Notes under the pieces: generated by a model
Seen by the model: only the letters and a program-made list of their open reading frames with translations
Databases searched by the model: none
Told to the model about the DNA's origin: nothing
Shown here: in pieces, positions 1 to 64,000 of the stretch
Layout of the letters: each line of letters begins with the position of its first letter
How positions within the stretch are numbered: position 1 is the stretch's first letter
Program-made: the position numbers and the translations under genes
NCBI RefSeq assembly: GCF_029504655.1
Contig: NZ_JAQFIL010000001.1
Location: 5,461,001 to 5,525,000, forward strand
Length of the DNA stretch: 64,000 nt
DNA from: Catalinimonas alkaloidigena
GTDB taxonomy: Bacteria; Bacteroidota; Bacteroidia; Cytophagales; Cyclobacteriaceae
Direction of reading: 5' to 3'

Positions 1-183
1 CCCTTGCCTGCCTGCTGGTCAGGTTCATCTGTGCACTCCTGCAGTCAGCGCCCTGGATGATGATGGTAGCTTGCGGATTAAAAAAAACACAAAGTATGTA
101 AGCGGGTTAGGTAAAAAGTAGACATGATGATAACAAATCAGAATACAGCATGATGTGTCTATGCGTCAATTAACAAATTACCT

Positions 184-1092
184 ATGCGAGACATACTTCT
201 TTTAGACGGGGGACTGGGTCAGGAAATATTTCAGCGTGCGGGAAAACCTGCTCACCCCTTATGGTCGGCCAGGGTCATGATGGACAATCCGGAAATTGTA
301 AAAGAAGTCCATCAGGATTTTATTAAGGCAGGAGCCAAGATAATTACTGTCAACAGCTACTCCTGCACCCCAACTCGTTTGCTACGTGATGGTCAGCTTC
401 AATGGTTTGAGAGATTGCAGCAGCTGGCACTGAAGATGGCATCGGAGGCCAGAGATGAACTAGGAGCCTTGGCAGAAAATGTACAAATCGCAGGATGTTT
501 GCCGCCTTTGATAGGCAGCTACACTACAGATGAACGTTCTTTTCAAGAGCTTAAGGAGGAATACCGACAAATATCAACGATACAGGCAGCTGAAGTTGAT
601 ATATTTATCATTGAAACCATCTCAAATATCAAAGAGGCAAGGGCGGCAACAGAAGCCGCGCTGGAATCCCGCAAACCTGTGATTTTAAGCTTCACCCTTT
701 CTGATAAAATTCCCCATGTCCTGCGGTCGGGAGAGACCATTGAAGAGGCGCTTGACGCGATATCGGATTATCCTCTGAGTGGCCTGTCGTTCAATTGTTC
801 ATTCCCAGAAACAATATCTCAGGGGATGAAAGCCGTTCAACATCTGAAAATACCTTACGGAGGGTATGCGAATGGCTTTACTTCTGTAGAAGAATTGAAG
901 CCCGGAGGGACGGTAAATGTACTAAGCGCAAGGGAAGATCTGGATGAAAAAAAATACGCGCATTATGCTATGGATTGGGTGCGGTCAGGAGCAGCTATCG
1001 TGGGGGGATGCTGTGAAGTAGGACCATCTTATATTAAGTACCTGCAAAATGAATTGCTGAAGCAAAATTATCATATAGTATCTCTCAAATAA
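184..1092 (+). CDS. Homocysteine S-methyltransferase family protein
   Basis: A 302-residue cytosolic protein of the homocysteine/betaine S-methyltransferase family, which moves a methyl group to the thiol of homocysteine or a related thiol. The zinc site is visible: Cys205 in NCSFP and the Cys276-Cys277 pair in GGCCEVGP near the C-terminus. The N-terminal LLDGGLGQE motif is also typical. The length matches stand-alone MmuM-type enzymes, and the cobalamin-binding part of MetH is absent. It stands alone upstream of convergent minus-strand genes. The methyl donor (S-methylmethionine, betaine or other) cannot be read from the sequence. The family call is firm and the substrate is open. Confidence 0.9.
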   Translation: MRDILLLDGGLGQEIFQRAGKPAHPLWSARVMMDNPEIVKEVHQDFIKAGAKIITVNSYSCTPTRLLRDGQLQWFERLQQLALKMASEARDELGALAENVQIAGCLPPLIGSYTTDERSFQELKEEYRQISTIQAAEVDIFIIETISNIKEARAATEAALESRKPVILSFTLSDKIPHVLRSGETIEEALDAISDYPLSGLSFNCSFPETISQGMKAVQHLKIPYGGYANGFTSVEELKPGGTVNVLSAREDLDEKKYAHYAMDWVRSGAAIVGGCCEVGPSYIKYLQNELLKQNYHIVSLK

Positions 1093-1224
1093 GCGGTTGT
1101 TTCAGAAAAGCGATATATAATCAGGTAAGCACAAATAATAAATATCTTTATACTCCTGCTCTCACTTTACCTGCAATTAAATACTAAAATGTAAATACCG
1201 CCAAGAAAGCAATCACTTTCATTT

Positions 1225-2403
1225 TTAGTGTGCAAAAGCAGGTAGTGGCTTTATAGATTCTATCACTTTTTCTCCGATGGTGATCATTCGGGGAAAAGCT
1301 GCGGATGCCGCTCCTACGGCCGCTATGGTTTCTGCTGAAAGGGTAGCAGACACTGCGCCCGTATAAGCTGCCGCAGCAGCGGAGGCAGTTGCGATTTCCG
1401 GAAGTAGTAAAATAGCCAGCACCACTACCAGGGCTATACCCAAACCTGCTGAAATACAGAGCATTAGTTCTTGTTGTTCAGCCCTGTTGGATTTCCAGTA
1501 ATTATTTAAAAAGGGGGTTAAGGTAAGTTCAAAAGTATATTGGCGCATTTGCTTTCTTAACTCACCAGCCACTTTTTCCAATACTCTTTTAGGAACCATT
1601 TCCGGAGTGCCTACCGAATGAATCTCATAAAGGATCAAGCCATCCTGCCCTTTGCCCTCATTGTATCTGAGGGTAGGTTTATAACAAATCCATTCAAACT
1701 TAACAGGTTTTGAAGCACCTACATTGGTGAGTAGCGGAATAATTAACTGATTTTTATTAGGCTTCCATTTAGAGTAAACAATATCGATACCCGCAGGCCC
1801 AATTGAGGTTCCTGTTCTGATCTGTGCATCATGAATCTCTTTCTCTATATTGGGCTTGACCGCATTCTCCAGTATTTCTTTTTTTGATTCAAGGTCGCCA
1901 ATAATGGTTGATGAAGCCTGATCTGCTGAAGTTACTTCCAGCAGCTCAAAGACAATTTTATGATTACTAAAGCGTATTCCCAGCACATCTGGCTTGCGTA
2001 ATCCTCCTTTCAGGGCATCTAAATTTTTCAGTTTTCTCTTCTGACTCTCTGAATACATATTTCTGAAGTCAGTACGAAGCCATTTGAGGATGATATTAAA
2101 AACTTTGCTATTGGGAACGCCCTTCAGGTAGTATTCAGTATACTTTCTCACGCCTTCGTACACACTACTACTAAGCTCTTCTACGCCTTTGAAAGCTGTG
2201 TTTCCTACATAGTCTTGTGTCAGGTAACTTAATCCTGTAATCACAAAGGTGTTGGAGTCGCCATACTGACTTTTGTAGTACTCCCTGAAAAATGTCCATA
2301 TCCACATTTCTGCCTGAACGGCTTCCAGGTTTGGACGCTTATTATTCACAGCCCGGGTAGGAAGCAGGCAATAATCTTCAAAAAAATCAATAGCATTGCT
2401 CAT
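1225..2403 (-). CDS. Hypothetical protein with hydrophobic C-terminal segment
   Basis: A 392-residue protein that I do not recognise. Residues 1-310 look soluble. A stretch around residues 140-160 (KPDVLGIRF followed by FELLEVTS) faintly recalls the PD...E core of PD-(D/E)XK nucleases, but the expected lysine is missing, so I do not claim nuclease activity. Residues ~318-375 are strongly hydrophobic and Ala/Gly/Ser-rich, with one clear membrane helix followed by a second weaker one. There is no signal peptide. It begins 11 bp after the stop of the 986-aa gene, so the two are very likely co-transcribed and functionally linked. Possible roles are a membrane-acting effector or partner of the larger protein; this is inference only. 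Confidence 0.7.
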   Translation of the reverse strand: MSNAIDFFEDYCLLPTRAVNNKRPNLEAVQAEMWIWTFFREYYKSQYGDSNTFVITGLSYLTQDYVGNTAFKGVEELSSSVYEGVRKYTEYYLKGVPNSKVFNIILKWLRTDFRNMYSESQKRKLKNLDALKGGLRKPDVLGIRFSNHKIVFELLEVTSADQASSTIIGDLESKKEILENAVKPNIEKEIHDAQIRTGTSIGPAGIDIVYSKWKPNKNQLIIPLLTNVGASKPVKFEWICYKPTLRYNEGKGQDGLILYEIHSVGTPEMVPKRVLEKVAGELRKQMRQYTFELTLTPFLNNYWKSNRAEQQELMLCISAGLGIALVVVLAILLLPEIATASAAAAAYTGAVSATLSAETIAAVGAASAAFPRMITIGEKVIESIKPLPAFAH

Positions 2404-2414
2404 AAGTATGCGGC

Positions 2415-5375
2415 TTAGTTGAAGGTAGGCAATTCAGCATTTTCTTGCAGATATACCAAAGTAGTAGGTAAAATGACCTCCCAGGGATCACCTTCCGGTT
2501 TAGCATTGGCTAAATCATCGGTTTGGTTCCTGAGTTCATCCGCGATGGAAATAAACATTTGATCATTCAGCCGGGGAGGCTCCCCTCCTTTCCAAATAGC
2601 ACCATTACTCTCTAAAAAATACATGATAGCATCATTATATGCAGGATGTACCGGTAAAACTACTCTTGCCGAACCTGCCTGTAAGAATTGAGTAAAGAGG
2701 GGATCTGTATCGTAAGTATTGAGTTTACGTATCCACTCACTTCTTCTTGCCCAGAAATATGGATAAAAGAGATAGGTGAGATTCTCCCACTCAAAAGCCT
2801 GCTCAAAGAACTGAATCGTTTTGCCTTCTTCAAAGGCATCAAAAATATCATAGTCAGGAGGACTTGCAATACCGGTGGTTTTCATAGCATCAAAGGTCCC
2901 GTAGAGGTAGGTGTCCATAAGGCTTTTGATACACTGCTTTTTCAATTCTAATTTTTCTATACTTCGGTTGATGCGCGGGTTCTGTCCCTGGATTAAAATC
3001 CCTGCCTGTACCTCCTGTGCTGCTGATTTTTGCGCATACTCTACCTGCATAGCTTTATATGCCGTCATAATTTTTTCATAGGTTTGAATTTGCCAGAGCT
3101 CATACAATTCGGGAGTGCGTTCTACCAAGGCGTAGGCATTCATGGCAAAAGAGCCAATGTCGTATAGGTTAACTGAAATCTGAATAGGGTTAGCCGGCCA
3201 AAACCAGTGAAAAGGTACGGCAGCATTATCATGATTATTCGCCATCACACCTACTCCACCACCGCCTATTTCCAGGGGGCGGAATATTTTATTACCTATG
3301 ATCACTTCTAATTTAGGGTAGTTCACAAAATAGGCAGAGCAATCAAACCAAACACCGACTTTAGAAATATAACCTTCTGGTACAAGCAGTTCTTTGATAT
3401 TGACAACATGCGGGTTTCCGTCTATCGGCATACCCTCTTTGGCAATTGAGGCAGATATGGTTTTATAGGGTAAAGGGGGAGGCGTTATTCCCTGGGCATT
3501 ATAATCTCTGATGTAAAGCTGATAATTTAATTCATTAATATCTTTATGGGTAATAATGCCATCGGCCATCCACTTTCCTTTTGTATCCAGTATCCATCTG
3601 TAAGGAGTTATTGGAGGTATAATATTTTTCTTGGGTTTATTTTGCTGGGCAAACTCATAAAAAGCGGAGGGCTCAGGAATGATAAACTCAAACATCAACC
3701 GCTTACCATAATTATATACCTGCGCTTCGTAATATTTATCTACCCAGCGATAAATGCCTACAGCATGACCCGCCTTATCTTTATTATCAATGCCATGGGT
3801 ATTAATTTCTTCTACTTCATGTAATTTTTTGGTGCTACGCTCCTCTTTGGTCTTCTTCTGAATTTTAGAGACAGATTTATCAATCACTTCTCTGGCAAAG
3901 TTGGAGGCGTTCTTACTGGATTCTTTGCTGGACGTACTGTATGCAAAATCCCCATGTGCCCCAAAGGTCACCATACCGTAAGAACCTGAAACAGTAACCC
4001 CCGCCTGAATGCTCATCTTTTCTTCCAGGGTCTTCTCACTTTCTTTCTTAAGCTCAAAGCGCTCAGTGGTTTGGGTATCTTTGGTCGTTTCTTCATCAGT
4101 TTCATTGGTGACCGTAAAAATGTCTTCGGTTCTATCCAATACCCGATGTTTTCTTTCCTTGTACTCACCTCTCAGTACATTCTCTATATGGGCTACCTCG
4201 CCAGCTACATATTTTTTTAGCTTTTGTTTGACGACTTTCAAATCACCAATTCCCAGGGGGCGGATAAGTTTCCGAATATTAGTGGGTGGGTAATACGGTA
4301 AAAAAGGTATATCGATATACTTTTCAAACTTGCTCACAACAGCCGAAAGTCCGGGAAGAGATTTTGCCTCAAGTGGCATTTGTGTCAAAAAGAGTGGGTC
4401 ATTAATGTTTGTAATGCTGGATATCGTATTGTTCAGATGAGTTTGTAACTGGGTATAAGCATCAGATTGATGTAAATTATTTTCTGATAAATTTAGCTGT
4501 TTGAACACTGATAAGGTGCTGGCATGCAAGCTTGCGAAACTCTTTTTGTTAACCATAAGATCATTTTTCACAGACGTCACCTTACCTTTTGCTTCTACCC
4601 CTGTTTCTTTGTTGGGCATGATTACGTTTTTCGTTACCGTACTAAGTTGGGTATCAAATCGTAAGTTTTTAACCTCTTCAACTGCCCGGTACGCATCTAT
4701 CCACTGTGCCCAGAGCTTTTGATAAGCAGGTATATTTTCGGCACCAGAAGGATCATGCTCGGTAGGCTCAATACTGAGTAAAGGTTTGGGTAAATCTGTA
4801 AATAACTTAGCAATAAGCGGCTGTGCTGAGAGCACTGCCTGCCAGTTTTCATAGCTATTGAGAGGTGATTTGTAAGCGATAGATTGTAATAGATGAAAAG
4901 TCCTTAAGTGTTGGGTGAGCCCTTCCAGGCTGATGCTTTCAGTTTTGTTCAAGAGGTAGAAGGCATAGTATCTATCCCATATGCCATCCAACAGATTTTG
5001 TGTCTCTTTTATTTTCAGAAACTCAAGAGCCGTACTGGCCAGTGTATTCTCTATTTCTTCTGTCAACCGGTCTATGCTAAAATCATCTTTATTTACATGA
5101 GACGCGATAGTATGAATGATAAATAGTGTAGGCTCAGAAGCTATATCCGGATAAGCTATTTCATATTTATTGCTATCAATAAATCTTACCACTCGCTCAG
5201 GTATTTGAGTAGCCTCCTCGGACGTAAAGGATTTTACCAATTTACCTACCGGCGTGTCTTCCGCATTTCTCTGATCAGCAATGAAATTTAATTTTTCACT
5301 TGCTTTGTCTGCGGGTACGGGAGGCCGTAGCGCAACGAATTTAAAAACATCCGAGGATTGAGCTAGGGTGGCCAT
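2415..5375 (-). CDS. Large hypothetical protein (986 aa), first gene of a two-gene unit
   Basis: A 986-residue protein with no signal peptide and no family that I recognise. The N-terminal half is mainly helical. Residues ~395-440 are charged and rich in Glu, Thr and Lys. A Gly/Ser/Thr-rich stretch with alternating hydrophobic residues follows at about 450-480 (AGVTVSGSYGMVTFGAHGDF), then a lysine-rich helix. The alternation is the pattern of an amphipathic beta-hairpin, as in some pore-forming proteins. The part after ~540 looks beta-rich with many aromatic residues, and the end is helical. It is followed 11 bp later by the 392-aa protein with a hydrophobic tail. A structural or secreted complex, or a toxin-like protein, is possible, but nothing in the sequence settles it. 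Confidence 0.75.
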   Translation of the reverse strand: MATLAQSSDVFKFVALRPPVPADKASEKLNFIADQRNAEDTPVGKLVKSFTSEEATQIPERVVRFIDSNKYEIAYPDIASEPTLFIIHTIASHVNKDDFSIDRLTEEIENTLASTALEFLKIKETQNLLDGIWDRYYAFYLLNKTESISLEGLTQHLRTFHLLQSIAYKSPLNSYENWQAVLSAQPLIAKLFTDLPKPLLSIEPTEHDPSGAENIPAYQKLWAQWIDAYRAVEEVKNLRFDTQLSTVTKNVIMPNKETGVEAKGKVTSVKNDLMVNKKSFASLHASTLSVFKQLNLSENNLHQSDAYTQLQTHLNNTISSITNINDPLFLTQMPLEAKSLPGLSAVVSKFEKYIDIPFLPYYPPTNIRKLIRPLGIGDLKVVKQKLKKYVAGEVAHIENVLRGEYKERKHRVLDRTEDIFTVTNETDEETTKDTQTTERFELKKESEKTLEEKMSIQAGVTVSGSYGMVTFGAHGDFAYSTSSKESSKNASNFAREVIDKSVSKIQKKTKEERSTKKLHEVEEINTHGIDNKDKAGHAVGIYRWVDKYYEAQVYNYGKRLMFEFIIPEPSAFYEFAQQNKPKKNIIPPITPYRWILDTKGKWMADGIITHKDINELNYQLYIRDYNAQGITPPPLPYKTISASIAKEGMPIDGNPHVVNIKELLVPEGYISKVGVWFDCSAYFVNYPKLEVIIGNKIFRPLEIGGGGVGVMANNHDNAAVPFHWFWPANPIQISVNLYDIGSFAMNAYALVERTPELYELWQIQTYEKIMTAYKAMQVEYAQKSAAQEVQAGILIQGQNPRINRSIEKLELKKQCIKSLMDTYLYGTFDAMKTTGIASPPDYDIFDAFEEGKTIQFFEQAFEWENLTYLFYPYFWARRSEWIRKLNTYDTDPLFTQFLQAGSARVVLPVHPAYNDAIMYFLESNGAIWKGGEPPRLNDQMFISIADELRNQTDDLANAKPEGDPWEVILPTTLVYLQENAELPTFN

Positions 5376-5640
5376 AATAGAAAGGTATTTAGTATTAGAC
5401 GCTAGCTCACTTAGATAGTCACTTCACTGTAAAATAAATTTATGCAGAAGAACTAGGGCTCTCACTTCAGTGAGATATATATCCTGGATGAATTGTACGA
5501 TTAGCTTGGGAAAACAGGCTCGCAGAAGGCTCATATTTCCGTGCACTTAGTCTGAAAAAAACTGACGGTCACAGGATATGCTAAAATCAGCTAAAGGTGT
5601 GATGTTTCGAAAGATTCATCACACCAATAACATGAGCTTG

Positions 5641-6582
5641 CTAATGATCATGCTCTCTTTTAGATAAATATGCATCTACATCCTTACTTGTAATAGCTGT
5701 TTTTCCTGGATATTGATCAACCCAAGCCCTAAAGTCATCTTTAATTTTTTCTGACCAGTCTCCATGTATCTCTCCGGTTAAGTATATATTCTCTTGCAAT
5801 CTTACCCTCTCAAACTCATCGCGCAAAGCTGTCATTTCAGATGAGGTGACCAGATCTACTACCAGGTGTGCAGGAATAAATACTGTTCCGTATTTATTTG
5901 CCAGTACCACATCGCCGGGAAAAACTGTTACTGATCCTATTCTAATGGGTGCGTTTATCGAGGTGGGTGTCATATCTTTTATAGCGGAAGGGTGCTGCCC
6001 TTTTACCCAGCCGTTGAATCCTTTTGTATCGGTGAGTTCTTCCATATCCCTGACTGAGCCGTAGAATATTACCCCTTTGCCTGTTTTACCATATATAGCG
6101 TTACCCAGACTTGAACCTATCAAGGTACCATCTTTCACTTTGCCATACCCATCAGCAACATACACGTCGCCTTCTGACAGCACATCGATGGGCCAGGTAT
6201 TGATTCCCCCTTTCTGGGAACGTCCCTCATCCTTACCCTGAGCTCTTACCAGACTATCTAAATCTGGTCTTGTAGGCATAAATTGAGCGGTTACTACACG
6301 GCCAGTCATGACCTGATCAGGCTGTATGATTATCCAATCTCCCTCAACCTGATTTTTATACCCTTTTCTTTGGAGGTACCCCCATGCTTGTTCAAGAGTG
6401 ACATTTTGTAAACGTTCCAGGATTTCGTCAGAAACATTTGGACGTCCATCCGCTAGCCTTTCTCCCTTCCAGTGCGATGTTAATGCTTTAACATACTCAG
6501 GAGAAGAACCAATTTGCTGTGCTTGTACACAATAGCTTGTAATTAAAATGATGAAGATTAAAGGCAGGACTGTGTTTTTCAT
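5641..6582 (-). CDS. Exported RraA-fold (RraA/HMG-aldolase family) protein
   Basis: A 313-residue protein with a clear N-terminal signal peptide (MKNTVLPLIFIILITSYCVQAQ), so it is probably periplasmic. The middle and C-terminal parts carry RraA-family hallmarks: GVIFYGSVRDMEEL, corresponding to the usual G-G-x-V-x-D-G-x-x-R-D, and VFPGDVVLANKYGTVFIP, corresponding to PGD-x-x-x-x-D-x-x-G-V-x-x-x-P. Family members include RNase E inhibitors and class II pyruvate aldolases (HMG/CHA aldolase). An RNase E regulator would be cytosolic, so an aldolase-like or other small-molecule role is more plausible here. In the second motif Asn replaces the usual Asp. The neighbours are a hydrolase and a sulfatase cluster, which hints at carbohydrate or acid catabolism. 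Confidence 0.8.
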   Translation of the reverse strand: MKNTVLPLIFIILITSYCVQAQQIGSSPEYVKALTSHWKGERLADGRPNVSDEILERLQNVTLEQAWGYLQRKGYKNQVEGDWIIIQPDQVMTGRVVTAQFMPTRPDLDSLVRAQGKDEGRSQKGGINTWPIDVLSEGDVYVADGYGKVKDGTLIGSSLGNAIYGKTGKGVIFYGSVRDMEELTDTKGFNGWVKGQHPSAIKDMTPTSINAPIRIGSVTVFPGDVVLANKYGTVFIPAHLVVDLVTSSEMTALRDEFERVRLQENIYLTGEIHGDWSEKIKDDFRAWVDQYPGKTAITSKDVDAYLSKREHDH

Positions 6583-6957
6583 GGTTTCAGGTTTTGTATT
6601 AGTTTAATAGTATGACTCATTCTTATCCCATTGAAACCAAAATGATTTCAGTAGAAATGCTCAACTAACTGGTCTGATTTAAATGCCTGCCTGCTTTACT
6701 ACCTCATGCCCTTCCCCTTTGATACCAGGTCGGTGAACGTCTTCTCAGAAAATATAAAGAATGTTTCAGGATCTGGCAAGTAGCATTGGCCTTCTGTATC
6801 ATAATAGTGCTGAACCTGTAAATTTAATAATTGAGATATTTTCGTAATTCATAAAGATGAGACAAAATATTTTAAACAATTAAGAGTCAGATATCGCAGA
6901 AGTAAGAAGTTGTAGTCACCACTTATAAGCACTGATATCTATCCTATTTGTCTTCAA
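6583..6957. other. Intergenic stretch with possible minus-strand coding remnant
   Basis: No intact gene is present. On the minus strand, about 6680-6830 stays open for ~49 codons without a usable start and reads like a protein C-terminus (…HYYDTEGQCYLPDPETFFIF… then a TAG). This may be the tail of a deleted gene. I could not assign it to a family. Confidence 0.3.
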
Positions 6958-7992
6958 CTACTCTTTTGTTAAGGAATTCTTCAAGTGATCAAACCACCAT
7001 CGGATTCCAGGGTCTTCTTCAGTTCCACGGCCTGCCAGGTCATAGCGGGTTGGGTAGCCTTCGGAAGGGCCTTGCATCCAAACATTGGAATGCAGATGTA
7101 CATGCAGACCAGGCCTTTTAAGAGCCTCCTCTATTTCCTGCGTATGAAGTTTCTTCCCTTCTTCCGTATAAACGCCTGGCGGGACAAACTGCCCGGTCCA
7201 TCCACCAAACATCTCAACATTGATCATGGGTTTGTCAGGAACACCCATTTTTCTGAAGTAATCGTAGTGCCATCCACTATGCTGATTTTTTTCAACATCA
7301 CCGCTGTAGGTGTCGAAGAGCAGAACATCAACATGTCTGGATTTACCGATGAGAACGTTCAGCGAATCATTATAACCACCGGCTCCAACAATTCTGTTTT
7401 TATCAAATCTTTTGACCCGCTTACAGAGCTTTATGATGTTCTTTGCTTCATTAAAGCTAAAGGGGGTAAACTTTTGATAGTAAAAAGAATTTTGCTCGTT
7501 CGCAATGTTGATGATTACGTTTTCATGCCCCTTCAGCGCCTTGGTTAACGTTTTAACCGCATTAAAGATATCTCTTTTGCTATGGAGGTTTCTTATAGAA
7601 TCGGAAGCCAAGGTTCGTTGATAAAATATACCAACGATCACAACCATTGAGTGGTTTTGGCATTGTTCTATGATCCGCTCCAGCCTTTTCAAATGATCTT
7701 CACTGAGCTGTTTTCCTCCATGTTGGAAAGGGTCAGAATACCCTCCACTTGACCCTTGAAGGTAAACGCTTACGGCATTCAATCCGTGCTTTTTATATTC
7801 ATCCAGGACAGAGATAAGCTGATCGGTATTACGCTCATTTTGCGTTGCACTGGCAGCCCTCAGACCCCACATTGGAAAGACTTTCCCATCTGCGTAGAAT
7901 TGGTTGCCGTGAATGCTCAGGTTTTGTCCGGATGTGGCGCCTATTGATACAATAAAGAGAATGACAGAAAGCAAAATTTTTATTCGTTTCAT
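6958..7992 (-). CDS. Exported clan GH-A (GH5-like) glycoside hydrolase
   Basis: A 344-residue protein with a signal peptide (ends near TSGQ, residue ~23), so exported to the periplasm or beyond. It looks like a small (beta/alpha)8 glycosidase of the GH5/clan GH-A type: FYADGKVFPMWGLRAAS at the start of the barrel, NIANEQNS with candidate acid/base Glu166 at the end of strand 4, and MINVEMFGGW with candidate nucleophile Glu260 at the end of strand 7. No binding module is present. The substrate is unknown. It is transcribed in the same direction as the sulfatase cluster, but ~440 bp separate them, so it probably has its own promoter or is the last gene of a longer unit. Confidence 0.7.
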   Translation of the reverse strand: MKRIKILLSVILFIVSIGATSGQNLSIHGNQFYADGKVFPMWGLRAASATQNERNTDQLISVLDEYKKHGLNAVSVYLQGSSGGYSDPFQHGGKQLSEDHLKRLERIIEQCQNHSMVVIVGIFYQRTLASDSIRNLHSKRDIFNAVKTLTKALKGHENVIINIANEQNSFYYQKFTPFSFNEAKNIIKLCKRVKRFDKNRIVGAGGYNDSLNVLIGKSRHVDVLLFDTYSGDVEKNQHSGWHYDYFRKMGVPDKPMINVEMFGGWTGQFVPPGVYTEEGKKLHTQEIEEALKRPGLHVHLHSNVWMQGPSEGYPTRYDLAGRGTEEDPGIRWWFDHLKNSLTKE

Positions 7993-8435
7993 GCTTGATG
8001 TTATGGGTATCTTATGGCTTGTTCGACCCTAAAAGTACATTTTTTTGCGTTGAGACCATACTGAGTTTCGCATTAAGTTAGGAAAGAACAGATTTTAACT
8101 ATTCCAGCTAAGTAGTTTATCAATGGTTACCTTAGCGGTTTAAGTAACTGAGCCTACCTCATAAGATTTTTATTTGCTGTAAAAAGGTGGAAGTACAAAA
8201 TTTTAGGTTTGGAATAAAATAGCAGCCAGAATAGCGATTTCCGGAATGGCGATTCCCCGAATGGCAATTCCCGGAATGGCAATTCCCGGCAGGGGTCGCT
8301 GGTGCTTAATCTTATCCTCTGTTTATCATAATTTTATATTACTAAGGGCTGGATCAGCCTCGTTGCCCCCGGTCCGTTGAAGCTCAGCCTTCATGGAGTT
8401 TTGTCCTGATAGCCTCCGGGCAGCTCCTACAAACT
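7993..8435. other. Intergenic region holding a dispersed 15-bp-unit repeat
   Basis: No gene is seen. Apart from the repeat element at 8211-8308, nothing in this stretch can be interpreted with confidence. The part just downstream of the sulfatase stop (8310-8435) shows no convincing terminator hairpin. Confidence 0.5.
8211..8308 (-). repeat. Dispersed intergenic repeat, copy 1 (four 15-bp units)
   Basis: Four head-to-tail 15-bp units lie at 8228-8287; the best are GGAATGGCGATTCCC (8243-8257) and GGAATGGCAATTCCC (8273-8287). Each unit is itself a near-palindrome (GGAAT...ATTCC). The array is flanked on the left by GAATAAAATAGC and on the right by GGCAGGGGTCGCTGGTGCTTA. The same flanks and units occur in inverted orientation at 45881-45950 and 47065-47133, so this is a defined element and not simple low-complexity sequence. 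Confidence 0.75.
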
Positions 8436-9824
8436 CTACTTTATTTTTCTATCTATGTGCTTCAGCAAATGATTTTTTAAAGTGTCCTGCACTAGTCTAT
8501 ATACTGACTTCCCGGCCATGTTGATCATTTCTCCGGGATCATTCTGAAGGTCAATCAGCATTTCTTCTCCATTGTCATACAGGGCATACTTATAGTGTTC
8601 ATCTCTGGCCATATAGCCAAGCTCATTTTCCATATAGAGATACTTCCTGCCCGGGTAGGCTTCAGCATCCCCTTGCAGCAGAGGGGCAAAGGAAATACCC
8701 GGCAGCTCTGTGGGAACCTCGATTCCCGCCAACTCACAAAGCGTAGGATACAAGTCCAGTCCGTTAGAGATCAGATGTTCTTTGTCTACTTCTCCTCCCT
8801 GACGCATACCTTCATACCATACGATCAATGGCACATTAGAAGACTCCTCATAAAAAACTGTTTTATGCTCCAGCCGATGCGATCCATTCATTTCACCGTG
8901 GTCAGAAGTAAATATGACGATTGTGTTCTCCCCGACATCTGACTTTTTTAAAGCGTCCAGCACCTGACCAATTTGTTGATCAACTCTTTCTGTCAGGCGG
9001 TGATAAGCCCAGCGATGCATGCGCCACTCTTTTTCTGACCAGTTTTTACGGGCATCTATTGTAAAAGAATGCAGCGCTTTCAATTGCATAATGGCTTCCG
9101 GTTCATCATGCGTAGGCTCAAAATTAGCAGGCAAAGGAGGGCAGTAGCGAGAGAAGAAAACTTCTTCTGGTATAGAATCAGGTATGGTCATCGCCTCTGC
9201 CAAGGGTGAAGGCACCTGGGCTGGCGGTCGGTTTTGCGGAGGAAAGTCCCGGATGGCGGCATAACAAATGTCATGAGGGTTAATAAGATTTACTGCCGCA
9301 AAAAAAGGAGTAGCTGATTTCCTGTTTAACAAAAAGGCCGCAGTTTCTTCCGCCAGTTCATCACGCTCATCAAGGGAGATATGATGACCAAAGCCATAGC
9401 CACTAGCATCTTTCCCTCCCGCGGGTAAATGAGACTTTCCCCCATAGAAAGTTTCATAGCCTGCTTTTTTGAAGGTAAAGCCGACAGCCTCAGGAATAAT
9501 CTCCTTTAGCATTTCCTGATCTAGCACACTGGCATTGTGCCTCATATCAATGGCGCTTGGGTACCTCCCGGTAAACATGCTGAACCTTGAAGGCGAGCAG
9601 ACGGGATTGGTCACATAGGCTTTGGTAAACCTCATACCTTTTTCTGCCAGCCGGTCAATATTAGGCGTTTCCAGCCATCTGTTACCTGCGGAGCTCATCA
9701 TATCAGCATGCTGCTGGTCTGTAATAATGAGTAAGATGTTGGGCTGTTCTGCCTGAGCAGAAAGCTGTGTGGGTATCCACCACCACATCAAAACCACTAT
9801 GCCTGTAATAATAACTTTGTTCAT
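8436..9824 (-). CDS. Sulfatase (S1/arylsulfatase family), exported
   Basis: A 462-residue sulfatase with a signal peptide (residues ~1-25). It removes sulfate esters from a glycan in the periplasm. The formylglycine motif is CSPSR with Cys76 as the residue to be modified by the maturase. The N-terminal metal-binding motif is NILLIITDQQHAD, and a second metal site is TSDHGEMNGSHRLEHK. The length is normal for family S1. It is 41 bp downstream of another sulfatase and probably in the same operon. The substrate cannot be read from the sequence, but the GH106 and GH88/105-like neighbours point to sulfated rhamnose or uronic acid units (inference). Confidence 0.92.
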   Translation of the reverse strand: MNKVIITGIVVLMWWWIPTQLSAQAEQPNILLIITDQQHADMMSSAGNRWLETPNIDRLAEKGMRFTKAYVTNPVCSPSRFSMFTGRYPSAIDMRHNASVLDQEMLKEIIPEAVGFTFKKAGYETFYGGKSHLPAGGKDASGYGFGHHISLDERDELAEETAAFLLNRKSATPFFAAVNLINPHDICYAAIRDFPPQNRPPAQVPSPLAEAMTIPDSIPEEVFFSRYCPPLPANFEPTHDEPEAIMQLKALHSFTIDARKNWSEKEWRMHRWAYHRLTERVDQQIGQVLDALKKSDVGENTIVIFTSDHGEMNGSHRLEHKTVFYEESSNVPLIVWYEGMRQGGEVDKEHLISNGLDLYPTLCELAGIEVPTELPGISFAPLLQGDAEAYPGRKYLYMENELGYMARDEHYKYALYDNGEEMLIDLQNDPGEMINMAGKSVYRLVQDTLKNHLLKHIDRKIK

Positions 9825-9865
9825 ACTTAGCTTTACAATAAAATTTACATGCTTCAGTGAGAAGT

Positions 9866-11380
9866 TTATCTGATTAGTTTGTTAAAATCAATCGCTTCGC
9901 CTTCCCAGTACCAGCTGCCCTCTTTGTTTTCCAGCACACGATGCTTACTTCCCGGGGCCAGCGGAGCATCCTTTTCTGGCAGCCAGTTGATTAGTTCTTT
10001 TTTGATATCTGCGTATTCAGTATGATCAGCCAGATTAGACCACTCTTCTTTATCCTGCCTATGGTCATATAGCTCTTCAGACCCATCAGCATAACGTATA
10101 TAACGCCAATGTTCGGTGCGCACCGTATGGTTCCCGGGGTTATGCGTGGTTATGGCCGGGCGTTCCCGTACTGCATCAGCATTCTTAAGCTGAGGCATCA
10201 GGGACAGCCCTTCAACCTCATCTTTTTCAGGCAGGCCAGCCAGTGCTACCAAAGTCGGATACATATCCAGCAGTTCAGCGGGTTGTGATGACCTAGCGCC
10301 GGCAGTGACGCCTGGGCCTGCGAAGATAAGCGGTACACGGGTAGAACGTTCCCACAAGGTATTTTTTCCGGTAATGCCTTTTTCTCCCAGATGATATCCA
10401 TGATCCGACCAGAACACAACGATGGTATTGTCATCCAGCCCCTGGGCTTCCAGGGCATCCAGCACTCTACCTACCTGCGCATCCATAAAGCTTATGGTCG
10501 CTAAATAGGCTCGTACTTTAGCACGCCACTGATGACTTTCTATCACCCAGGAGAGCCTGGGCTCCGGCAGGTACCAATGCAGATACCAGGCAAAATCTGG
10601 TATATCGTTGCGATCACCTTCCGGAGCAAGAGGTAAGAATACCTCCTCCTCAGGATATAGGTCAAACCATTGCTGTGTGGCATATAGGGGCACATGAGGT
10701 TTGTTGAAGCCCACAGCCATAAAAAATGGTTTTTCATCATCACCTTCTCCAAGTTCCTCCAGTTTATCTACCGCCCAGGAGGCTACTTTATAATCATCCA
10801 TCAGAGAGTCTTCATGTTCAGGAAAAACTCCCCAATCTATCAACGGATGCTCTACCATATCCAAAGGTGTTTTTACGATCTTCTCCTCAGGAAATGGTTT
10901 ATGCCCACCATCCGGCCCCCACTCCTGGAATTCAACTTCTCGCTCTTCCGGGCTGATCCCTCCATGAAAGACTTTGCCTGCCGACATGCTTCGGTAACCG
11001 TGGGCTGCAAAATACTGCGGCAAGGTGACGACATCCTGGGTTCGCTCCACCTGACGATGTCGTGGGGCAAGTCCGTAAATCCCTGTGGTAGAAGGGCGCA
11101 GCCCCGTCATGATGCTGACCCGGGAAGGGTTGCAGAGTGGAGCCTGCGTATGGGCATTGGTAAAGAGCGTTCCCCTTTTGGCAAGCCGGTCAATATTTGG
11201 GGTCAGCACCTGTGGATGCCCATTGAGCGCCCCCACCCAATCGTTGAGGTCGTCACTGGCGATGAACAGCACATTGGGTCGTCTGGCTTGCTGCTGGGCC
11301 TGTAAAAATGCCGTTGGCAAGCTGCAGAAGAGCAAGAATAAGATCGTACGATTGATATTCAGTTTATTTTTCACGTTCAA
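9866..11380 (-). CDS. Sulfatase (iduronate-2-sulfatase-like, S1 family), exported
   Basis: A 504-residue sulfatase with a signal peptide ending near LQAQQ (residue ~30). The motifs are NVLFIASDDLNDWVG for metal binding, CNPSR with Cys83 for formylglycine, and WSDHGYHLGEKG for the second metal/substrate site. The DDLNDW start and the GYHLGEKG motif resemble the iduronate-2-sulfatase-like subfamily. It begins only 5 bp after the chimeric sigma/SusD ORF and ends 41 bp before the next sulfatase, so the three form one transcription unit. This order matches a SusD followed by sulfatases. The exact glycan target is not determined. Confidence 0.92.
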   Translation of the reverse strand: MNVKNKLNINRTILFLLFCSLPTAFLQAQQQARRPNVLFIASDDLNDWVGALNGHPQVLTPNIDRLAKRGTLFTNAHTQAPLCNPSRVSIMTGLRPSTTGIYGLAPRHRQVERTQDVVTLPQYFAAHGYRSMSAGKVFHGGISPEEREVEFQEWGPDGGHKPFPEEKIVKTPLDMVEHPLIDWGVFPEHEDSLMDDYKVASWAVDKLEELGEGDDEKPFFMAVGFNKPHVPLYATQQWFDLYPEEEVFLPLAPEGDRNDIPDFAWYLHWYLPEPRLSWVIESHQWRAKVRAYLATISFMDAQVGRVLDALEAQGLDDNTIVVFWSDHGYHLGEKGITGKNTLWERSTRVPLIFAGPGVTAGARSSQPAELLDMYPTLVALAGLPEKDEVEGLSLMPQLKNADAVRERPAITTHNPGNHTVRTEHWRYIRYADGSEELYDHRQDKEEWSNLADHTEYADIKKELINWLPEKDAPLAPGSKHRVLENKEGSWYWEGEAIDFNKLIR

Positions 11381-11385
11381 TATTA

Positions 11386-12213
11386 CTAATATTCAGAATT
11401 TTGTTTCAGCTTTGGATCAGTCTGGATGGCACTGGCCGGAATAGGGTATAAGACTTTGATGTCCCTGAATGCAGCATCACCAACATGTACCTCCGACCTG
11501 TTCTGTCTTTCGTTTTCACCATGCGCTTCCATGACTTCCAGAACTTTATCTGTTCTTACCAGTACGTCCCAGCGGTCAGCTTCTCCATAGAACTCCACCC
11601 TTCGCTGATGAATAATATCTTCCAGAGTTACAACGGAAGCTGCCGGTAAGCCGGCCCGAGCGCGTACCTGATTTACTAACATGAGAGGATCTCCACCACC
11701 AACTCTCAGATAACATTCAGCAAGCATAAGCAGTACATGCGGATAGCGGAAGAGCGGGAAATTGGCACCGGTCTGGAATTGTATGGCATGCTCCTGAGAG
11801 AGATTAATTTCAAAATTGTAACCATCCATCAGCTGTTCGCTTAGCGGCAACATTTTTTTCCTGCTCAGCTTGCGCAACAATCTGTTACGAAGTGCCTTGA
11901 ACAGGTAAAACTTTATAGAATTGGTGTATTTAAGTTTTTCTCTCTTGACTCTTAGCGCTATAAACAGTTCCTGAATACAGTCTTCTACCATATTAGTGTC
12001 GACTGTAAACTGATGGCCGTATGCGTATAGGAGCTGAAAATAGCTGCGGTAGATAGCTATAAATACTTCTTCACTTCCTTCCTTAAATCGCTGCCAAAGG
12101 TCAGTATCCTGGGTAGCTTGAGCATTGCTTTCATGATGGGTTTTACCTAGAAACGCTTCAACATCCTTCTCGCTAACAGCTACATTTTGACTATCTTTTT
12201 TATCCAGATTCAT
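11386..12213 (-). CDS. Chimeric ORF: ECF sigma factor N-terminus fused to SusD C-terminus (deletion remnant)
   Basis: A 275-residue open frame made of two unrelated pieces. Residues ~38-143 are an ECF sigma factor: DLWQRFKEGSEEVFIAIY, the region 2 motif VEDCIQELFIAL, then FYLFKALRNRLLRKLSRKK. Region 4, which reads the -35 element, is missing. From about residue 147 (GANFPLFRYPHVLLMLAECY) to the end it is the C-terminal part of a SusD/RagB nutrient-binding lipoprotein, including QVRARAGLP, RRVEFYGEADRWDVL and the terminal YPIPASAI...QNSEY. The join is near 11770-11790. A normal locus has FecR, SusC and the SusD N-terminus between these parts, as at 48359-55075, so several kilobases appear deleted. 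Neither half should work. Confidence 0.85.
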   Translation of the reverse strand: MNLDKKDSQNVAVSEKDVEAFLGKTHHESNAQATQDTDLWQRFKEGSEEVFIAIYRSYFQLLYAYGHQFTVDTNMVEDCIQELFIALRVKREKLKYTNSIKFYLFKALRNRLLRKLSRKKMLPLSEQLMDGYNFEINLSQEHAIQFQTGANFPLFRYPHVLLMLAECYLRVGGGDPLMLVNQVRARAGLPAASVVTLEDIIHQRRVEFYGEADRWDVLVRTDKVLEVMEAHGENERQNRSEVHVGDAAFRDIKVLYPIPASAIQTDPKLKQNSEY

Positions 12214-12322
12214 ATCCCAATTTTTAGTACATTTCCCGAATATAGGAATCCTAAGAGGGAATATATTACCTCGCGGGGGAATTAAAACATATTGAGGATG
12301 AAATGACTAGGTATTACTTTTT

Positions 12323-13051
12323 TCACTTTTCAGCATGTATAAACCAGGGCAACAATGTTTGAACGATAACTTCATGTCCCTTCTCATTAGGGTGATTGAC
12401 GTGTGACATATAGGTTTCAAGCGTTTCTCCATTCTCCAGCAGCTTCTGAAACTGCGTAAAGGGATCAGCCAGCCCGATATGATATTGCTCTGCCAGTTCC
12501 CTGATCTGCTCCGCATGTTGAGCCAATGGGTTACCTATTTCCAGAATATCCACCCTTTGGTCAGGCGAAGGTGTGAGTAAGATGACTTTGACCTCCTGCT
12601 GCATCGCAGACTGTATCATCTTTTCCCAGGCTTCACGGGCTTTCTCCAGGCCCACACTGCGGTCGTTCAGGGCATAGTCTATCATCAACACATCCGGATT
12701 GTGTGTGAGTACTTCTCCTTCAAAGCGCATTTGCCCTTGTACGGAATTCTCACCGCCTATGGCCGTTACAATCACATTGATCACCGCATAGGGATATTGT
12801 GCTTTGAGTTGCTTCAATACCCTATTTGGATAGGATTCCAGGGTATGTACTTCATGATCGTGCCAGTAGCCAGCAGGAACAGAGTGGCCGTGAAAGACCA
12901 GATTGATTGTACGGTTATCCGGCCATACTTTATTTAACTCTTTTTTGACATCAGACAGATAGGTTGCAGTATCCGCAACAGCGGCAGACTGCGCCTCTGC
13001 AACGAAGTTTAGGGTGAACAATAGTGCTATCGAAAGTATTACTTTTTCCAT
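12323..13051 (-). CDS. SGNH/GDSL-type hydrolase (probable carbohydrate esterase), exported
   Basis: A 242-residue protein with a signal peptide (ends near AEAQS, residue ~22). SGNH blocks are visible: block I as FHGHSVPAG with nucleophile Ser57 (GHS instead of GDS), block II as AIGGENS, block III as DYALND with Asn129, and block V as SHVNHPNEKGH with catalytic His220. Such enzymes often remove acetyl or other acyl esters from polysaccharides. The gene starts inside the end of the broken sulfatase gene (13-bp overlap), so translation is probably coupled. The ester substrate is not known. Confidence 0.85.
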   Translation of the reverse strand: MEKVILSIALLFTLNFVAEAQSAAVADTATYLSDVKKELNKVWPDNRTINLVFHGHSVPAGYWHDHEVHTLESYPNRVLKQLKAQYPYAVINVIVTAIGGENSVQGQMRFEGEVLTHNPDVLMIDYALNDRSVGLEKAREAWEKMIQSAMQQEVKVILLTPSPDQRVDILEIGNPLAQHAEQIRELAEQYHIGLADPFTQFQKLLENGETLETYMSHVNHPNEKGHEVIVQTLLPWFIHAEK

Positions 13052-14460
13052 GTATAAAAATCGTCATTGGTTTGATCAATCCAGTTGTCCAATTCTTTTT
13101 TAAACTCAGCTTTCAGTTCCTGATAGTTGGGTTCATAAGCCAGGTTTTGTGTTTCTCCCGGATCTTTCCAGAGGTCAAACAACTGCTCATTTCTCTCTCC
13201 CTGATTGTAAAGATTATACTTATACCTTCTGTTGCGGATCATTCTTCCGTGGCGGGTAGAGTCTTCTTTATCATCCGCCAGTTGTACCACCAGGTATTCA
13301 CGGAGTCTGTCGTGGGCATTGTCCAGTATCGGCTTGATGCTTTTTCCTGTAAAAGCAGGTGGATTTTCAATCGCTGCGTAATCGCATATAGTAGGTGCCA
13401 GGTCAACGCCCGAAACCAGCTGCTCTCTGTCTATGACGCCTTGCGGGATGTGACCTTTCCAGCTGATAAGAAAAGGTACGGTAGCCGCTTCTTCGTACAA
13501 GCTCAGCTTGGCCGCCCAGCGATGTGCCGCTGCCCCATCCCCATGATCGCTGGTGAGTAAAATGATCGTGTTTTCGTCAAATCCATTCACTTCCAAAGCC
13601 TTTGTCACCCTGCCAATTTCAACATCCACCATTTCCATAAAGCGGTAATAGTGGTAGAGATAAGCCTGCCAGTCCTCTTCACTGTAATTTCTGGTCAATA
13701 ACAGCTCATCGCCATAATGGTCCATCAAACGCTTTTCCTGCAGAAACTGTGGTTCGTTTGCCGCAATTTCAAAATTGGGCGGCAGAGGTGGCAGGGTATC
13801 TAGCTGATCCGCTTTGGCATACTCATCCGGCCTTCTGGGCACATGGCAGATGTCGTGAGGATTATGGAACTGTACCGTAAGCAGGAAGGGATTCTCCTCC
13901 TCATAGGTGTTTAAATAATTTACCGCAGCATCTGCTATGGGCGCATCGGTATCCTCTCCCAAAGCCCAGGATTCGTCTAACGAACGAAAGGGCAGGACTT
14001 TAAAGCCGGGAATAGAGTCTGCATCCTGCTGTTACGGATAGGATTCCGGCAGATGCCATTTCCCTGCCCAGGCAGTATTATATCCGGCTTTCTGAAAAAT
14101 CTGACCCACGGTAGGATATTCAGGGTTGATATCGGTTGAATTCCAGACTACACCTGTCTCATGCGGCATACGCCCTGTGATGATACTGCTTCGGGCCGGG
14201 CCACATACGGGTGAGGTGCAGTAAGATTGTGTGAAATACACGCCACCAGCTGCCAACGCATCCATCGCCGGAGTATTCAGATTAGGGTTTCCCAGGTAGC
14301 TAAGCCCATCATTGATATGCTGATCGGTAAGAATGATCAGGATATTGGGCCGCTGCGCTTCCTCCTCAGTTTTGGCCTTAGTCTGGCAGCCTGCAGTCTG
14401 CAGTATCATCAATGATACGAAAAGCAGATTCTGCAGAGTACTATTCTTCATCATAAGCAA
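13039..14460 (-). pseudogene. Sulfatase lipoprotein interrupted by an in-frame stop codon
   Basis: Together the two open parts encode one S1 sulfatase of ~473 residues. The first part (14460 to 14035) has a lipoprotein signal (QTAGC, Cys25), the metal motif NILIILTDQH and the formylglycine motif CGPAR with Cys86. It ends in KWHLPESYP and then TAA at 14032-14034. The reading frame continues unchanged (QQDADSIPGF...) into the 307-residue remainder, which carries TSDHGDGAAAHRWAAK and ends at 13039. A single base change such as CAA to TAA explains it. Without readthrough the product has the active-site cysteine but lacks most of the fold. It overlaps the GH106 gene by 20 bp and the SGNH gene by 13 bp. 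A sequencing error is the main alternative. Confidence 0.85.
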
Positions 14461-17410
14461 TGGTGGTTGTAAAATTAAGTTGTACCGGCCCTAACAAACC
14501 GGATTCCAGCAAAGGAGCCTCCTCCCAGGGTATGCCTCTGTAAGCAGTGGAGATATTCGTTTTGGTATAATTTTCTCCGGTTTCGGTATCGCCAACAATG
14601 CGGTTAGACCAGGTGTTGGCTACCTCTATGGTAAGCTGATTTTCACCTTCACGGAGCAGATCAGTGACCTCAAAGGTATGGGGTTCAGACCAACTGATGC
14701 CTAATGACTGGCCATTCAACCATAGCTCTCCTACTTCGGATATTTTGCCCAAACCCAGCGTGATTCTGTCAAAGTCTTCGGCATCTTCGGGATTAAACTG
14801 AAAGCTTTTTTCGTAAGTAGCTGTTCCGGAGAAATAGCGGATACCTTCATCCTCGGCTTCCGTCCAGGATATGAGTGATGGAAACTCTGCCGAAGCAGGA
14901 GCACCCCAGTTTTGAGGAAAAGTAATTTGCCAGGCACCTTCAATAGGCTTTGTTTTCAACTGGCTCTTGACGCTTCTCGTATTGCCTCCTTGTACTAAGG
15001 TAAACTCACCTTCTTCTAAAAAGCTGATACCTTCATCTAGGTAAGCCAAACGAGGCGGATGTGGGCCAGCGCCAGTAATCTGTTCGTAATGAGATGATGA
15101 GCTTTGCGGCTTAAACACCAGCAGATAAGCACCATAAGGCGGCAGCGACAGTGGAACTTGTATACCCTGCTCTGTCTGTTGATAGACGCCTACCGGAATT
15201 ACTTCACCAGTGACCGGATCCCATATCTCCGCTGTTTTATCCTGCTGGCGGAAAGTACATGTTCTGGACACCCACTGATCAGTAGTATTGCTAATCAGGT
15301 AAAAATCAAGTCCTTCACTTTGGTAGTGGGTGTAATCCAGTTGCCCTGAACTTTGGTCAGCATAGCTGAAGTCGGCAGGAATACTAAGTTTTTCCAGCAT
15401 TTGACCGGGAGAAACATCAGAAAAAACACCTCCACTTTTAAGCTGTTCTGTCGTAAGATCCGCAGAAAAGGACTGCCAGAGGCTATCTGCCAGAGATGCT
15501 ACTTTTTGCGAAGCCTCCGGTTGATTGCTCAGCCCAACGGACTTTTCGGGTTCCGGACCAACAATAATAGTTCCTTCCTCAGCCAGTTGCTCCAGTTTTT
15601 CCATCACCTCCGGATTGACTTTGCTATCTTCTCCCAGCGCCAGCATTCTGAAGCTTGCCCCATTGGATAAGGTCAGCTCTCCGTCTTCTACGGAAAGCTC
15701 ATTGAGCAGAATTTCGGTATTGACCACTTCATACTCATGACCCGCTCCCGCGGAAAATCGCTGGTTCTTGGGTACTACAAAATTAGGTACCTGATCACCA
15801 TAATAATACAGCACATCCGCCACAAAATCTGTTTCCTGCAGGATGTAGGAGATACGCGACAGATAATCGTTAAAGGGTTTGATTTTAGGCCACCACACCC
15901 TTTTGTCATTGTAGTGTGTACCCGCATGATATACGATGCCCGGATAGCCCATGCCCTCGGGATTATGCGAAAAGCCATGTACCACCACCCGGTTCATGCC
16001 CTCAGAAAATGCTTTGTTAGCCAAAGGCTTCAGGTCAAAAGGCCCTTCCTGCCAGTGCTGAAAACTGGTAAAAGACTCTTCCTCTACAATACCTCTCTGG
16101 TAAATGTGAGAAGCCGCAGCCACTTCTTTCACCAGCCAGAGTACATCCACGCTGTCTTCTGTATAAAAGTGGTGATTGACCCAGAACTCTCCGCGTGGCA
16201 CATCCAGCGCACCCAGGGCTTTTAAAGCATCTACCGGAACATTGTGCAAAGGCGCTCCCGGCCCTCCCGACTCGGAAGTAATCTGTAAACCGTACTGATT
16301 GCAGATTTCTCTGGCTTTGCCGTAGTGATTTTGCGTGATGAGGTGCGACAAGGTCTTGTTAAAATCCTGCTGAAACTTCTGAGCGGTTGCTTCTGCTAAA
16401 AACTGTTCATCAAACAGGGCCGGAATGAATTTATCAATGGAGTAGCCATGGATCGCTTCAAAAGTAGCCGGTAAGGAGGAAGTCCAGACCGAGCCGGTCG
16501 CTTCATAGCTGGCGAGGTAGAAATTTTTTAAAGCCGTATTTTCAAAATCACCCAGGAGCGCTTGCAGTTTGTTGATGAAGTGCATGAAATGCGCACGGGT
16601 GGCTGCCGAATCATAATGATCTATGATAGGCGCCATGGAGTTGGGACTGGGCAGCTTGAGTTGCTCACCCGAGTTAGAACATACATAACGGTAGACCTCC
16701 CACTCCCCTGCTGGCGCCTCCCATTCCAGTTTTCCTCTCGCTGCATCAAAGTTGGCGCTCAGGCTAATGATTTCTGTAGTATCTGAAAAGCCGGTTTTAT
16801 TGGCAGGAACGGCCAGCACCGCCACTTCTTCATAATAGAGCGGTTTACCGTCCTCACCAAACTCAATCAAACGCTGCTTGCCGCGATCGTCTGTCTTTGA
16901 AATTTCGGGGAAGGGCAAACTAATTTCCTGCGTAGAAGGCCCTTCTACTGAAGTTTTGGTAAAGTAAAGCGATTTGGCAGCATGTTCCGGCTTGATCCAT
17001 GTACCCCCTGCATTCCAGCTGCTGGCCAGGTTGAGGCCGACTGCCAGGTCTAGTTTGGTAGCTTCTTCAATGGCCAGGCGGATGGTGTTCAATGACTCCT
17101 CTCCCATAAAAGCTGGTCCTGCCGGAACCATATTGCCCGGATTGCTGTATCGGGCAGTACCGATCTCAAAAATATCTACGCCACCAATGCCCGCCTCTTT
17201 GACAGCACGAAGCTCTTCTTTCAGGCGCACGGTATCTACATAGCCATTGAGCCACCACCAGTACACTTTTGGTTTCGCTCTGTTGGGCGGGTTCTGAAAA
17301 CCTTCTTTCAGGCTTTCGTAAGTGCTGCTTCCCTCTTCTACAGCATCACTATCACAGGCGTAGAGCAGTAGTAAAAAACAGGTGCTAAAAAAAAATGAGA
17401 TGGATTTCAC
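14441..17410 (-). CDS. GH106-like alpha-L-rhamnosidase, lipoprotein
   Basis: A 989-residue protein with a lipoprotein signal (LLLYAC, Cys19), so probably anchored in a membrane facing the periplasm or outside. The opening FQNPPNRAKPKVYWWWLNG and the barrel segment GIGGVDIFEIGTARY followed by LAVGLNLASSWNAGGTWI are characteristic of GH106, which cleaves alpha-L-rhamnosyl linkages. The C-terminal ~150 residues form a jelly-roll, galactose-binding-like domain (ELWLNGQSLGISW...EVANTWSNRIVGD). The length is usual for the family. It is 12 bp downstream of the GH88/105-like gene and overlaps the broken sulfatase gene, so all are co-transcribed. Rhamnose next to sulfatases suggests a sulfated rhamnan or ulvan-like substrate (inference). 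Confidence 0.85.
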   Translation of the reverse strand: MKSISFFFSTCFLLLLYACDSDAVEEGSSTYESLKEGFQNPPNRAKPKVYWWWLNGYVDTVRLKEELRAVKEAGIGGVDIFEIGTARYSNPGNMVPAGPAFMGEESLNTIRLAIEEATKLDLAVGLNLASSWNAGGTWIKPEHAAKSLYFTKTSVEGPSTQEISLPFPEISKTDDRGKQRLIEFGEDGKPLYYEEVAVLAVPANKTGFSDTTEIISLSANFDAARGKLEWEAPAGEWEVYRYVCSNSGEQLKLPSPNSMAPIIDHYDSAATRAHFMHFINKLQALLGDFENTALKNFYLASYEATGSVWTSSLPATFEAIHGYSIDKFIPALFDEQFLAEATAQKFQQDFNKTLSHLITQNHYGKAREICNQYGLQITSESGGPGAPLHNVPVDALKALGALDVPRGEFWVNHHFYTEDSVDVLWLVKEVAAASHIYQRGIVEEESFTSFQHWQEGPFDLKPLANKAFSEGMNRVVVHGFSHNPEGMGYPGIVYHAGTHYNDKRVWWPKIKPFNDYLSRISYILQETDFVADVLYYYGDQVPNFVVPKNQRFSAGAGHEYEVVNTEILLNELSVEDGELTLSNGASFRMLALGEDSKVNPEVMEKLEQLAEEGTIIVGPEPEKSVGLSNQPEASQKVASLADSLWQSFSADLTTEQLKSGGVFSDVSPGQMLEKLSIPADFSYADQSSGQLDYTHYQSEGLDFYLISNTTDQWVSRTCTFRQQDKTAEIWDPVTGEVIPVGVYQQTEQGIQVPLSLPPYGAYLLVFKPQSSSSHYEQITGAGPHPPRLAYLDEGISFLEEGEFTLVQGGNTRSVKSQLKTKPIEGAWQITFPQNWGAPASAEFPSLISWTEAEDEGIRYFSGTATYEKSFQFNPEDAEDFDRITLGLGKISEVGELWLNGQSLGISWSEPHTFEVTDLLREGENQLTIEVANTWSNRIVGDTETGENYTKTNISTAYRGIPWEEAPLLESGLLGPVQLNFTTTIAYDEE

Positions 17411-17422
17411 GATAAACAGGTT

Positions 17423-18931
17423 TTATAAATATGCATACAATTGACCCATCAGGCCCATACCCATCTGAGATATGACCCGATAATCGCTGCGCTGCAACTC
17501 CTCTCCTCCTCTGTTACTCTGAGCTACACCGGAGAGCAGGCCGTCGGGCGTAAGAAATGGAAGTAGTCCCTTCCAGGTGGCTTTCGCTTTAGAAACAGGG
17601 ACATTCAGCAACCCTTCCCTAATCCCTGTAGCAATAGCCGCACTAATTCCCGCTGAACCCGAAGTATCAACTGTGGTATCAGGATTGTCAAGAAAACAAT
17701 TCCACAAGCCATTTTTCTGCTGATGGAGCAGCACAAATTGCGTTACCCGATCCAATTCTTCCAGCAGATCATCTACCTCGGCTGTATCTTTTAAAATAGA
17801 AAGTGTACGTACCAAGCCCAGCATATACCAGGCTAACCCTCTTGCCCAGTTTTTATAGGTTCTACTATCTTTTTCAGGATAATAACGGAGATAATTGTCT
17901 CCTTCAAAAACCAGTTTTTTTCGCAATCTCAGCTGATGCAGGGCCGCCTCAGCTAAATCTTTTCTATTCCAGGCTTCTGCCAGTACTGCCATAGGATAGG
18001 CAATGGTATAAGCACCTTCAGCCGTGATGGTAGCATTTATGTTTTGCTGATGCTTTTCCCAAAACTGTTCTACTTTTTTCAGGATAGGATGCTCAGGATA
18101 CAGGCGGGCAAGTACAGCAAAAGGTAGTGTCGCTTCTATATTGTTTACTATATTATCAGCGATTCTACTTTTGGGGTCTTCCACAATGAGTCTGCCTTGA
18201 TCATCAAAATACAAATCAAGATGCACCTTGATCGTATCCAGCGCCTTGGCATCCTTCTTACGGCTATATATTTGCCATAGGCCATCCAACACACATCCTT
18301 CCATCCAGTCGAAAGGTTGTAAAGCACCTAATGATTTCAGCTGGCCGAGGAATACATCCTGTGGTTTGTTATTTTGCTTATTGACCACCAACAGGTGAGG
18401 AAAGAGAAAATCATTCCCTCGCTCTTTCGCATTGGTATCAGAAAAAAAATAAGCAGGCAGATTACCTTTTACAAGCTTAATTTGCAGCCCCTTTTCTTCT
18501 ATCTGCTCCAGATACTGCGTATCAATGACCAGTTCTGTAAGCTGCAATACCGGAGCGTACTTGCAGTCCAATATACCCAGTACTATGTCTGTATCAGGAA
18601 TACTGACCTCTATCTCTTTTTCTTCCCGACTATCCAATGCGGTGGTCAGTCTTAACCTCAGCTCTTTGGTAGAACGTCCTACTTTGGCTTTCAAGCTTAG
18701 TTTAGTCATTCCTCCTTCCATTCCTAAACCAAAATAATTCCACGCAAAAGGCACTCTCAGTTGGGAAGGCAATGCTGTAGGGAAAGATGAACTCACTTCC
18801 AGTTCAACATAGGTGTAAGCCGCTTTTAAATTTACCATGCCCTGCAATGATATATCTGGGCTTACAAAAGGCAGAGCGCACCCTAACGACAGATATGTGA
18901 TACTTTCTCTTCGGTTCATCTTACTTTTCAT
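17423..18931 (-). CDS. GH88/GH105-like (unsaturated uronyl hydrolase-type) protein
   Basis: A 502-residue protein. The C-terminal ~330 residues form an (alpha/alpha)6 barrel like GH88/GH105 enzymes, which remove unsaturated uronic acid from the ends made by polysaccharide lyases. Visible motifs are NWARGLAWYMLGLVRTL, GLWNCFLDNPDTTVDTSGSAG and SNRGGEELQRSDYRVISQMG. The first ~200 residues are an extra beta-rich region. The N-terminus MKSKMNRRESITYLSLGC has twin arginines and a hydrophobic stretch, so Tat-type export is possible. It sits 12 bp before the GH106 gene. No polysaccharide lyase is present in the window, so the supplier of its substrate must lie elsewhere. Confidence 0.8.
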   Translation of the reverse strand: MKSKMNRRESITYLSLGCALPFVSPDISLQGMVNLKAAYTYVELEVSSSFPTALPSQLRVPFAWNYFGLGMEGGMTKLSLKAKVGRSTKELRLRLTTALDSREEKEIEVSIPDTDIVLGILDCKYAPVLQLTELVIDTQYLEQIEEKGLQIKLVKGNLPAYFFSDTNAKERGNDFLFPHLLVVNKQNNKPQDVFLGQLKSLGALQPFDWMEGCVLDGLWQIYSRKKDAKALDTIKVHLDLYFDDQGRLIVEDPKSRIADNIVNNIEATLPFAVLARLYPEHPILKKVEQFWEKHQQNINATITAEGAYTIAYPMAVLAEAWNRKDLAEAALHQLRLRKKLVFEGDNYLRYYPEKDSRTYKNWARGLAWYMLGLVRTLSILKDTAEVDDLLEELDRVTQFVLLHQQKNGLWNCFLDNPDTTVDTSGSAGISAAIATGIREGLLNVPVSKAKATWKGLLPFLTPDGLLSGVAQSNRGGEELQRSDYRVISQMGMGLMGQLYAYL

Positions 18932-18975
18932 CCTGAGTTTTAAGTGTTGTATTTGCTATCTCTTAAGTTAGTATT

Positions 18976-19176
18976 TTACCAGGCAAACACCAGATCTAAA
19001 CTACACTCTCCCACTAAATTAACGCCGGGCAATGCCTCTCCATCCTCTGAGGAGCTCACTGCCCCTCTTAGCTGAACCGTTTCTCCTGTCTGTGCATAAA
19101 CGCCATTGACAGAGAAGACATAGCTCAGTATGACCAAAACAATCGTTGGGTTTAGGTATTTGACTGAATGTCTCAT
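18976..19176 (-). pseudogene. Truncated SusC/TonB-dependent receptor N-terminus
   Basis: A 66-codon remnant. It begins with a normal signal peptide (ends GVYAQ, residue ~29) and then the start of a carboxypeptidase-like regulatory domain (VQLRGAVSSSEDGEALPGVNLV), the usual beginning of a SusC-type outer-membrane receptor of ~1000 residues. After residue ~55 the similarity stops and the frame runs into GECSLDLVFAW and a stop. The whole plug and barrel are missing. Its place, 44 bp upstream of the GH88/105-like gene and 39 bp downstream of the isomerase gene, suggests that a SusC/SusD pair was deleted here. Confidence 0.7.
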
Positions 19177-19215
19177 AGTGGTTGTTGTGTTTAGTAATGA
19201 ATACTCGCTTGAGTT

Positions 19216-20694
19216 TTATTGAATAATGACTGACTCTATATTCAGATAATCAGCAATTTTCCGGATGGTGCGGGCATGATGCCCTACTCCTAACGCAAAG
19301 TGATGGGTAGGACCTGCCTTGATCCAGCGTTGCAAAAAAGTTCTCACATCCGGCTTAAAAAATCCCCGGGTATTGGTGTTGCCAGTGGGTGGTATCGGAC
19401 CCTGTACTGATTCTCCTTCTGCAATGACGAACCTGAACTTACCTTCATAATCAGAGCTAATGCTCAGCATCGTAATTGGCCCTTCTTTGATCTTGAACTC
19501 CACACCGGCACCAAATCCAGGCTTTCCATGATACTTTTTCAGACTACGCAATACCGGCCTGCCTTCAGCGATGGCGATGTTATGCGGGCCATCATGGCCT
19601 ACCAGCACAAAACCTTCGTTAAAATCTACCGGATGGAATTCCGCAAAGCTTCCTCCGATGTCCAGACGGTCCATGATCAGCATGGCAATGCAGGTCTTCA
19701 TATCGGATTCCCCACACATAGGAAAACCGGAAGCCGTGAGCAAAGAATTTCCGACGATAAGGTTGGACATCACCAGTTGCGTCAGACTGTCGGGTTCGCC
19801 TTCATAGTAGTAGGCCAGTCCGTCCAGGTTTTTCTCTTCTTTAAATTTTTCCAGTGCTACACTTACCCGGGCCGCTACTTCCAGGTCTTCGTCTTTTAGT
19901 TTTTCAGAAATAGGATCGGATACCGGATCTGGCGTATCAAAAAAGTGCAGAATCCTGTTCCGGGCATGTTGAATCTCCTCTTCACTCACATTGCCATATT
20001 GGGTAACAATCTCGTTTTCCTCGCACTGAACCACGTGCAGACCAAAATGCGCGGTAAACATGCTCGCGTCAAAATGCATGTCCAGCATGGCTTCAATGGG
20101 GTGACCAATATGGCCGATGCGGGAATTTTTCAGATCATGCAGTACAGTGGCAATCCGACAGTATTCTTCAATTTCCGCCTCGGCCTGAGGGTCATCATGC
20201 AGCGTACCGATGATCATATCCGGTACTTTTTTGCCCATCCTTATGGCTACTCCGGCAAATTCGGGCAGAGAGCAGATGTCATCATTGTACAATTGCAGAT
20301 AGGTAGAGGCTTTTTCGTAGTTCAAAGCCTTGTGGGGCTGTAAAGCTACCAGCACAATTGGGACATCCAGACTCTTAATGATTACGCCAAAGGTGCTGGA
20401 AGTGGCATAGGTAAGCATATCGCAGAAAATCAGATCCAGATTGGCCGCTTTCAGTTTACCTACCATTTCATAGGCATCTGAAGCTTTATCTACCATGCCA
20501 AAGTCGGTAACGTCTACCTCATATTTATTAAGCATTTCAATAAAGACGGTCTGCTTCTTCAGCATCTCATCCAACAGCCCCTCAAACTGCCCCCAGTATT
20601 TATGATAACCTACGCCAAAGACCCCAATTTTGGGGACGGTGGATTTTCGTCTTACAATTCCGTACTGCTCCTGATTTTCAAGTTCTTTTTTCAT
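19216..20694 (-). CDS. L-fucose/L-arabinose isomerase family protein
   Basis: A 492-residue cytosolic protein related to the L-fucose and L-arabinose isomerase fold (aldose to ketose conversion, metal-dependent). Typical segments are KIGVFGVGYHKYWGQFEGL at the start, DMLTYATSSTFG, a central GHIGHPIEAMLDMHFD, and the C-terminal HHFALGVGHHARTIRKIADY, where the His residues match the metal-binding region of arabinose isomerases. It lies between the MFS transporter and the hydrolases, fitting a role in processing the imported monosaccharide. An operator-like site shared with the transporter and the GntR gene lies 33 bp upstream. The actual sugar is not certain; rhamnose, fucose or arabinose are candidates. 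Confidence 0.85.
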   Translation of the reverse strand: MKKELENQEQYGIVRRKSTVPKIGVFGVGYHKYWGQFEGLLDEMLKKQTVFIEMLNKYEVDVTDFGMVDKASDAYEMVGKLKAANLDLIFCDMLTYATSSTFGVIIKSLDVPIVLVALQPHKALNYEKASTYLQLYNDDICSLPEFAGVAIRMGKKVPDMIIGTLHDDPQAEAEIEEYCRIATVLHDLKNSRIGHIGHPIEAMLDMHFDASMFTAHFGLHVVQCEENEIVTQYGNVSEEEIQHARNRILHFFDTPDPVSDPISEKLKDEDLEVAARVSVALEKFKEEKNLDGLAYYYEGEPDSLTQLVMSNLIVGNSLLTASGFPMCGESDMKTCIAMLIMDRLDIGGSFAEFHPVDFNEGFVLVGHDGPHNIAIAEGRPVLRSLKKYHGKPGFGAGVEFKIKEGPITMLSISSDYEGKFRFVIAEGESVQGPIPPTGNTNTRGFFKPDVRTFLQRWIKAGPTHHFALGVGHHARTIRKIADYLNIESVIIQ

Positions 20695-20726
20695 GAATAT
20701 TATAATTTGTGCATGAATACTTTTTC

Positions 20727-20739
20727 TTTACGCACTAAG
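20727..20739. promoter_or_regulatory. Operator-like site upstream of the isomerase gene
   Basis: The sequence TTTACGCACTAAG matches the sites at 22068-22081 and 22265-22278. It lies 33 bp upstream of the isomerase start. It is the probable binding site of the GntR-type regulator encoded at 22349-23104 (inference from recurrence and position). Confidence 0.65.
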
Positions 20740-20814
20740 ATTTCAAAGGCAAATTTTTTTGTTGATCTCATTTTTCAGATTCCATGATCATTCAGCAACA
20801 TTATTTTTGTCTTT

Positions 20815-22065
20815 TCAGCTAGAGTGAGCTGTCATCTGAGTATGCATTGGCCTGATCTGCCGGACAAATAGTATAAAAATGATAAATGCCAGAGGGTACA
20901 TCAAGCCGGAAGCAATCCACAGGGGCTGGTAGGAATAATTTTGGATGATCAGCCCAATCAAAGGATTGAGCAGCAAGCCTGAAACCGCTCCTGCTGTTCC
21001 TGACAAGCCCACCACGGTAGAAGTGGCCTGCTTTCCGAAAATATCTGAGATGGCTGTAATATAATTGGTAATCCAGAAACCGTGGGCAAACATGATCAGT
21101 GCCATCAGAGCAATAGCCACTTCCACTGTACTCACCCACTCTACAAAGGGAGCCACAATGGTCAGCAGGGCAGCAATGCCCATGACTACCTTTCTGGCCT
21201 TATTGACCGACATCTTCCTTGCCACCAGCTTATCGGAAAGCCAGCCGCCCATCACATTGGAAATTCCTAATGCCAGAAAAGGAATCCAGAATATATTGCC
21301 TACACTGTCAAAAGAAAGCCCTCTCTGTTCATTCAGGTATTTGGGTATCCAGAACATAAAGAAGTAAAAGACAGGGTCCAGCATAAAGCGGATCAGAATA
21401 AATATCCAGGCTTCTTTATTTTTGAGAATGGTCTTGAAAGGAAGTACTTCCTCTTTTTCGGGTTCAGTTAATCGTTCAGGAATAGCCTCAGCAGCCATAC
21501 GTTTCTTCCAGGGGATCATCAGCCAGATCACAACCCATAGTAATCCCACCAGGCCGGGAATGACGAAGCCCCCTCTCCAGCCAAAATAATTGGCTACCCA
21601 GATGGTAAGCGGTGGAGCGATTACGGCACCTATGGCTGCACCACCAATCGCGATGCCATTGGCCAGGGCTCTTTCTTTTTCGCCAAACCACTCATAAACG
21701 GTGCGGGCAGCGCCCGGAAAACAACCGCCTTCTCCCATCCCCAGCAAAAAACGAAAAGCTACCAGCTGATAAAAACCCGTCATAAAGCCATGCAGCGTGT
21801 TGGCGACAGACCATAGCGCCACTGAAGCCCCCAGCCCTATTCTTGCCCCAACTACGTCAATCAGTCGCCCACCGAGGGTAAACATGATGGCGTAGCTGAT
21901 CAGAAAGCTGGTATTGACTATACCGTACTGCACATCGGTGATATTGAACTCATCCTGAATTTTGATGATGGCAATAGAGAGCACCTGTCTGTCCAGAAAA
22001 CTCAGACCAGTTGCGATAAATACCAGACTGACTACCAACCAACGTAAACAAGATTTTTTCATCAT
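20815..22065 (-). CDS. MFS transporter, ACS/hexuronate (ExuT-like) type
   Basis: A 416-residue inner-membrane protein with about 12 membrane helices and an MFS signature in the first loop (GGRLIDVVGARIG). The FLDRQVLS segment in helix 1 and RFLLGMGEGGCFPGAART in helix 4 are typical of the anion:cation symporter family that takes up hexuronates and related sugar acids. This fits a locus degrading uronic acid-containing glycans. An operator-like palindrome ends only 3 bp before the ATG, so repression would block transcription or the transcript start. The second Met (22062) is an alternative start. It is divergent from the GntR gene and lies 120 bp upstream of the isomerase gene. Confidence 0.88.
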   Translation of the reverse strand: MMKKSCLRWLVVSLVFIATGLSFLDRQVLSIAIIKIQDEFNITDVQYGIVNTSFLISYAIMFTLGGRLIDVVGARIGLGASVALWSVANTLHGFMTGFYQLVAFRFLLGMGEGGCFPGAARTVYEWFGEKERALANGIAIGGAAIGAVIAPPLTIWVANYFGWRGGFVIPGLVGLLWVVIWLMIPWKKRMAAEAIPERLTEPEKEEVLPFKTILKNKEAWIFILIRFMLDPVFYFFMFWIPKYLNEQRGLSFDSVGNIFWIPFLALGISNVMGGWLSDKLVARKMSVNKARKVVMGIAALLTIVAPFVEWVSTVEVAIALMALIMFAHGFWITNYITAISDIFGKQATSTVVGLSGTAGAVSGLLLNPLIGLIIQNYSYQPLWIASGLMYPLAFIIFILFVRQIRPMHTQMTAHSS

Positions 22066-22067
22066 AT

Positions 22068-22081
22068 CTTAACGCACTAAG
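22068..22081. promoter_or_regulatory. Operator-like palindrome upstream of the MFS gene
   Basis: CTTAACGCACTAAG has inverted CTTA/TAAG ends. It is one of three matching sites around the GntR-regulated genes and lies directly before the transporter start codon. Confidence 0.7.
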
Positions 22082-22264
22082 TTAGGTTTTCAAATATAAA
22101 AACAAAGCAGACAGCAAAGCAAGCCATATGGCTCAAATAATATATTTTTATTATAATGAAAATATTATATCCGTTATTATCATCATTTATTCAATTTATT
22201 ACATAAAATTTTCTCAATTTCGCATAAATACTCTAAGCAAAGCTTATTTATAGAACCCATACAT

Positions 22265-22278
22265 CTTAGTGCGTTAAA
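22265..22278. promoter_or_regulatory. Operator-like site upstream of the GntR gene
   Basis: CTTAGTGCGTTAAA is the reverse-strand form of the site at 22068-22081. It lies 70 bp upstream of the GntR start, suggesting autoregulation together with control of the divergent transporter. Confidence 0.7.
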
Positions 22279-22348
22279 TCTGATTTTAGCAGATAATTTA
22301 TCATCTTTAACAATTCTAGCTTATACTCGTGACAATCAATTTTACAGG

Positions 22349-23104
22349 ATGAAGCCAAAATTTATTACCATCAGCGAAGAGATCATTGAAAGAATCAAGT
22401 CGGGAGAATTGCAGCCGGGTGATAAAATTCCTTCCGAGAATGAGCTGATCAAAACATATCAGGTCAGTAATACTACTGCCAGAAAAAGTCTGCTGGAAAT
22501 TGAGCTGAAAGGATGGGGCAGAAGGATTAAAGGCAAAGGTACTTTTGTACTAAACCGTACGCCTGATCACCATCTGTTGCGAACGCTGGGCTCAATTACA
22601 GATACCCGTATAGGTTTTGATGAAAAGTTAAAAGCGGAGGGTTTCACTCCTAAACATATTATTCTGGAGAAAGTCATCTTGCCTGATGGTATCTCATCGG
22701 AGATCGGAGGCAAGCATTATATCATAGAAGGACCGGTAGTGAAAATTCACCAGCTCCGCTATGCTGATGAAACCATTATGAAAGATGAGGTAAAATACAT
22801 TTCTCTGGACTTATGTCCTAAAATCAATCTTATGCCCACGGAAACCTCTTACTTCAGCATCTATGAAAACAAGTATCAGCAGAAGATTACTGATGTCAAC
22901 CAAACACTGAGCGCTGACATTTTAAAACCCGGAGATGTGGAGAACAACTTTGAGATCACAGCTCCAATTCCGGTATTTCTTCTTGACAGCGCTGTCCTTA
23001 ACAGTGCAAGTCAAACTATTGAAATTGAACGCTCGTACTACCGGGGAGATAAATATAAGTTCGCCATTCTGGCCCACCCTCATTTTAACGACATAAGCCA
23101 CTGA
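22349..23104 (+). CDS. GntR-family transcriptional regulator (HutC/UTRA subfamily)
   Basis: A 251-residue DNA-binding regulator. Residues ~1-70 are a GntR winged helix (IKSGELQPGDKIPSENELI...VSNTTARKSLLEIE). Residues ~95-240 form a UTRA-type effector domain, ending with the usual SYYRGDKYKFAI. UTRA regulators usually sense a sugar or sugar acid derived from the pathway they control. The gene is divergent from the MFS transporter. Three copies of CTTA-N6-TAAG-like sites lie before this gene, the transporter and the isomerase, so these are the likely regulon members in the window. Confidence 0.92.
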   Translation: MKPKFITISEEIIERIKSGELQPGDKIPSENELIKTYQVSNTTARKSLLEIELKGWGRRIKGKGTFVLNRTPDHHLLRTLGSITDTRIGFDEKLKAEGFTPKHIILEKVILPDGISSEIGGKHYIIEGPVVKIHQLRYADETIMKDEVKYISLDLCPKINLMPTETSYFSIYENKYQQKITDVNQTLSADILKPGDVENNFEITAPIPVFLLDSAVLNSASQTIEIERSYYRGDKYKFAILAHPHFNDISH

Positions 23105-23123
23105 TTTTTTTGACCACTGTTAA

Positions 23124-24623
23124 TTATTCAAATCCCAAAGTACCGGAACGATAAAATTTTAGGAGTTTAATACCAAAAAAGTATTCGTATTTGACGCGTG
23201 TTAAGTCCGAAGTGGCTTGCTCAAGCAGCCTTTTTGTTTGTATGAGATCCAGTGCACTGATCCTTCCCGCACGGAAGCTTGTTTTAGCCTTTGTATATAC
23301 TTCTGTCAGTGAGCCTACCCGGCGCTGAGCTGCTGCATGGCTATCAGCAGCCGCCTTCGTTTTAAGATAGGCGAGCTCTATCGCTTGTCTGACTTCCTGC
23401 CTTAGCTGCATCGCATTGAGCCGGGCCTGATCCAGCCTGATGGAGGCATAGGAAGTCCTGGTCTTGGTCAGGGTGTTATTAAAAATAGGAATGCTCAGGT
23501 TGATGCTTATGTATCGCCTCAGGTTAAAGTCAAGCTGATTGATGTAATTGTTATCAGTATACTTAGCAGGGATTTCTGTTTCGGTGTATACCGGTATTTT
23601 TGTACCTTCTGTCAGGCCAGGTAGGTCAGCAGGAGACAGTACGAAACTGCCCGTTGGAATGATACGGCTCACATTGGCTATACCGGCCACGGGAATTTGC
23701 TCAGGCGCTATACTTGAGTACTGAGAATACAAACCTGCCCTCAAGGATAAATACGGGAAAAAGCCCGCTTTGGAAATTGAGATATCGTACTGAGCACTAC
23801 GTAGCAGCATATCAGCGCTTAGGATCGCTGCCTGCTGTTCCAGTGCTGAGAGGTATACCTCTGCTGTAGAAAAAAGAGTTTCTGCTTTATCAGGGATTAC
23901 CTTCTCCGGTGCTTCAATAGCAATAGACTGGTTGGCAGGTAGCTGCAAAATCTGCTTAAGGTGTAGCTGAGATATGGCGAGCTCACGCTTTGTTTCAATG
24001 ACAGACTGTTGATCCTGAAATAGTTGTGCCTCTAACTGGGTTTCATCAGTGGGGACCAAGCTGCCAGCTCGTACTAGTTTTCTGGCACTGTTAAGCTGAG
24101 ACTGTGTTGCCTGCCACTGTGTTTCTTTTAACGCGACTATCTCCTGGGCAAAAAGCACCTGCATATAAGCCTGAATTACCTCCAGCGTAATTTCCTGTTC
24201 AACTGCCTGCAAATCGTACTGACTAATACGCAGATACAGTTTATTTTTTCTGACCGTATTGATTTTTTTGAAGCCATCAAAAAGTGCTACTTCTGCGCTG
24301 ATGCTCATGTTTTGTTGGCGCACAGGCCGGTCTACATATTCATTGGTAAACTGGTTGATGGTACGCCCAACGCTATAGCTCATCCCTGTATTGGCATTTA
24401 CGGTAGGTAAAAGGTCCATGTAAGCGTGTTTTAGTGCTACCTTTTCTGAGCTGATGTTGAGTCGTTGGTGTCTGAGATTGAGATTTTGCTTCAGGGCATG
24501 AGCGATACAGTCATCCAGACTAAGGCTCAAACTACGCTTATCAGCGGTGGGCGCCTGCGCCTGTGTTTGTAAGCTGACGAACAGGCAGAAGCAAATGAGT
24601 AATTTTAAGATCGTAGAATTCAT
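23124..24623 (-). CDS. TolC-family outer-membrane channel (last gene of lanthipeptide cluster)
   Basis: A 499-residue protein with a signal peptide (ends TQAQA, residue ~23) and the two long coiled-coil repeats of TolC-type outer-membrane efflux proteins. Typical sequences are LDDCIAHALKQNLNLRHQRL near the N-terminus and KAKTSFRAGRISALDLIQTK near the C-terminus. It lies ~70 bp after the stand-alone SpaB_C gene on the same strand. Together with the HlyD-type adaptor and the C39 ABC exporter it would complete a tripartite path from cytosol to outside, as needed for a peptide made in a Gram-negative cell. A general efflux role cannot be excluded. Confidence 0.88.
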   Translation of the reverse strand: MNSTILKLLICFCLFVSLQTQAQAPTADKRSLSLSLDDCIAHALKQNLNLRHQRLNISSEKVALKHAYMDLLPTVNANTGMSYSVGRTINQFTNEYVDRPVRQQNMSISAEVALFDGFKKINTVRKNKLYLRISQYDLQAVEQEITLEVIQAYMQVLFAQEIVALKETQWQATQSQLNSARKLVRAGSLVPTDETQLEAQLFQDQQSVIETKRELAISQLHLKQILQLPANQSIAIEAPEKVIPDKAETLFSTAEVYLSALEQQAAILSADMLLRSAQYDISISKAGFFPYLSLRAGLYSQYSSIAPEQIPVAGIANVSRIIPTGSFVLSPADLPGLTEGTKIPVYTETEIPAKYTDNNYINQLDFNLRRYISINLSIPIFNNTLTKTRTSYASIRLDQARLNAMQLRQEVRQAIELAYLKTKAAADSHAAAQRRVGSLTEVYTKAKTSFRAGRISALDLIQTKRLLEQATSDLTRVKYEYFFGIKLLKFYRSGTLGFE

Positions 24624-24692
24624 GATGTTTAATTTTTAGCTCCCTGATTTGAAGTATTGATCAGCGTGTTCTTTCCCGGAAGCGCATACCGC

Positions 24693-25742
24693 TCAGGCAT
24701 GTGTGTTTGCCATGGGGCGTTCATGCATGTTAAGACTGGATAGTGCTTTCTGAATCACAAAGGCGATATAGGCTTCATCTCTGTTTAGTACCCCCAAGCG
24801 GTTATTTGTCATATGTACCAGGCTGCCTAATATATTCCAAAGCGTAGCCTCTTTTGGGTTTGACGCTTTAAGAAGATTTTTGTGCGGTGGAATGAGCTTA
24901 GCTTGTGCTTGCGCATCTTTTATCCTGCGGCGGAAATTACGCATCTCACTGACCCATAGGTTAAGCCAAGCCTGCTTAAAGGTTGAAGAAGTCTGTAAAC
25001 CTTGCCAGAGACTGGCACAAACGGATACAATATGCTGTTCCTGTTGCTCATAAGCTGAGGAAAAGCAATGCATTACCTTTTGCTCCATCGCATATCTTTC
25101 TTCAGAAGAATAGTCCTTATCAGAAGCATAAGCCATAGAAAACCAGCTGCGACCCAGATAAGAAAAGAAACGTATCATTTCTGCGGGCGACATATGCAGT
25201 TCGTGAGCAAAGCTCAGGTGCATTTGTATGGCTACTCCCAGAGCACATGCCGCATGCCAGCCAGGCTTTTGGCTCATTGCCTCCAATACCACATGAGAAG
25301 AAGCCTCAAACTGTTTTTCCGCGATAGACAAACCATATGTACCTCCGTACCTTCGGGTTTCGGGGATATAATCAATAGTTTGTACGGAGTTATTTGGATA
25401 TAGCTTTTGGGATCCCCGGGCTAGATGTACCTGATCTAAAGCCGAGCGGCAAGAAGGATAAGCGGTAGCAAACTGCCTGAAACGCTGCCTTATGTAAGGA
25501 GCTACATAGCTTTCCAGTGTTTTGGCTTCCCCTTTGACCCTTAGCCTAATATGTGGCCCATGCTCCCAGTACCTGATAAAGAAGTACTGACTGATGTGTT
25601 GCTTTTGATAAAGCGCTTCACAAACGGGCTTAACTAGCTGGAGGAGTAGAGGCTCCCAGGGCTCATTATAAAACATATGAAGTGATAACCACCTTTCCAT
25701 ACCTATTGAGTTTTTTGATTGAACTATTATGAATGGTACCAC
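24693..25742 (-). CDS. Thiopeptide-type bacteriocin biosynthesis protein (SpaB_C/LanB elimination domain)
   Basis: A 349-residue stand-alone homologue of the C-terminal domain of class I lantibiotic dehydratases. In the known mechanism this domain removes glutamate from glutamylated Ser/Thr to give dehydroalanine or dehydrobutyrine. Visible family features are WLSLHMFYNEPWEPLLLQLV at the start, FFIRYWEHGPHIRLRV, and the terminal NNRLGVLNRDEAYIAFVIQK. The start may be 25690 (MERWLSL) rather than 25742, because the longer form overlaps the LanB gene by 16 bp. It follows the LanB N-terminal protein, so the two together make a split LanB. It is shorter than full LanB (~1000 aa) as expected. Confidence 0.88.
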   Translation of the reverse strand: MVPFIIVQSKNSIGMERWLSLHMFYNEPWEPLLLQLVKPVCEALYQKQHISQYFFIRYWEHGPHIRLRVKGEAKTLESYVAPYIRQRFRQFATAYPSCRSALDQVHLARGSQKLYPNNSVQTIDYIPETRRYGGTYGLSIAEKQFEASSHVVLEAMSQKPGWHAACALGVAIQMHLSFAHELHMSPAEMIRFFSYLGRSWFSMAYASDKDYSSEERYAMEQKVMHCFSSAYEQQEQHIVSVCASLWQGLQTSSTFKQAWLNLWVSEMRNFRRRIKDAQAQAKLIPPHKNLLKASNPKEATLWNILGSLVHMTNNRLGVLNRDEAYIAFVIQKALSSLNMHERPMANTHA

Positions 25743-28501
25743 TGTAGCAGAAATTCTGTCACATATTTCTGCTCACCGATCCTGAGCATTTGGTCAGGCC
25801 TGGGGTACATCTCTTCTATGATCATGTGCTTTTTGACTCTCCCTATTGCTTTCTGAAAAAGGTTGATCAGCAAAGGGTTTCTGAAGTCTATGTATTGAGG
25901 TTTATAATCATCATTGGCAAATGCGGCTGCATCCTGATTGTTGGCTAGCGGGCTGATATCACTCACTTTCACAAACACTTCTTCCGGTAGCGATAATGAT
26001 TGCTGCCACTGTCGTATTTTGCGATAATACTGCCAATCGGTTTCCTGCCCCTTCCTGTGCGGAAGTAGTTCCTGCGGTATTAACCAGCTTTTTCTTCTAA
26101 TGATAATGTTGTCTTCATACATAATCCTGGGGCTTAGCCTGACATAAGGGTAGATCGCATCCGACGGTATATTTAAGCGGTCAACGACCTGCTTTAAGGG
26201 AGAGAGCATAATGGTATCACTATCGGAGAATTGACTCAACAGCTTGAAAAGCTCCGAGCGAAAGAAGTTAGCCTGAAAGCCCATATCAAAAGGAAGCACT
26301 TTCTTATTGCTTTTTTGGTGCCGGAGCTCCAAACATGCATGCTCCTGATGATAACAAACTTCAAGCTCTCCTAGCGGGATTTGCTGATCAGATGCCAGGC
26401 TATTATGGCTTCCGGGAGCGCTGATTTCATAAGGCATCAGGCTGGGGTGAATATTGGCGTTAAAATATGAACCATCACAATTTTCGGCCAGCAGTTCATC
26501 ACTAGTAGCAGTATTTTCATTCCAACGTTTGGTGTCCTGATGCACCTGATCGGGAAAAATATGCATATACCTGCTCATAAATTTCCCATAGCCGGTAAGG
26601 TAGTTATTGAGCACACCTTTGAGTTCGGTTTTACCTTCAGCATTGGTCTCCTTAAACAGCTGAATAAAAGCCGCATTTGATGCTGGTTTTTCTGTAGCTT
26701 CAAAGCCTATAGTCTGGTTAATTTCTTCCAGCAGCTTGCCATCTAAACGTACATGCTTTTTTGTGTCATCCCGATCTCTCAACCTGATAAACAATTCCTG
26801 CCGCCACCTTTTGGTGAGCAGGTGCCTTCTTCTCAATTGCTCAGGCAACTGCTGTAGCGTAGCTTGTTTGTGCTTCGGATCAGATTCTAAAGTTTTTACT
26901 TCGCGGTAATAATCTTCGTAAAAGTTCAGTAAGTTGATGCGGGCTTTTTCATCGTATTTATTCAGGAAAAACTCCTGCATCTTTTGCTTCTCCAGTACTT
27001 CTATGTCAAACAGCCTAAGCTGATCCAGCAACTGACTGAGCTTTTGGGTCAGTGTGTGAAGGGCAGTATGATCTATGCTGATCTGAACATGCTTCCGGGT
27101 GTCCTCATAAAAGATGTTTTCTGCCCGGAAAGGAAAGTCTTCTGTAGGCAACTGTTTTTCCTGCAGGTCGCCCGGAGCTGCTTGCCTGGTCTTTTGCAGG
27201 GGTGAAGATAGACTATGCGCTGAACTTGCACCCGCCCCTATGGCCACCGGCTCAGCAAAGTCAGTCTCTTGCAGACTACTACAAATGCTTTGGTAGATTT
27301 GCAGGGTACTTTCCTGAATAGTCTTTCTATCAGTAGTACTGGCGGTGTTAGCGTATTTATCCGCATTATACCGCATCTGCCTCAGTTGAGTGAAGAGCGG
27401 TATTAACCCATGCTGATGAGCCAGGATGGGCTGTAGTTTTTCAATCAGCTTTTTGTCCCAATAAGGGTCTGTACCGGAAATGCCCAGGTGAAATTCCAGA
27501 AATCCCAACTGTATTATTTTAAAAAGGTAGGCTTTGATTTCATCTTCACCGGCATTCACATGCTGTTGCAGGTAGCTACATAAGCTTAGGGGGGTGATAG
27601 CAGCCGATGTATGAGATTGCAAATACTGATGGATACATGTAAGTACCTGGTTCTGCTGAAGATATTGAAATACATCTATCTGATTTTTATTGATCAGAAA
27701 GTTGTACTGCTTTTCTTTCAATGAAATAGTAGGGTTCAGGCGCAGGGTCAGATGCTGAGCGAGTGGCTCGTTGGCAAAAATAAGCTCCTTCAAATATTTG
27801 AAAAGATAGTTGTTGAAACGAATATGTGAGCTGAAAACAGCATCTGTTTTATTACAGAACACTCCTTTGATCAGCGCTTGCTCGGCACAGGCTTGCGCTA
27901 TTGAAAGCTGGGTAAACGTACTGAAAGGGGATGTTTTGGTACAGGTACGTGTCAGGTACTTGAGCAAGCTCAGTTCTGCTTTAAGTGCTTTCTTACCCAG
28001 CTTCCCCTGCTTTTGAGCTATGTATTTTTCCACGTTTATCAGCAATGATTTACTGGAGAGTAGTAGTCCATGTTGTAAAGTGCTGTCAGTAGCCAGTGAC
28101 TGCATCGCTGTTCTTAGCTTTTTTAGTGCTTTTGTATATTGCTCCTCCCCTTCCCGCTCAATTTTATCAATGGCGCTATGCGTAGATATGTATCGCTCCA
28201 GCATAGTATAGGTAGCCTGGGGTAGTAATGTCAGGCTGTGCTGTAGCACCTTATTTTTTACAGAACGGTTATTAAACACGTCTCTTCGCAGGTTAAGGAG
28301 AAAGTTTTGTGCGGCAGGATCGTCAGTGCGACCAATTAACGAATACAGATGATCACTCAACTCCTGCTTCAATTTCGCAGCGACGCTTTCCAACGCTATG
28401 ACTTTCTTAGCAATATCCGGAAGCTTATCAGTCTGCATCTGCTCAAGACATTCGTATGGCTTTCCGCCTATTCGGGCGAGTATGTGAGGGAAAATCTCCA
28501 T
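25727..28501 (-). CDS. Lantibiotic dehydratase, glutamylation-domain protein (LanB N-terminal type)
   Basis: About 924 residues from the preferred start at 28501 (MEIFPHILARIGGKPYE); an upstream ATG at 28549 adds 16 residues. It matches the N-terminal part of class I lantibiotic dehydratases, which use glutamyl-tRNA to glutamylate Ser/Thr of a precursor peptide. Typical parts are KTSPFSTFTQ, the C-terminal DVHRL-like region RKSWLIPQELL and the segment YPYVRLSPRIMYEDNIIIRRKSW. The elimination domain is missing from this polypeptide and is supplied by the next gene, and perhaps by the two nucleotidyltransferase fusions. No signal peptide, so it acts in the cytosol. Confidence 0.88.
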   Translation of the reverse strand: MEIFPHILARIGGKPYECLEQMQTDKLPDIAKKVIALESVAAKLKQELSDHLYSLIGRTDDPAAQNFLLNLRRDVFNNRSVKNKVLQHSLTLLPQATYTMLERYISTHSAIDKIEREGEEQYTKALKKLRTAMQSLATDSTLQHGLLLSSKSLLINVEKYIAQKQGKLGKKALKAELSLLKYLTRTCTKTSPFSTFTQLSIAQACAEQALIKGVFCNKTDAVFSSHIRFNNYLFKYLKELIFANEPLAQHLTLRLNPTISLKEKQYNFLINKNQIDVFQYLQQNQVLTCIHQYLQSHTSAAITPLSLCSYLQQHVNAGEDEIKAYLFKIIQLGFLEFHLGISGTDPYWDKKLIEKLQPILAHQHGLIPLFTQLRQMRYNADKYANTASTTDRKTIQESTLQIYQSICSSLQETDFAEPVAIGAGASSAHSLSSPLQKTRQAAPGDLQEKQLPTEDFPFRAENIFYEDTRKHVQISIDHTALHTLTQKLSQLLDQLRLFDIEVLEKQKMQEFFLNKYDEKARINLLNFYEDYYREVKTLESDPKHKQATLQQLPEQLRRRHLLTKRWRQELFIRLRDRDDTKKHVRLDGKLLEEINQTIGFEATEKPASNAAFIQLFKETNAEGKTELKGVLNNYLTGYGKFMSRYMHIFPDQVHQDTKRWNENTATSDELLAENCDGSYFNANIHPSLMPYEISAPGSHNSLASDQQIPLGELEVCYHQEHACLELRHQKSNKKVLPFDMGFQANFFRSELFKLLSQFSDSDTIMLSPLKQVVDRLNIPSDAIYPYVRLSPRIMYEDNIIIRRKSWLIPQELLPHRKGQETDWQYYRKIRQWQQSLSLPEEVFVKVSDISPLANNQDAAAFANDDYKPQYIDFRNPLLINLFQKAIGRVKKHMIIEEMYPRPDQMLRIGEQKYVTEFLLQWYHS

Positions 28502-28555
28502 CGTAAAAAGGATTCTATAAAACTGATAAAAGAAAATGGATGAGCGCAACTTGCC

Positions 28556-28584
28556 CAGGTCAGTATAGCTTTTACACTGACCTG
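28556..28584. promoter_or_regulatory. Stem-loop between nucleotidyltransferase-fusion 2 and the LanB gene
   Basis: CAGGTCAGT (28556-28564) and ACTGACCTG (28576-28584) form a perfect 9-bp stem with an 11-nt loop. It lies in the 92-bp gap between the stop at 28594 and the preferred LanB start at 28501. It has no U-tract, so it may be a processing or stability element rather than a terminator. Confidence 0.55.
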
Positions 28585-28593
28585 AGCCTTATG

Positions 28594-30357
28594 CTATAGC
28601 TGAACCTGCTCTTCCTGCAGCTTAAGGCTCAGATGTTGCGCGCAAGCCTGCAACAGAAACATGAGGTATCTTTCATTTTCGTGCAATACACCCAGCCGGT
28701 TATTCGTAGCATGAATGATTTCTTTATAAAAGAACCATAAGGGGTATCGCTCCAGTATCTTCACTTCACTTGATTCATCCTGAATGGGATCGGGCAGAAA
28801 CAGTTTTTCTTCGGTATGGAAGAGGGTGATTTTCTCCCTGCTCATTTTCAGTTCACCAAGGTAAGTTGCTAAGGCTTCTTCCAAGTTACGTTGCCCTTCC
28901 GTTTCGGATTTCTCCCACAGGCTCCCCAGAAAGCCAAGCATTTGCTCTTGTTGCTGCTCAAACTTATCCTCAAACTTCTGGTACAGTTTATCCTCCACTT
29001 CCTGCTTTAATAAGGGCATAGGGCTGACCTTATCGTTGAAGATAAAAGGACCCGGTATAGTCGAGAACTGATAAGCTCCCCAATCTTTCCAGTAGTTTTC
29101 ACAGAATAAGTTGATTTCCTGCAGACTCAGCCCAAGGGTGTGCAATACCAGCCAGTTAATTTTTATTACCTCGCCCAGCTTTTCATTGTAGTTAATTCCT
29201 GGCTTTTGAGAGATCAGGTCAAGCACAAATTTTGATGAGGAATGAAACTGCTCCTCTAAAAATTTTAACCCTTCTGACCCCATGTATTTCATCAGCTCTA
29301 CTTCAAACTCATAGTACTGAAATGAATTATTGGGGAAAAGCTGAAACTTCTTGGGAAGGCGCTTGTACAGATCGGGAGTAACCCTCAGCGAAGGGTTCAT
29401 GGATAGGTAGCTACCAAAAGTATTTTCTATATAGGGAAGAATATGTTCCTCAAAAATAGTTTTGTCTGTCACCAGGTAAAGGCTGATATGAGCACCATTC
29501 TTGTAGTTGCGCGTGAAAAAGACATTTTCTGCCCAGCCCATCTCGCTGAGGTTTTCAATGGATGGCTTGATCAATTCAATAAGCATTTCTTCCTGCGGTT
29601 CGGCATAGTACATGTCTACCATGAACCACTTTTTCACCTTATTATATTGCGGAGGTATCCCTGCCTCATAGGCTGCTGCTCTGTCATCAAGCTGCAATAG
29701 TACATTTTTCGTGAGGGTGATGACTTTATCTTTTCGCTGGTGCTGACAGAAATCGTCTATGGCTTTTTTGAGCTGCTCTCCCAGCTGCTTATCGTACTCC
29801 TCTACAGCCCTGAACTGCCACTTGCCCTGCCCCTTATTGGTCCACTGTCCATTGATGATCAGCATGACTTTGGTAAGAAAATAAAATAAGTTTGACAGGA
29901 TAAAATAGCTTTCATGATAGTCGTCATTATCTACAAAATCTTCCAGCCGGTTATTGATAATGTAGTGATAAAGCGCTTTTTCATAAGGGGTATAGGGAAG
30001 AGGCCCCTGATCGTAAATTTCACCTGCTTCAGTTTGAAGGCTGGCAATCACCTGATCCGTATCTTTAATGATCACTCCTTTTACGATCAGGTCCAGGAAT
30101 GCCTTATTTCTTCTTTTTCTGTCGTACGCCATGTTATCTCTGGACTGGCTGATCCGATGAACCATCGCTTCTATTTTCTGCCCTTCAAAATGGTATAGCT
30201 TACGGTAATGTGAATGAATGTCTTCATAGAATACCAGTAAATCCAGGTCGGAGTGTGGCTTCATTTCTCCAGTCACCGCACTGCCGCTCAATATGGCTCC
30301 CTGAGCATCCGGAAATTGCTGATCTATAAACCTTCTGGCAATTATTGTATAATCCAT
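28594..30357 (-). CDS. Nucleotidyltransferase-SpaB_C fusion protein 2
   Basis: About 587 residues from the chosen start at 30357 (MDYTIIARRF), which aligns with its paralogue and follows that gene's stop by 11 bp; longer forms reach back to 30420. Residues ~20-65 carry the DNA polymerase-beta-type nucleotidyltransferase motif: Gly25-Ser26, Asp37 and Asp39 in HSDLDLLVFY, and Glu63 in KIEAMVH as the likely third acid. A helical region (~100-235) follows, like that of antibiotic nucleotidyltransferases. From ~243 (KWFMVDMYY) to the end it is a SpaB_C-like domain with NVFFTRNYKNGAHISLYL and NNRLGVLHENERYLMFLL. I know of no described function for this fusion. A role in modifying the precursor peptide is inferred from the cluster. 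Confidence 0.85.
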   Translation of the reverse strand: MDYTIIARRFIDQQFPDAQGAILSGSAVTGEMKPHSDLDLLVFYEDIHSHYRKLYHFEGQKIEAMVHRISQSRDNMAYDRKRRNKAFLDLIVKGVIIKDTDQVIASLQTEAGEIYDQGPLPYTPYEKALYHYIINNRLEDFVDNDDYHESYFILSNLFYFLTKVMLIINGQWTNKGQGKWQFRAVEEYDKQLGEQLKKAIDDFCQHQRKDKVITLTKNVLLQLDDRAAAYEAGIPPQYNKVKKWFMVDMYYAEPQEEMLIELIKPSIENLSEMGWAENVFFTRNYKNGAHISLYLVTDKTIFEEHILPYIENTFGSYLSMNPSLRVTPDLYKRLPKKFQLFPNNSFQYYEFEVELMKYMGSEGLKFLEEQFHSSSKFVLDLISQKPGINYNEKLGEVIKINWLVLHTLGLSLQEINLFCENYWKDWGAYQFSTIPGPFIFNDKVSPMPLLKQEVEDKLYQKFEDKFEQQQEQMLGFLGSLWEKSETEGQRNLEEALATYLGELKMSREKITLFHTEEKLFLPDPIQDESSEVKILERYPLWFFYKEIIHATNNRLGVLHENERYLMFLLQACAQHLSLKLQEEQVQL

Positions 30358-30368
30358 GATTTTCATAT

Positions 30369-32066
30369 TTAGGTTGAAATAGTATTTGCGCATTGGTGAA
30401 TGATGTAGAACAGATAGCACTCATCAGCATACCTGAGGCCGAGCTGATTGTTGAGCATGTGGGTGATATGCTTATAATTCATAAAGCTGTACTGGGTGAA
30501 CTTATCCATCTCAATATGCCAGTTGGGACTTACCTCCGATAGCAGGAGCTGCTCCTGCTGATTTAACGCTGAAATGTTTTGCGTAAAGCCATTCATTTTA
30601 TGATGCCATTCAGACTCTAGCTCTCCGGTAAATTCATGCTCCTGCAATTTCTGCCATATGCTCTGAATTGTAGCTTTGGTATTAGGCGCAGTGTGCTGAT
30701 AATTAGCCTCCATTTTTTCGATAAAGTTTTTCCCTGTCTGTGCGTTGACTGTAGCACCGCAGGCATAGGGAATCAGCTCCTGTAGCTGAAACCAGGCAGA
30801 AACCTTCAGCTTATCTGTATCAATAGCAAGGGCATGAAAACTAAGCAGTGCCAGCTTCAGCGCTGCTCCCATGGCTTTGCGCTCTGACCAGCCTGAGTCC
30901 TGCTGAATGAGCCTGCCTATCCGCGATGAGGAAAAATCAAACAAATCTTCCATCAGTTTGGTGGCCGCGTTTCCACCGAACAATGCGGGTAAGATCTCTT
31001 TACGCTGGTATTGCAGGCTATTATCAGGAAACCACTGCTGCTCCTTAGGAAGATCCGCTACCCATGCGGGCGTTACTCTTACTGAAGGTGCCTTTTTGAA
31101 ATAAGCCTCAAAACACTGATTCGCGAAGGGTTTGATAAGTGTATCAAATGTTTCTTCTTCAGTGATCAGAAAGAGGCTGAGGTGCGGGCCGTTTTCAGTA
31201 TAACGGTTAAAGAAGCATCGCTCCACCCAGTTTTTTTGCCGCAGAAACTGAACAAAGGGGGGCACGGCTTCTGTGATCAGCCTGTTCTGGTCGCTTGCGT
31301 AGTAAATTTCAATTGAAAACCATTTCCTGCTCTGGTTCAACTCGGGAGGTACGCCATTTTTAAACCCACTCTTGAGGCGTCCGCCACTATAGCTAAGCTG
31401 CTCATGGACAAGCGTAGCAATGGCTTCTTTATCGGCTTGCTGATAAAACCCTTCCATGGCTGATATCAATGTGTGATAAATATCTTCATCGTATTGCTGT
31501 AGTGCTTTGATTTGCCATTTTCCGCTACCTTTATACGGCCATTTGCCGTGGGTGATCAGGATAAAGTCTAACAGATTAGTGAGCAGGTCGTTCAGGATAA
31601 AGCAGCTTATCGCGAAGCTTTCTGAGGTCATAAAATCATCCAGGCGATTGGTGATCACATACCTTTGCTTTTGAAGCTCACTATCCGATAATGGAGCGGG
31701 GCCCGCTTGGTATATTTTTTTTACTTCGCATCTTATCCTGGCTAAATGCCCCTCGGTATCTTTCAGTATTTTGCTTTTCAGACATAATTCTTTCAGGGCG
31801 TTTTTCCTTTTTTCTCCTTCAGCTACTATTTCATTCAAAAAAGTATGTGTAGGATATACCATAGCCTCAATTTCGTAACCTGCATAGGTGAACACCTCCC
31901 GATAACTGGACTGAATGCGGTCATAAAAGATCAGCAGGTCTATATCTGAGCGCTCATTAAAACTACCGTTTACCGCACTACCACATATGAGTAGCCCATC
32001 ACTATCCGGAAACCTGGAATTTGTAGCGTTCAGTGCTATCTGGTCTATATTTTTTGTCTGATACAT
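30369..32066 (-). CDS. Nucleotidyltransferase-SpaB_C fusion protein 1
   Basis: About 565 residues from the chosen start at 32066 (MYQTKNIDQIALN). The open frame extends to 32192, but that extension crosses a strong hairpin and abuts the precursor stop, so it is probably not coding. The nucleotidyltransferase core is intact: Gly29-Ser30, Asp41 and Asp43 in RSDIDLLIFY, and Glu67 in EIEAMVYP. A helical middle part follows, and a SpaB_C-like domain begins at ~248 (KWFSIEIYY), with CFFNRYTENGPHLSLFL and the terminal NNQLGLRYADECYLFYI. It is a paralogue of the next gene with the same domain order. Keeping the catalytic acids in both copies suggests that both are active. It is the first enzyme gene after the precursor. 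Confidence 0.85.
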   Translation of the reverse strand: MYQTKNIDQIALNATNSRFPDSDGLLICGSAVNGSFNERSDIDLLIFYDRIQSSYREVFTYAGYEIEAMVYPTHTFLNEIVAEGEKRKNALKELCLKSKILKDTEGHLARIRCEVKKIYQAGPAPLSDSELQKQRYVITNRLDDFMTSESFAISCFILNDLLTNLLDFILITHGKWPYKGSGKWQIKALQQYDEDIYHTLISAMEGFYQQADKEAIATLVHEQLSYSGGRLKSGFKNGVPPELNQSRKWFSIEIYYASDQNRLITEAVPPFVQFLRQKNWVERCFFNRYTENGPHLSLFLITEEETFDTLIKPFANQCFEAYFKKAPSVRVTPAWVADLPKEQQWFPDNSLQYQRKEILPALFGGNAATKLMEDLFDFSSSRIGRLIQQDSGWSERKAMGAALKLALLSFHALAIDTDKLKVSAWFQLQELIPYACGATVNAQTGKNFIEKMEANYQHTAPNTKATIQSIWQKLQEHEFTGELESEWHHKMNGFTQNISALNQQEQLLLSEVSPNWHIEMDKFTQYSFMNYKHITHMLNNQLGLRYADECYLFYIIHQCANTIST

Positions 32067-32151
32067 GGTTTGTTTTAGGTAATGTAGGTGTTGTAAAAGT
32101 GGAGAAAGAATGCTTTCACTGCCTTGGTCTGCGAACTGCTGTTGTAAAGCA

Positions 32152-32185
32152 GGCTGGTAATAAGCTGATGCAGCTATTACCAGCC
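32152..32185. terminator. Strong hairpin just downstream of the precursor gene
   Basis: GGCTGGTAATAAGCTG pairs with CAGCTATTACCAGCC to give a 15-bp stem with one bulged A and a 3-nt loop. It begins 7 nt after the precursor stop codon on the minus strand. No long U-tract follows, so partial termination or protection of the precursor mRNA from 3' decay is likely. Such a hairpin after a lanA gene commonly gives much more precursor than enzyme mRNA (known for class I lantibiotics). Confidence 0.7.
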
Positions 32186-32192
32186 AATGCAA

Positions 32193-32420
32193 TCAACCTC
32201 CTGCGTACTGATCATCCTCTTTGCAATTCCACCAGCTTGAATCTTTGGTGATATCGTATGAGAGGGCACTAACTGCGGTTGCAGAGGCAACAGTAGCTGA
32301 TACAGCAGACACACAAGGCACTGATGTTCCTCCTTTTTGGGCAGCCTGCTCCTCAGGGCTCAAAGAAGTCACGAAGCTTTCTACCTGGAGCTCTTCCAAA
32401 TTGATTTTCTCGTTTGTCAT
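32193..32420 (-). CDS. Lanthipeptide-like RiPP precursor with double-glycine leader
   Basis: A 75-residue peptide. Residues 1-31 look like a leader: KINLEELQVESFVTSL, then an acidic/Gln segment and Gly30-Gly31, the site expected for a C39 peptidase, which is encoded in the same cluster. The 44-residue core (32-75) has 12 Ser/Thr and two Cys (Cys36 and Cys66), a repetitive Ser/Ala/Val/Thr part, and an acidic tail ending DDQYAGG. LanB-type dehydration of the Ser/Thr and one or two thioether rings are expected. The LQVESFVT segment reminds me of leaders of Bacteroidetes class I lanthipeptides of the pinensin type, but I could not check this. It is followed by a strong hairpin. Confidence 0.85.
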   Translation of the reverse strand: MTNEKINLEELQVESFVTSLSPEEQAAQKGGTSVPCVSAVSATVASATAVSALSYDITKDSSWWNCKEDDQYAGG

Positions 32421-32524
32421 GATAATAAAATTTAAAAGGTTAGAAAAAATGAAAGTTGTTCTTTAGTTTCCATAAGGAAGAGCCGCGTAACCTGAAAATA
32501 GCTGAGCATGAATGATCAGAGCGC

Positions 32525-33661
32525 TTAGTTGTCGTAGAGGTACACCACTTTCCCAAAGCGCTCCTGCTGATTGAAGGTCCTGTCAAAAAACGCTCTGATT
32601 TCTGTGCCTTTATACACACTGTCTATCACTACATGGGTTTTAATACTTTGGTAGTCATCTATGGCCCGAACCAGATCCTCATTACAACCCAGGCAATTGC
32701 CCACAATGCTTATATTATTCGTAAGTATGGTGTTCATCACGCTTTGGTAGTTATTCTGTTCATCGGAAAAAGGTTGGCCAATGTCTTCCAGATACTGATC
32801 ATACAAGCCACAGGTGACATAACTACCTCCTGTTTTAATCAGAGGAACCACCTTCTCAAGGTACAGATCATAAAAGGGGTCAATCACATAATCAAACCCT
32901 TTCAGCATATGGATAGCTTCATGAAGACGCTGGCTTCCAATACTATTATGCTTTCTATCTACTATAAAAACATCACTGGCACCCAGAGCAGTTAACTGAT
33001 CCGCGAAGCAGGCGGAAGTGGTGAGCGCATACACATTGGCTCCCTTTGATTTCAGGGTATTTAAGGCAAATAATGAAGTATTGGATGTAGCGGCAGTAAG
33101 CAACACATTGTTTCCTTCCTGAATCTTGAGCCGCCTGACGATACTGCCGATCGTTTGTCCGCCAATTGTGAACCCGGCGGCTACTTCATCCGACATGTTT
33201 TCAGGTATTCTGGCCAGCTTGCCATAATGGAATACTTCGTACTCTTTGGAAGCATTGTTGGTAGGCAGACCGGGAGTGGCACCCTCAAATCCTGAATCAG
33301 GATATGCTCCGTTGCCAATGACCCTGTCGCCTATTGCTAAACCTTTCACCGAAGTGCCGGCAGCCACTACTTCGCCTACGAACTCTGAGCCTATAGGAAA
33401 GTAGTAGTGCTTGTCCTGCCGGCTGTTACAGTACTTCAGCGACTTAAAGATGAGCGACTTGTCACGGTAGTTGAGCGAAAAGCCTTTTTTCTTCACCAGC
33501 ACCTTCTGACTGTTAGCCGGGTCCTGACCGTCAAATATGATGTTTTCTGTCTCCAGTAGACCGATAGTAACTTCTACGCCATCCATTATCAGGGAAGTCA
33601 CCAGCTGTTTATCTGATACTGCCTCTTTTAAATTGGGACTACATATAGCGACCTGCTTCAT
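32525..33661 (-). CDS. Zinc-less MDR-family reductase (enoyl reductase/quinone oxidoreductase-like)
   Basis: About 378 residues from the chosen start at 33661 (MKQVAICSPN); a longer frame to 33757 would run into the HlyD gene. It is a medium-chain dehydrogenase/reductase. FSLNYRDKSLI and PIGSEFVGEVVAAGTSVKGLAIGDRV replace the Cys and GHE of zinc alcohol dehydrogenases, so it resembles quinone oxidoreductases and enoyl reductase domains that reduce C=C bonds with NAD(P)H. The nucleotide-binding fold follows (NNVLLTAATSNTSLFALNTL). Placed between exporter and precursor, it may reduce dehydroamino acids in the peptide, as LanJ-type enzymes do; this is inference. An unrelated small-molecule role is the alternative. 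Confidence 0.8.
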   Translation of the reverse strand: MKQVAICSPNLKEAVSDKQLVTSLIMDGVEVTIGLLETENIIFDGQDPANSQKVLVKKKGFSLNYRDKSLIFKSLKYCNSRQDKHYYFPIGSEFVGEVVAAGTSVKGLAIGDRVIGNGAYPDSGFEGATPGLPTNNASKEYEVFHYGKLARIPENMSDEVAAGFTIGGQTIGSIVRRLKIQEGNNVLLTAATSNTSLFALNTLKSKGANVYALTTSACFADQLTALGASDVFIVDRKHNSIGSQRLHEAIHMLKGFDYVIDPFYDLYLEKVVPLIKTGGSYVTCGLYDQYLEDIGQPFSDEQNNYQSVMNTILTNNISIVGNCLGCNEDLVRAIDDYQSIKTHVVIDSVYKGTEIRAFFDRTFNQQERFGKVVYLYDN

Positions 33662-33665
33662 AATT

Positions 33666-35000
33666 TTATTGGTTAAAAATGTAGACGATATTTTCAAAAA
33701 TCCGCTCCAGTAGATTACGTTCGTTGGTGACGACCTCGCCCATACCCACCATGTCATGCTTAAATTCCAGACTTTTGTTAAAGTTTGTTTTGAGTCCGTT
33801 AGGTAGACTTATGGTTATCAGGTAATAATTTTCTTTGCCCAGCAGGGTTACTTCCTCTTTGGTAAGAGGGGAGATGCTCTCCACTACGCCATGCACCGTA
33901 CCAAACTCTTTATAAGGATAGTCTTCCAGGTTAATCATCACTCTCTGCCCCAGTTCTACCTTTCCCGCGCCATGGGTTGGCATTTCGGCATGACCCGTCA
34001 GCCCGGCATTATCCGGTATGATGCTGAACACTTCCTCTCCGCTTTTCACAAACTCATTGTCTTTCCAGAAATCCAAAAATTCAAGCGTACCATCTATGGG
34101 TGCTTTAAGCACATAAGTCTGTTCCCAGTCGGTGATGGCAGACATCAGATTGTTGTAGTGCTCCCATAAAGCCAACTCCAGCCTGATGAGGGTCTCAGTA
34201 TCATCAAACTGTATTTCGTGGGTTTGATTGCTGAGTTCCAGAATTTGAGACTCTACCCTGATCATATCGGCTCTGAAGTTTTCAAAGTCTTCTGTTTTGT
34301 TCAAAAAAATAATTTTAGAGTCTTCATAGTCTTCCTCAGAAATTACCTTTTCCATAAACAGCTGTGAGTCTCTTTCCCATTTTTTCTTGAAAATAGACAG
34401 CTCTTCTTTTTTCACCCGTATGAGGGTTTCTTTCTTGTTTAGCAGCTTTTTGTAGTTACTGATCTGCTGATGAAGAAATGTCAACTGGCTGCCGTTGCGG
34501 TTTAGTTTATCCACCAGAATAATTTCCTGATAAGTTTTGAGGAAGTCGCTGAATAGAATCTGTAGGCTCCCCAGTGACAGGCTTTCAGGGAAAAAGTCCA
34601 GTCCAGCACTGTTGACTTCTTCATAATTGGCCTTGAAAGCAATGAGTTTTTCTCTAAGCGCAACGACATCCCGGGCATTGGCGGAATTTTCAATGACAGC
34701 GATGTACTGCCCCCTGCTGACCTTTTGACCGGGAGAAATCTGCTCTAACCTCAGATTACCGGGAGATTTGGCTACAATTTTCAAAGGCGGGTTGGTGGTG
34801 GTAATGCTTACTTCAGAGAGCACAACTTCCGGATACCTGATGAGCCAGGAAAAGGCAAACACCAGCAGAATGAGCATCAGTATTATGATCGTTCCCCACC
34901 TGATAAACCAATTGGGCATTCTGTCCATTACATCCTGAGTTTTTTCACTCCTCAGGCTGAGTTCACTGCTGTCTTGTAGTTGAGTTGCCATTACGCGCAC
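33666..35000 (-). CDS. HlyD-family periplasmic adaptor (bacteriocin exporter subunit)
   Basis: A 444-residue protein with one N-terminal membrane helix (IRWGTIIILMLILLVFAFSW) and the rest in the periplasm. It shows the split lipoyl-like region (KIVAKSPGNLRLEQISPGQKVSRGQYIAVIEN and later APIDGTLEFLDFWKDNEFVKSGEEVFSIIP) separated by a long coiled-coil hairpin (~110-260). This is the membrane-fusion part of a type I secretion system. Its start overlaps the ABC transporter stop by 10 bp, and it ends 4 bp before the MDR gene, so co-expression is sure. It should bridge the ABC exporter to the TolC protein at the far end of the cluster. Confidence 0.92.
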   Translation of the reverse strand: MRVMATQLQDSSELSLRSEKTQDVMDRMPNWFIRWGTIIILMLILLVFAFSWLIRYPEVVLSEVSITTTNPPLKIVAKSPGNLRLEQISPGQKVSRGQYIAVIENSANARDVVALREKLIAFKANYEEVNSAGLDFFPESLSLGSLQILFSDFLKTYQEIILVDKLNRNGSQLTFLHQQISNYKKLLNKKETLIRVKKEELSIFKKKWERDSQLFMEKVISEEDYEDSKIIFLNKTEDFENFRADMIRVESQILELSNQTHEIQFDDTETLIRLELALWEHYNNLMSAITDWEQTYVLKAPIDGTLEFLDFWKDNEFVKSGEEVFSIIPDNAGLTGHAEMPTHGAGKVELGQRVMINLEDYPYKEFGTVHGVVESISPLTKEEVTLLGKENYYLITISLPNGLKTNFNKSLEFKHDMVGMGEVVTNERNLLERIFENIVYIFNQ

Positions 35001-37183
35001 ATATTTAGTTGGTTTCTTACCAGGTTGAAGTATATGCCTTTCCTCTGGATGAGGCTATGGTGGTTGCCTACCTCCACTATTCTTCCCTGATTGAGTACCA
35101 CGATCTGATCCGCGTTTTGTACAGTGCTCAGCCTATGGGCCACGATAAGTACCGTTTTACCTTCAAAAACAGAAGACAGGTTATGCATAATGCTCCTTTC
35201 GTTATATGCGTCAAGCGCATTGGTAGCTTCATCCAGAAACAGGTATTCCGGATCTTTGTAGAGGGCACGAGCTATCAGGATTCTCTGCTTCTGTCCCTGA
35301 CTGAGACCTCTCCCCCCCTCACCCATCCTGGTATAAAATCCCAGGGGCAAAGCATCAATAAACTCCCGGGCATTGGCAATATTCACGCAGGCGTTCAGGC
35401 GATCTTTGTCAATACGCTCACTGTCCAGCACAATATTATTAAGGATGGTATCATTAAATATTTTGCTGTCCTGTAACACAATGCCACACTTTCGCCTCAA
35501 AAGCCTCAGACTGATGTTTTCAATATTAGCATTGCCTATGAAGATATTGCCGCCATGGTTGGGCTCATAAAAGCGCAGCAGGAGTTTCAGCAAGGTAGTC
35601 TTACCACTGCCGCTGCCCCCCACGATGGCCGTAACTTTACCTTCGGGAATTTCAAGTCTGATGTTATTCAGGATGTTAGGCTCGTTTCTCTGATACCGAA
35701 AGGATACATTCTGTAACTTCAGGCTTTTTTCTTCCGGGAAAAAATTATTGTTAAGGCTGCTTTCATTCTCCTCATCATCCATTTCGTTGATTTCATTGAG
35801 CCGGCGGAAACTGATCCCTGCCAGCTGGGCTGATTTGATAAAGCTGATCAATTGAACGATTGGCCCGTTTAGCTGCCCTACAATGTACTGGGCAGACATC
35901 ATCATCCCCAGGGTCATCTCGCCATGTATGACTGATTTGACCGCATAAAAGGTGATAAGCATATTTTTGAGGGTATTGATCAGTTGCGCGCCAATATCCT
36001 GGGCCTGGTTTAACTTGAGGGTGCGTATGCTGAGCTTATACAAATCGGTCTGTATACCTTCCCAGGTCCACCTTTTCTGCTTCTCACAGTTGTTTACCTT
36101 GATATCCGGCATAGCCTGCAAGGTTTCTATCCACTGGCTCTGGTTTCTGGACTGCATCTCAAAGTGCATATAGTCCAGCTTGCGCCTCACCCTCAGGAAA
36201 AGCACAATCCACACTGCGTACAGTATGCTGCCCACGATAAAGATGACAAACAGAATGGTATTGTAGTACAGCAGGATAGCCCCGAACACCACTACATTGA
36301 GCATCGCAAAAACCAGGGTGAGCGAAGAAGACATGATGAAATTTTGTATCCGGTCGTGGTCTTTGGCCCTCTGCAGTATATCCCCGATCATTTTTTTCTC
36401 AAAAAAGGATACGGGCAGCTTCATGAGTTTGATGATGTAATCCGATAACAAGGCGATATTAACCCGCGCCGAGATGTGGAGTAACAACCAGTTGCGTATG
36501 TACTCCACCACAGTGGAACTGATGGTAAGCACGATAGTGGCGATCAGTAGTATGTTGACAAACTCCATATCCTGATTGCCTATGCCTACATCTACAATGG
36601 CCTGGGTAATGAAAGGAAAAAGCAGTTGTAGTAGTGTGGCTACCACCATACCGGCAAAAAGCTGAAGCAGAAAGCTTTTGTACTTGATGATATAGGAATA
36701 AAAATAGCGAAGCGTTCTTCCACTTTTCCTTTTGCTTTCATTCTGCTCATAAAAATGAGGGGTGCTTTCCAGGGCAAGCACTACCCCTTCATCCGTATCG
36801 GGATGTGTAGTGTCAAGCCAGCTCTCCACAAACTCTTTCTCTGTGTACTGCAGCAGCCCCCTTGCCGGGTCTGATGCATAGACCTTCCCCTTTCTGAATT
36901 TGTAGACGACAATGAAGTGGGTGTGATTCCAGTGCACGATGCAGGGCAGAGGAAGCTTGTCCCTGAGGTTGCAAAAGCTGGTTTTCAGGGCCAGGCTTTT
37001 AAAGCCTATGCTTTCCGCTGCCTGACTGATATCCAGAATGGAGACGCCCTCTCTGCCACCGTCACAGCGGTCACGCAGGAGTTGTAATGAAAAATATTTG
37101 CCATAGTACTTTGAGATAATCTGCAGACAAGTAGGCCCGCAATCCATCAAATCAAGCTGTTTGTAATGAGGAAATTTTTTCAT
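34991..37183 (-). CDS. C39 peptidase-containing ABC exporter (LanT/PCAT type)
   Basis: A 730-residue protein that cleaves double-glycine leaders and exports the product. The C39 peptidase domain has Cys15 in MDCGPTC, His89 in HTHFIVVY and Asp105 in ASDPARG, all catalytic residues in place. Membrane helices occupy ~165-450. The ATPase domain has Walker A at 522-529 (GGSGSGKT), signature LSQGQ at 627-631 and Walker B YLFLDEA near 647-653. It is the first gene of the operon. Its predicted cleavage site Gly30-Gly31 is present in the precursor 2.6 kb downstream. A palindrome that may be an operator lies 30 bp upstream of the start. Confidence 0.94.
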   Translation of the reverse strand: MKKFPHYKQLDLMDCGPTCLQIISKYYGKYFSLQLLRDRCDGGREGVSILDISQAAESIGFKSLALKTSFCNLRDKLPLPCIVHWNHTHFIVVYKFRKGKVYASDPARGLLQYTEKEFVESWLDTTHPDTDEGVVLALESTPHFYEQNESKRKSGRTLRYFYSYIIKYKSFLLQLFAGMVVATLLQLLFPFITQAIVDVGIGNQDMEFVNILLIATIVLTISSTVVEYIRNWLLLHISARVNIALLSDYIIKLMKLPVSFFEKKMIGDILQRAKDHDRIQNFIMSSSLTLVFAMLNVVVFGAILLYYNTILFVIFIVGSILYAVWIVLFLRVRRKLDYMHFEMQSRNQSQWIETLQAMPDIKVNNCEKQKRWTWEGIQTDLYKLSIRTLKLNQAQDIGAQLINTLKNMLITFYAVKSVIHGEMTLGMMMSAQYIVGQLNGPIVQLISFIKSAQLAGISFRRLNEINEMDDEENESSLNNNFFPEEKSLKLQNVSFRYQRNEPNILNNIRLEIPEGKVTAIVGGSGSGKTTLLKLLLRFYEPNHGGNIFIGNANIENISLRLLRRKCGIVLQDSKIFNDTILNNIVLDSERIDKDRLNACVNIANAREFIDALPLGFYTRMGEGGRGLSQGQKQRILIARALYKDPEYLFLDEATNALDAYNERSIMHNLSSVFEGKTVLIVAHRLSTVQNADQIVVLNQGRIVEVGNHHSLIQRKGIYFNLVRNQLNMCA

Positions 37184-37212
37184 CTGATCTCATAGGTAAA
37201 AAATAGCAATTC

Positions 37213-37228
37213 GTCTAAAACTTTAGAC
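37213..37228. promoter_or_regulatory. Perfect palindrome upstream of the lanthipeptide exporter gene
   Basis: GTCTAAAACTTTAGAC has two 7-bp inverted arms around a 2-bp centre. It lies 30 bp upstream of the exporter ATG, where a repressor or activator of the cluster could bind. No regulator gene is present in the cluster itself. Confidence 0.5.
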
Positions 37229-37692
37229 TATGTTTACCTGGGAGCAAGATTCGTAACCCTGTAATGATAATTTTTCTAAAAAAAAGACTATACAGACCTT
37301 CTTATTCCTCTTTCGCCTATGTTTTTAAGGGTTCTCTCTTTTCAGAAATGGCGATTCCTTGCAGATTCAAATTTTCGGAAGAGGGATATTTTATGTCTTT
37401 ATCTAGTACCTTTTTTCTGTGCCGGTATAGATGGGGGGAAACTGACATCCATACTTCAAAGACAGGTTTTTAGCTTTCAAAGATCAGCTATGAAAAATAT
37501 AAAATTAGATAATACAGCTTCGGTCTTTTTCATCTGAGGGAAGTTGCGAATCCATATTTTACATCTTTGCCTGATGACCGCTACTTAACGCTCTGTGAGA
37601 CCATGCCTCGGGAAACTTACTACACTATCTGGTTCATTTTGAGTGAAACGGTAACTTGAACCTTTATTGTCTTTTATATTGAGGCTTTGTTG

Positions 37693-37742
37693 GAACATCA
37701 CGGTTTGCCGGGGCGGCCCTAGCCGTGCGATTAATGATGTTC
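37693..37742. terminator. Stem-loop downstream of the DUF2262-like gene
   Basis: GAACATCA (37693-37700) pairs with TGATGTTC (37735-37742), and CACGG (37699-37703) can pair with CCGTG (37723-37727), leaving a bulged segment. It begins 10 bp after the stop of the minus-strand gene. It may be a terminator, although no U-tract follows, or an attC-like hairpin of a cassette array. Confidence 0.4.
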
Positions 37743-37752
37743 TTACACCTGC

Positions 37753-38514
37753 TCATCCCACTAAATCTGCGCTTTCAACGCCATCAGATAAATTACCATT
37801 TACATTAATTCCATGTCCCCAAAACAAATCTCCATCATCAAACCAGCTTTCAAAAGCCCCATCATCCCAGACACTTATGGAAGTTATCTTGATTCTTTTT
37901 TCAAACTCACTTTCAGTGAATGGCTCATCGTGTTCTTCTAACCAACTTTCATTCTTTAGAGGCAATAGCTCTTCAATGATGATTTGAATAAATTTCTTAT
38001 TCCAATCTCGCTGCTTTTCAAATAAAGAAATGGCTACTTCTTCTGAGCGGATGGGCGGCGTATCTTCATCCATCAACATCAATTCTATTTCATGATCACA
38101 CCATATCTGGGTTGAAACAAACCAGTTCGGACCTCTTTCTAAAGTGAATACCCCTAATCGCTCACTATGAAAGATGATGGGTTGCTTCCTCTTATTTCTT
38201 ATAAGCTCAAACCTTTTGTCCTCTATATTAACTTGCTCAATGGATGAAAGTAGAATGCGCTGCTGACCATAATGCTCTATCTGTACTCCCTTAATGGTAA
38301 TGATATCCAGTTGATTGATATTGCTCACATCATATTGAAAAGAAGGAATTTCTTTAGTAACGTATATATCTTCTTCAATAATCTCTGAATCATTCTTAGC
38401 ATAGGCAAAAAAGCTAAACCCCAATGATACAGCATCGTCTGTACCCACTTTTGCGACACCATCTTCATCTACAATGCCTGTGAATGTATCAAGTTCTTCT
38501 TTCTTAAATATGCT
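37753..38514 (-). CDS. DUF2262-like hypothetical protein
   Basis: About 253 residues from the preferred start at 38514 (MSIFKKEELD); an upstream start at 38535 adds 7. The C-terminal ~130 residues match my memory of the DUF2262 family, with SVWDDGAFESWFDDGDLFWGHGINVNGNLSDG as the clearest part (aromatic and acidic). No signal peptide or membrane segment. DUF2262 proteins have no firm function that I know of; some sit near toxin systems as candidate immunity proteins. It is one of three same-strand small genes separated by a repeat, so it may have arrived as a cassette. Its terminal stem-loop is described separately. Confidence 0.7.
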   Translation of the reverse strand, partial: SIFKKEELDTFTGIVDEDGVAKVGTDDAVSLGFSFFAYAKNDSEIIEEDIYVTKEIPSFQYDVSNINQLDIITIKGVQIEHYGQQRILLSSIEQVNIEDKRFELIRNKRKQPIIFHSERLGVFTLERGPNWFVSTQIWCDHEIELMLMDEDTPPIRSEEVAISLFEKQRDWNKKFIQIIIEELLPLKNESWLEEHDEPFTESEFEKRIKITSISVWDDGAFESWFDDGDLFWGHGINVNGNLSDGVESADLVG

Positions 38515-38572
38515 CATAAGTTGCCGTAGCCTCATTAAAATATCTTATGCCTGTGATCAAAACGGTACTAAT

Positions 38573-38604
38573 GCTTACCACATTTACGCTGCGCTAAACT
38601 TGCG
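38573..38604. repeat. Cassette-boundary-like repeat, copy A
   Basis: The core GCTTACCACA...GCTGCGCTAAACTTGCG is nearly identical to copy B (39048-39080). It lies between two small minus-strand genes. On the minus strand it ends in GGTAAGC, one base from the integron consensus GTTRRRY. Confidence 0.55.
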
Positions 38605-38625
38605 GGAGAGTGAGGAGTAGTTTAA

Positions 38626-38928
38626 TTAAGTGTTATCAACAAATACCCCAATTTGACAATTAAAGTTTGATGGACTTGTTGGTGAATATATATTTGTGCC
38701 ATAATTATTGTCCACTTCAAATAATTGTTTTTCCATTTTAAAATTTATTTTTCTCACAACATATTCTTCACCTTCATATTCTAAAGTATTCCCAATTTCT
38801 ATAAATTGAGATTCGTCATATGTATGCTTTTTAATATTAAGCAAGTCAAACGATTCTCGATTGTAGAAGTATGCAATTGTTGCCCCTTGAACATGTTGAA
38901 GTAAAATTCTCACTTGTAATTGTTCCAT
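38626..38928 (-). CDS. Small hypothetical protein (100 aa)
   Basis: One hundred residues from the preferred ATG at 38928 (MEQLQVRILLQHV); the frame is open further upstream to 39033 but that part is Cys/Ile-rich and looks non-coding. The sequence is soluble, with beta-type pattern (NTLEYEGEEYVVRKINF), no signal peptide and no recognisable motif. It is flanked on both sides by the ~32-bp repeat (copies A and B), so it resembles a mobile cassette gene. The composition is more AT-rich than that of the lanthipeptide cluster. No function can be given. Confidence 0.6.
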   Translation of the reverse strand: MEQLQVRILLQHVQGATIAYFYNRESFDLLNIKKHTYDESQFIEIGNTLEYEGEEYVVRKINFKMEKQLFEVDNNYGTNIYSPTSPSNFNCQIGVFVDNT

Positions 38929-39047
38929 ACAATATATTATTGTTAAAATTTTCAATTGTTTGTAAAGAAAAGGACAGCATATCCTATTGCAGATAACGGA
39001 TTTGTATGAACTACTATCCTGGTGAAACATCATTAATGAGCTTCTTT

Positions 39048-39080
39048 GCTTACCACAAGTTACACTGCGCTAAACTTGCG
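39048..39080. repeat. Cassette-boundary-like repeat, copy B
   Basis: The core GCTTACCACAAGTT...GCTAAACTTGCG contains an inverted pair CAAGTT/AACTTG, so it can fold. It matches copy A in 26 or more positions. On the minus strand, GTTGCCTAAAA follows the preceding gene's stop ~40 bp before this repeat and resembles the other half (RYYYAAC) of an attC site. Confidence 0.55.
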
Positions 39081-39128
39081 ATAGAGGTATAGAGGGGATA
39101 TGACATATATACAATTTTAGGCAACGTT

Positions 39129-39869
39129 TTATTTTTTCTTTTGCTCTCTTAATATTCGGTTTATCAGTTGAATCTTATCAAGATTTTCCATCACAGAATT
39201 GGAGTCAGTCAAATCAATTGATTCTTTGCCTTCTATTTTAAAATTAGGTATTAATGAATAGCTCATTATTTCATAATCATCGTTACTTAAGTCTAATTCT
39301 TTTAGTTCAATTGGCATATAATCAATTCTACTCACATTCTCATTTTCGTCAAAACTTACCGCTCCTATTAATCGTTCCTCTTCCGCAACTGCGCCATATT
39401 TGGTTAGATAACTTAATTTTAATATCAGAACTAAATTATCAAAAACGGTAATTGATGAATATTCAAACTCAGTCTCGTTAATATATTGAATTGTTCCAAA
39501 CATATAATCTCTATAGTTGCCAGCAATTCTTATTGTTTTATAATCACCTGGTGAGAGGATGACATATGCTTCTTTATTGTTCATGGGACTAATTCTTTTG
39601 AAGAAGCCTCCGCTAGTATCTTTTACTTCCAGATGTAACTCTGCATTCAACAACACTTCTGTTTGATTGCCTGTATTTTTAATTAAAAGTGGTATAACTA
39701 TTTCATCCTTTTTTAATTCAGGAGTCAGGGTGGTGTAGAATAAAGAATGTTTTATGTTAAAGAATTGAAAATAAAAACTAAATCCTGAAATTAATAATGC
39801 TATAATACTAATCAGTAAACTGGGTGTTCTAATGATTTTTGTTGCCTTTTTCCAATACTTACTGTTCAA
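39129..39869 (-). CDS. Hypothetical membrane-anchored protein
   Basis: A 246-residue protein with one N-terminal membrane helix (SLLISIIALLISGFSFYFQF, residues ~17-37) and a presumably extracytoplasmic, beta-rich remainder. VIPLLIKNTGNQTEVLLNAEL looks like an immunoglobulin-like strand pair. I do not recognise the family. It is the third same-strand gene in the repeat-bounded group; the repeat-like sequence at 39903-39933 lies 33 bp upstream of its start. The low GC content is similar to that of the two neighbours and suggests horizontal arrival. Confidence 0.65.
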   Translation of the reverse strand: MNSKYWKKATKIIRTPSLLISIIALLISGFSFYFQFFNIKHSLFYTTLTPELKKDEIVIPLLIKNTGNQTEVLLNAELHLEVKDTSGGFFKRISPMNNKEAYVILSPGDYKTIRIAGNYRDYMFGTIQYINETEFEYSSITVFDNLVLILKLSYLTKYGAVAEEERLIGAVSFDENENVSRIDYMPIELKELDLSNDDYEIMSYSLIPNFKIEGKESIDLTDSNSVMENLDKIQLINRILREQKKK

Positions 39870-39902
39870 TGCTTTTTATGATTAGTGTGTTTTTTTAATG
39901 TT

Positions 39903-39933
39903 GCTTAACAACAAGTCGCCGCAAATTTACGGC
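39903..39933. repeat. Cassette-boundary-like repeat, copy C (diverged)
   Basis: It starts GCTTAACAACAAGTCGCCGC and follows the same pattern as copies A and B but is more diverged. On the minus strand it ends GTTAAGC, which fits the integron core GTTRRRY exactly. It is 33 bp upstream of the third small gene. Confidence 0.4.
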
Positions 39934-40339
39934 TATCTACAATCTATCATCTTAAAAGTAATACTACAATTTAACTTTTATCAGTTTAACTATCAATAAA
40001 ACCTCTTTTTTGAGTATTTCCCAATAATAATTAGTAAATATTTTTTACTTACCTTGTGAAATCACACCTAATTTAAAGGCAATCTCCAATATATACCTAC
40101 TCAAAATCATCCTATGATTCTGGCACTAAGTGTTGATATTCAGTCCGTAAGGCTTAAGCTGTAGGTAAGGCTTACCATAAGGGTAATGCAGTGTTTTATT
40201 CATGTTTTTTATATTTTCCTCTGGAAACCATTCCTTTTCCTCTAAAGCTTACCTGCTGTGTTCGCTGCTGCTAACTTGGGTTGGCTGGCTTAAGCTTTCT
40301 AGGCGGGCTTTCCCTTACATTTCGCACTCAGGCAAAACT
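39934..40339. other. AT-rich intergenic region
   Basis: No gene or RNA was recognised. The stretch is low in GC to about 40120 and then changes abruptly to more balanced sequence leading into the 42-bp repeat array. Confidence 0.5.
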
Positions 40340-40675
40340 GTTTGTGCAGGCCGGCAGAAAAGCTTTTTTGTGTCAATGATTGCTTGTGCGGCTGGTACAC
40401 AGTCCTGTATTCCCGGTCAAAGCTCATTGTGCAGCCTTGCACAATGACATCTGCCAGGGCAAATATTACATTGCAGCACCAAAATATCAGTTTTGACCAG
40501 GTCGGAAAGACTGTGCAGCCCGGAAAAATCGTTGCTGCCACCCAAAAAGTCTTTGGGATGTAAGTGCAATGTAAGTTCTGCCCGGCAGGAATCTTTGTGC
40601 AGCAGCACGCACTCATTCCTGCCACCTCCTGAGTGTTTGTGCAACCCGACAGAGGCAGTCCAAAATTGTGCGAAT
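40340..40675. repeat. Degenerate 42-bp tandem repeat array (about eight units)
   Basis: The motif TTTGTGCAGC or a near form recurs at about 40341, 40383, 40426, 40468, 40510, 40552 (poor), 40594 and 40636, a steady 42-43 bp step. Units also share a second patch like TTCTGCC-x-GGCAG. Because 42 is a multiple of three, several frames stay open through the array (14-residue repeats such as LCSSTHSFLPPPEC), but no start or composition supports a gene. It lies 120 bp upstream of the frameshifted coiled-coil gene. Confidence 0.7.
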
Positions 40676-40794
40676 ATTTACACTTCCTTGCATGCTCTAT
40701 GAAAAGTCTCATCATCTCACTTTTGCGGCGCTTCCTGCGCCCAAATTTGTTGAGAGATGCTAAAAATATGTAAAACCCTAATAATCTGATTGTT

Positions 40795-41446
40795 ATGCAA
40801 AAACGAACAGTTTCCGCCGAAGTAGCGCAGGCAAACATCGCCATTGAGAACGCTCTGAACAATGAACATATCATGAAAAAGCTGGCGGCTTTTAATTACA
40901 ACCTGAAGCGTATGCAGGAAGGTAAAGTTTTGAAGGAAGAGCTGGAAATGCTGGAGTCGGTCAAGCAGGATAAATACGGTCAGCAGTTTGGCAAGGACCG
41001 ATAGTATTTACGCGCAGCAAAAGGAGATCATGCAACGCTATACGCGGCATTGCAAAAAGGCACGCCTGGCCTTTGAAGGGCAGCGCGGTATACTGGAACA
41101 ATTACAACTCCCGGGTAAGCGTAAGGGCGATATACATGGTCTGATGAGCCAGATCAATGCCTTCTATAGCAAAATAGAGCAGTATGCGGAGCAAATCAGC
41201 AAATTTGATATCAGCCAGGAAGAAGTAGCCCAGACCAAAGCCATGCTGGAAGCCCTGGCTGCCGCCCGGCTGCAACAGATAGAGAGCAAAGGTGAAGCGC
41301 AGCATGCCACGCACCAACGGGATGCCAGCCGCAAGGAGCTGAGAAAGTGGATGGCACAGTTCCGAAAAGTAGCCCGCATCGCCCTGGCCGATGAACCGCA
41401 ACTGCTGGAAAGCCTGGGCATTGTAGTGCCTACGCAGAAGGTGTAA
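40795..41446 (+). pseudogene. Coiled-coil hypothetical protein, frameshifted
   Basis: Two overlapping frames read as one Bacteroidetes protein family of ~215 residues that I recall only as hypothetical. The first frame gives MQKRTVSAEVAQANIAIENA... up to KYGQQFGKDR and a stop at 41002-41004. The second, shifted by one base, continues RTDSIYAQQKEIMQRYTRHCKKARLAF to VVPTQKV at 41446. The family normally runs from a K-x-YG-x-Q(F/Y) segment straight into an A-T-D segment, so a one-base indel near 40985-40998 is the simplest reading. It is rich in Ala, Gln, Glu and Lys and helical throughout, with two similar halves. A sequencing error or two genuine overlapping genes are alternatives. Confidence 0.65.
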
Positions 41447-41628
41447 AATTGGAGATTACAAATTGCAGATTTAAAATTGATAACCTGCTAACCTTCAGGT
41501 CATCCCGCAGCAAAGCGGCCTCCATGAATGGAGGGAGCTTTACCATATCCCAAAGCTTCTGAAATTCAGGATGGTTAAGATTCCTGGTCCCCAGCGGCTC
41601 CGCTGCGCTACGGAATGACCCACCCTCG

Positions 41629-41676
41629 CTTCAGTCCGGGACGCGTAGTCCGGGACTTGCCAGTCCGGGACTGAAG
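41629..41676. repeat. AGTCCGGGAC triplet with inverted ends
   Basis: Three copies of AGTCCGGGAC lie within 48 bp. The outer CTTCAGTCC (41629-41637) and GGACTGAAG (41668-41676) are inverted repeats. It may act as a bidirectional stem-loop downstream of the M56 peptidase gene. Confidence 0.5.
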
Positions 41677-41694
41677 CTAGTAATTACGTTTGTA

Positions 41695-41736
41695 GCGTAC
41701 GGCGTGTAACGTACGGCGTGTGACGCAGGGCGTGAA
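41695..41736. repeat. Three 14-bp direct repeats
   Basis: The units GCGTACGGCGTGTA, ACGTACGGCGTGTG and ACGCAGGGCGTGAA follow each other without gaps, just before the end of the minus-strand M56 peptidase gene. The function is unknown. Confidence 0.55.
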
Positions 41737-41763
41737 ACATGTATACTTTTTACTTTGGAGGCT

Positions 41764-43509
41764 TTACTCCCCTTCCAGTCTCACACTTTCGTAGCCGACA
41801 CAACTGATGTGCAGGTCCTGGGATGCATCGGCTTTCAGTTTGAAAGTCCCATCCAGATCAGATACGGTTCCGCTGGTAGTACCGGCTACCAGAATATTGA
41901 CTCCGGGAAGCGCACCGCCCTCTTCATCGTAGACCGTACCGGACCACATACCCCCGGCATAGTGGGCATCTACTTTGAGCTTGTTGTTTTTTTGCTCCAC
42001 TTCCTCAACAATAACCATCCCCTGTGTGCTGTTGTCAGGATTTGTCTTGCCTTCATTCAGCTTAAAGACAATGGGCATCACCATCCTCACCCTTACCGGC
42101 TTCCCTCTCTGTTTTCCGGGTTTGAAGGCAGGAGCATTCCGGATGACTCTTACCGCTTCAGCATCACAGTCTTCACTAATGCCTCTGACTGCTTTTACCT
42201 CTGTGAGAGAGCCATCTCTCTCCACCACAAACTGCACGAATACGCGTCCTTCAATACCCTGCTGCCGTGCCTGCAAGGGATAGCTGATCTCATTTCCAAT
42301 ATAACGGTAGAAAGCGTCCATCCCTCCTACAAATTCAGGCTGCTCCTCCACTACGGTAAAGAGCTCTCCTTCCATTTTGGACTGCTCAGAAAGATAGTCA
42401 AAGTTGGCTCCGTCCTTTTTGAGGGCGATGTAAATGGCTCGGTTCGCCTTATCCACATTGATCAAATGGATCAGTTCAGGGTCAAGGTTTTGCAGTTCTT
42501 CTATATCGGACATTTCATCATCCTCAGGCACATCTACTTTCATAAAGGATAATTCATCCCTGAGCTCTACAAGCCCCTGCTGCATGGAGGCAGGTAGCTG
42601 ATCAAAGGGAATCGCGTTGCTCTGGCTGCCCATCTCTTTGATTTCCTGGTCCATCTCTTCGGTACAGGCAAATACGATGAAGAGTAATGCGCATAGTGCT
42701 GCCAGTGTCCCCAGTTTCCAGGGGCTCACATTTTTTGCTTTTTGTTTCATTGCTGTTAGTCGTTTAAAAATTAAACCATCATGAAACGAGCTGGCCAGGC
42801 TCAGTCCATTGGATTTCAGAGTAGAACTGATCAGTATAGACGAATACTGGTCAATGTGATATGACTCAAGGGCATACGCATCAGCCTGATATTCGTGTAT
42901 TTTTTTCATTTCCTTTATGATAAACCATGCCGTAGGCAGCCACCAGAAACATATTTTGAACAGCTCAAAGAATAGTATGTCGTAGGTATGTCCCAAAGAA
43001 GCGTGTGCCCTCTCATGCGTCAGCAACACCTCATAATCCTGCTGGTTTTTATCAATATCATCACTTATAAAAATCCAGTTAAAAAAGGTAAAGCTGCCTT
43101 CAATATCCCGGATTTTACGGATGTACAGTTCATTAAATTTCTCATAGCTACTCTTGCGTTCCAAGCAGATAAGGTAGCACACACTGTTCAGGAATTTTAG
43201 CAGAAAGCATAGGCTGATGGCCAGGTACAGCCAGATCAACAGTTCGTAATTCCAGATTGAGGTATCAGCCGGAGAGGAAACGGTCATCGCTTCCAGGGGA
43301 ATGGCTTCCATAGCAACGGCAGTAGTGGGTTCGCTGGCGGAAAAGAACAGTTTTGGTAGTTTGAGTAATGGAATGCTCAAAGCGAGAAATGTAGCGCCTA
43401 AAAGATAAAATCTCATTTTGGCATACTGTCGCTCTTTGCTGAGGAAGCACCAATACCCCAGCAGTAGTGCGATATGGATCAGCGAAAGTTCTACTAGATA
43501 ATTGCTCAT
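41764..43509 (-). CDS. M56 (BlaR1-like) membrane peptidase with TonB-C and carboxypeptidase-regulatory-like domains
   Basis: A 581-residue membrane protein. The N-terminal part has membrane helices near 5-22, 33-50, 87-108 and 268-282. The zinc protease motif is HERAH (165-169), with Glu206 in HEYQAD as the likely third ligand. After the last helix a TonB C-terminal-like domain spans ~392-483 (GGMDAFYRYIGNEISYPLQA ... NAPAFKPGKQRGKPVRV). Residues ~522-581 are a carboxypeptidase-regulatory-like beta-sandwich (GTVYDEEGGALPGVNILVAG). Its start overlaps the BlaI stop by 4 bp, the classic sensor-repressor pairing. It probably senses an envelope signal and destroys or releases BlaI. The signal is unknown; beta-lactam sensing is not shown. 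Confidence 0.9.
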   Translation of the reverse strand: MSNYLVELSLIHIALLLGYWCFLSKERQYAKMRFYLLGATFLALSIPLLKLPKLFFSASEPTTAVAMEAIPLEAMTVSSPADTSIWNYELLIWLYLAISLCFLLKFLNSVCYLICLERKSSYEKFNELYIRKIRDIEGSFTFFNWIFISDDIDKNQQDYEVLLTHERAHASLGHTYDILFFELFKICFWWLPTAWFIIKEMKKIHEYQADAYALESYHIDQYSSILISSTLKSNGLSLASSFHDGLIFKRLTAMKQKAKNVSPWKLGTLAALCALLFIVFACTEEMDQEIKEMGSQSNAIPFDQLPASMQQGLVELRDELSFMKVDVPEDDEMSDIEELQNLDPELIHLINVDKANRAIYIALKKDGANFDYLSEQSKMEGELFTVVEEQPEFVGGMDAFYRYIGNEISYPLQARQQGIEGRVFVQFVVERDGSLTEVKAVRGISEDCDAEAVRVIRNAPAFKPGKQRGKPVRVRMVMPIVFKLNEGKTNPDNSTQGMVIVEEVEQKNNKLKVDAHYAGGMWSGTVYDEEGGALPGVNILVAGTTSGTVSDLDGTFKLKADASQDLHISCVGYESVRLEGE

Positions 43510-43868
43510 GCGTCTTTGTCTTTAAGTTCTTTGATAAGTTGCTCCAGTTCATTGAGGCTGAGTTTTTCCTCTTTGGTAAAGAAGGAAACCATTTGCTGAT
43601 AGGACCCGCTGAAATATCTTTTTACAAATCCTTTCATAAAGGACCTGGTATAGGCCTCTTTGGTAATCACAGGATAATATTTATGAGACTTACCATGTAT
43701 CTCATGGCCTACAAATCCTTTCTGTTGCAGAATTCTTACGATGGTAGAAACAGTATTGTAGGCAGGTTTGGGTTCGGGCAGCTTTTCAATCATGTCCTTT
43801 ACAAATGCTGCGTCCAACGCCCAGAGTACCTGCATGATTTCTTCTTCGGCTTTCGTTAATTCTTTCAT
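43506..43868 (-). CDS. BlaI/MecI/CopY-family transcriptional repressor
   Basis: A 120-residue winged-helix repressor: LTKAEEEIMQVLWALDAAFVKDMIE in the first helices and YNTVSTIVRILQQKGFVGHEI in the recognition helix and wing. The C-terminal helices mediate dimer formation. It is followed with a 4-bp overlap by the M56 peptidase that should inactivate it. Three palindromes of the form ACTAA-N4-TTAGT lie 28-94 bp upstream of its start, so it most likely represses its own operon. Confidence 0.93.
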   Translation of the reverse strand: MKELTKAEEEIMQVLWALDAAFVKDMIEKLPEPKPAYNTVSTIVRILQQKGFVGHEIHGKSHKYYPVITKEAYTRSFMKGFVKRYFSGSYQQMVSFFTKEEKLSLNELEQLIKELKDKDA

Positions 43869-43895
43869 TGATGAGACTGTTCTATCCGGGTATAA

Positions 43896-43909
43896 ACTAA
43901 ATGCTTAGT
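43896..43909. promoter_or_regulatory. BlaI-type operator, site 1
   Basis: ACTAAATGCTTAGT is a perfect palindrome of two 5-bp arms around four bases, 27 bp upstream of the BlaI start. Two more sites of the same form follow. Confidence 0.75.
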
Positions 43910-43913
43910 TAAA

Positions 43914-43927
43914 ACTAAAGAATTAGT
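43914..43927. promoter_or_regulatory. BlaI-type operator, site 2
   Basis: ACTAAAGAATTAGT has the same arms as site 1. Its start is 18 bp from the start of site 1. Confidence 0.75.
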
Positions 43928-43948
43928 TTATGATCTCCTAATCTTTGA

Positions 43949-43962
43949 ACTAAAAAATTAGT
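43949..43962. promoter_or_regulatory. BlaI-type operator, site 3
   Basis: ACTAAAAAATTAGT has the same arms as sites 1 and 2. Its start is 35 bp from the start of site 2. Confidence 0.75.
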
Positions 43963-44122
43963 TAGTGAATGATTGGGAGTTCATGCAGAGGAATGTATTC
44001 AGCTTGTCAGCATAGCTGACGCTTAAGTTTGCTGTTCTGTTTTGAGCTAAAAAATTATGAACTGAGGAAGAGGAATTTATCAAACGACAGGTCTGCCTGG
44101 CCTCAGCTGTATTTGTTATTTT

Positions 44123-44848
44123 TTAATTGCCCAAAGCTGTCTCATATTCCTCCAGACATTCATTGAGCGGATTTCCATCTGTGTGGATGCATTGGCAGAA
44201 CGCATTTCCTGCCTCTGCATCATGGGTACCTTCAAATTGTTTTACGCAATCCTTGAGTGAATTTCTGGGCATTACCGCATACATATTGAAGGTTACTACC
44301 GCAGCAATCACAATAACAACGGTCGCGGCAAAAGCGATAAAATACTTAAACGGAAATTCTTTTTGGTATGCGCTGGTTTCTTTGTGCCCCTGCTGAAAAG
44401 GGTAGTTCTTAACGGGAAGAATAAATTTCAACTTATCATAGTTCCAAGCAAGCAGGTACAGGTTCGCCAGCACCATCAATGGTGCGGTAAGCAGTGAGCC
44501 ATCAAAGCGGACGGCGAAGGAAAGGATACAGATATTCAGAATGATCGGAAAGTAGATCAAAGCGCCCAGCGTCACGCTACGCGGTATGAGTAAAAGAATG
44601 CCTGCTGCGATTTGAGCAATGCCGATAAAAGTATAATAGTAAGCCGTAAAATGTAGTGCTTCCAGATAATGTCCCATAGGATGCACCACAGACAGGCCGC
44701 TGGCAAAGCGCTCCCCTATTACTTTAGTGATCCCTGCGGGTATAAAACCTGCTGCCAGCACTATCCGGTTGAATACAGAGAAGTAATACAACCATAAATT
44801 TTGTCTGGCTTGTGAGTGTGCCTTGTCAAGTCTATCTAAAATATCCAA
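44123..44848 (-). CDS. DoxX-like membrane protein with Cys-containing C-terminal tail
   Basis: A 241-residue inner-membrane protein. Four membrane helices in residues ~18-150, with FNRIVLAAGFIPAGITKVIG and IGIAQIAAGILLLIPRS, resemble the DoxX family. A fifth helix (~168-190) is followed by a tail of ~45 residues with four Cys, including FCQCIHTDG. The tail could bind a metal or form disulfides if outside. The gene is on its own, downstream of nothing obvious on its strand. DoxX proteins have been linked to redox control, but the job here is not known. Confidence 0.7.
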   Translation of the reverse strand: MDILDRLDKAHSQARQNLWLYYFSVFNRIVLAAGFIPAGITKVIGERFASGLSVVHPMGHYLEALHFTAYYYTFIGIAQIAAGILLLIPRSVTLGALIYFPIILNICILSFAVRFDGSLLTAPLMVLANLYLLAWNYDKLKFILPVKNYPFQQGHKETSAYQKEFPFKYFIAFAATVVIVIAAVVTFNMYAVMPRNSLKDCVKQFEGTHDAEAGNAFCQCIHTDGNPLNECLEEYETALGN

Positions 44849-45024
44849 GCTGGTTTTTTTTACTACTGTTACTCAGCCGCAAAAGCAGGCTCTGTATAAA
44901 TTTAGTATTTCTACCAATAGTATTATGTCTCTCTTTCCATCTCCAAAAATTTACAAAATATATTTTTTCTTGGGATAGTAAAGTAGATAAAAGCCTGGCT
45001 ATCTCAAGTTGTATGTGCGTTTCA

Positions 45025-45690
45025 TTATAATCGTCTGAATAGCACAATGGATGAAGCAATCATCCAGCTCATGCCTACCGGTATGATTAAAAATCCATAA
45101 GTCGTCAGCCCGCCTGCATACATAGCTAAGGCATTGAGTATGCCCGTAAACAAGCAAATAATACTCCAGATGAGTAGCCATTTGGGAACCCAGTCGTCTT
45201 TTCCGGCAAATGAAATTAAAAGCGGCCCGGTACCCAATATAAGGATGGTTGCTATCCAATCAGCTCTTGTGGCAAACCATCCTACCGCCTCGGCTATTGC
45301 TGCCACAGATGGTGAGTTATTCGGTGCAAGCCTAACGACAACCGCCAGCCAGGCTACATAAGACACAACTACTATGGGAATAGCGATCCAATAGTTATAC
45401 TGTGCTATTTTTGCGATGATCAAACGTTTGGTGCTAATGCTTAGCATCATCGTTGCCCCGACACCGAGGAGCATAACGCCACAAATCCAAACAGATAAGT
45501 TAGCGATAAGTAGAGTGCTTTTTTCATGGGCTGTTGTCAGGTAGTTTTCTAATTCAGCGGTATCAAGTGCTGCGTCAAGGTCGGCACCCGAGCTGCCCCA
45601 TAGGGCAGCTCCGCATAGCATACACAAAGATCCAATCAGGGTAGTATATGCCCCTATTTTAGTAGCTGTAAGTATGTTTTGTTTTTCCAT
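45025..45690 (-). CDS. Hypothetical multi-pass membrane protein
   Basis: About 221 residues from the preferred start at 45690 (MEKQNILTATKIGAY); an upstream start at 45786 gives an extra 32 polar residues of non-coding look. There are about seven hydrophobic helices, the first at ~10-30 (YTTLIGSLCMLCGAALWG). No conserved motif that I know. It is not clearly in an operon; the nearest same-strand gene is 176 bp downstream. Function cannot be assigned. Confidence 0.65.
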   Translation of the reverse strand: MEKQNILTATKIGAYTTLIGSLCMLCGAALWGSSGADLDAALDTAELENYLTTAHEKSTLLIANLSVWICGVMLLGVGATMMLSISTKRLIIAKIAQYNYWIAIPIVVVSYVAWLAVVVRLAPNNSPSVAAIAEAVGWFATRADWIATILILGTGPLLISFAGKDDWVPKWLLIWSIICLFTGILNALAMYAGGLTTYGFLIIPVGMSWMIASSIVLFRRL

Positions 45691-45880
45691 CTGACCGGTA
45701 ATTTTAGTTGATAGTTCTTTATCTGATCCTGCTACCCGGATGGGATTATCGCAGGCCGGATTTTTAAACAGGAGTACCTCCACCACTTGCCTTCAGAGAA
45801 CAGTACTTTGCCAGTTTTATAAGATTTTCTCCGGCGTAATTCCAGTATTGTTCGTTGAGCCTTAGCGGTCTATCGCCATT

Positions 45881-45950
45881 CTTAAGCAGCAGCGCCCCCC
45901 GGCAGGGAATTGCCATTCCGGGAATTACCATTCCGGGAGCTATTTTATTC
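45881..45950 (+). repeat. Dispersed intergenic repeat, copy 2
   Basis: Flank CTTAAGCAGCAGCGCCCCCC, then two 15-bp units (GGGAATTGCCATTCC at 45905-45919 and GGGAATTACCATTCC at 45920-45934), then GGGAGCTATTTTATTC. It is the reverse-orientation match of the element at 8211-8308, including both flanks. Confidence 0.75.
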
Positions 45951-46013
45951 AGCAATTAAAATACTACATATCAACCTTTTACAGCAAACAAATATCTTAT
46001 AACGTATGCTCAG

Positions 46014-46220
46014 CTACTTAACTAATGCTATTGGATTCCCATTTTGCCCGAACATCAGGTTGAAACCTGTTTTTACATGATTCAGTTGAGCAGATCTAAG
46101 AATGTCATAAAGCTTTATTCCATCCTTAGCATGAAATACTTTTGTGCTTAGGTTTTCCTCCCTTTCTTCCTGAGGGTGAGTACCAAGGTAGTGCGAGAGT
46201 AGAAGCACTTCACTTTCAAT
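46014..46220 (-). pseudogene. C-terminal gene fragment without start
   Basis: About 68 codons stay open on the minus strand (…SHYLGTHPQEEREENLSTKV…GFNLMFGQNGNPIALVK), preceded by a stop and with no ATG. The composition looks coding, so it is probably the tail of a lost gene. I cannot assign the family. A short real gene starting at GTG 46208 is possible but less likely. Confidence 0.3.
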
Positions 46221-46311
46221 TGGGCCTTATGTTTGTTAATGTTTGATCAATATAACTTGAGTCGTTTAAAACATATTACGTTTGTACATACAATACTGTG
46301 TGAAGTATTGA

Positions 46312-46986
46312 TTACAGGTTTCGTTTATTAGCTTCAATCGTGATGAATTCCGGTAAATAATTAGGTGTACATCCTTTAGATACCATTTCACCTTTGTAAA
46401 GCCCCGTTTTCTCCCCAAGTTTTATACAACGGCTACGATATTTTTCATCAAAAACACCAATCCACCCGGCTACAAAGTTCATCGCCCACTGAACTTCAGG
46501 TTCTTCATCTGTAATTTCAGCTTCTATTTTAGAAAGCAAGACCGCGGTATTGTCAGGGGGTGTCTGGCCGGTCCACCTTAGTCGTCCCTGATAATACCAA
46601 TAAGCTCGTCTTTGGAGGGAAGAAGGACTATTTTCCCACGATTCCATCAGTTCAATTTTCTCTCTGGATTTGGTAAGCTGATTAGCCATTAACCAATCCA
46701 TTAATTGGTTTCGTTTGTCGGATGTGTGGGTCTGAATATCTTGATCAAGCTTATTAAGCAAATCTGATGACAGAAGTTTGTTATCGAAAACTAAAATTGC
46801 CAAAAGTCTCGGCAAAACTTCTCCTGTCGACCACAATTCCATCGCTAGCGCATGGTCCTTTTTAATTTCTTTTGCAATTTTACGCAGGTCTCCTAGTTTG
46901 GTATCGTGATTAATTTGTCCTAGAATATGCGCTGCTTTCGAGGAAAGTTTCATATTTGCCATCAGGATTTTACTTTTAATTTTCAC
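46312..46986 (-). CDS. DNA alkylation repair (AlkD-like, HEAT-repeat) protein
   Basis: A 224-residue, all-helical protein resembling the AlkD/AlkC DNA glycosylase family (PF08713), which removes alkylated bases. Typical patches are LGDLRKIAKEIKKDHALAMELWSTG, LRDLMDWL-like QLMDWLMANQLTK, and the C-terminal CTPNYLPEFI. Helical repeats of ~35-40 residues run through the whole length, close to the usual 220-240. It stands alone between repeat copies 2 and 3. Some family members have lost catalysis, so DNA repair is likely but not certain. The upstream in-frame Met at residue 9 is an alternative start. Confidence 0.8.
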   Translation of the reverse strand: MKIKSKILMANMKLSSKAAHILGQINHDTKLGDLRKIAKEIKKDHALAMELWSTGEVLPRLLAILVFDNKLLSSDLLNKLDQDIQTHTSDKRNQLMDWLMANQLTKSREKIELMESWENSPSSLQRRAYWYYQGRLRWTGQTPPDNTAVLLSKIEAEITDEEPEVQWAMNFVAGWIGVFDEKYRSRCIKLGEKTGLYKGEMVSKGCTPNYLPEFITIEANKRNL

Positions 46987-47440
46987 ACAAAAACCTACTG
47001 AAATTGTGCTTTTTTACAATATAGGTTTTCCTCTTAAACCTCGCAAGAGAGTATTTCAGTGGCGTTTAAGCAGCAGCGCCCCCTCGCCAGGAATCACCAT
47101 TCCGGGAATTACCATTCCGGGAATCGCTATTCCAGATGCTTTTCAAATTTGACATTAGAACCTGCCACCAGAAAACCATAGGAGAGCTGGTGCTTATGCA
47201 CCGCCCGCATCAGCCGATCTATATCCTCTCGCTGCAGTGCCACCCGCCTCTAGCCCATCATACCCGCTGCATTTAGCTCTGGCGCAGGATGCCTCCCGGC
47301 TTTCCTGAAAGCCCCAATTTGTCGCCATGACCTTGATGGAAAGATCCGCAGGAACAGGAAAATCCAGCAGAGAGTTTTCTTCCGGGAGTGTGGTATTGAA
47401 TCATAATCCGCCACCCAGCGCACCCCTTAAGGGATGCGAA
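46987..47440. other. Intergenic region with repeat copy 3 and gene debris
   Basis: It holds the repeat at 47065-47133. From about 47140 to 47330 the minus strand reads in pieces as protein (LQREDIDRLMRAVHKHQLSYGF) with a stop in the middle, so it is probably a decayed gene of unknown family. Nothing else is seen. Confidence 0.4.
47065..47133 (+). repeat. Dispersed intergenic repeat, copy 3
   Basis: Flank TTTAAGCAGCAGCGCCCCCT, then three diverged 15-bp units (GGAATCACCATTCC, GGGAATTACCATTCC, GGGAATCGCTATTCC). It has the same orientation as copy 2 and the same left flank. Confidence 0.75.
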
Positions 47441-48085
47441 ATATCCCCCAGCTTTACGATACGAAAGCAAAGAGATGCATGGACTGATTACTGTGTACAT
47501 TTTGATGGTACCAAAACCGAACTTTTAAAAAACCACTTTGACAAGAAAACAAGGATTCCGGCACATCATACGAGGGATGAAGATTTTCGCATGGCTCTTG
47601 TTAAGGCACTTAATCCACGCTTTATGTATGGGCTAAGTCAAATCACATCTTGAATATGCAAGTATGAGTTTTCAGCGATTGCTCGCCTCTTGCTTATACC
47701 CTGCTCAGTTTATGCATTATCAAAATGTACAGGATACCGATGTGATTTCTAATAATATCACTTTCATGAAAGAATATGCAGGTGAAGTTTTAACCTTCTG
47801 AAAACTGGCTGAACAGAGTAGTTTGCCCGTAGCCCGCCATTCTAAATTATTTACGCAAAAGACAGTTTTCTCACCCGTTGATCATTTTATTCAATTAAAG
47901 ATTCAGTATGCCGGTCCATGGCTTGGCTATATCTCGATTTTATGAGAAAGAGGTAGCTCATATGGCAGGTTATCAGGACGCTCTTATTATTTTTCCAGGA
48001 TATTTGAAAAGCCAATGCAGATGTCGCCCATTGAATTTAGAAAAGAGATAGGCAAAAAACTAATACTACAGGCAAGCAAATAGAT
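47440..48085 (+). pseudogene. AraC-family regulator pseudogene
   Basis: Pieces of an AraC-type regulator in shifting frames. WTDYCVHFDGTKTELL (about 47482-47530) looks like the N-terminal ligand-binding domain. Then HSKLFTQKTVFSPVDHFIQLKIQ (about 47839-47907) is the first helix-turn-helix. EVAHMAGYQDAL (about 47949-47985) and, one frame over, YYFSRIFEKPMQMSPIEFRKEIG (about 47985-48052) are the second helix-turn-helix and the signature end. Several stops and at least two frameshifts separate them. The gene is certainly dead as written. It lies just upstream of the sigma factor locus. Confidence 0.7.
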
Positions 48086-48358
48086 TGAAATAATGCAGCA
48101 TAGACGAACTGAAAAAGCATTTCGAGCAACATTATCCACGCTGATTTAGCATTTATTGGCTTTTAATAGAATCCATATTAGTAATGCTATGAGCTTAGAG
48201 ATGGCTGAGGTTAAGAATTTATAAAATATTGTCGTATAATTTGGAGATTTCACTATTTAAGTAAAATGATACCTTATCAATCTTATGGTATTTCCCCAAA
48301 CAATAAGTATTATTTGATTTTTGTCTCAGAGCAGTAATAAGTAAGTATGTAGGATAAG

Positions 48359-48964
48359 ATGGATAGCACATCAAAAAAATTAATTCAGGATTGGCTAGAT
48401 GAATTTGCCCAGGGCAATGAAAACGCCTACAAGCTGTTATTTCATCAATATTACAACCCATTATTACTGTATGGGATCACAATTACCAAACACCAGCACA
48501 TTGTTGAAGATCAGATTCAGGAAATATTCATATGGTTATATCAGCACCCTCAAAAGTGTCGTTCTATTCAAAACCTAGAAACATATCTCTTTATAGCGCT
48601 CAAAAAAAACATTCTTTCATCGCTCCGGAAGGAAACTAACTTGCAAAATCGCGAGCGTGAATATACTTATGATCAAAATCGTGAATCCAATGGCGTTGAG
48701 GAAAAATGGATTCATTCAGATAGTCAAAAACAGCAGTATCATTGGTTAGCAAAGCAAATAGACCAACTTCCACCTCGTATGAGAGAAGTTGTATTTCTGC
48801 GTTATTATCAAAGTTTAGGCTTTAATGAAATCGCACATATCATGTCGGTTACTCCTCAGGTTGCGCAGAACTTTGCTTTACGCGCGCTGAAGAAAATGCG
48901 CAAGTCTTTACCTCTCCTTCAACGTTTACTCTCTTTTACTCTCACTGTATTGATCGCTAATTAG
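48359..48964 (+). CDS. ECF-type RNA polymerase sigma factor (FecI-like)
   Basis: A 201-residue sigma-70 factor of the extracytoplasmic function group. Region 2 is at ~20-90 (YKLLFHQYYNPLLLYG and VEDQIQEIFIWLYQHP), and region 4 at ~135-190 (QLPPRMREVVFLRYYQSLGFNEIAHIMSV). It starts the operon that continues with a FecR-type anti-sigma, SusC, SusD and a sulfatase. In such systems, substrate binding at the SusC receptor signals through FecR to free the sigma factor, which raises expression of the locus. It is the intact counterpart of the truncated sigma piece at 12213. Confidence 0.95.
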   Translation: MDSTSKKLIQDWLDEFAQGNENAYKLLFHQYYNPLLLYGITITKHQHIVEDQIQEIFIWLYQHPQKCRSIQNLETYLFIALKKNILSSLRKETNLQNREREYTYDQNRESNGVEEKWIHSDSQKQQYHWLAKQIDQLPPRMREVVFLRYYQSLGFNEIAHIMSVTPQVAQNFALRALKKMRKSLPLLQRLLSFTLTVLIAN

Positions 48965-49070
48965 CGCATTAGCTATCCAGCGAATAAAAAAAAATAGTTT
49001 TCAAAGGTTATATCCGTAAGGTGGCGTCATCCTTAATACAAACAGTAAACTTTGCCTCAACACTTTATCA

Positions 49071-50105
49071 ATGACAATGAACGAAAGCAACTACCTTCAC
49101 TATACAGTTGATGATTATGCAGTAGATCCTTCCTTCAGAAAATGGTGTCTGTCAGAGGGTGAGACAGGAAGCGCATTTTGGGAAACTTTTTTACTCCGTC
49201 ACCCTGAGAAAGCAGAAGAGATAGAAGCAGCCCGTAGAATTGTATTGGGAGTAGATCAGCATTTTGCCAGCCGGGAAGCTAGCCCCGCTAGCATTGAAAG
49301 CCATTATCTACAAACTTTAAAAACAGCACAACAAAGAGAACGTACTATTAAGCTAAAGCGACAAAAATTACAATTTGCGGCTGCCATTACTTTGCTTATC
49401 GCTGCAGCTATTTCATTTACTTATTACACCTTCTCCTCATCGGATGAATCCAGCCTCCTTGTATATCGCACCGATTACGGAGAGCAAAAGACGATTCAGC
49501 TGCCTGACAGTTCCCTCGTCAGGCTTAACGCCAATTCTAAACTCATTATAAATCCCACATGGGAGATAGATTCACTACGTGAGGTCTGGCTGGAAGGAGA
49601 GGCATACTTCTCCGTAGCAAAGAAGCCTGCGCATCATACAAAATTTGTAGTGCATGCGCAAGAATTGAATGTGGAAGTACTCGGCACTCAATTTAACGTA
49701 AATACCATGGAAGGAGCTACCGAGGTGGTATTGGATGAAGGAAAAATCAAACTGTCTAAAAGTGATAATACGGAAACAATAACCATGTCACCTGGAGAAA
49801 TGGCGACCTTTTCCGTAAGTACCCGCAGAATAACAAAAAAACAAGTCAACCCACAGTTATACAGAAGCTGGAAGGAAGGATACCTAACCTATGAAGAAGC
49901 AAGATTGTCCGAAGTTTTGAAGGACGTACAGCAAACATTTGGGTATACCATAGTGGTAAAAGACTCGCTTTTGCTGGAAGAAACCATTAGCGGAGCATTA
50001 TCCTCCAATGACCTGGATTCATTGCTTATCGTGCTGAAAGATATCATACCGAAGATTTCTTTTACACAAAATGATCAGCAGCTGATTGTGACTAAGAAAA
50101 AATAA
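49071..50105 (+). CDS. FecR-family anti-sigma factor/signal transducer
   Basis: A 344-residue inner-membrane protein. The N-terminal ~100 residues are cytosolic and would hold the sigma factor. One membrane helix lies at about 101-118 (FAAAITLLIAAAISFTYY). The periplasmic FecR domain (~130-230) carries YGEQKTIQLPDSSLVRLNANS and VEVLGTQFNVN. The last ~70 residues (SWKEGYLTYEEARLSEVLKDV...) are the usual C-terminal FecR-associated domain. It is 106 bp after the sigma gene and 76 bp before SusC. It should relay the state of the SusC receptor's N-terminal STN domain. Confidence 0.94.
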   Translation: MTMNESNYLHYTVDDYAVDPSFRKWCLSEGETGSAFWETFLLRHPEKAEEIEAARRIVLGVDQHFASREASPASIESHYLQTLKTAQQRERTIKLKRQKLQFAAAITLLIAAAISFTYYTFSSSDESSLLVYRTDYGEQKTIQLPDSSLVRLNANSKLIINPTWEIDSLREVWLEGEAYFSVAKKPAHHTKFVVHAQELNVEVLGTQFNVNTMEGATEVVLDEGKIKLSKSDNTETITMSPGEMATFSVSTRRITKKQVNPQLYRSWKEGYLTYEEARLSEVLKDVQQTFGYTIVVKDSLLLEETISGALSSNDLDSLLIVLKDIIPKISFTQNDQQLIVTKKK

Positions 50106-50181
50106 AAAATCAAGCGAACATCTTTTGCCCAGCAAAGGGTAATGAGGGTTCATTATACTTTTTCTACTAATCCACATAATT

Positions 50182-53100
50182 ATGAGAAAACTTAAACAAT
50201 CTATTACACTCACGGTGATACTTTGCTGCTGGAGCATTATTCCACTAGCAGCTCAAAATTTTGCTACAAGTCAACAACTAACTACCTTTTCTTCAGGTGA
50301 AAAAAACGAAAGCAGTCAGGGTGAAGAGAAAATTTATATCATTCAAGCATTGGATGAATTAAGCAAAACGTATCAGGTATTTTTCACTTATAATACCGCT
50401 CTCCTGAAGACTTATCGGGTCAGCACTGAATATCGTCAGGTTAAAAATGTAAAGGCTAGTCTGGAGACTTTGTTGAAGCAAACCCACTTCAGCTTTAAGA
50501 AGCGAGGTAGAGATAACTTCGTGATTGTTGAGAAAGAAAAAGAACGAATAGGGAATATAGCACCTGACCTTATCTCGCCAAAAAACTCTTCTAACATCTC
50601 TGTTCGGCAGGTAAGGGTTGTCTTAGCTAACATTTCTGGTAAGGTAACAGCCATATCTGACAATTCAGCTCTACCCGGCGTCAATGTGCTGGTTAAAGGC
50701 ACCAATAATGGTACTGTTACCGATGTCGAGGGCAACTATACGCTTAACGTACCTAATCAAAACGATACGCTCATTTTTTCTTCTATCGGTTATGTTTCCG
50801 AAGAAATACCTGTCAACGGACGTACAAGCATCAATGTGGCTATGGCAGAAGATATACAGAGCCTCAATGAGGTAGTGGTGGTAGGTTATGGCACCCAGAA
50901 AAAAAGCGACCTGACCGGAGCCATAGCGACAGTGACAGCCGAAGATTTTGCGCCAGGTACCAATTCTGATGCTGTTCAATTGTTGAATGGCTCAGCACCC
51001 GGTGTAAAGGTGAGCCAGGTAAGCTCAGCACCTGGAGGAGGCATCAAGATTCAAATCCGAGGAGCGGGCTCAATCAACAGTTCAAATGAGGTCCTTTTTG
51101 TGGTGGACGGATTGCCCGGGGTTGACCCATCATCGCTTAGCCCCCAGGATATTGAGTCTATTGATGTGCTGAAAGATGCATCAGCAGCAGCCATTTATGG
51201 TACCCGAGCAGCCAATGGCGTAGTGCTTATTACCACTAAAAAAGGGAAGGCGGGGCAAACCACATTTAGTTACGATGCTTATTATGGTACACAATCGGTT
51301 TCCAAACAGCTGGATGTCTTGGGAGGAGCTGATTATATGCAACTCATTAATCTTAGAAGTACTAATCCGGTGTATACTGATGAAGAAATCGCTAGTATAG
51401 GAGAAGGCACCAACTGGCAAGATGAGATATTTACACGCGCTCCCATACAAAACCATCAGCTTTCTATGTCAGGAGGAAATGATAATGGCAATTACTATAT
51501 CGGACTCAATTACTTTGATCAGGAGGGCATTGTAAAAACATCGTCTAATAAAAAATATAATGCCAGGATTAACGCCCAGACCAGCCCCTTGGAAAACCTG
51601 CTTATTTCGGCTAATATGAATTTTACCCGGGAGAATACCCAGGAAATATTGTTTTCTAATGCTGCCAACGATTTTGCCGGACCTATCAATACAGCAATAC
51701 AGTTTGACCCTAGCTTACCTCCGAGCCTCAATGATCAGGGCAGGTATTACCTTAATCCGACCATCGCCCTGGACAATCCAGTCGCCCTTATTGAAGGTAT
51801 TGACGAACAGAACCTTTCTACACGGTTCTATGGTTCCCTCTCAGCAGATTATGAGGTGGTAAATAATCTTACAGCCACGGTGCGACTAGGGGCAGAGATA
51901 AGAAATGCAAGGAATGATTTTTATCGTAGCCGGGTAGCTGATCTGGGTAGAGCCAATGGCGGCATTGGTAATGTTGGCTCTACTGAATTTACCCACTGGG
52001 TTACCGACTATTTGTTAAAATACGAAAACACTTTCAATGGCATTCACGATTTTTCAATTTTGGGTGGGGCTACTTTTGAAGAATTTATCACACGTGGTGT
52101 ATCTGCTAGTTCCGCGGGCTTTCTATCTGACGTTACCCAAACCAATCTGCTGCAGAGTGGTGATGGTGAGTTGCGGGATAATGTATCCAGTTCTCAATTC
52201 AAAAACCAGCTCAATGGATTTTTAGGAAGAATGACCTATGGGTATGAAGGTAAATATTTATTGACGGCATCGTTTCGTGTGGATGGTTCTTCCAGATTTT
52301 CAGAAGATAATAAGTATGCTTTTTTCCCTTCAGCATCTGTGGGCTGGCGGATAAGTGAGGAGGCTTTTATGGAAGGTATTCAGTGGGTAGACAACCTGAA
52401 ACTCAGAGCAGGATATGGTGAGTTGGGGAACCAGGGCATCAATAATTTTGAAACGATACAGACATTAGTGGCAGGTGGAAACTCTGTCTTTGGAGGTGCT
52501 ATTTACCAAGGTGTGGTTCCTGCCCGGCTGCCTAATCCTGATTTGAAGTGGGAAACTACCGCTGAAGTAAACTTAGGACTTGACTTCGCTTTTGTAAACG
52601 GAAGAATTTCTGGTAGTATAGACTACTTCAACCGCAAAACTACTGATCAGTTATTTGTAAAGCCCTTACCCTCAGTCGTAGGCTTCTCATCAGTAAGAAC
52701 TAACCTGGGAGAAGTAAAGAACAGCGGAGTGGATTTTGGACTGCAAACTGTGAATGTTACCGGTAAGTTTAGCTGGAACAGCTCACTCAATATGTCCTTC
52801 CTGAAAAATGAAGTGACTAAATTGCCAGAATTCACTCAGGAGATTATCGGTGGCCAAATTGGCACCTTTATAAGTAATTATACCATAGTACAGGAAGGAG
52901 CTCCTTTACTTTCTTACTATGGTTATGAAATCAATGGTATATTTCAGGAAGGTGACGATATTGAAAGTGCCCCCACTCCCGATGTGAGTGGCTATGCTGC
53001 CGGGATGCCACGCTTTGTAGACCAAAACGAGGACGGAGTGATAGATGATGATGACCGGGTTATTCTGGGCGATCCCTTTCCCGACTTTAGTTTCGGCTTC

Positions 53101-53580
53101 AACAATAGATTCAGATATCAGGGTATTTCATTAGATGTGTATATTTTAGGGGTACAAGGCATCGAGACACTGGACGCTAATGTGACTGAGTCTTTATACC
53201 CTACCAACGATGCGAGAAACTCAATCTCCCGATACTATCTGAACCGCTGGACTCCTGAGAACCCTTCCAACGAATTACCGTCGGGCATCAATCCCAGTTT
53301 GTACGGAGGGGCCCGCATTGTCAATACACTGACAGTGGCAGATGCATCTTTTGTCAGGTTAAAAAATATTACGCTTGGCTATGATATTCCTCTGGAAACA
53401 AGTGGAGCGCTCTCTTCTCTGAGAGTTTATCTGGCTGCCGAAAATTTGTTGACGATTACCGATTTTGAAGGTTATGATCCGGACGCCAGTGCAGCTGGTG
53501 AAAATAACGTAACCAAAGTAAATTACAACAGCTACCCTCTGGCTCGTACTTTTCGTGTGGGTGTAAATGTTCAATTTTAA
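50182..53580 (+). CDS. susC: SusC-like TonB-dependent outer-membrane receptor with STN signalling domain
   Basis: A 1132-residue outer-membrane transporter that imports glycans with its SusD partner. The signal peptide ends near LAAQN (residue ~25). A secretin/TonB short N-terminal (STN) domain follows at ~50-115 (TYNTALLKTYRVSTEYRQ), which identifies a receptor that signals to FecR. Next are a carboxypeptidase-regulatory-like domain (~152-230, GKVTAISDNSALPGVNVLVK), the plug with VVVGYGTQKKSDLTGAI and DVLKDASAAAIYGTRAANGV, and a barrel ending RTFRVGVNVQF. The length is normal. SusD starts 13 bp later. Confidence 0.95.
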   Translation: MRKLKQSITLTVILCCWSIIPLAAQNFATSQQLTTFSSGEKNESSQGEEKIYIIQALDELSKTYQVFFTYNTALLKTYRVSTEYRQVKNVKASLETLLKQTHFSFKKRGRDNFVIVEKEKERIGNIAPDLISPKNSSNISVRQVRVVLANISGKVTAISDNSALPGVNVLVKGTNNGTVTDVEGNYTLNVPNQNDTLIFSSIGYVSEEIPVNGRTSINVAMAEDIQSLNEVVVVGYGTQKKSDLTGAIATVTAEDFAPGTNSDAVQLLNGSAPGVKVSQVSSAPGGGIKIQIRGAGSINSSNEVLFVVDGLPGVDPSSLSPQDIESIDVLKDASAAAIYGTRAANGVVLITTKKGKAGQTTFSYDAYYGTQSVSKQLDVLGGADYMQLINLRSTNPVYTDEEIASIGEGTNWQDEIFTRAPIQNHQLSMSGGNDNGNYYIGLNYFDQEGIVKTSSNKKYNARINAQTSPLENLLISANMNFTRENTQEILFSNAANDFAGPINTAIQFDPSLPPSLNDQGRYYLNPTIALDNPVALIEGIDEQNLSTRFYGSLSADYEVVNNLTATVRLGAEIRNARNDFYRSRVADLGRANGGIGNVGSTEFTHWVTDYLLKYENTFNGIHDFSILGGATFEEFITRGVSASSAGFLSDVTQTNLLQSGDGELRDNVSSSQFKNQLNGFLGRMTYGYEGKYLLTASFRVDGSSRFSEDNKYAFFPSASVGWRISEEAFMEGIQWVDNLKLRAGYGELGNQGINNFETIQTLVAGGNSVFGGAIYQGVVPARLPNPDLKWETTAEVNLGLDFAFVNGRISGSIDYFNRKTTDQLFVKPLPSVVGFSSVRTNLGEVKNSGVDFGLQTVNVTGKFSWNSSLNMSFLKNEVTKLPEFTQEIIGGQIGTFISNYTIVQEGAPLLSYYGYEINGIFQEGDDIESAPTPDVSGYAAGMPRFVDQNEDGVIDDDDRVILGDPFPDFSFGFNNRFRYQGISLDVYILGVQGIETLDANVTESLYPTNDARNSISRYYLNRWTPENPSNELPSGINPSLYGGARIVNTLTVADASFVRLKNITLGYDIPLETSGALSSLRVYLAAENLLTITDFEGYDPDASAAGENNVTKVNYNSYPLARTFRVGVNVQF

Positions 53581-53593
53581 AAATTAAACGGAA

Positions 53594-55075
53594 ATGAAAA
53601 TATATAGCAATAGAACCAGCCTTTTTGTAGCATTCCTGATGGTAATATGGGGGACGGCCTGCAAAGATTTTTTAGAAGAGGAAACATTTACCGAATATGA
53701 TCCCAATGAGTTTTTGCAGGATGAATCCGGTGTAGATGCACTACTGACTGGAGCTTATTCTGCCATTAACATTACAGGCTATAATATGCGAAATAACTAC
53801 TTTATCCTGGGAGAATTCCCTACCGACATGACCTGGGAGACTGGTGGGGGGCTTAACAGACTGGTAGTTCCGATGATACAATTTAACTGGGATGCCTCCA
53901 TAGGTTTTTTCAATGGGGAGTACAATGGATATTATAGCGCCATTTCCAGAGCAAATAATGTGCTTCTGGTTTCCCGCTCATTATCCGATATCCCCCAAGA
54001 AACCATTAACAAAATTGAAGGTGAAGCAAGGTTTATCAGGGCGTTCTCATATTATATGTTGCATAACTTGTTTGGCCCTACTCCTATTATTGAAATCCCT
54101 GAAGGCGCCAGTCTGGACGAAATTGAGGCGATAGGTAAAGAGACACCACGGGCGACTGAAGAAGAGTATAGGGCATATGTAGAAGCAGACCTCTTGTTTG
54201 CTGCTGATAATCTGGAAGCCGGAGGTTTTTCAAGCAGAGGAAATAAAGGAAATGCACTGGCCCTCTTAACCAAGTTTTACCTGAATAATAAGGAGTGGCA
54301 AAAGGCGGCCGATGTTGCTCAACAAGTCTTAGGTATGGATTACACACTGTACGAAGATTATACCCAGCTATTTTCCATAGAAGGGGAAGATAATAATGAA
54401 TTTATCTTTAGATTTGAGTGCTTGTTAGGAAGTAATCAGATAAATGTATATATGCCACACGCGTTTCCCCCTAATTATCCTATTCAAAACAATTGGATAA
54501 ACTTTGGCGCCATGTTCAGGACTTATACAGCATTTTACGAAACCTTTGAAGAGCAAGATATCAGACGACAGCTTTTTGTATCTGAATATGTAGAGATAGG
54601 AAATACTGAGCCAACCCAACTCAACAGGGATAGCGAAGGCAACCCACTGGACGACGTGAGAAGCTTCAAGTATTTGCCAGATCCCAATGCTATCGGTCAG
54701 GAAAATGGCAACGATATTCCTTATATCAGACTTGCTGATATTATTCTCACCAGGGCTGAAGCACTGAATGAAATCAGCGGTCCTACTCCCGAGGCTATTG
54801 ACTTGATCAACCAGGTTCGGAATCGTGCCAATGCTACGCCTATCACATTGGCTCAGTATCCTGATAAAGAAAGCCTGCGCGATTTTATATTAGCGGAAAG
54901 AGGAAGGGAATTCTACTCAGAAGGTCTGCGTAGGGAAGATCTTATCCGTCATGGAAAGTTCATCCAACAAGCCCTGGACAGAGGCATAGCTGCTGAAGAC
55001 TATCAGGTACTCTATCCGCTTCCTCAACCTCAGCTTGATAACAATCCTAATCTAGAACAAAACCCCGGATATTGA
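53594..55075 (+). CDS. susD: SusD/RagB-family nutrient-binding lipoprotein
   Basis: A 493-residue surface lipoprotein with lipobox WGTAC (Cys23). The helical TPR-like scaffold is visible in EGEARFIRAFSYYMLHNLFG and DIILTRAEALNEI, and the C-terminal part has INQVRNRANATPI, AERGREFYSEGLRREDLIRHG and the typical end YPLPQPQLDNNPNLEQNPGY. It caps the SusC barrel and binds the incoming oligosaccharide. It lies 13 bp after SusC and 10 bp before the sulfatase. Its C-terminal half gives the model for the SusD piece in the chimeric ORF at 11386. Confidence 0.95.
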   Translation: MKIYSNRTSLFVAFLMVIWGTACKDFLEEETFTEYDPNEFLQDESGVDALLTGAYSAINITGYNMRNNYFILGEFPTDMTWETGGGLNRLVVPMIQFNWDASIGFFNGEYNGYYSAISRANNVLLVSRSLSDIPQETINKIEGEARFIRAFSYYMLHNLFGPTPIIEIPEGASLDEIEAIGKETPRATEEEYRAYVEADLLFAADNLEAGGFSSRGNKGNALALLTKFYLNNKEWQKAADVAQQVLGMDYTLYEDYTQLFSIEGEDNNEFIFRFECLLGSNQINVYMPHAFPPNYPIQNNWINFGAMFRTYTAFYETFEEQDIRRQLFVSEYVEIGNTEPTQLNRDSEGNPLDDVRSFKYLPDPNAIGQENGNDIPYIRLADIILTRAEALNEISGPTPEAIDLINQVRNRANATPITLAQYPDKESLRDFILAERGREFYSEGLRREDLIRHGKFIQQALDRGIAAEDYQVLYPLPQPQLDNNPNLEQNPGY

Positions 55076-55085
55076 TTAAAACTTT

Positions 55086-56687
55086 ATGAAACGACACACT
55101 AATACATTGATTATAACCTCTTTATCTCTTTTAAGCTTTGTATTTGTTGCCTGTAACAATCAAAGTGAAAACGAAAATGAAGCGGTAAAGCCTAATGTTG
55201 TATTTATTTTAGTAGATGATCTTGGCGTACATGATTTAAGCTTTACCGGCAGCGAATATTACGAAACCCCCAATGTAGACCGCATTGCCCGGGAAGGCAG
55301 CGTTTTTACCCAGGGCTACGCTGCCAGCAGGGTTTGTAGCCCCTCAAGGGCAAGTATTATGCTAGGGGAGTTCACTGCCAGGCACGGCATCACGGATTGG
55401 ATAGGGGCAAAATCCGGGACTGAGTGGCGAGCTCTGGGCAGGAATGACAAGCTGCTGCCCGCAGCATATGTACACAATCTTCCTCAGGCAGACACTACCC
55501 TGGCTGAGGCAATGCGTGCGCATGGTTATAAAACTTTTTTTGCCGGTAAATGGCATCTGGGCAGTGATGGTTCTCATCCTGAAGATCATGGATTTGATAT
55601 CAATAAGGGGGGCTGGGATGTAGGCAGCCCTATAGGCGGCTATTTTTCGCCCTGGGAAAATCCCAAGCTGGACAATACCACCCAAGGCGAAAACCTGTCA
55701 ATGCGGCTGGCTAAGGAGACCGCTAATTTTATAGAGGAAAATAAGGACTCCACCTTTTTTGCTTATCTGTCTTTTTATGCTGTACATGGCCCCATACAAA
55801 CCACAGAAATAAAGTGGGAAAAGTACCGGGACAAAGCTGAACAGATGGGCATACAGGATCATGGTTACGAAATGGAACGCGTCCTGCCGATAAGAACTGT
55901 ACAGGACAATCCAATTTATGGGGGACTGGTAGAACAGATGGATGATGCCGTCGGGCTGGTGCTGGATAAGCTTGACTCCCTGGGCCTGGAAGATAATACT
56001 ATTGTCGTTTTTACCTCTGACAATGGGGGTGTAGCTTCAGGTGACGCTTTCTCTACTACCAACCTGCCCCTTCGTGGTGGTAAAGGATATCAGTGGGAAG
56101 GCGGCATTCGGGAGCCTTATTTTATCAAGGTACCCTGGTTGGAAAACAGCAGCAAAACCATTGACTATCCGGTGACCGGAACTGATTTTTTTCCTACCAT
56201 ACTTGATCTGGCCAATCTGCCTTTGATGCCCGGTCAACATGTGGATGGCGTTAGTCTTAAACCTTTACTGGAAGGGAAAACAGTAGCAGAGCGTCCATTA
56301 TTCTGGCATTACCCGCACTACGGGAACCAGGGGGGTGAGCCGGCCTCAATCATCAGAGACAAGGCCTGGAAGCTGATTCATTATTGGGAAGATGATAGAA
56401 ACGAACTGTATAATCTGGAGGAAGATCCGGGAGAGAAGCAAAATGTAGCTGATGCATATCCTGAGGTCACCGAAAGGCTTCATGAACAGTTGCAGGCTTT
56501 TCTGAAGAGTGTTGACGCGAACCTACCGGCCCGTGACACTACCTTCAGCGCTGAACTTGCCGTAGAAAAACATAGAGAAAAAGTAGAAGTGCTTATGCCC
56601 AGGCTTGAGCAGCAAAGAAAACAGTTTTTGCAGAAAGACTTTACCCCCAATGAAGACTGGTGGGGCAGTAAAGTAACGAAAGATTAA
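55086..56687 (+). CDS. Sulfatase (arylsulfatase-type, S1 family), lipoprotein
   Basis: A 533-residue sulfatase with lipobox FVAC (Cys23), so membrane-anchored outside the cytosol. Motifs are NVVFILVDDLGVHD, CSPSR with formylglycine Cys84, GKWHLG and TSDNGG. The residues after the core motif (LGEFTARHGITDWIGA) and the long C-terminal part match arylsulfatase A-like marine enzymes. It begins 10 bp after SusD and closes the operon; a strong hairpin follows. The locus therefore takes up a sulfated glycan. No glycosidase belongs to this operon, so it may serve for desulfation of a glycan cut by enzymes from elsewhere, such as the 8-19 kb cluster. Confidence 0.94.
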   Translation: MKRHTNTLIITSLSLLSFVFVACNNQSENENEAVKPNVVFILVDDLGVHDLSFTGSEYYETPNVDRIAREGSVFTQGYAASRVCSPSRASIMLGEFTARHGITDWIGAKSGTEWRALGRNDKLLPAAYVHNLPQADTTLAEAMRAHGYKTFFAGKWHLGSDGSHPEDHGFDINKGGWDVGSPIGGYFSPWENPKLDNTTQGENLSMRLAKETANFIEENKDSTFFAYLSFYAVHGPIQTTEIKWEKYRDKAEQMGIQDHGYEMERVLPIRTVQDNPIYGGLVEQMDDAVGLVLDKLDSLGLEDNTIVVFTSDNGGVASGDAFSTTNLPLRGGKGYQWEGGIREPYFIKVPWLENSSKTIDYPVTGTDFFPTILDLANLPLMPGQHVDGVSLKPLLEGKTVAERPLFWHYPHYGNQGGEPASIIRDKAWKLIHYWEDDRNELYNLEEDPGEKQNVADAYPEVTERLHEQLQAFLKSVDANLPARDTTFSAELAVEKHREKVEVLMPRLEQQRKQFLQKDFTPNEDWWGSKVTKD

Positions 56688-56711
56688 GCAGCAGGGCTTT
56701 TTAATGAAAGA

Positions 56712-56746
56712 AATCGGGCTGTGTACAAAACGTATACAGCCCGATT
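56712..56746 (+). terminator. Hairpin terminator after the SusCD-sulfatase operon
   Basis: AATCGGGCTGT (56712-56722) pairs with ACAGCCCGATT (56736-56746), giving an 11-bp perfect stem with a short inner stem. It lies 25 bp after the sulfatase stop. The region after it is not T-rich, so it may act in both directions between convergent genes. Confidence 0.7.
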
Positions 56747-56924
56747 GATGATGTAAGACAGCCTGGCAAAGCAGTTAAGATCGGTAAAGCCTGCATGCTC
56801 ATCTGGCATTCAACTATCATGTTCAAGACCATCCTGATGTGCTCAGCAGCTTCAGGCCCAGCTTTCTGATAAAGCACTCATGCTGAACCCGCCATTCACC
56901 AGTATCTCTGCCATTAGGCCCTTA

Positions 56925-58763
56925 CTAGTCATGAGCATTGATAAGTTGGTTATGCAGTTGTTTCATCTGTGCTTCATCAAACTTGATTACTTTTCGGTCG
57001 TAGGTCATCAGGCCGTTGGTTTCCACTTCCACATCGGTGGTCTGGGTGTAGATGGCTGCTGACAGTCCTTTGGAAATCAGAGGCATAAGATCGTTCATCA
57101 GCTTTTTGTAACGTGCTCCCAGCTCCTGCTGGTTTTTGAAGCTCTGATAACCCCAGTTGTCTTTCTCCTGCCAGGTATGTCCCTCTTCGGGTAAGCCTAA
57201 GCCTCCAAACTCTCCCAGCACTATGATCCTGTCTTCACCAAAAAACGCTGGATCGGGCATAGCTGGGTCAGGGTAGTTATGCAGATCTATGATGTGCCCT
57301 ACGGGAAAGAAGTTCCCCCCGCTGGCTGAGTTAACCAGACGGCTGGGATCATGTTCCATGGTCCAGTTGGTGATTTCTTCGGTCTTGAACTGCCCCCAGG
57401 CTTCGTTGAAAGGAACCCAAACTACGATGGATGGAAAGTTGTGAAAGTCATCCATGATCTCCTGCCATTCGGTACGGAAGATCGCTTCTGATTCAGGGGT
57501 TCTTTCTCTTTCGGTTTCTATACCCATCACTACACCGGGGCGCTGGTTCCAGAAGTTGCCCATATCTCCACTGGGCATATCCTGCCAGACCAGCATGCCC
57601 AGCTGATCGCAGTGGTAGTACCAGCGGGCAGGCTCTACTTTTACATGCTTTCTGATCATGTTAAAGCCCAGGTCCTGTGTCTTCTCAATGTCAAACTTCA
57701 GTGCTTCATCAGTGGGGGCAGTATATAAGCCATCCGGCCACCAGCCCTGATCCAGAGGACCGTACTGGAAAACAAATTCATTGTTGAGCATCATGCGCTG
57801 TATGCCGTTTTCATCAGCTTCAATGCTGATCTTACGCATAGCGCTATAGGTTTCTACTTCGTCTACTACCCTTCCATTATGCAAGAGGGCTACTTCTATG
57901 TCGTAGAGGTGAGGACTTCCCGGCTCCCAAAGCGTAGGATTGTCAATGGATAGAACTGCTTCTTCACTGGCGCCTACGGTTCGTTCGGCCACTGTATTTC
58001 CTCCATCCATCACACGCACTCTGATTTGATCACCGTTATGGGCATTGGCGACTTCAGCGCTTACTTTGAATGCATTATTGTCCAGATCAGGCGTGTTTTT
58101 GGTAGACTGGATATAGCTGTCGGGCACCGCTTCCAGCCAAACGGTTTGCCAGATACCCGTCACTGGGGTGTACCAGATCCCTCGCGGGTCTTTGACCTGC
58201 TTTCCTCTGGGCTGGGGGCCATCATTGGTGGGATCCCAGACTCTAAGGGCCAGCTCCTGTGCTCCCCTGCCCTGCAAGGCTTCACTGATGTCAAAAGCAA
58301 AAGGATCATAGCCTCCCCGGTGGATGCCTACACTCTGACCGTTGACAAAGACTTCTGCTTCCCAGTCAACCGCACCAAAGTGTAGCAGCACAGTTTTTCT
58401 TCGCATGCTGCGGGGCAGCTCAAAAGTAGTGTGGTACCAGAGTTCATGCGCTTCTCCTACTCTTTTGCCCACGCCTGACAGAGCGGATTCTATGGCAAAG
58501 GGCACCAGGATTTTTCCTTCATAGGAAGAGGGGGCTTCACTGCCTTTACTTTGGACGGCATAGTCCCAGAGGCCATTGAGATTATGCCAGTCTTCCCGAA
58601 CCATTTGCGGACGGGGGTATTCCGGCAATGGATTTTCAGGCTCTACTGCTGCAGCCCAGTCGGTCATTATTTTACCTTGTACCGCTTCCCATTCCGCATT
58701 CTGGGCTTGTAAGACAGTACATATACAAAAAATAAAGAGTGTAGTAATTAGTTGTTGTTTCAT
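56925..58763 (-). CDS. GH2-family glycoside hydrolase, exported
   Basis: A 612-residue enzyme with a signal peptide (ends VLQAQ, residue ~21). The three-domain GH2 core is seen: sugar-binding jelly roll (~55-210, LNGLWDYAV, NGQSVGIHRGGYDPFAFDI), an immunoglobulin-like domain (~220-310) and the barrel. The acid/base is Glu454 in VPFNEAWGQ and the nucleophile is Glu518 in VLGEFGGLG. GH2 includes beta-galactosidases, beta-glucuronidases and beta-mannosidases; the specificity is not readable. It is shorter than LacZ-type enzymes because the last accessory domains are missing. It faces the sulfatase operon tail to tail and has its own promoter region. Confidence 0.9.
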   Translation of the reverse strand: MKQQLITTLFIFCICTVLQAQNAEWEAVQGKIMTDWAAAVEPENPLPEYPRPQMVREDWHNLNGLWDYAVQSKGSEAPSSYEGKILVPFAIESALSGVGKRVGEAHELWYHTTFELPRSMRRKTVLLHFGAVDWEAEVFVNGQSVGIHRGGYDPFAFDISEALQGRGAQELALRVWDPTNDGPQPRGKQVKDPRGIWYTPVTGIWQTVWLEAVPDSYIQSTKNTPDLDNNAFKVSAEVANAHNGDQIRVRVMDGGNTVAERTVGASEEAVLSIDNPTLWEPGSPHLYDIEVALLHNGRVVDEVETYSAMRKISIEADENGIQRMMLNNEFVFQYGPLDQGWWPDGLYTAPTDEALKFDIEKTQDLGFNMIRKHVKVEPARWYYHCDQLGMLVWQDMPSGDMGNFWNQRPGVVMGIETERERTPESEAIFRTEWQEIMDDFHNFPSIVVWVPFNEAWGQFKTEEITNWTMEHDPSRLVNSASGGNFFPVGHIIDLHNYPDPAMPDPAFFGEDRIIVLGEFGGLGLPEEGHTWQEKDNWGYQSFKNQQELGARYKKLMNDLMPLISKGLSAAIYTQTTDVEVETNGLMTYDRKVIKFDEAQMKQLHNQLINAHD

Positions 58764-59083
58764 AGTTATAATAGTGTAGCAAAAACAAATGGGTTAATAA
58801 TATTGCACAGATAAAATAAAGACTGAAACCAATGTCATAATTTATTATTAAAAATGCATACATCTGTCTCTGCCTGCCTATCAATATTTGTGGTTTTGCA
58901 TTCCCACTGGCAAAACAGGGCAAGGGTCATAATTACTTAAACAGAATTGATATACATTTTCCTCGCTGAAAACGAAATAAAATAATAGGGTTTAGCATCT
59001 TAGATTGGTGTATTCATTTCTTGGGCATGAGATAGTTTTTTATAAATTCCTACATACTGAGGCAGCTATTTCCACTTGTTCAT
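58764..59083. other. Intergenic region upstream of the GH2 gene
   Basis: AT-rich. It should contain the GH2 promoter, but no convincing -33/-7 pair or operator was found. No gene is seen. Confidence 0.4.
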
Positions 59084-59818
59084 TCATGCTATCTCATTAT
59101 AAATAACTGGCATTTTTCCTTTCCACTGCTTCCAGATATTATCATCCGTTATTAAGCTGGCCATGAAATGCCCCACATTAATACGGCTAGTTTTACCCGG
59201 ATCAAAGATGGCACTTCTTGTAGGAGAAGCGTAAAGCTCGTACTTCGTCACTTTGTCATTGTCTATTAAGGAATCAGGACGAACGACTACCCATTCTACT
59301 GAAGAGTCCTTCTGGCCTACCTCTACGCTTAGGTAGTCTGCGGCTTTTTCATTATCCTGATGAGGAGGCAACAGTATCCTAAGCAGGCCAATAACCAGCC
59401 TTTGCCAAAAAGAGATAGGCTCGTCAAGATCCCTGTTTCTGTTGCCTGCGGTATTCATCAGCACAAATTTTACGGGAGCTTTCGGGGAGTTCATTTGGAT
59501 GGCGTGACAAAGCAAACTAACAGCATCCGTCACTAATTTTTTGGGCTTGCCATAGATTCCTTTCAAAGTAGGACTATGACCGAGGCAAGAAGCCACAGCA
59601 TGACAGTCTTTAACATAATTGACCCTATCTTGCTCACTGACATCCAATATACTGGCTTCAATTATTGAAATTTGGGAATTGTTTTTCCATGCGTCAGGCA
59701 GTTTTTCAGGAGAGCGCACAATTACTTTAACCTGCTCTCCCTTGTTCAAAAGTTGAGTAACCAAATGTTTCCCCGTTGAGCCGCTTGCACCCACTACCAA
59801 AGTTGTATCCTTGTTCAT
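59084..59818 (-). CDS. NAD(P)-binding SDR-type (atypical, NmrA/NAD(P)H-binding) protein
   Basis: A 244-residue Rossmann-fold protein. The nucleotide-binding loop is VVGASGSTGKHLV (residues ~8-20), followed by VIVRSPEKL where the arginine suggests NADPH preference. FVLMNTAGNRNRD and VVRPDSLID are typical for the atypical SDR group of NAD(P)H-binding epimerase-like proteins. The classical YxxxK catalytic pair is not evident, so it may be a reductase of a flavin or other ligand, or a redox sensor. It sits downstream of the histidine kinase gene by about 230 bp. The physiological substrate is unknown. Confidence 0.82.
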   Translation of the reverse strand: MNKDTTLVVGASGSTGKHLVTQLLNKGEQVKVIVRSPEKLPDAWKNNSQISIIEASILDVSEQDRVNYVKDCHAVASCLGHSPTLKGIYGKPKKLVTDAVSLLCHAIQMNSPKAPVKFVLMNTAGNRNRDLDEPISFWQRLVIGLLRILLPPHQDNEKAADYLSVEVGQKDSSVEWVVVRPDSLIDNDKVTKYELYASPTRSAIFDPGKTSRINVGHFMASLITDDNIWKQWKGKMPVIYNEIA

Positions 59819-60048
59819 CTATTATGTTAGGTATATATCCGTGTTTTTAACTTGCCTTGCCTAAACGCTATATAGGGTATGAGATTCAAACCTGCGATTA
59901 GCGATATGCATGGGTCTTTTGGTTTCCCCGCTGTGGTAGGCAGTAAGAGCGAATTCAGTATACAGGCTTCGCTTCAACAGTTCATGCCTGTCCGTAGATG
60001 CACTTTTTTGTGCGGCTGCCTTACATTGCAGCCCACAAGCTATTGTCA

Positions 60049-62103
60049 TTAGGGCTTACCTTTACGCTCCAACTCCTTATCAATAATTTCAGGTAGCTGT
60101 ACCTTAAATGTAGTACCTTCACCATAAGTAGACTCCACTTCGATATTGCCACCCAGCTTATCAAGGGTTTCTTTTACTAAATACAAGCCCAGGCCTGTAC
60201 CTGATTTGCGGTCTGTCGCTCGGTAGAACATTTCAAAAATTTTGGGCAGATGTACCTCTTGTATACCAATACCATTGTCGCTTACACTCATGGTAAGTGT
60301 AGCGTTCTCAACGCTAACTTTCACCTGGGCGAAAGGCCTTTCACGTCGTAAAAAACTATATTTCAAGGCATTGGAAACAAGGTTATTCAAAATAATCTTA
60401 AGGCGCCTTCGGTCAGAATAAAACTTCTCATCTTGTCTGACCTCTACGTCAATGTCTATCTTCTCCGCCTCCGTACCATACTTTTGAGATTCTATCACCT
60501 CATGTATGACTTCTTTGAAATCAATTTCGCTGACTTCTAAATCCGTACGTACGTTCTTGGAGAGCAGAATAATATCCTGGATAAAGGCATCCAGCTTTCG
60601 AAGATTATCATTTATGATTCGGATATACTCTTCTTGCTGCAGGGGCTGTTTTTCCATTTGCAGCAATGTTAATAAACCCATAGCTGATGTAAGGGGGGCT
60701 CTTAGGTCGTGGGAGACACTATAGGCAAAATGATCCAGTTCCGCATTGACCTTTCTCAAATGTTGGTTTTGATGTTCTAACTGTTCTTCATACTTCTTTT
60801 TGGTACTTATATCCAGAATCACGCCTTCCAGTACAATGCCATTCTCCTGTTCGATAGCCACCCCATGCTCTTTCACCCAGGTATAATGCCCCTGCTTATG
60901 CTTGAGGCGGTAGACAAAATGGTAAGCGCTTTGCTTTTGCTGTGCCTCTATAAAATCCTGCCTTACCCCTTCTATATCCTCAGGGTGTATTAAATCTTTG
61001 ATACTTCGTTCCTCCCTCAAAAATACTTCAGCGGGGTAACCCGTGAAAAACTCAACCTTATTACTGATAAAAAGGGACTTATACTTGGGCCTCAAGCGAG
61101 TGATATATACTATTCCGGGGATATTTTCAGCCAGGGCTTTAAATTTCACTTCCTGCTTCTGTGCATAACTTAAGGCTTTCCGAAAGTCAGTTACATCGTG
61201 AACAAAGAAAGTGATGCCGATCACTTTTTTATCAGTGTCAAACACCGGGTTCAAAGAGACCCGGATAGATATATCCTTAAACCTGAAAGGATAATGGATC
61301 TCAGTGGTAACTTTTTCACCCTGCAAAGCACGCTCCTGGCACTTCTGCCACTGCTGTAAATACAGAATAGGCTGGGCATCCCTGCGATAGGGAAGCATAA
61401 AATTTTCGTAAGTGACCTGCTCATGAATTTTTTGCCCAGCTTTAATATCGGTTTTGTAAAGACGCTTGATAGCCTGATAAAAAGCTGAATTAGCCATCAT
61501 GAGCGTATTTTCAGTATCTACTGACCAAATGGCGTCGTCCACATTCTCTATCAGTGATTCCAGCTGAGCCTTTTGATATTGTACTTCCCTCAGGGCTTTT
61601 TTCTGATCCGTGATGTTTTGTAAAAAAACCAGTATTTGTTCAACCTTCCCATGCCGATAAATAAGCGGTAGGGTGTGGATGATGTAGGCATTCGTATTGA
61701 ATGAAATTTCCAGCTTACAGCTCTTACCTTGCAGTGTGGCATGCAGTGTCTGATGTAGTTTCTTTTCAACTTCAGCACTTACAGGAAGTACCACTATTGC
61801 TTTTCCCAAAAAATCCTCAGGGGTCTTCCCTAATTTTTGCAGCTCCTTTCCGGCAACAAATTGATACCGTCCTTTTCTATCTACTATGGCAATGGCACCA
61901 TTAGGAAAGTTTTCTGCTACCAGCTGATAAAAATAAGCCTGATCCGCTGTATCTATATGTGTTTGCCTGTGTTGACCTTCATGTGCTGACGCCGAATCAT
62001 TACGATTGGCAGATGCATGCTCATGTTTATCCAGCAATAGTTTGATCAGTTCCTGCTTGGATAGCTTTTCAAGTGCTTCACGAGAGTAAGAATCTACTTC
62101 CAT
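60049..62103 (-). CDS. PAS-domain sensor histidine kinase (orphan)
   Basis: A 684-residue kinase without membrane helices. Three PAS-type domains lie at about 55-165, 175-305 and 315-435, the third with a clear PAC end (YRLKHKQGHYTWVKEHGVAI). The dimerisation domain has the phosphoacceptor His465 in YSVSHDLRAPL. The ATPase domain has the N box at ~573-578 (NNLVSNAL), G1 at DNGIGI (~609-614) and G2 at GTGLGL (~635-640). No response regulator gene is adjacent, so it is an orphan kinase. The signal is probably sensed inside the cell through the PAS domains. No unusual residue changes were seen. Confidence 0.93.
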   Translation of the reverse strand: MEVDSYSREALEKLSKQELIKLLLDKHEHASANRNDSASAHEGQHRQTHIDTADQAYFYQLVAENFPNGAIAIVDRKGRYQFVAGKELQKLGKTPEDFLGKAIVVLPVSAEVEKKLHQTLHATLQGKSCKLEISFNTNAYIIHTLPLIYRHGKVEQILVFLQNITDQKKALREVQYQKAQLESLIENVDDAIWSVDTENTLMMANSAFYQAIKRLYKTDIKAGQKIHEQVTYENFMLPYRRDAQPILYLQQWQKCQERALQGEKVTTEIHYPFRFKDISIRVSLNPVFDTDKKVIGITFFVHDVTDFRKALSYAQKQEVKFKALAENIPGIVYITRLRPKYKSLFISNKVEFFTGYPAEVFLREERSIKDLIHPEDIEGVRQDFIEAQQKQSAYHFVYRLKHKQGHYTWVKEHGVAIEQENGIVLEGVILDISTKKKYEEQLEHQNQHLRKVNAELDHFAYSVSHDLRAPLTSAMGLLTLLQMEKQPLQQEEYIRIINDNLRKLDAFIQDIILLSKNVRTDLEVSEIDFKEVIHEVIESQKYGTEAEKIDIDVEVRQDEKFYSDRRRLKIILNNLVSNALKYSFLRRERPFAQVKVSVENATLTMSVSDNGIGIQEVHLPKIFEMFYRATDRKSGTGLGLYLVKETLDKLGGNIEVESTYGEGTTFKVQLPEIIDKELERKGKP

Positions 62104-62546
62104 AACTAGGGCTACTACGAAAAGGGCAGCAGTGGTTGGTTAAGTAAAGTAATGGAGTTGTACGTTTAATATAGTAAAATAATACTTATATAACATTTAA
62201 AATATTCCTGCACATTGCAGCAGATGATACGGTTTAAAGTTAACGGCCATGTTAAATGCAATGAATACGTACGAAAATGAGCAGAATTCAGCACAAGCGC
62301 TACTAGTCCGTGATCGGTCGCCTGGTATTTTTCCTTTCTTGAGAAGTAAATAAAAAATGCATGCTTCAAGTTTTTCACCTAAAACAGATGGTTCTTATGG
62401 AGAATGAACAAAAGTCTGTGTAGGACTACTTTATGCTTTTCCTATTATCACTCCACCAGCATAGCAGTACTGGATACCTGTAAAATAACAAAAGGAAGAT
62501 GGTGCCAGCTAATATTATTAGCCAATAGAAAAAGCATGCTCATACT
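62104..62546. other. Intergenic region without recognised features
   Basis: AT-rich spacer between the histidine kinase start and the small membrane protein gene. It should carry the kinase promoter. No gene, RNA or repeat is supported here. Confidence 0.5.
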
Positions 62547-62978
62547 CTATATGGATGCATACTTGCTCTTTTTTGACCTAAGTATTACCCAAATCAATAG
62601 GGATAGCATGAGCGTTACTAAAGCAAATGATTTCTCAAAATTCGTTTTTGCCAGCATGTTCCCAACAGTGTTCAATACGAACAGGGCAAAAAACACCCAT
62701 AAGCTAATGTTCACGATGCTTGAAGCAAGGTACTGTCTGATAAACTTGCCTCTGATCAAAAGAATAAAACCCAGGTAGAGATTAATTAGCAGTGAAACGG
62801 TTTCAAAAACATACATTTCAGTATCGTTGGTTAACCGTCCTCCCCATGTTATTTCGTAGGGAATGATTTTTAAAAGAATGCACAGGTGAAAAATGATCAG
62901 GGCAAAAACGATTGACAGAAGAATTTTCAGGGCTACTCTAGGACTCATCTTTTTGTTTTTTACAATATATTCATTCAA
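62547..62978 (-). CDS. Small hypothetical membrane protein (four helices)
   Basis: A 143-residue protein with four strongly hydrophobic helices at about 15-38, 56-75, 84-110 and 119-136. A conserved-looking WGGRL segment lies in the first loop. This four-helix pattern is widespread in Bacteroidetes without a known role. A plus-strand frame covers part of the same region but has no coding character. The 19-bp gap between the start of this gene and the stop of the next one upstream suggests joint transcription with the propeller protein gene. Confidence 0.65.
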   Translation of the reverse strand: MNEYIVKNKKMSPRVALKILLSIVFALIIFHLCILLKIIPYEITWGGRLTNDTEMYVFETVSLLINLYLGFILLIRGKFIRQYLASSIVNISLWVFFALFVLNTVGNMLAKTNFEKSFALVTLMLSLLIWVILRSKKSKYASI

Positions 62979-62997
62979 GCGATTTTTGTGCTGCTGT

Positions 62998-63867
62998 TTA
63001 AGTTTGAAAAATCAGAATTTTACCGTCAGGACTCACCTTTCGGACTCTCGCTTTATTTTGTCGGGAAAACTCCAAAACCCACAGGCTGCTATCTGAAGCT
63101 ACTAATCCCCCTGTGGGTGACCAGTTTTCGGGCGCTTCTAATACAGTTTCTACCTTACCCTCTGGTGTAATTCTTTTAACTTTTCTTGCTCCAAAAACAG
63201 CTACATAAATATACGCTTCAGCATCTGTCCAGACCCCCATCAGGTAGTGATGATCACTTACTGAAAAAAACGGTGGGGAAGATTCTTTTAGGTTGTCCGT
63301 AATGTTGACTACCTGCCCCTTTGCGCTTACTTTTTTCAGTGTCAGATGGTCAATCACATAGAGGTCCTTCCCTTCCCGGGATGTACATATCCAGCGAATG
63401 TCCTGAAACCTATGATCCGTATGTAAATCTATTTCACCATTTGCTGTTTTCTTCTTTATCACTTCATGCGTACCGAACTTTTCAGTCCAGTATTCATTAC
63501 TTTCATGGTCTCTTATCAGGGTATTATTGACGGGCAGGCCTTCTGTCCGGGGCACAGTATACTCCAACTCACCATCATTGTTCAGCCGCCATATGTAATG
63601 CCCCCATTGGTCAGTTGCTTCTCCCTCATACCAGCTATGTTCTCCGTAGAGATTATCCTCTTTGTCAAGGTATAATTGATGGGTATGCACATTCTTTACA
63701 GCAATGGTATGCGACCCATCGGGGGATATTTTCCAGACATGGAGCAGATCAGTGTAATATACCACGCCCTTACTGTCCATAACAATCCCGATAGCAGGAT
63801 GTGCTGATGCCAGCTTTACCAACAGCAGAAAGTAGCATAAAATGAGTGTTACAGCCTTAGCTTTCAT
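62998..63867 (-). CDS. Exported beta-propeller (NHL/SMP-30-like) protein
   Basis: A 289-residue protein with a signal peptide (ends KLASAH, residue ~23). Repeated blade-like segments are visible: GVVYYTDLLHVWKISPDG, GKDLYVIDHLTLKKVSAKG, AYIYVAVFGARKVKRITPEG and SSLWVLEFSRQNKARVRKVSPDG. They give a propeller of about six blades, like NHL-repeat or SMP-30/gluconolactonase-like proteins. No metal-binding residues that would mark a lactonase were identified with certainty. It is 19 bp upstream of the small membrane protein gene. Its function is unknown; it may bind a ligand outside the cytosol. Confidence 0.75.
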   Translation of the reverse strand: MKAKAVTLILCYFLLLVKLASAHPAIGIVMDSKGVVYYTDLLHVWKISPDGSHTIAVKNVHTHQLYLDKEDNLYGEHSWYEGEATDQWGHYIWRLNNDGELEYTVPRTEGLPVNNTLIRDHESNEYWTEKFGTHEVIKKKTANGEIDLHTDHRFQDIRWICTSREGKDLYVIDHLTLKKVSAKGQVVNITDNLKESSPPFFSVSDHHYLMGVWTDAEAYIYVAVFGARKVKRITPEGKVETVLEAPENWSPTGGLVASDSSLWVLEFSRQNKARVRKVSPDGKILIFQT

Positions 63868-64000
63868 ATCTCCTTATCGTAAAAGTGGTTAAAGTTCCCG
63901 GCATCAGGAACCAAAGAAATCCCAGCCTTAAGCTTTTCACATGTCGCACCGCTTATGCGCCTGACTATCGTTTATTCATCAGCAATCTGTATCTCCCACC

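Follow-up and report, generated by a model that had tools for sequence, protein, structure and literature searches.

Two paralogous nucleotidyltransferase-SpaB_C fusion proteins in a ribosomal peptide gene cluster of Catalinimonas alkaloidigena

The locus raised the question of what two neighbouring paralogous proteins, each joining a polymerase-beta/ANT-type nucleotidyltransferase (NTase) to a SpaB_C domain (PF14028), contribute to a RiPP operon. The window analysed was a 64,000-nt stretch of Catalinimonas alkaloidigena contig NZ_JAQFIL010000001.1, and all coordinates are positions in this window. An earlier note on the sequence had proposed the two fusions, and they were recovered here with both domains above the Pfam cut-offs in both proteins. 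A chance or frame artefact was ruled out, as these cut-offs were passed and the whole architecture was also found in two further proteins, P0002 and P0005.

The gene cluster and its predicted peptide

The genes of the cluster are listed in Table 1. The precursor, fusion #2, fusion #1, the LanB protein and the stand-alone SpaB_C protein follow each other in this order, all on the same strand and separated by no more than about 130 bases. The precursor carried a pinensin-type leader of 31 aa ending in GG, and its 44-aa core contained 8 Ser, 4 Thr and 2 Cys. Both the glutamylation and the elimination protein of a LanB system are predicted to be encoded, the former by the PF04738 protein and the latter by the stand-alone PF14028 protein. 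The best PDB match of the PF04738 protein was 6ec7/6ec8, 'Lantibiotic dehydratase domain protein' (E 1.5e-26), which we take to be the thiopeptide enzyme TbtB. The best NCBIfam matches of the reductase were PRK13771 and acryloyl-CoA reductase, both below cut-off, and no phmmer counterpart was found in the 24 other loci compared. By its position it is a candidate Dha-to-D-Ala (LanJ-like) enzyme, a role that we infer from the known LanJ enzymes.

Table 1. Features of the cluster, with positions in the 64,000-nt window
Feature	Position	Strand	Evidence
C39-peptidase ABC exporter (predicted GG leader removal and export)	34991..37183	-	Pfam Peptidase_C39 E 5.4e-29, ABC_membrane, ABC_tran
HlyD-type periplasmic adaptor	33666..35000	-	Pfam HlyD_3 E 6e-14; NCBIfam type_I_hlyD E 1.7e-31 (under cut-off)
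Medium-chain reductase/dehydrogenase	32525..33661	-	Pfam ADH_N 4.3e-9, ADH_zinc_N 1.4e-7; start 33661 inferred
Precursor peptide, 75 aa	32193..32420	-	NCBIfam NF038180 37.4 bits, cut-off 24
Fusion #2 (P0009), NTase + SpaB_C-like, 565 aa	30369..32066	-	GS...DID ~31982-31938, third Glu ~31868-31866
Fusion #1 (P0001), NTase + SpaB_C-like, 587 aa	28594..30357	-	GS...DLD ~30285-30241, third Glu ~30171-30169
Split LanB glutamylation protein, 924 aa	25727..28501	-	Pfam Lant_dehydr_N E 1.8e-31; start 28501 inferred
Stand-alone SpaB_C protein, full elimination-residue set	24693..25742	-	Pfam Lant_dehydr_C E 1.2e-43; R, R, H kept
TolC-type outer-membrane channel, likely export partner	23124..24623	-	Pfam OEP E 3.8e-44

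The earlier note had called the cluster lanthipeptide-like. LanC (PF05147) was not matched at E ≤ 1e-3 anywhere in the genome (99.71% complete), in a search whose control was positive in one of 14 genomes, and LanC was found nearby in 19 of the 24 compared loci. The lanthipeptide label is therefore doubtful, and an ordinary lanthipeptide is an unlikely product since the genome holds no recognisable LanC.

The two halves of the fusion proteins

The NTase and SpaB_C folds, for which a structure prediction had been suggested, were both backed by an AlphaFold model and structure comparison; the model of fusion #1 was built on a 4-row alignment and had pLDDT below 50 at residues 227-241, 321-346, 426-450 and 523-535. 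The SpaB_C half of fusion #1 starts at approximately residue 241. The NTase core had been described as intact, with GS, DxD and a later Glu, and the alignment agreed: G25, S26, D37, D39 and E63 were kept in all four fusions, and also in the four aligned plasmid stand-alone relatives. Over its full length (residues 7-220), the NTase half was related to stand-alone NTases, the best of which gave 31.8% and E 2e-22. A likeness to antibiotic-modifying NTases held as well, with kanamycin NTase and LinB as structural relatives of the model. For the NCBIfam ANT families, whose cut-offs start at 193 bits, fusion #1 scored no higher than 19.3 bits and fusion #2 was unmatched. CCA-adding enzymes were weak fold-search matches (E 4e-3 to 2.5e-2).

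For the SpaB_C half, the residues reported as essential for elimination in MadB, R822, R864 and H1005 (PMC12241602), were transferred to the window proteins by alignment. The R822 equivalent was Tyr, Tyr, His and Phe in the four fusions and the R864 equivalent Lys, Lys, Lys and Leu, while the His was present in all four. Stand-alone SpaB_C copies had R822 in 18 of 18 and R864 in 17 of 18, and the window's own copy had all three equivalents, which accords with the division of labour among the three SpaB_C copies that had been proposed. By its residues, the fused domain is not an ordinary glutamate eliminase, because both essential Arg were lost in every fusion. The first Arg of HxRxR was retained in one of the four (P0005); this Arg and the retained His would be as compatible with some remaining catalysis as with binding alone.

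The TbtD/PbtD model scored higher than the generic model for fusion #1 (49.2 versus 30.2 bits) and fusion #2 (73.5 versus 39.3), and the reverse was obtained for the window's stand-alone copy (65.8 versus 100). However, the 325-bit cut-off of NF045556 (TbtD/PbtD) was missed by both window fusions and by P0002 (44.5 bits) and P0005 (30.4 bits). TbtD and TsrL were the top structural matches of the SpaB_C half, and the MadB elimination domain tied with the [4+2] enzymes (Z 21.8 versus 22.4). In the model, the fused domain is thus by fold as close to the thiopeptide [4+2] enzymes. In TbtD, fusion #1 and P0002, Tyr takes the place of the second HxRxR Arg. Leader-peptide binding by the SpaB_C fold of TbtD is given in the title of PDB 5wa4, and for MroD the reported IC50 was 0.09 uM with the MroA1 precursor, 16 uM with the leader alone and 41 uM with the core (PMC9247985).

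Distribution of the fusion and its relatives

Among the matches listed, the exact fusion was rare, occurring in its own genome and in P0002 and P0005, proteins from short contigs of 8.4 kb and 2.0 kb that are probably metagenomic, judging by their source tag; fusion #2 as query retrieved only itself among the matches listed. Approximately 8000 candidates were scored in each of the three protein searches, two of which were capped, so homologues may have been missed. A genome-contig scan with two A1 peptide patterns produced 181 matches, none of which was confirmed as a relative. Stand-alone NTases were found inside two other LanB, SpaB_C and LanC clusters with pinensin-type leaders (L037 and L085). 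The four stand-alone NTases of L081-L084 had no annotated RiPP genes around them in a gene table that is incomplete.

Some further candidates were rejected. The Clostridia/Bacillota loci L071-L078 were not counted as further fusions, seven of the eight (all except L074) having at the match a stand-alone NTase of 108-270 aa, with neighbours that showed no visible RiPP link. An NTase is not a frequent companion of pinensin clusters: a scan of 24 PF14028 loci (L037-L060) and L036, with one motif that can miss NTases, gave matches judged real in L036 and L037 only, and those in L046, L051, L054 and L060 were judged by eye to be chance. Anti-phage defence was also discarded, as PADLOC matches were weak (best E 3.9e-4, P0004).

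Diverged relatives were found in Flavobacterium. They aligned over 430 columns (hhalign E 1.3e-22), and on this alignment the fusion architecture is older than the window cluster. The third NTase carboxylate was Gln in all five, so some family members may be unable to carry out transfer, and the elimination-His column held Phe or Leu in two aligned rows. Pfam gave no SpaB_C match in the C-terminal half, hhalign to the stand-alone SpaB_C profile was weak (57.6%), and one of the five proteins matched the window's stand-alone copy (E 1.5e-4). The model of one relative was poor (pLDDT 60.5, pTM 0.44), and Foldseek on it matched NTase 3c18 (E 1.9e-5) and, weakly, PbtD (E 5.8e-3). Separately, the G013 orphan protein aligned better to the stand-alone SpaB_C profile (96.6%). 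The Flavobacterium genes adjoined a C39 exporter, HlyD and a gene with a shared leader-like start, ending in GG in four of five and in GS in one. The products of these neighbour genes were large, Gly-rich and unlike RiPPs, which leaves no obvious peptide substrate in common. No LanB or LanC homologue was present in the 15-22 kb stretches examined.

Proposed role and comparison with known systems

The reading preferred here, at a probability of about 0.5, is that the fusions are NTases recruited to the precursor, with the SpaB_C fold binding the peptide. The SpaB_C-type half, no longer capable of glutamate elimination by the known mechanism, would grip the leader and/or the dehydrated core, by analogy with related stand-alone [4+2] enzymes, and the ANT-type half would take a nucleotide monophosphate from an NTP and attach it to the peptide or an intermediate, at a side chain or terminus. 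Ordinary glutamylation and elimination would fall to the split LanB and the intact stand-alone SpaB_C protein, the reductase may convert some dehydroalanines to D-alanine, and the C39 exporter would cut off the leader. We infer three parts of this scheme, namely the use of an NTP, the peptide as substrate and peptide binding by the SpaB_C half. The two paralogues may serve two sites or two stages. The domain pairing points to a mode of ribosomal peptide decoration that has yet to be described. If the precursor is nucleotidylated, this would be a RiPP tailoring enzyme with peptide recruitment built in through a retired LanB domain, probably giving a new kind of decorated peptide, and a recruiting module would be a third use of SpaB_C folds beside elimination and [4+2] ring closure.

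The lost arginines and retained His also bear on the idea that the earlier note had put first, nucleotide activation before elimination. Here the NTase half would nucleotidylate Ser/Thr and the SpaB_C half would eliminate the nucleotide to give Dha/Dhb; the core offers 12 Ser/Thr, and if the Arg serve the glutamyl group, their replacement would suit another leaving group. It would amount to dehydration without tRNA, alongside the LanB route. This is no longer the leading idea because the split LanB and intact eliminase already give a normal dehydration route, and it is quite unlikely given also that the Flavobacterium relatives lack LanB nearby and have Phe or Leu at the His column in two rows. 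The absence of LanC, the TbtD/PbtD-leaning scores, the top structural matches and the shared Tyr would instead fit a SpaB_C half that itself acts on dehydrated residues, for instance by [4+2] aza-cycloaddition or by some other ring closure in place of LanC, with the NTase secondary; but the scores lie far under the cut-off, MadB is equally near in structure, and in Flavobacterium no LanB homologue is in reach to supply Dha, which leaves this unlikely.

In a self-protection scheme, nucleotidylation by the fusions would inactivate the peptide in its mature or premature form, and SpaB_C would serve for docking. Aminoglycoside and lincosamide NTases, and MntA acting on its toxin, are parallels. 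It is nevertheless a fairly unlikely explanation: two copies between precursor and LanB look biosynthetic rather than like immunity, the adduct on an exported peptide would require removal outside, and the SpaB_C half is poorly accounted for. The weak CCA-adding matches would suit a target other than the peptide, such as LanB, the tRNA-Glu on which LanB draws or a signalling nucleotide, with regulation of the pathway as outcome, yet fusion to a peptide-processing fold and the occurrence in Flavobacterium away from LanB make this highly unlikely.

Among known systems, pinensin-type class I clusters with split LanB share the leader, split LanB, stand-alone SpaB_C, C39 exporter and HlyD with the window cluster, which differs in its genome without a LanC match, its two added fusions and reductase, and only 2 Cys in the core. 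The [4+2] pyridine synthases TbtD/PbtD/TsrL and MroD share the SpaB_C fold, whereas the window fusions carry an NTase, score far under the family cut-off and are putative at most as cycloaddition enzymes. The glutamate elimination domains of NisB, MibB and MadB share the fold and active-site His, but not the two Arg equivalents. Kanamycin NTase, LinB and the Geobacillus, Cytobacillus and Streptomyces plasmid NTases share the NTase fold and motif residues; in contrast to aminoglycoside/lincosamide NTases, the window NTase is fused to SpaB_C, lies in a RiPP operon and scores far under the ANT cut-offs.

The earlier note knew of no RiPP pathway with this kind of fusion, and full-text searches of open-licence papers agreed, as no paper describing an NTase-SpaB_C fusion was found in them. 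Single NTases in RiPP clusters are already known: PsmN of the lasso peptide pseudomycoidin (PMC9266682), NTases of daptide clusters (PMC10036551) and an NTase with LanC in Kordia (PMC11118758). A SpaB_C fusion is not mentioned in the passages on these NTases, and the fusion is apparently undescribed. Finally, the Flavobacterium proteins, with an NTase and a degenerate SpaB_C part, are related to the window fusions across the 430 aligned columns but differ in the Gln for the third Glu, in having no LanB/LanC in reach and in their secreted-type Gly-rich neighbours. These secretion clusters with related architecture open the family to tests outside lanthipeptides.

Operon and fusion proteins

The earlier note had described two paralogous fusions of a nucleotidyltransferase (NTase) with a SpaB_C domain at 28594..32066, and this was upheld by Pfam, where both domains exceeded the cut-off in both proteins (#1 and #2), with the NTase first and the lantibiotic dehydratase C-terminal domain (PF14028) last. 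The NTase of #2 was barely above the cut-off (21.7 vs 21 bits), and #1 and #2 shared 30% identity across 574 aligned positions. All operon genes were on the same strand, from the exporter to the TolC-type channel. The precursor leader scored 37.4 bits with the NCBIfam pinensin-type model (cut-off 24) and ended in Gly-Gly, and the core had 44 residues including 12 Ser/Thr and 2 Cys. The medium-chain reductase, without a counterpart among 24 compared loci, is a candidate Dha-reducing (LanJ-like) enzyme for the Ser/Thr/Ala/Val-rich core. Upstream of the operon, a low-G+C patch with three ORFs (37753-39869, minus strand; 32% at 38001-40000) is possibly a recent insertion.

Genes of the window operon and stand-alone NTases of two other LanB clusters
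Feature	Position	Strand	Remark
C39 exporter	37183-34991	-	
HlyD adaptor	35000-33666	-	
Medium-chain reductase	32525-33661	-	
Precursor	32420-32193	-	pinensin-type leader, NF038180
Fusion #2, 565 aa	30369-32066	-	open ATG to stop
Fusion #1, 587 aa	28594-30357	-	open ATG to stop
Split LanB (glutamylation part)	end at 25727	-	directly after #2, #1 in gene order
Stand-alone SpaB_C protein	25742-24693	-	
TolC-type channel	24623-23124	-	
ANT(4')-like NTase, stand-alone	L037:7768-8487	+	in LanB-SpaB_C-LanC cluster, pinensin-type leaders
ANT(4')-like NTase, stand-alone	L085:9941-10648	+	in LanB-SpaB_C-LanC cluster, pinensin-type leaders

The 7.9-Mb Catalinimonas genome (3 contigs, 99.71% complete) gave no match to lanthionine cyclase (LanC) at E ≤ 1e-3. 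A LanC homologue was present in 19 of 24 related loci of at most 20 kb each, two of which supplied the LanC queries and with two genomes counted twice; none was found in the stretches of L038, L041, L042, L044 and L060.

Distribution of fused and stand-alone NTases

PF14028 was present in 49 of 290 genomes sampled from the family and 47 of 395 from the class, the two samples overlapping. Judged by open-frame length alone, fusion-size PF14028 frames (607 and 608 aa) occurred only in the Catalinimonas genome among both samples. A search at full length across 295 family genomes gave NTase-side matches in three others: G013 (546-aa frame, its C-terminal part matching the SpaB_C profile, hhalign 96.6%), G019 (480 aa) and G020 (weak, running across stops). 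At L019:6817-8424 (minus strand), there is an orphan NTase with a SpaB_C-like part; an RNA methyltransferase and a GWxTD protein are encoded nearby, with no RiPP genes in the surrounding 16 kb.

When 395 genomes from the phylum were searched with a profile, 13 gave a match, and only one other genome, a Flavobacterium, matched in both halves (query 10-316). A related protein of 530-534 aa was carried by 3 of 199 Flavobacterium genomes and accounted for five of 13 confirmed loci in a genome-wide pattern scan, the remaining eight being Clostridia/Bacillota NTases. Its alignment to the window fusions spanned 430 columns (E 1.3e-22), the last hundred not being reached, and the third Glu of the NTase was replaced by Gln in all five relatives. 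These relatives were adjoined by genes for a C39 exporter, HlyD, a TolC-type protein, an acetyltransferase and a Gly-rich protein with a conserved start and variable remainder; no LanB or LanC homologues were found by phmmer in the 15-22 kb stretches. This conserved exporter cluster (L066-L070, e.g. L068:6612-15048), in which the SpaB_C-like half is degenerate, looks like a polymorphic secreted-protein system.

A tree built from 22 SpaB_C domains placed those of the four fusions (#1, #2, P0002 and P0005) in a single group (99/97). Flavobacterium NTases did not split the fusion NTases in a 10-row tree (four stand-alone rows not counted), in which the fork placing #2 was open. A single fusion event followed by duplication would be the simplest reading, uncertain because of the long branches.

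G671 has an ANT(4')-like stand-alone NTase (239 aa) in a cluster that also encodes LanB and SpaB_C, with LanC on one side of the NTase and a pinensin-leader precursor on the other. As query against 79 genomes of its family, it found one further NTase, that of G1239, in the same kind of cluster (LanB, SpaB_C, LanC, exporter, subtilase and three precursors, two above the pinensin cut-off). The match between the G671 NTase and the fused one covered only 41 residues in the motif region (BLASTP E 0.009), and LanB clusters may therefore have acquired NTases on two occasions.

Putative role of the fusions

The simplest account is a putative precursor-recruited NTase, which a retired SpaB_C fold would guide to its peptide. 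This fits the kept NTase residues, the loss of the elimination arginines (equivalents of MadB R822 and R864) while the fold was kept, the occurrence of a related architecture beside exporters where no LanB lies within reach, and the intact eliminase alongside the fusions. That the fusions are activation-elimination enzymes is less likely, though conceivable because the His (MadB H1005 equivalent) is kept, and a self-protection role is possible.

Comparison with known systems

Full-text searches of open-licence PubMed Central papers turned up none describing an NTase-SpaB_C fusion, and in those searches the earlier statement that no described RiPP pathway uses one held. NTases by themselves are already known from RiPP clusters. 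A knock-out tied the pseudomycoidin NTase PsmN to the addition of a hexose to a phosphorylated lasso peptide (PMC9266682), daptide clusters carry NTases among their accessory genes (PMC10036551), and in Kordia an NTase accompanies LanC (PMC11118758). What is new here is the fusion of known fold types, together with an altered active site and surroundings that lack LanC.
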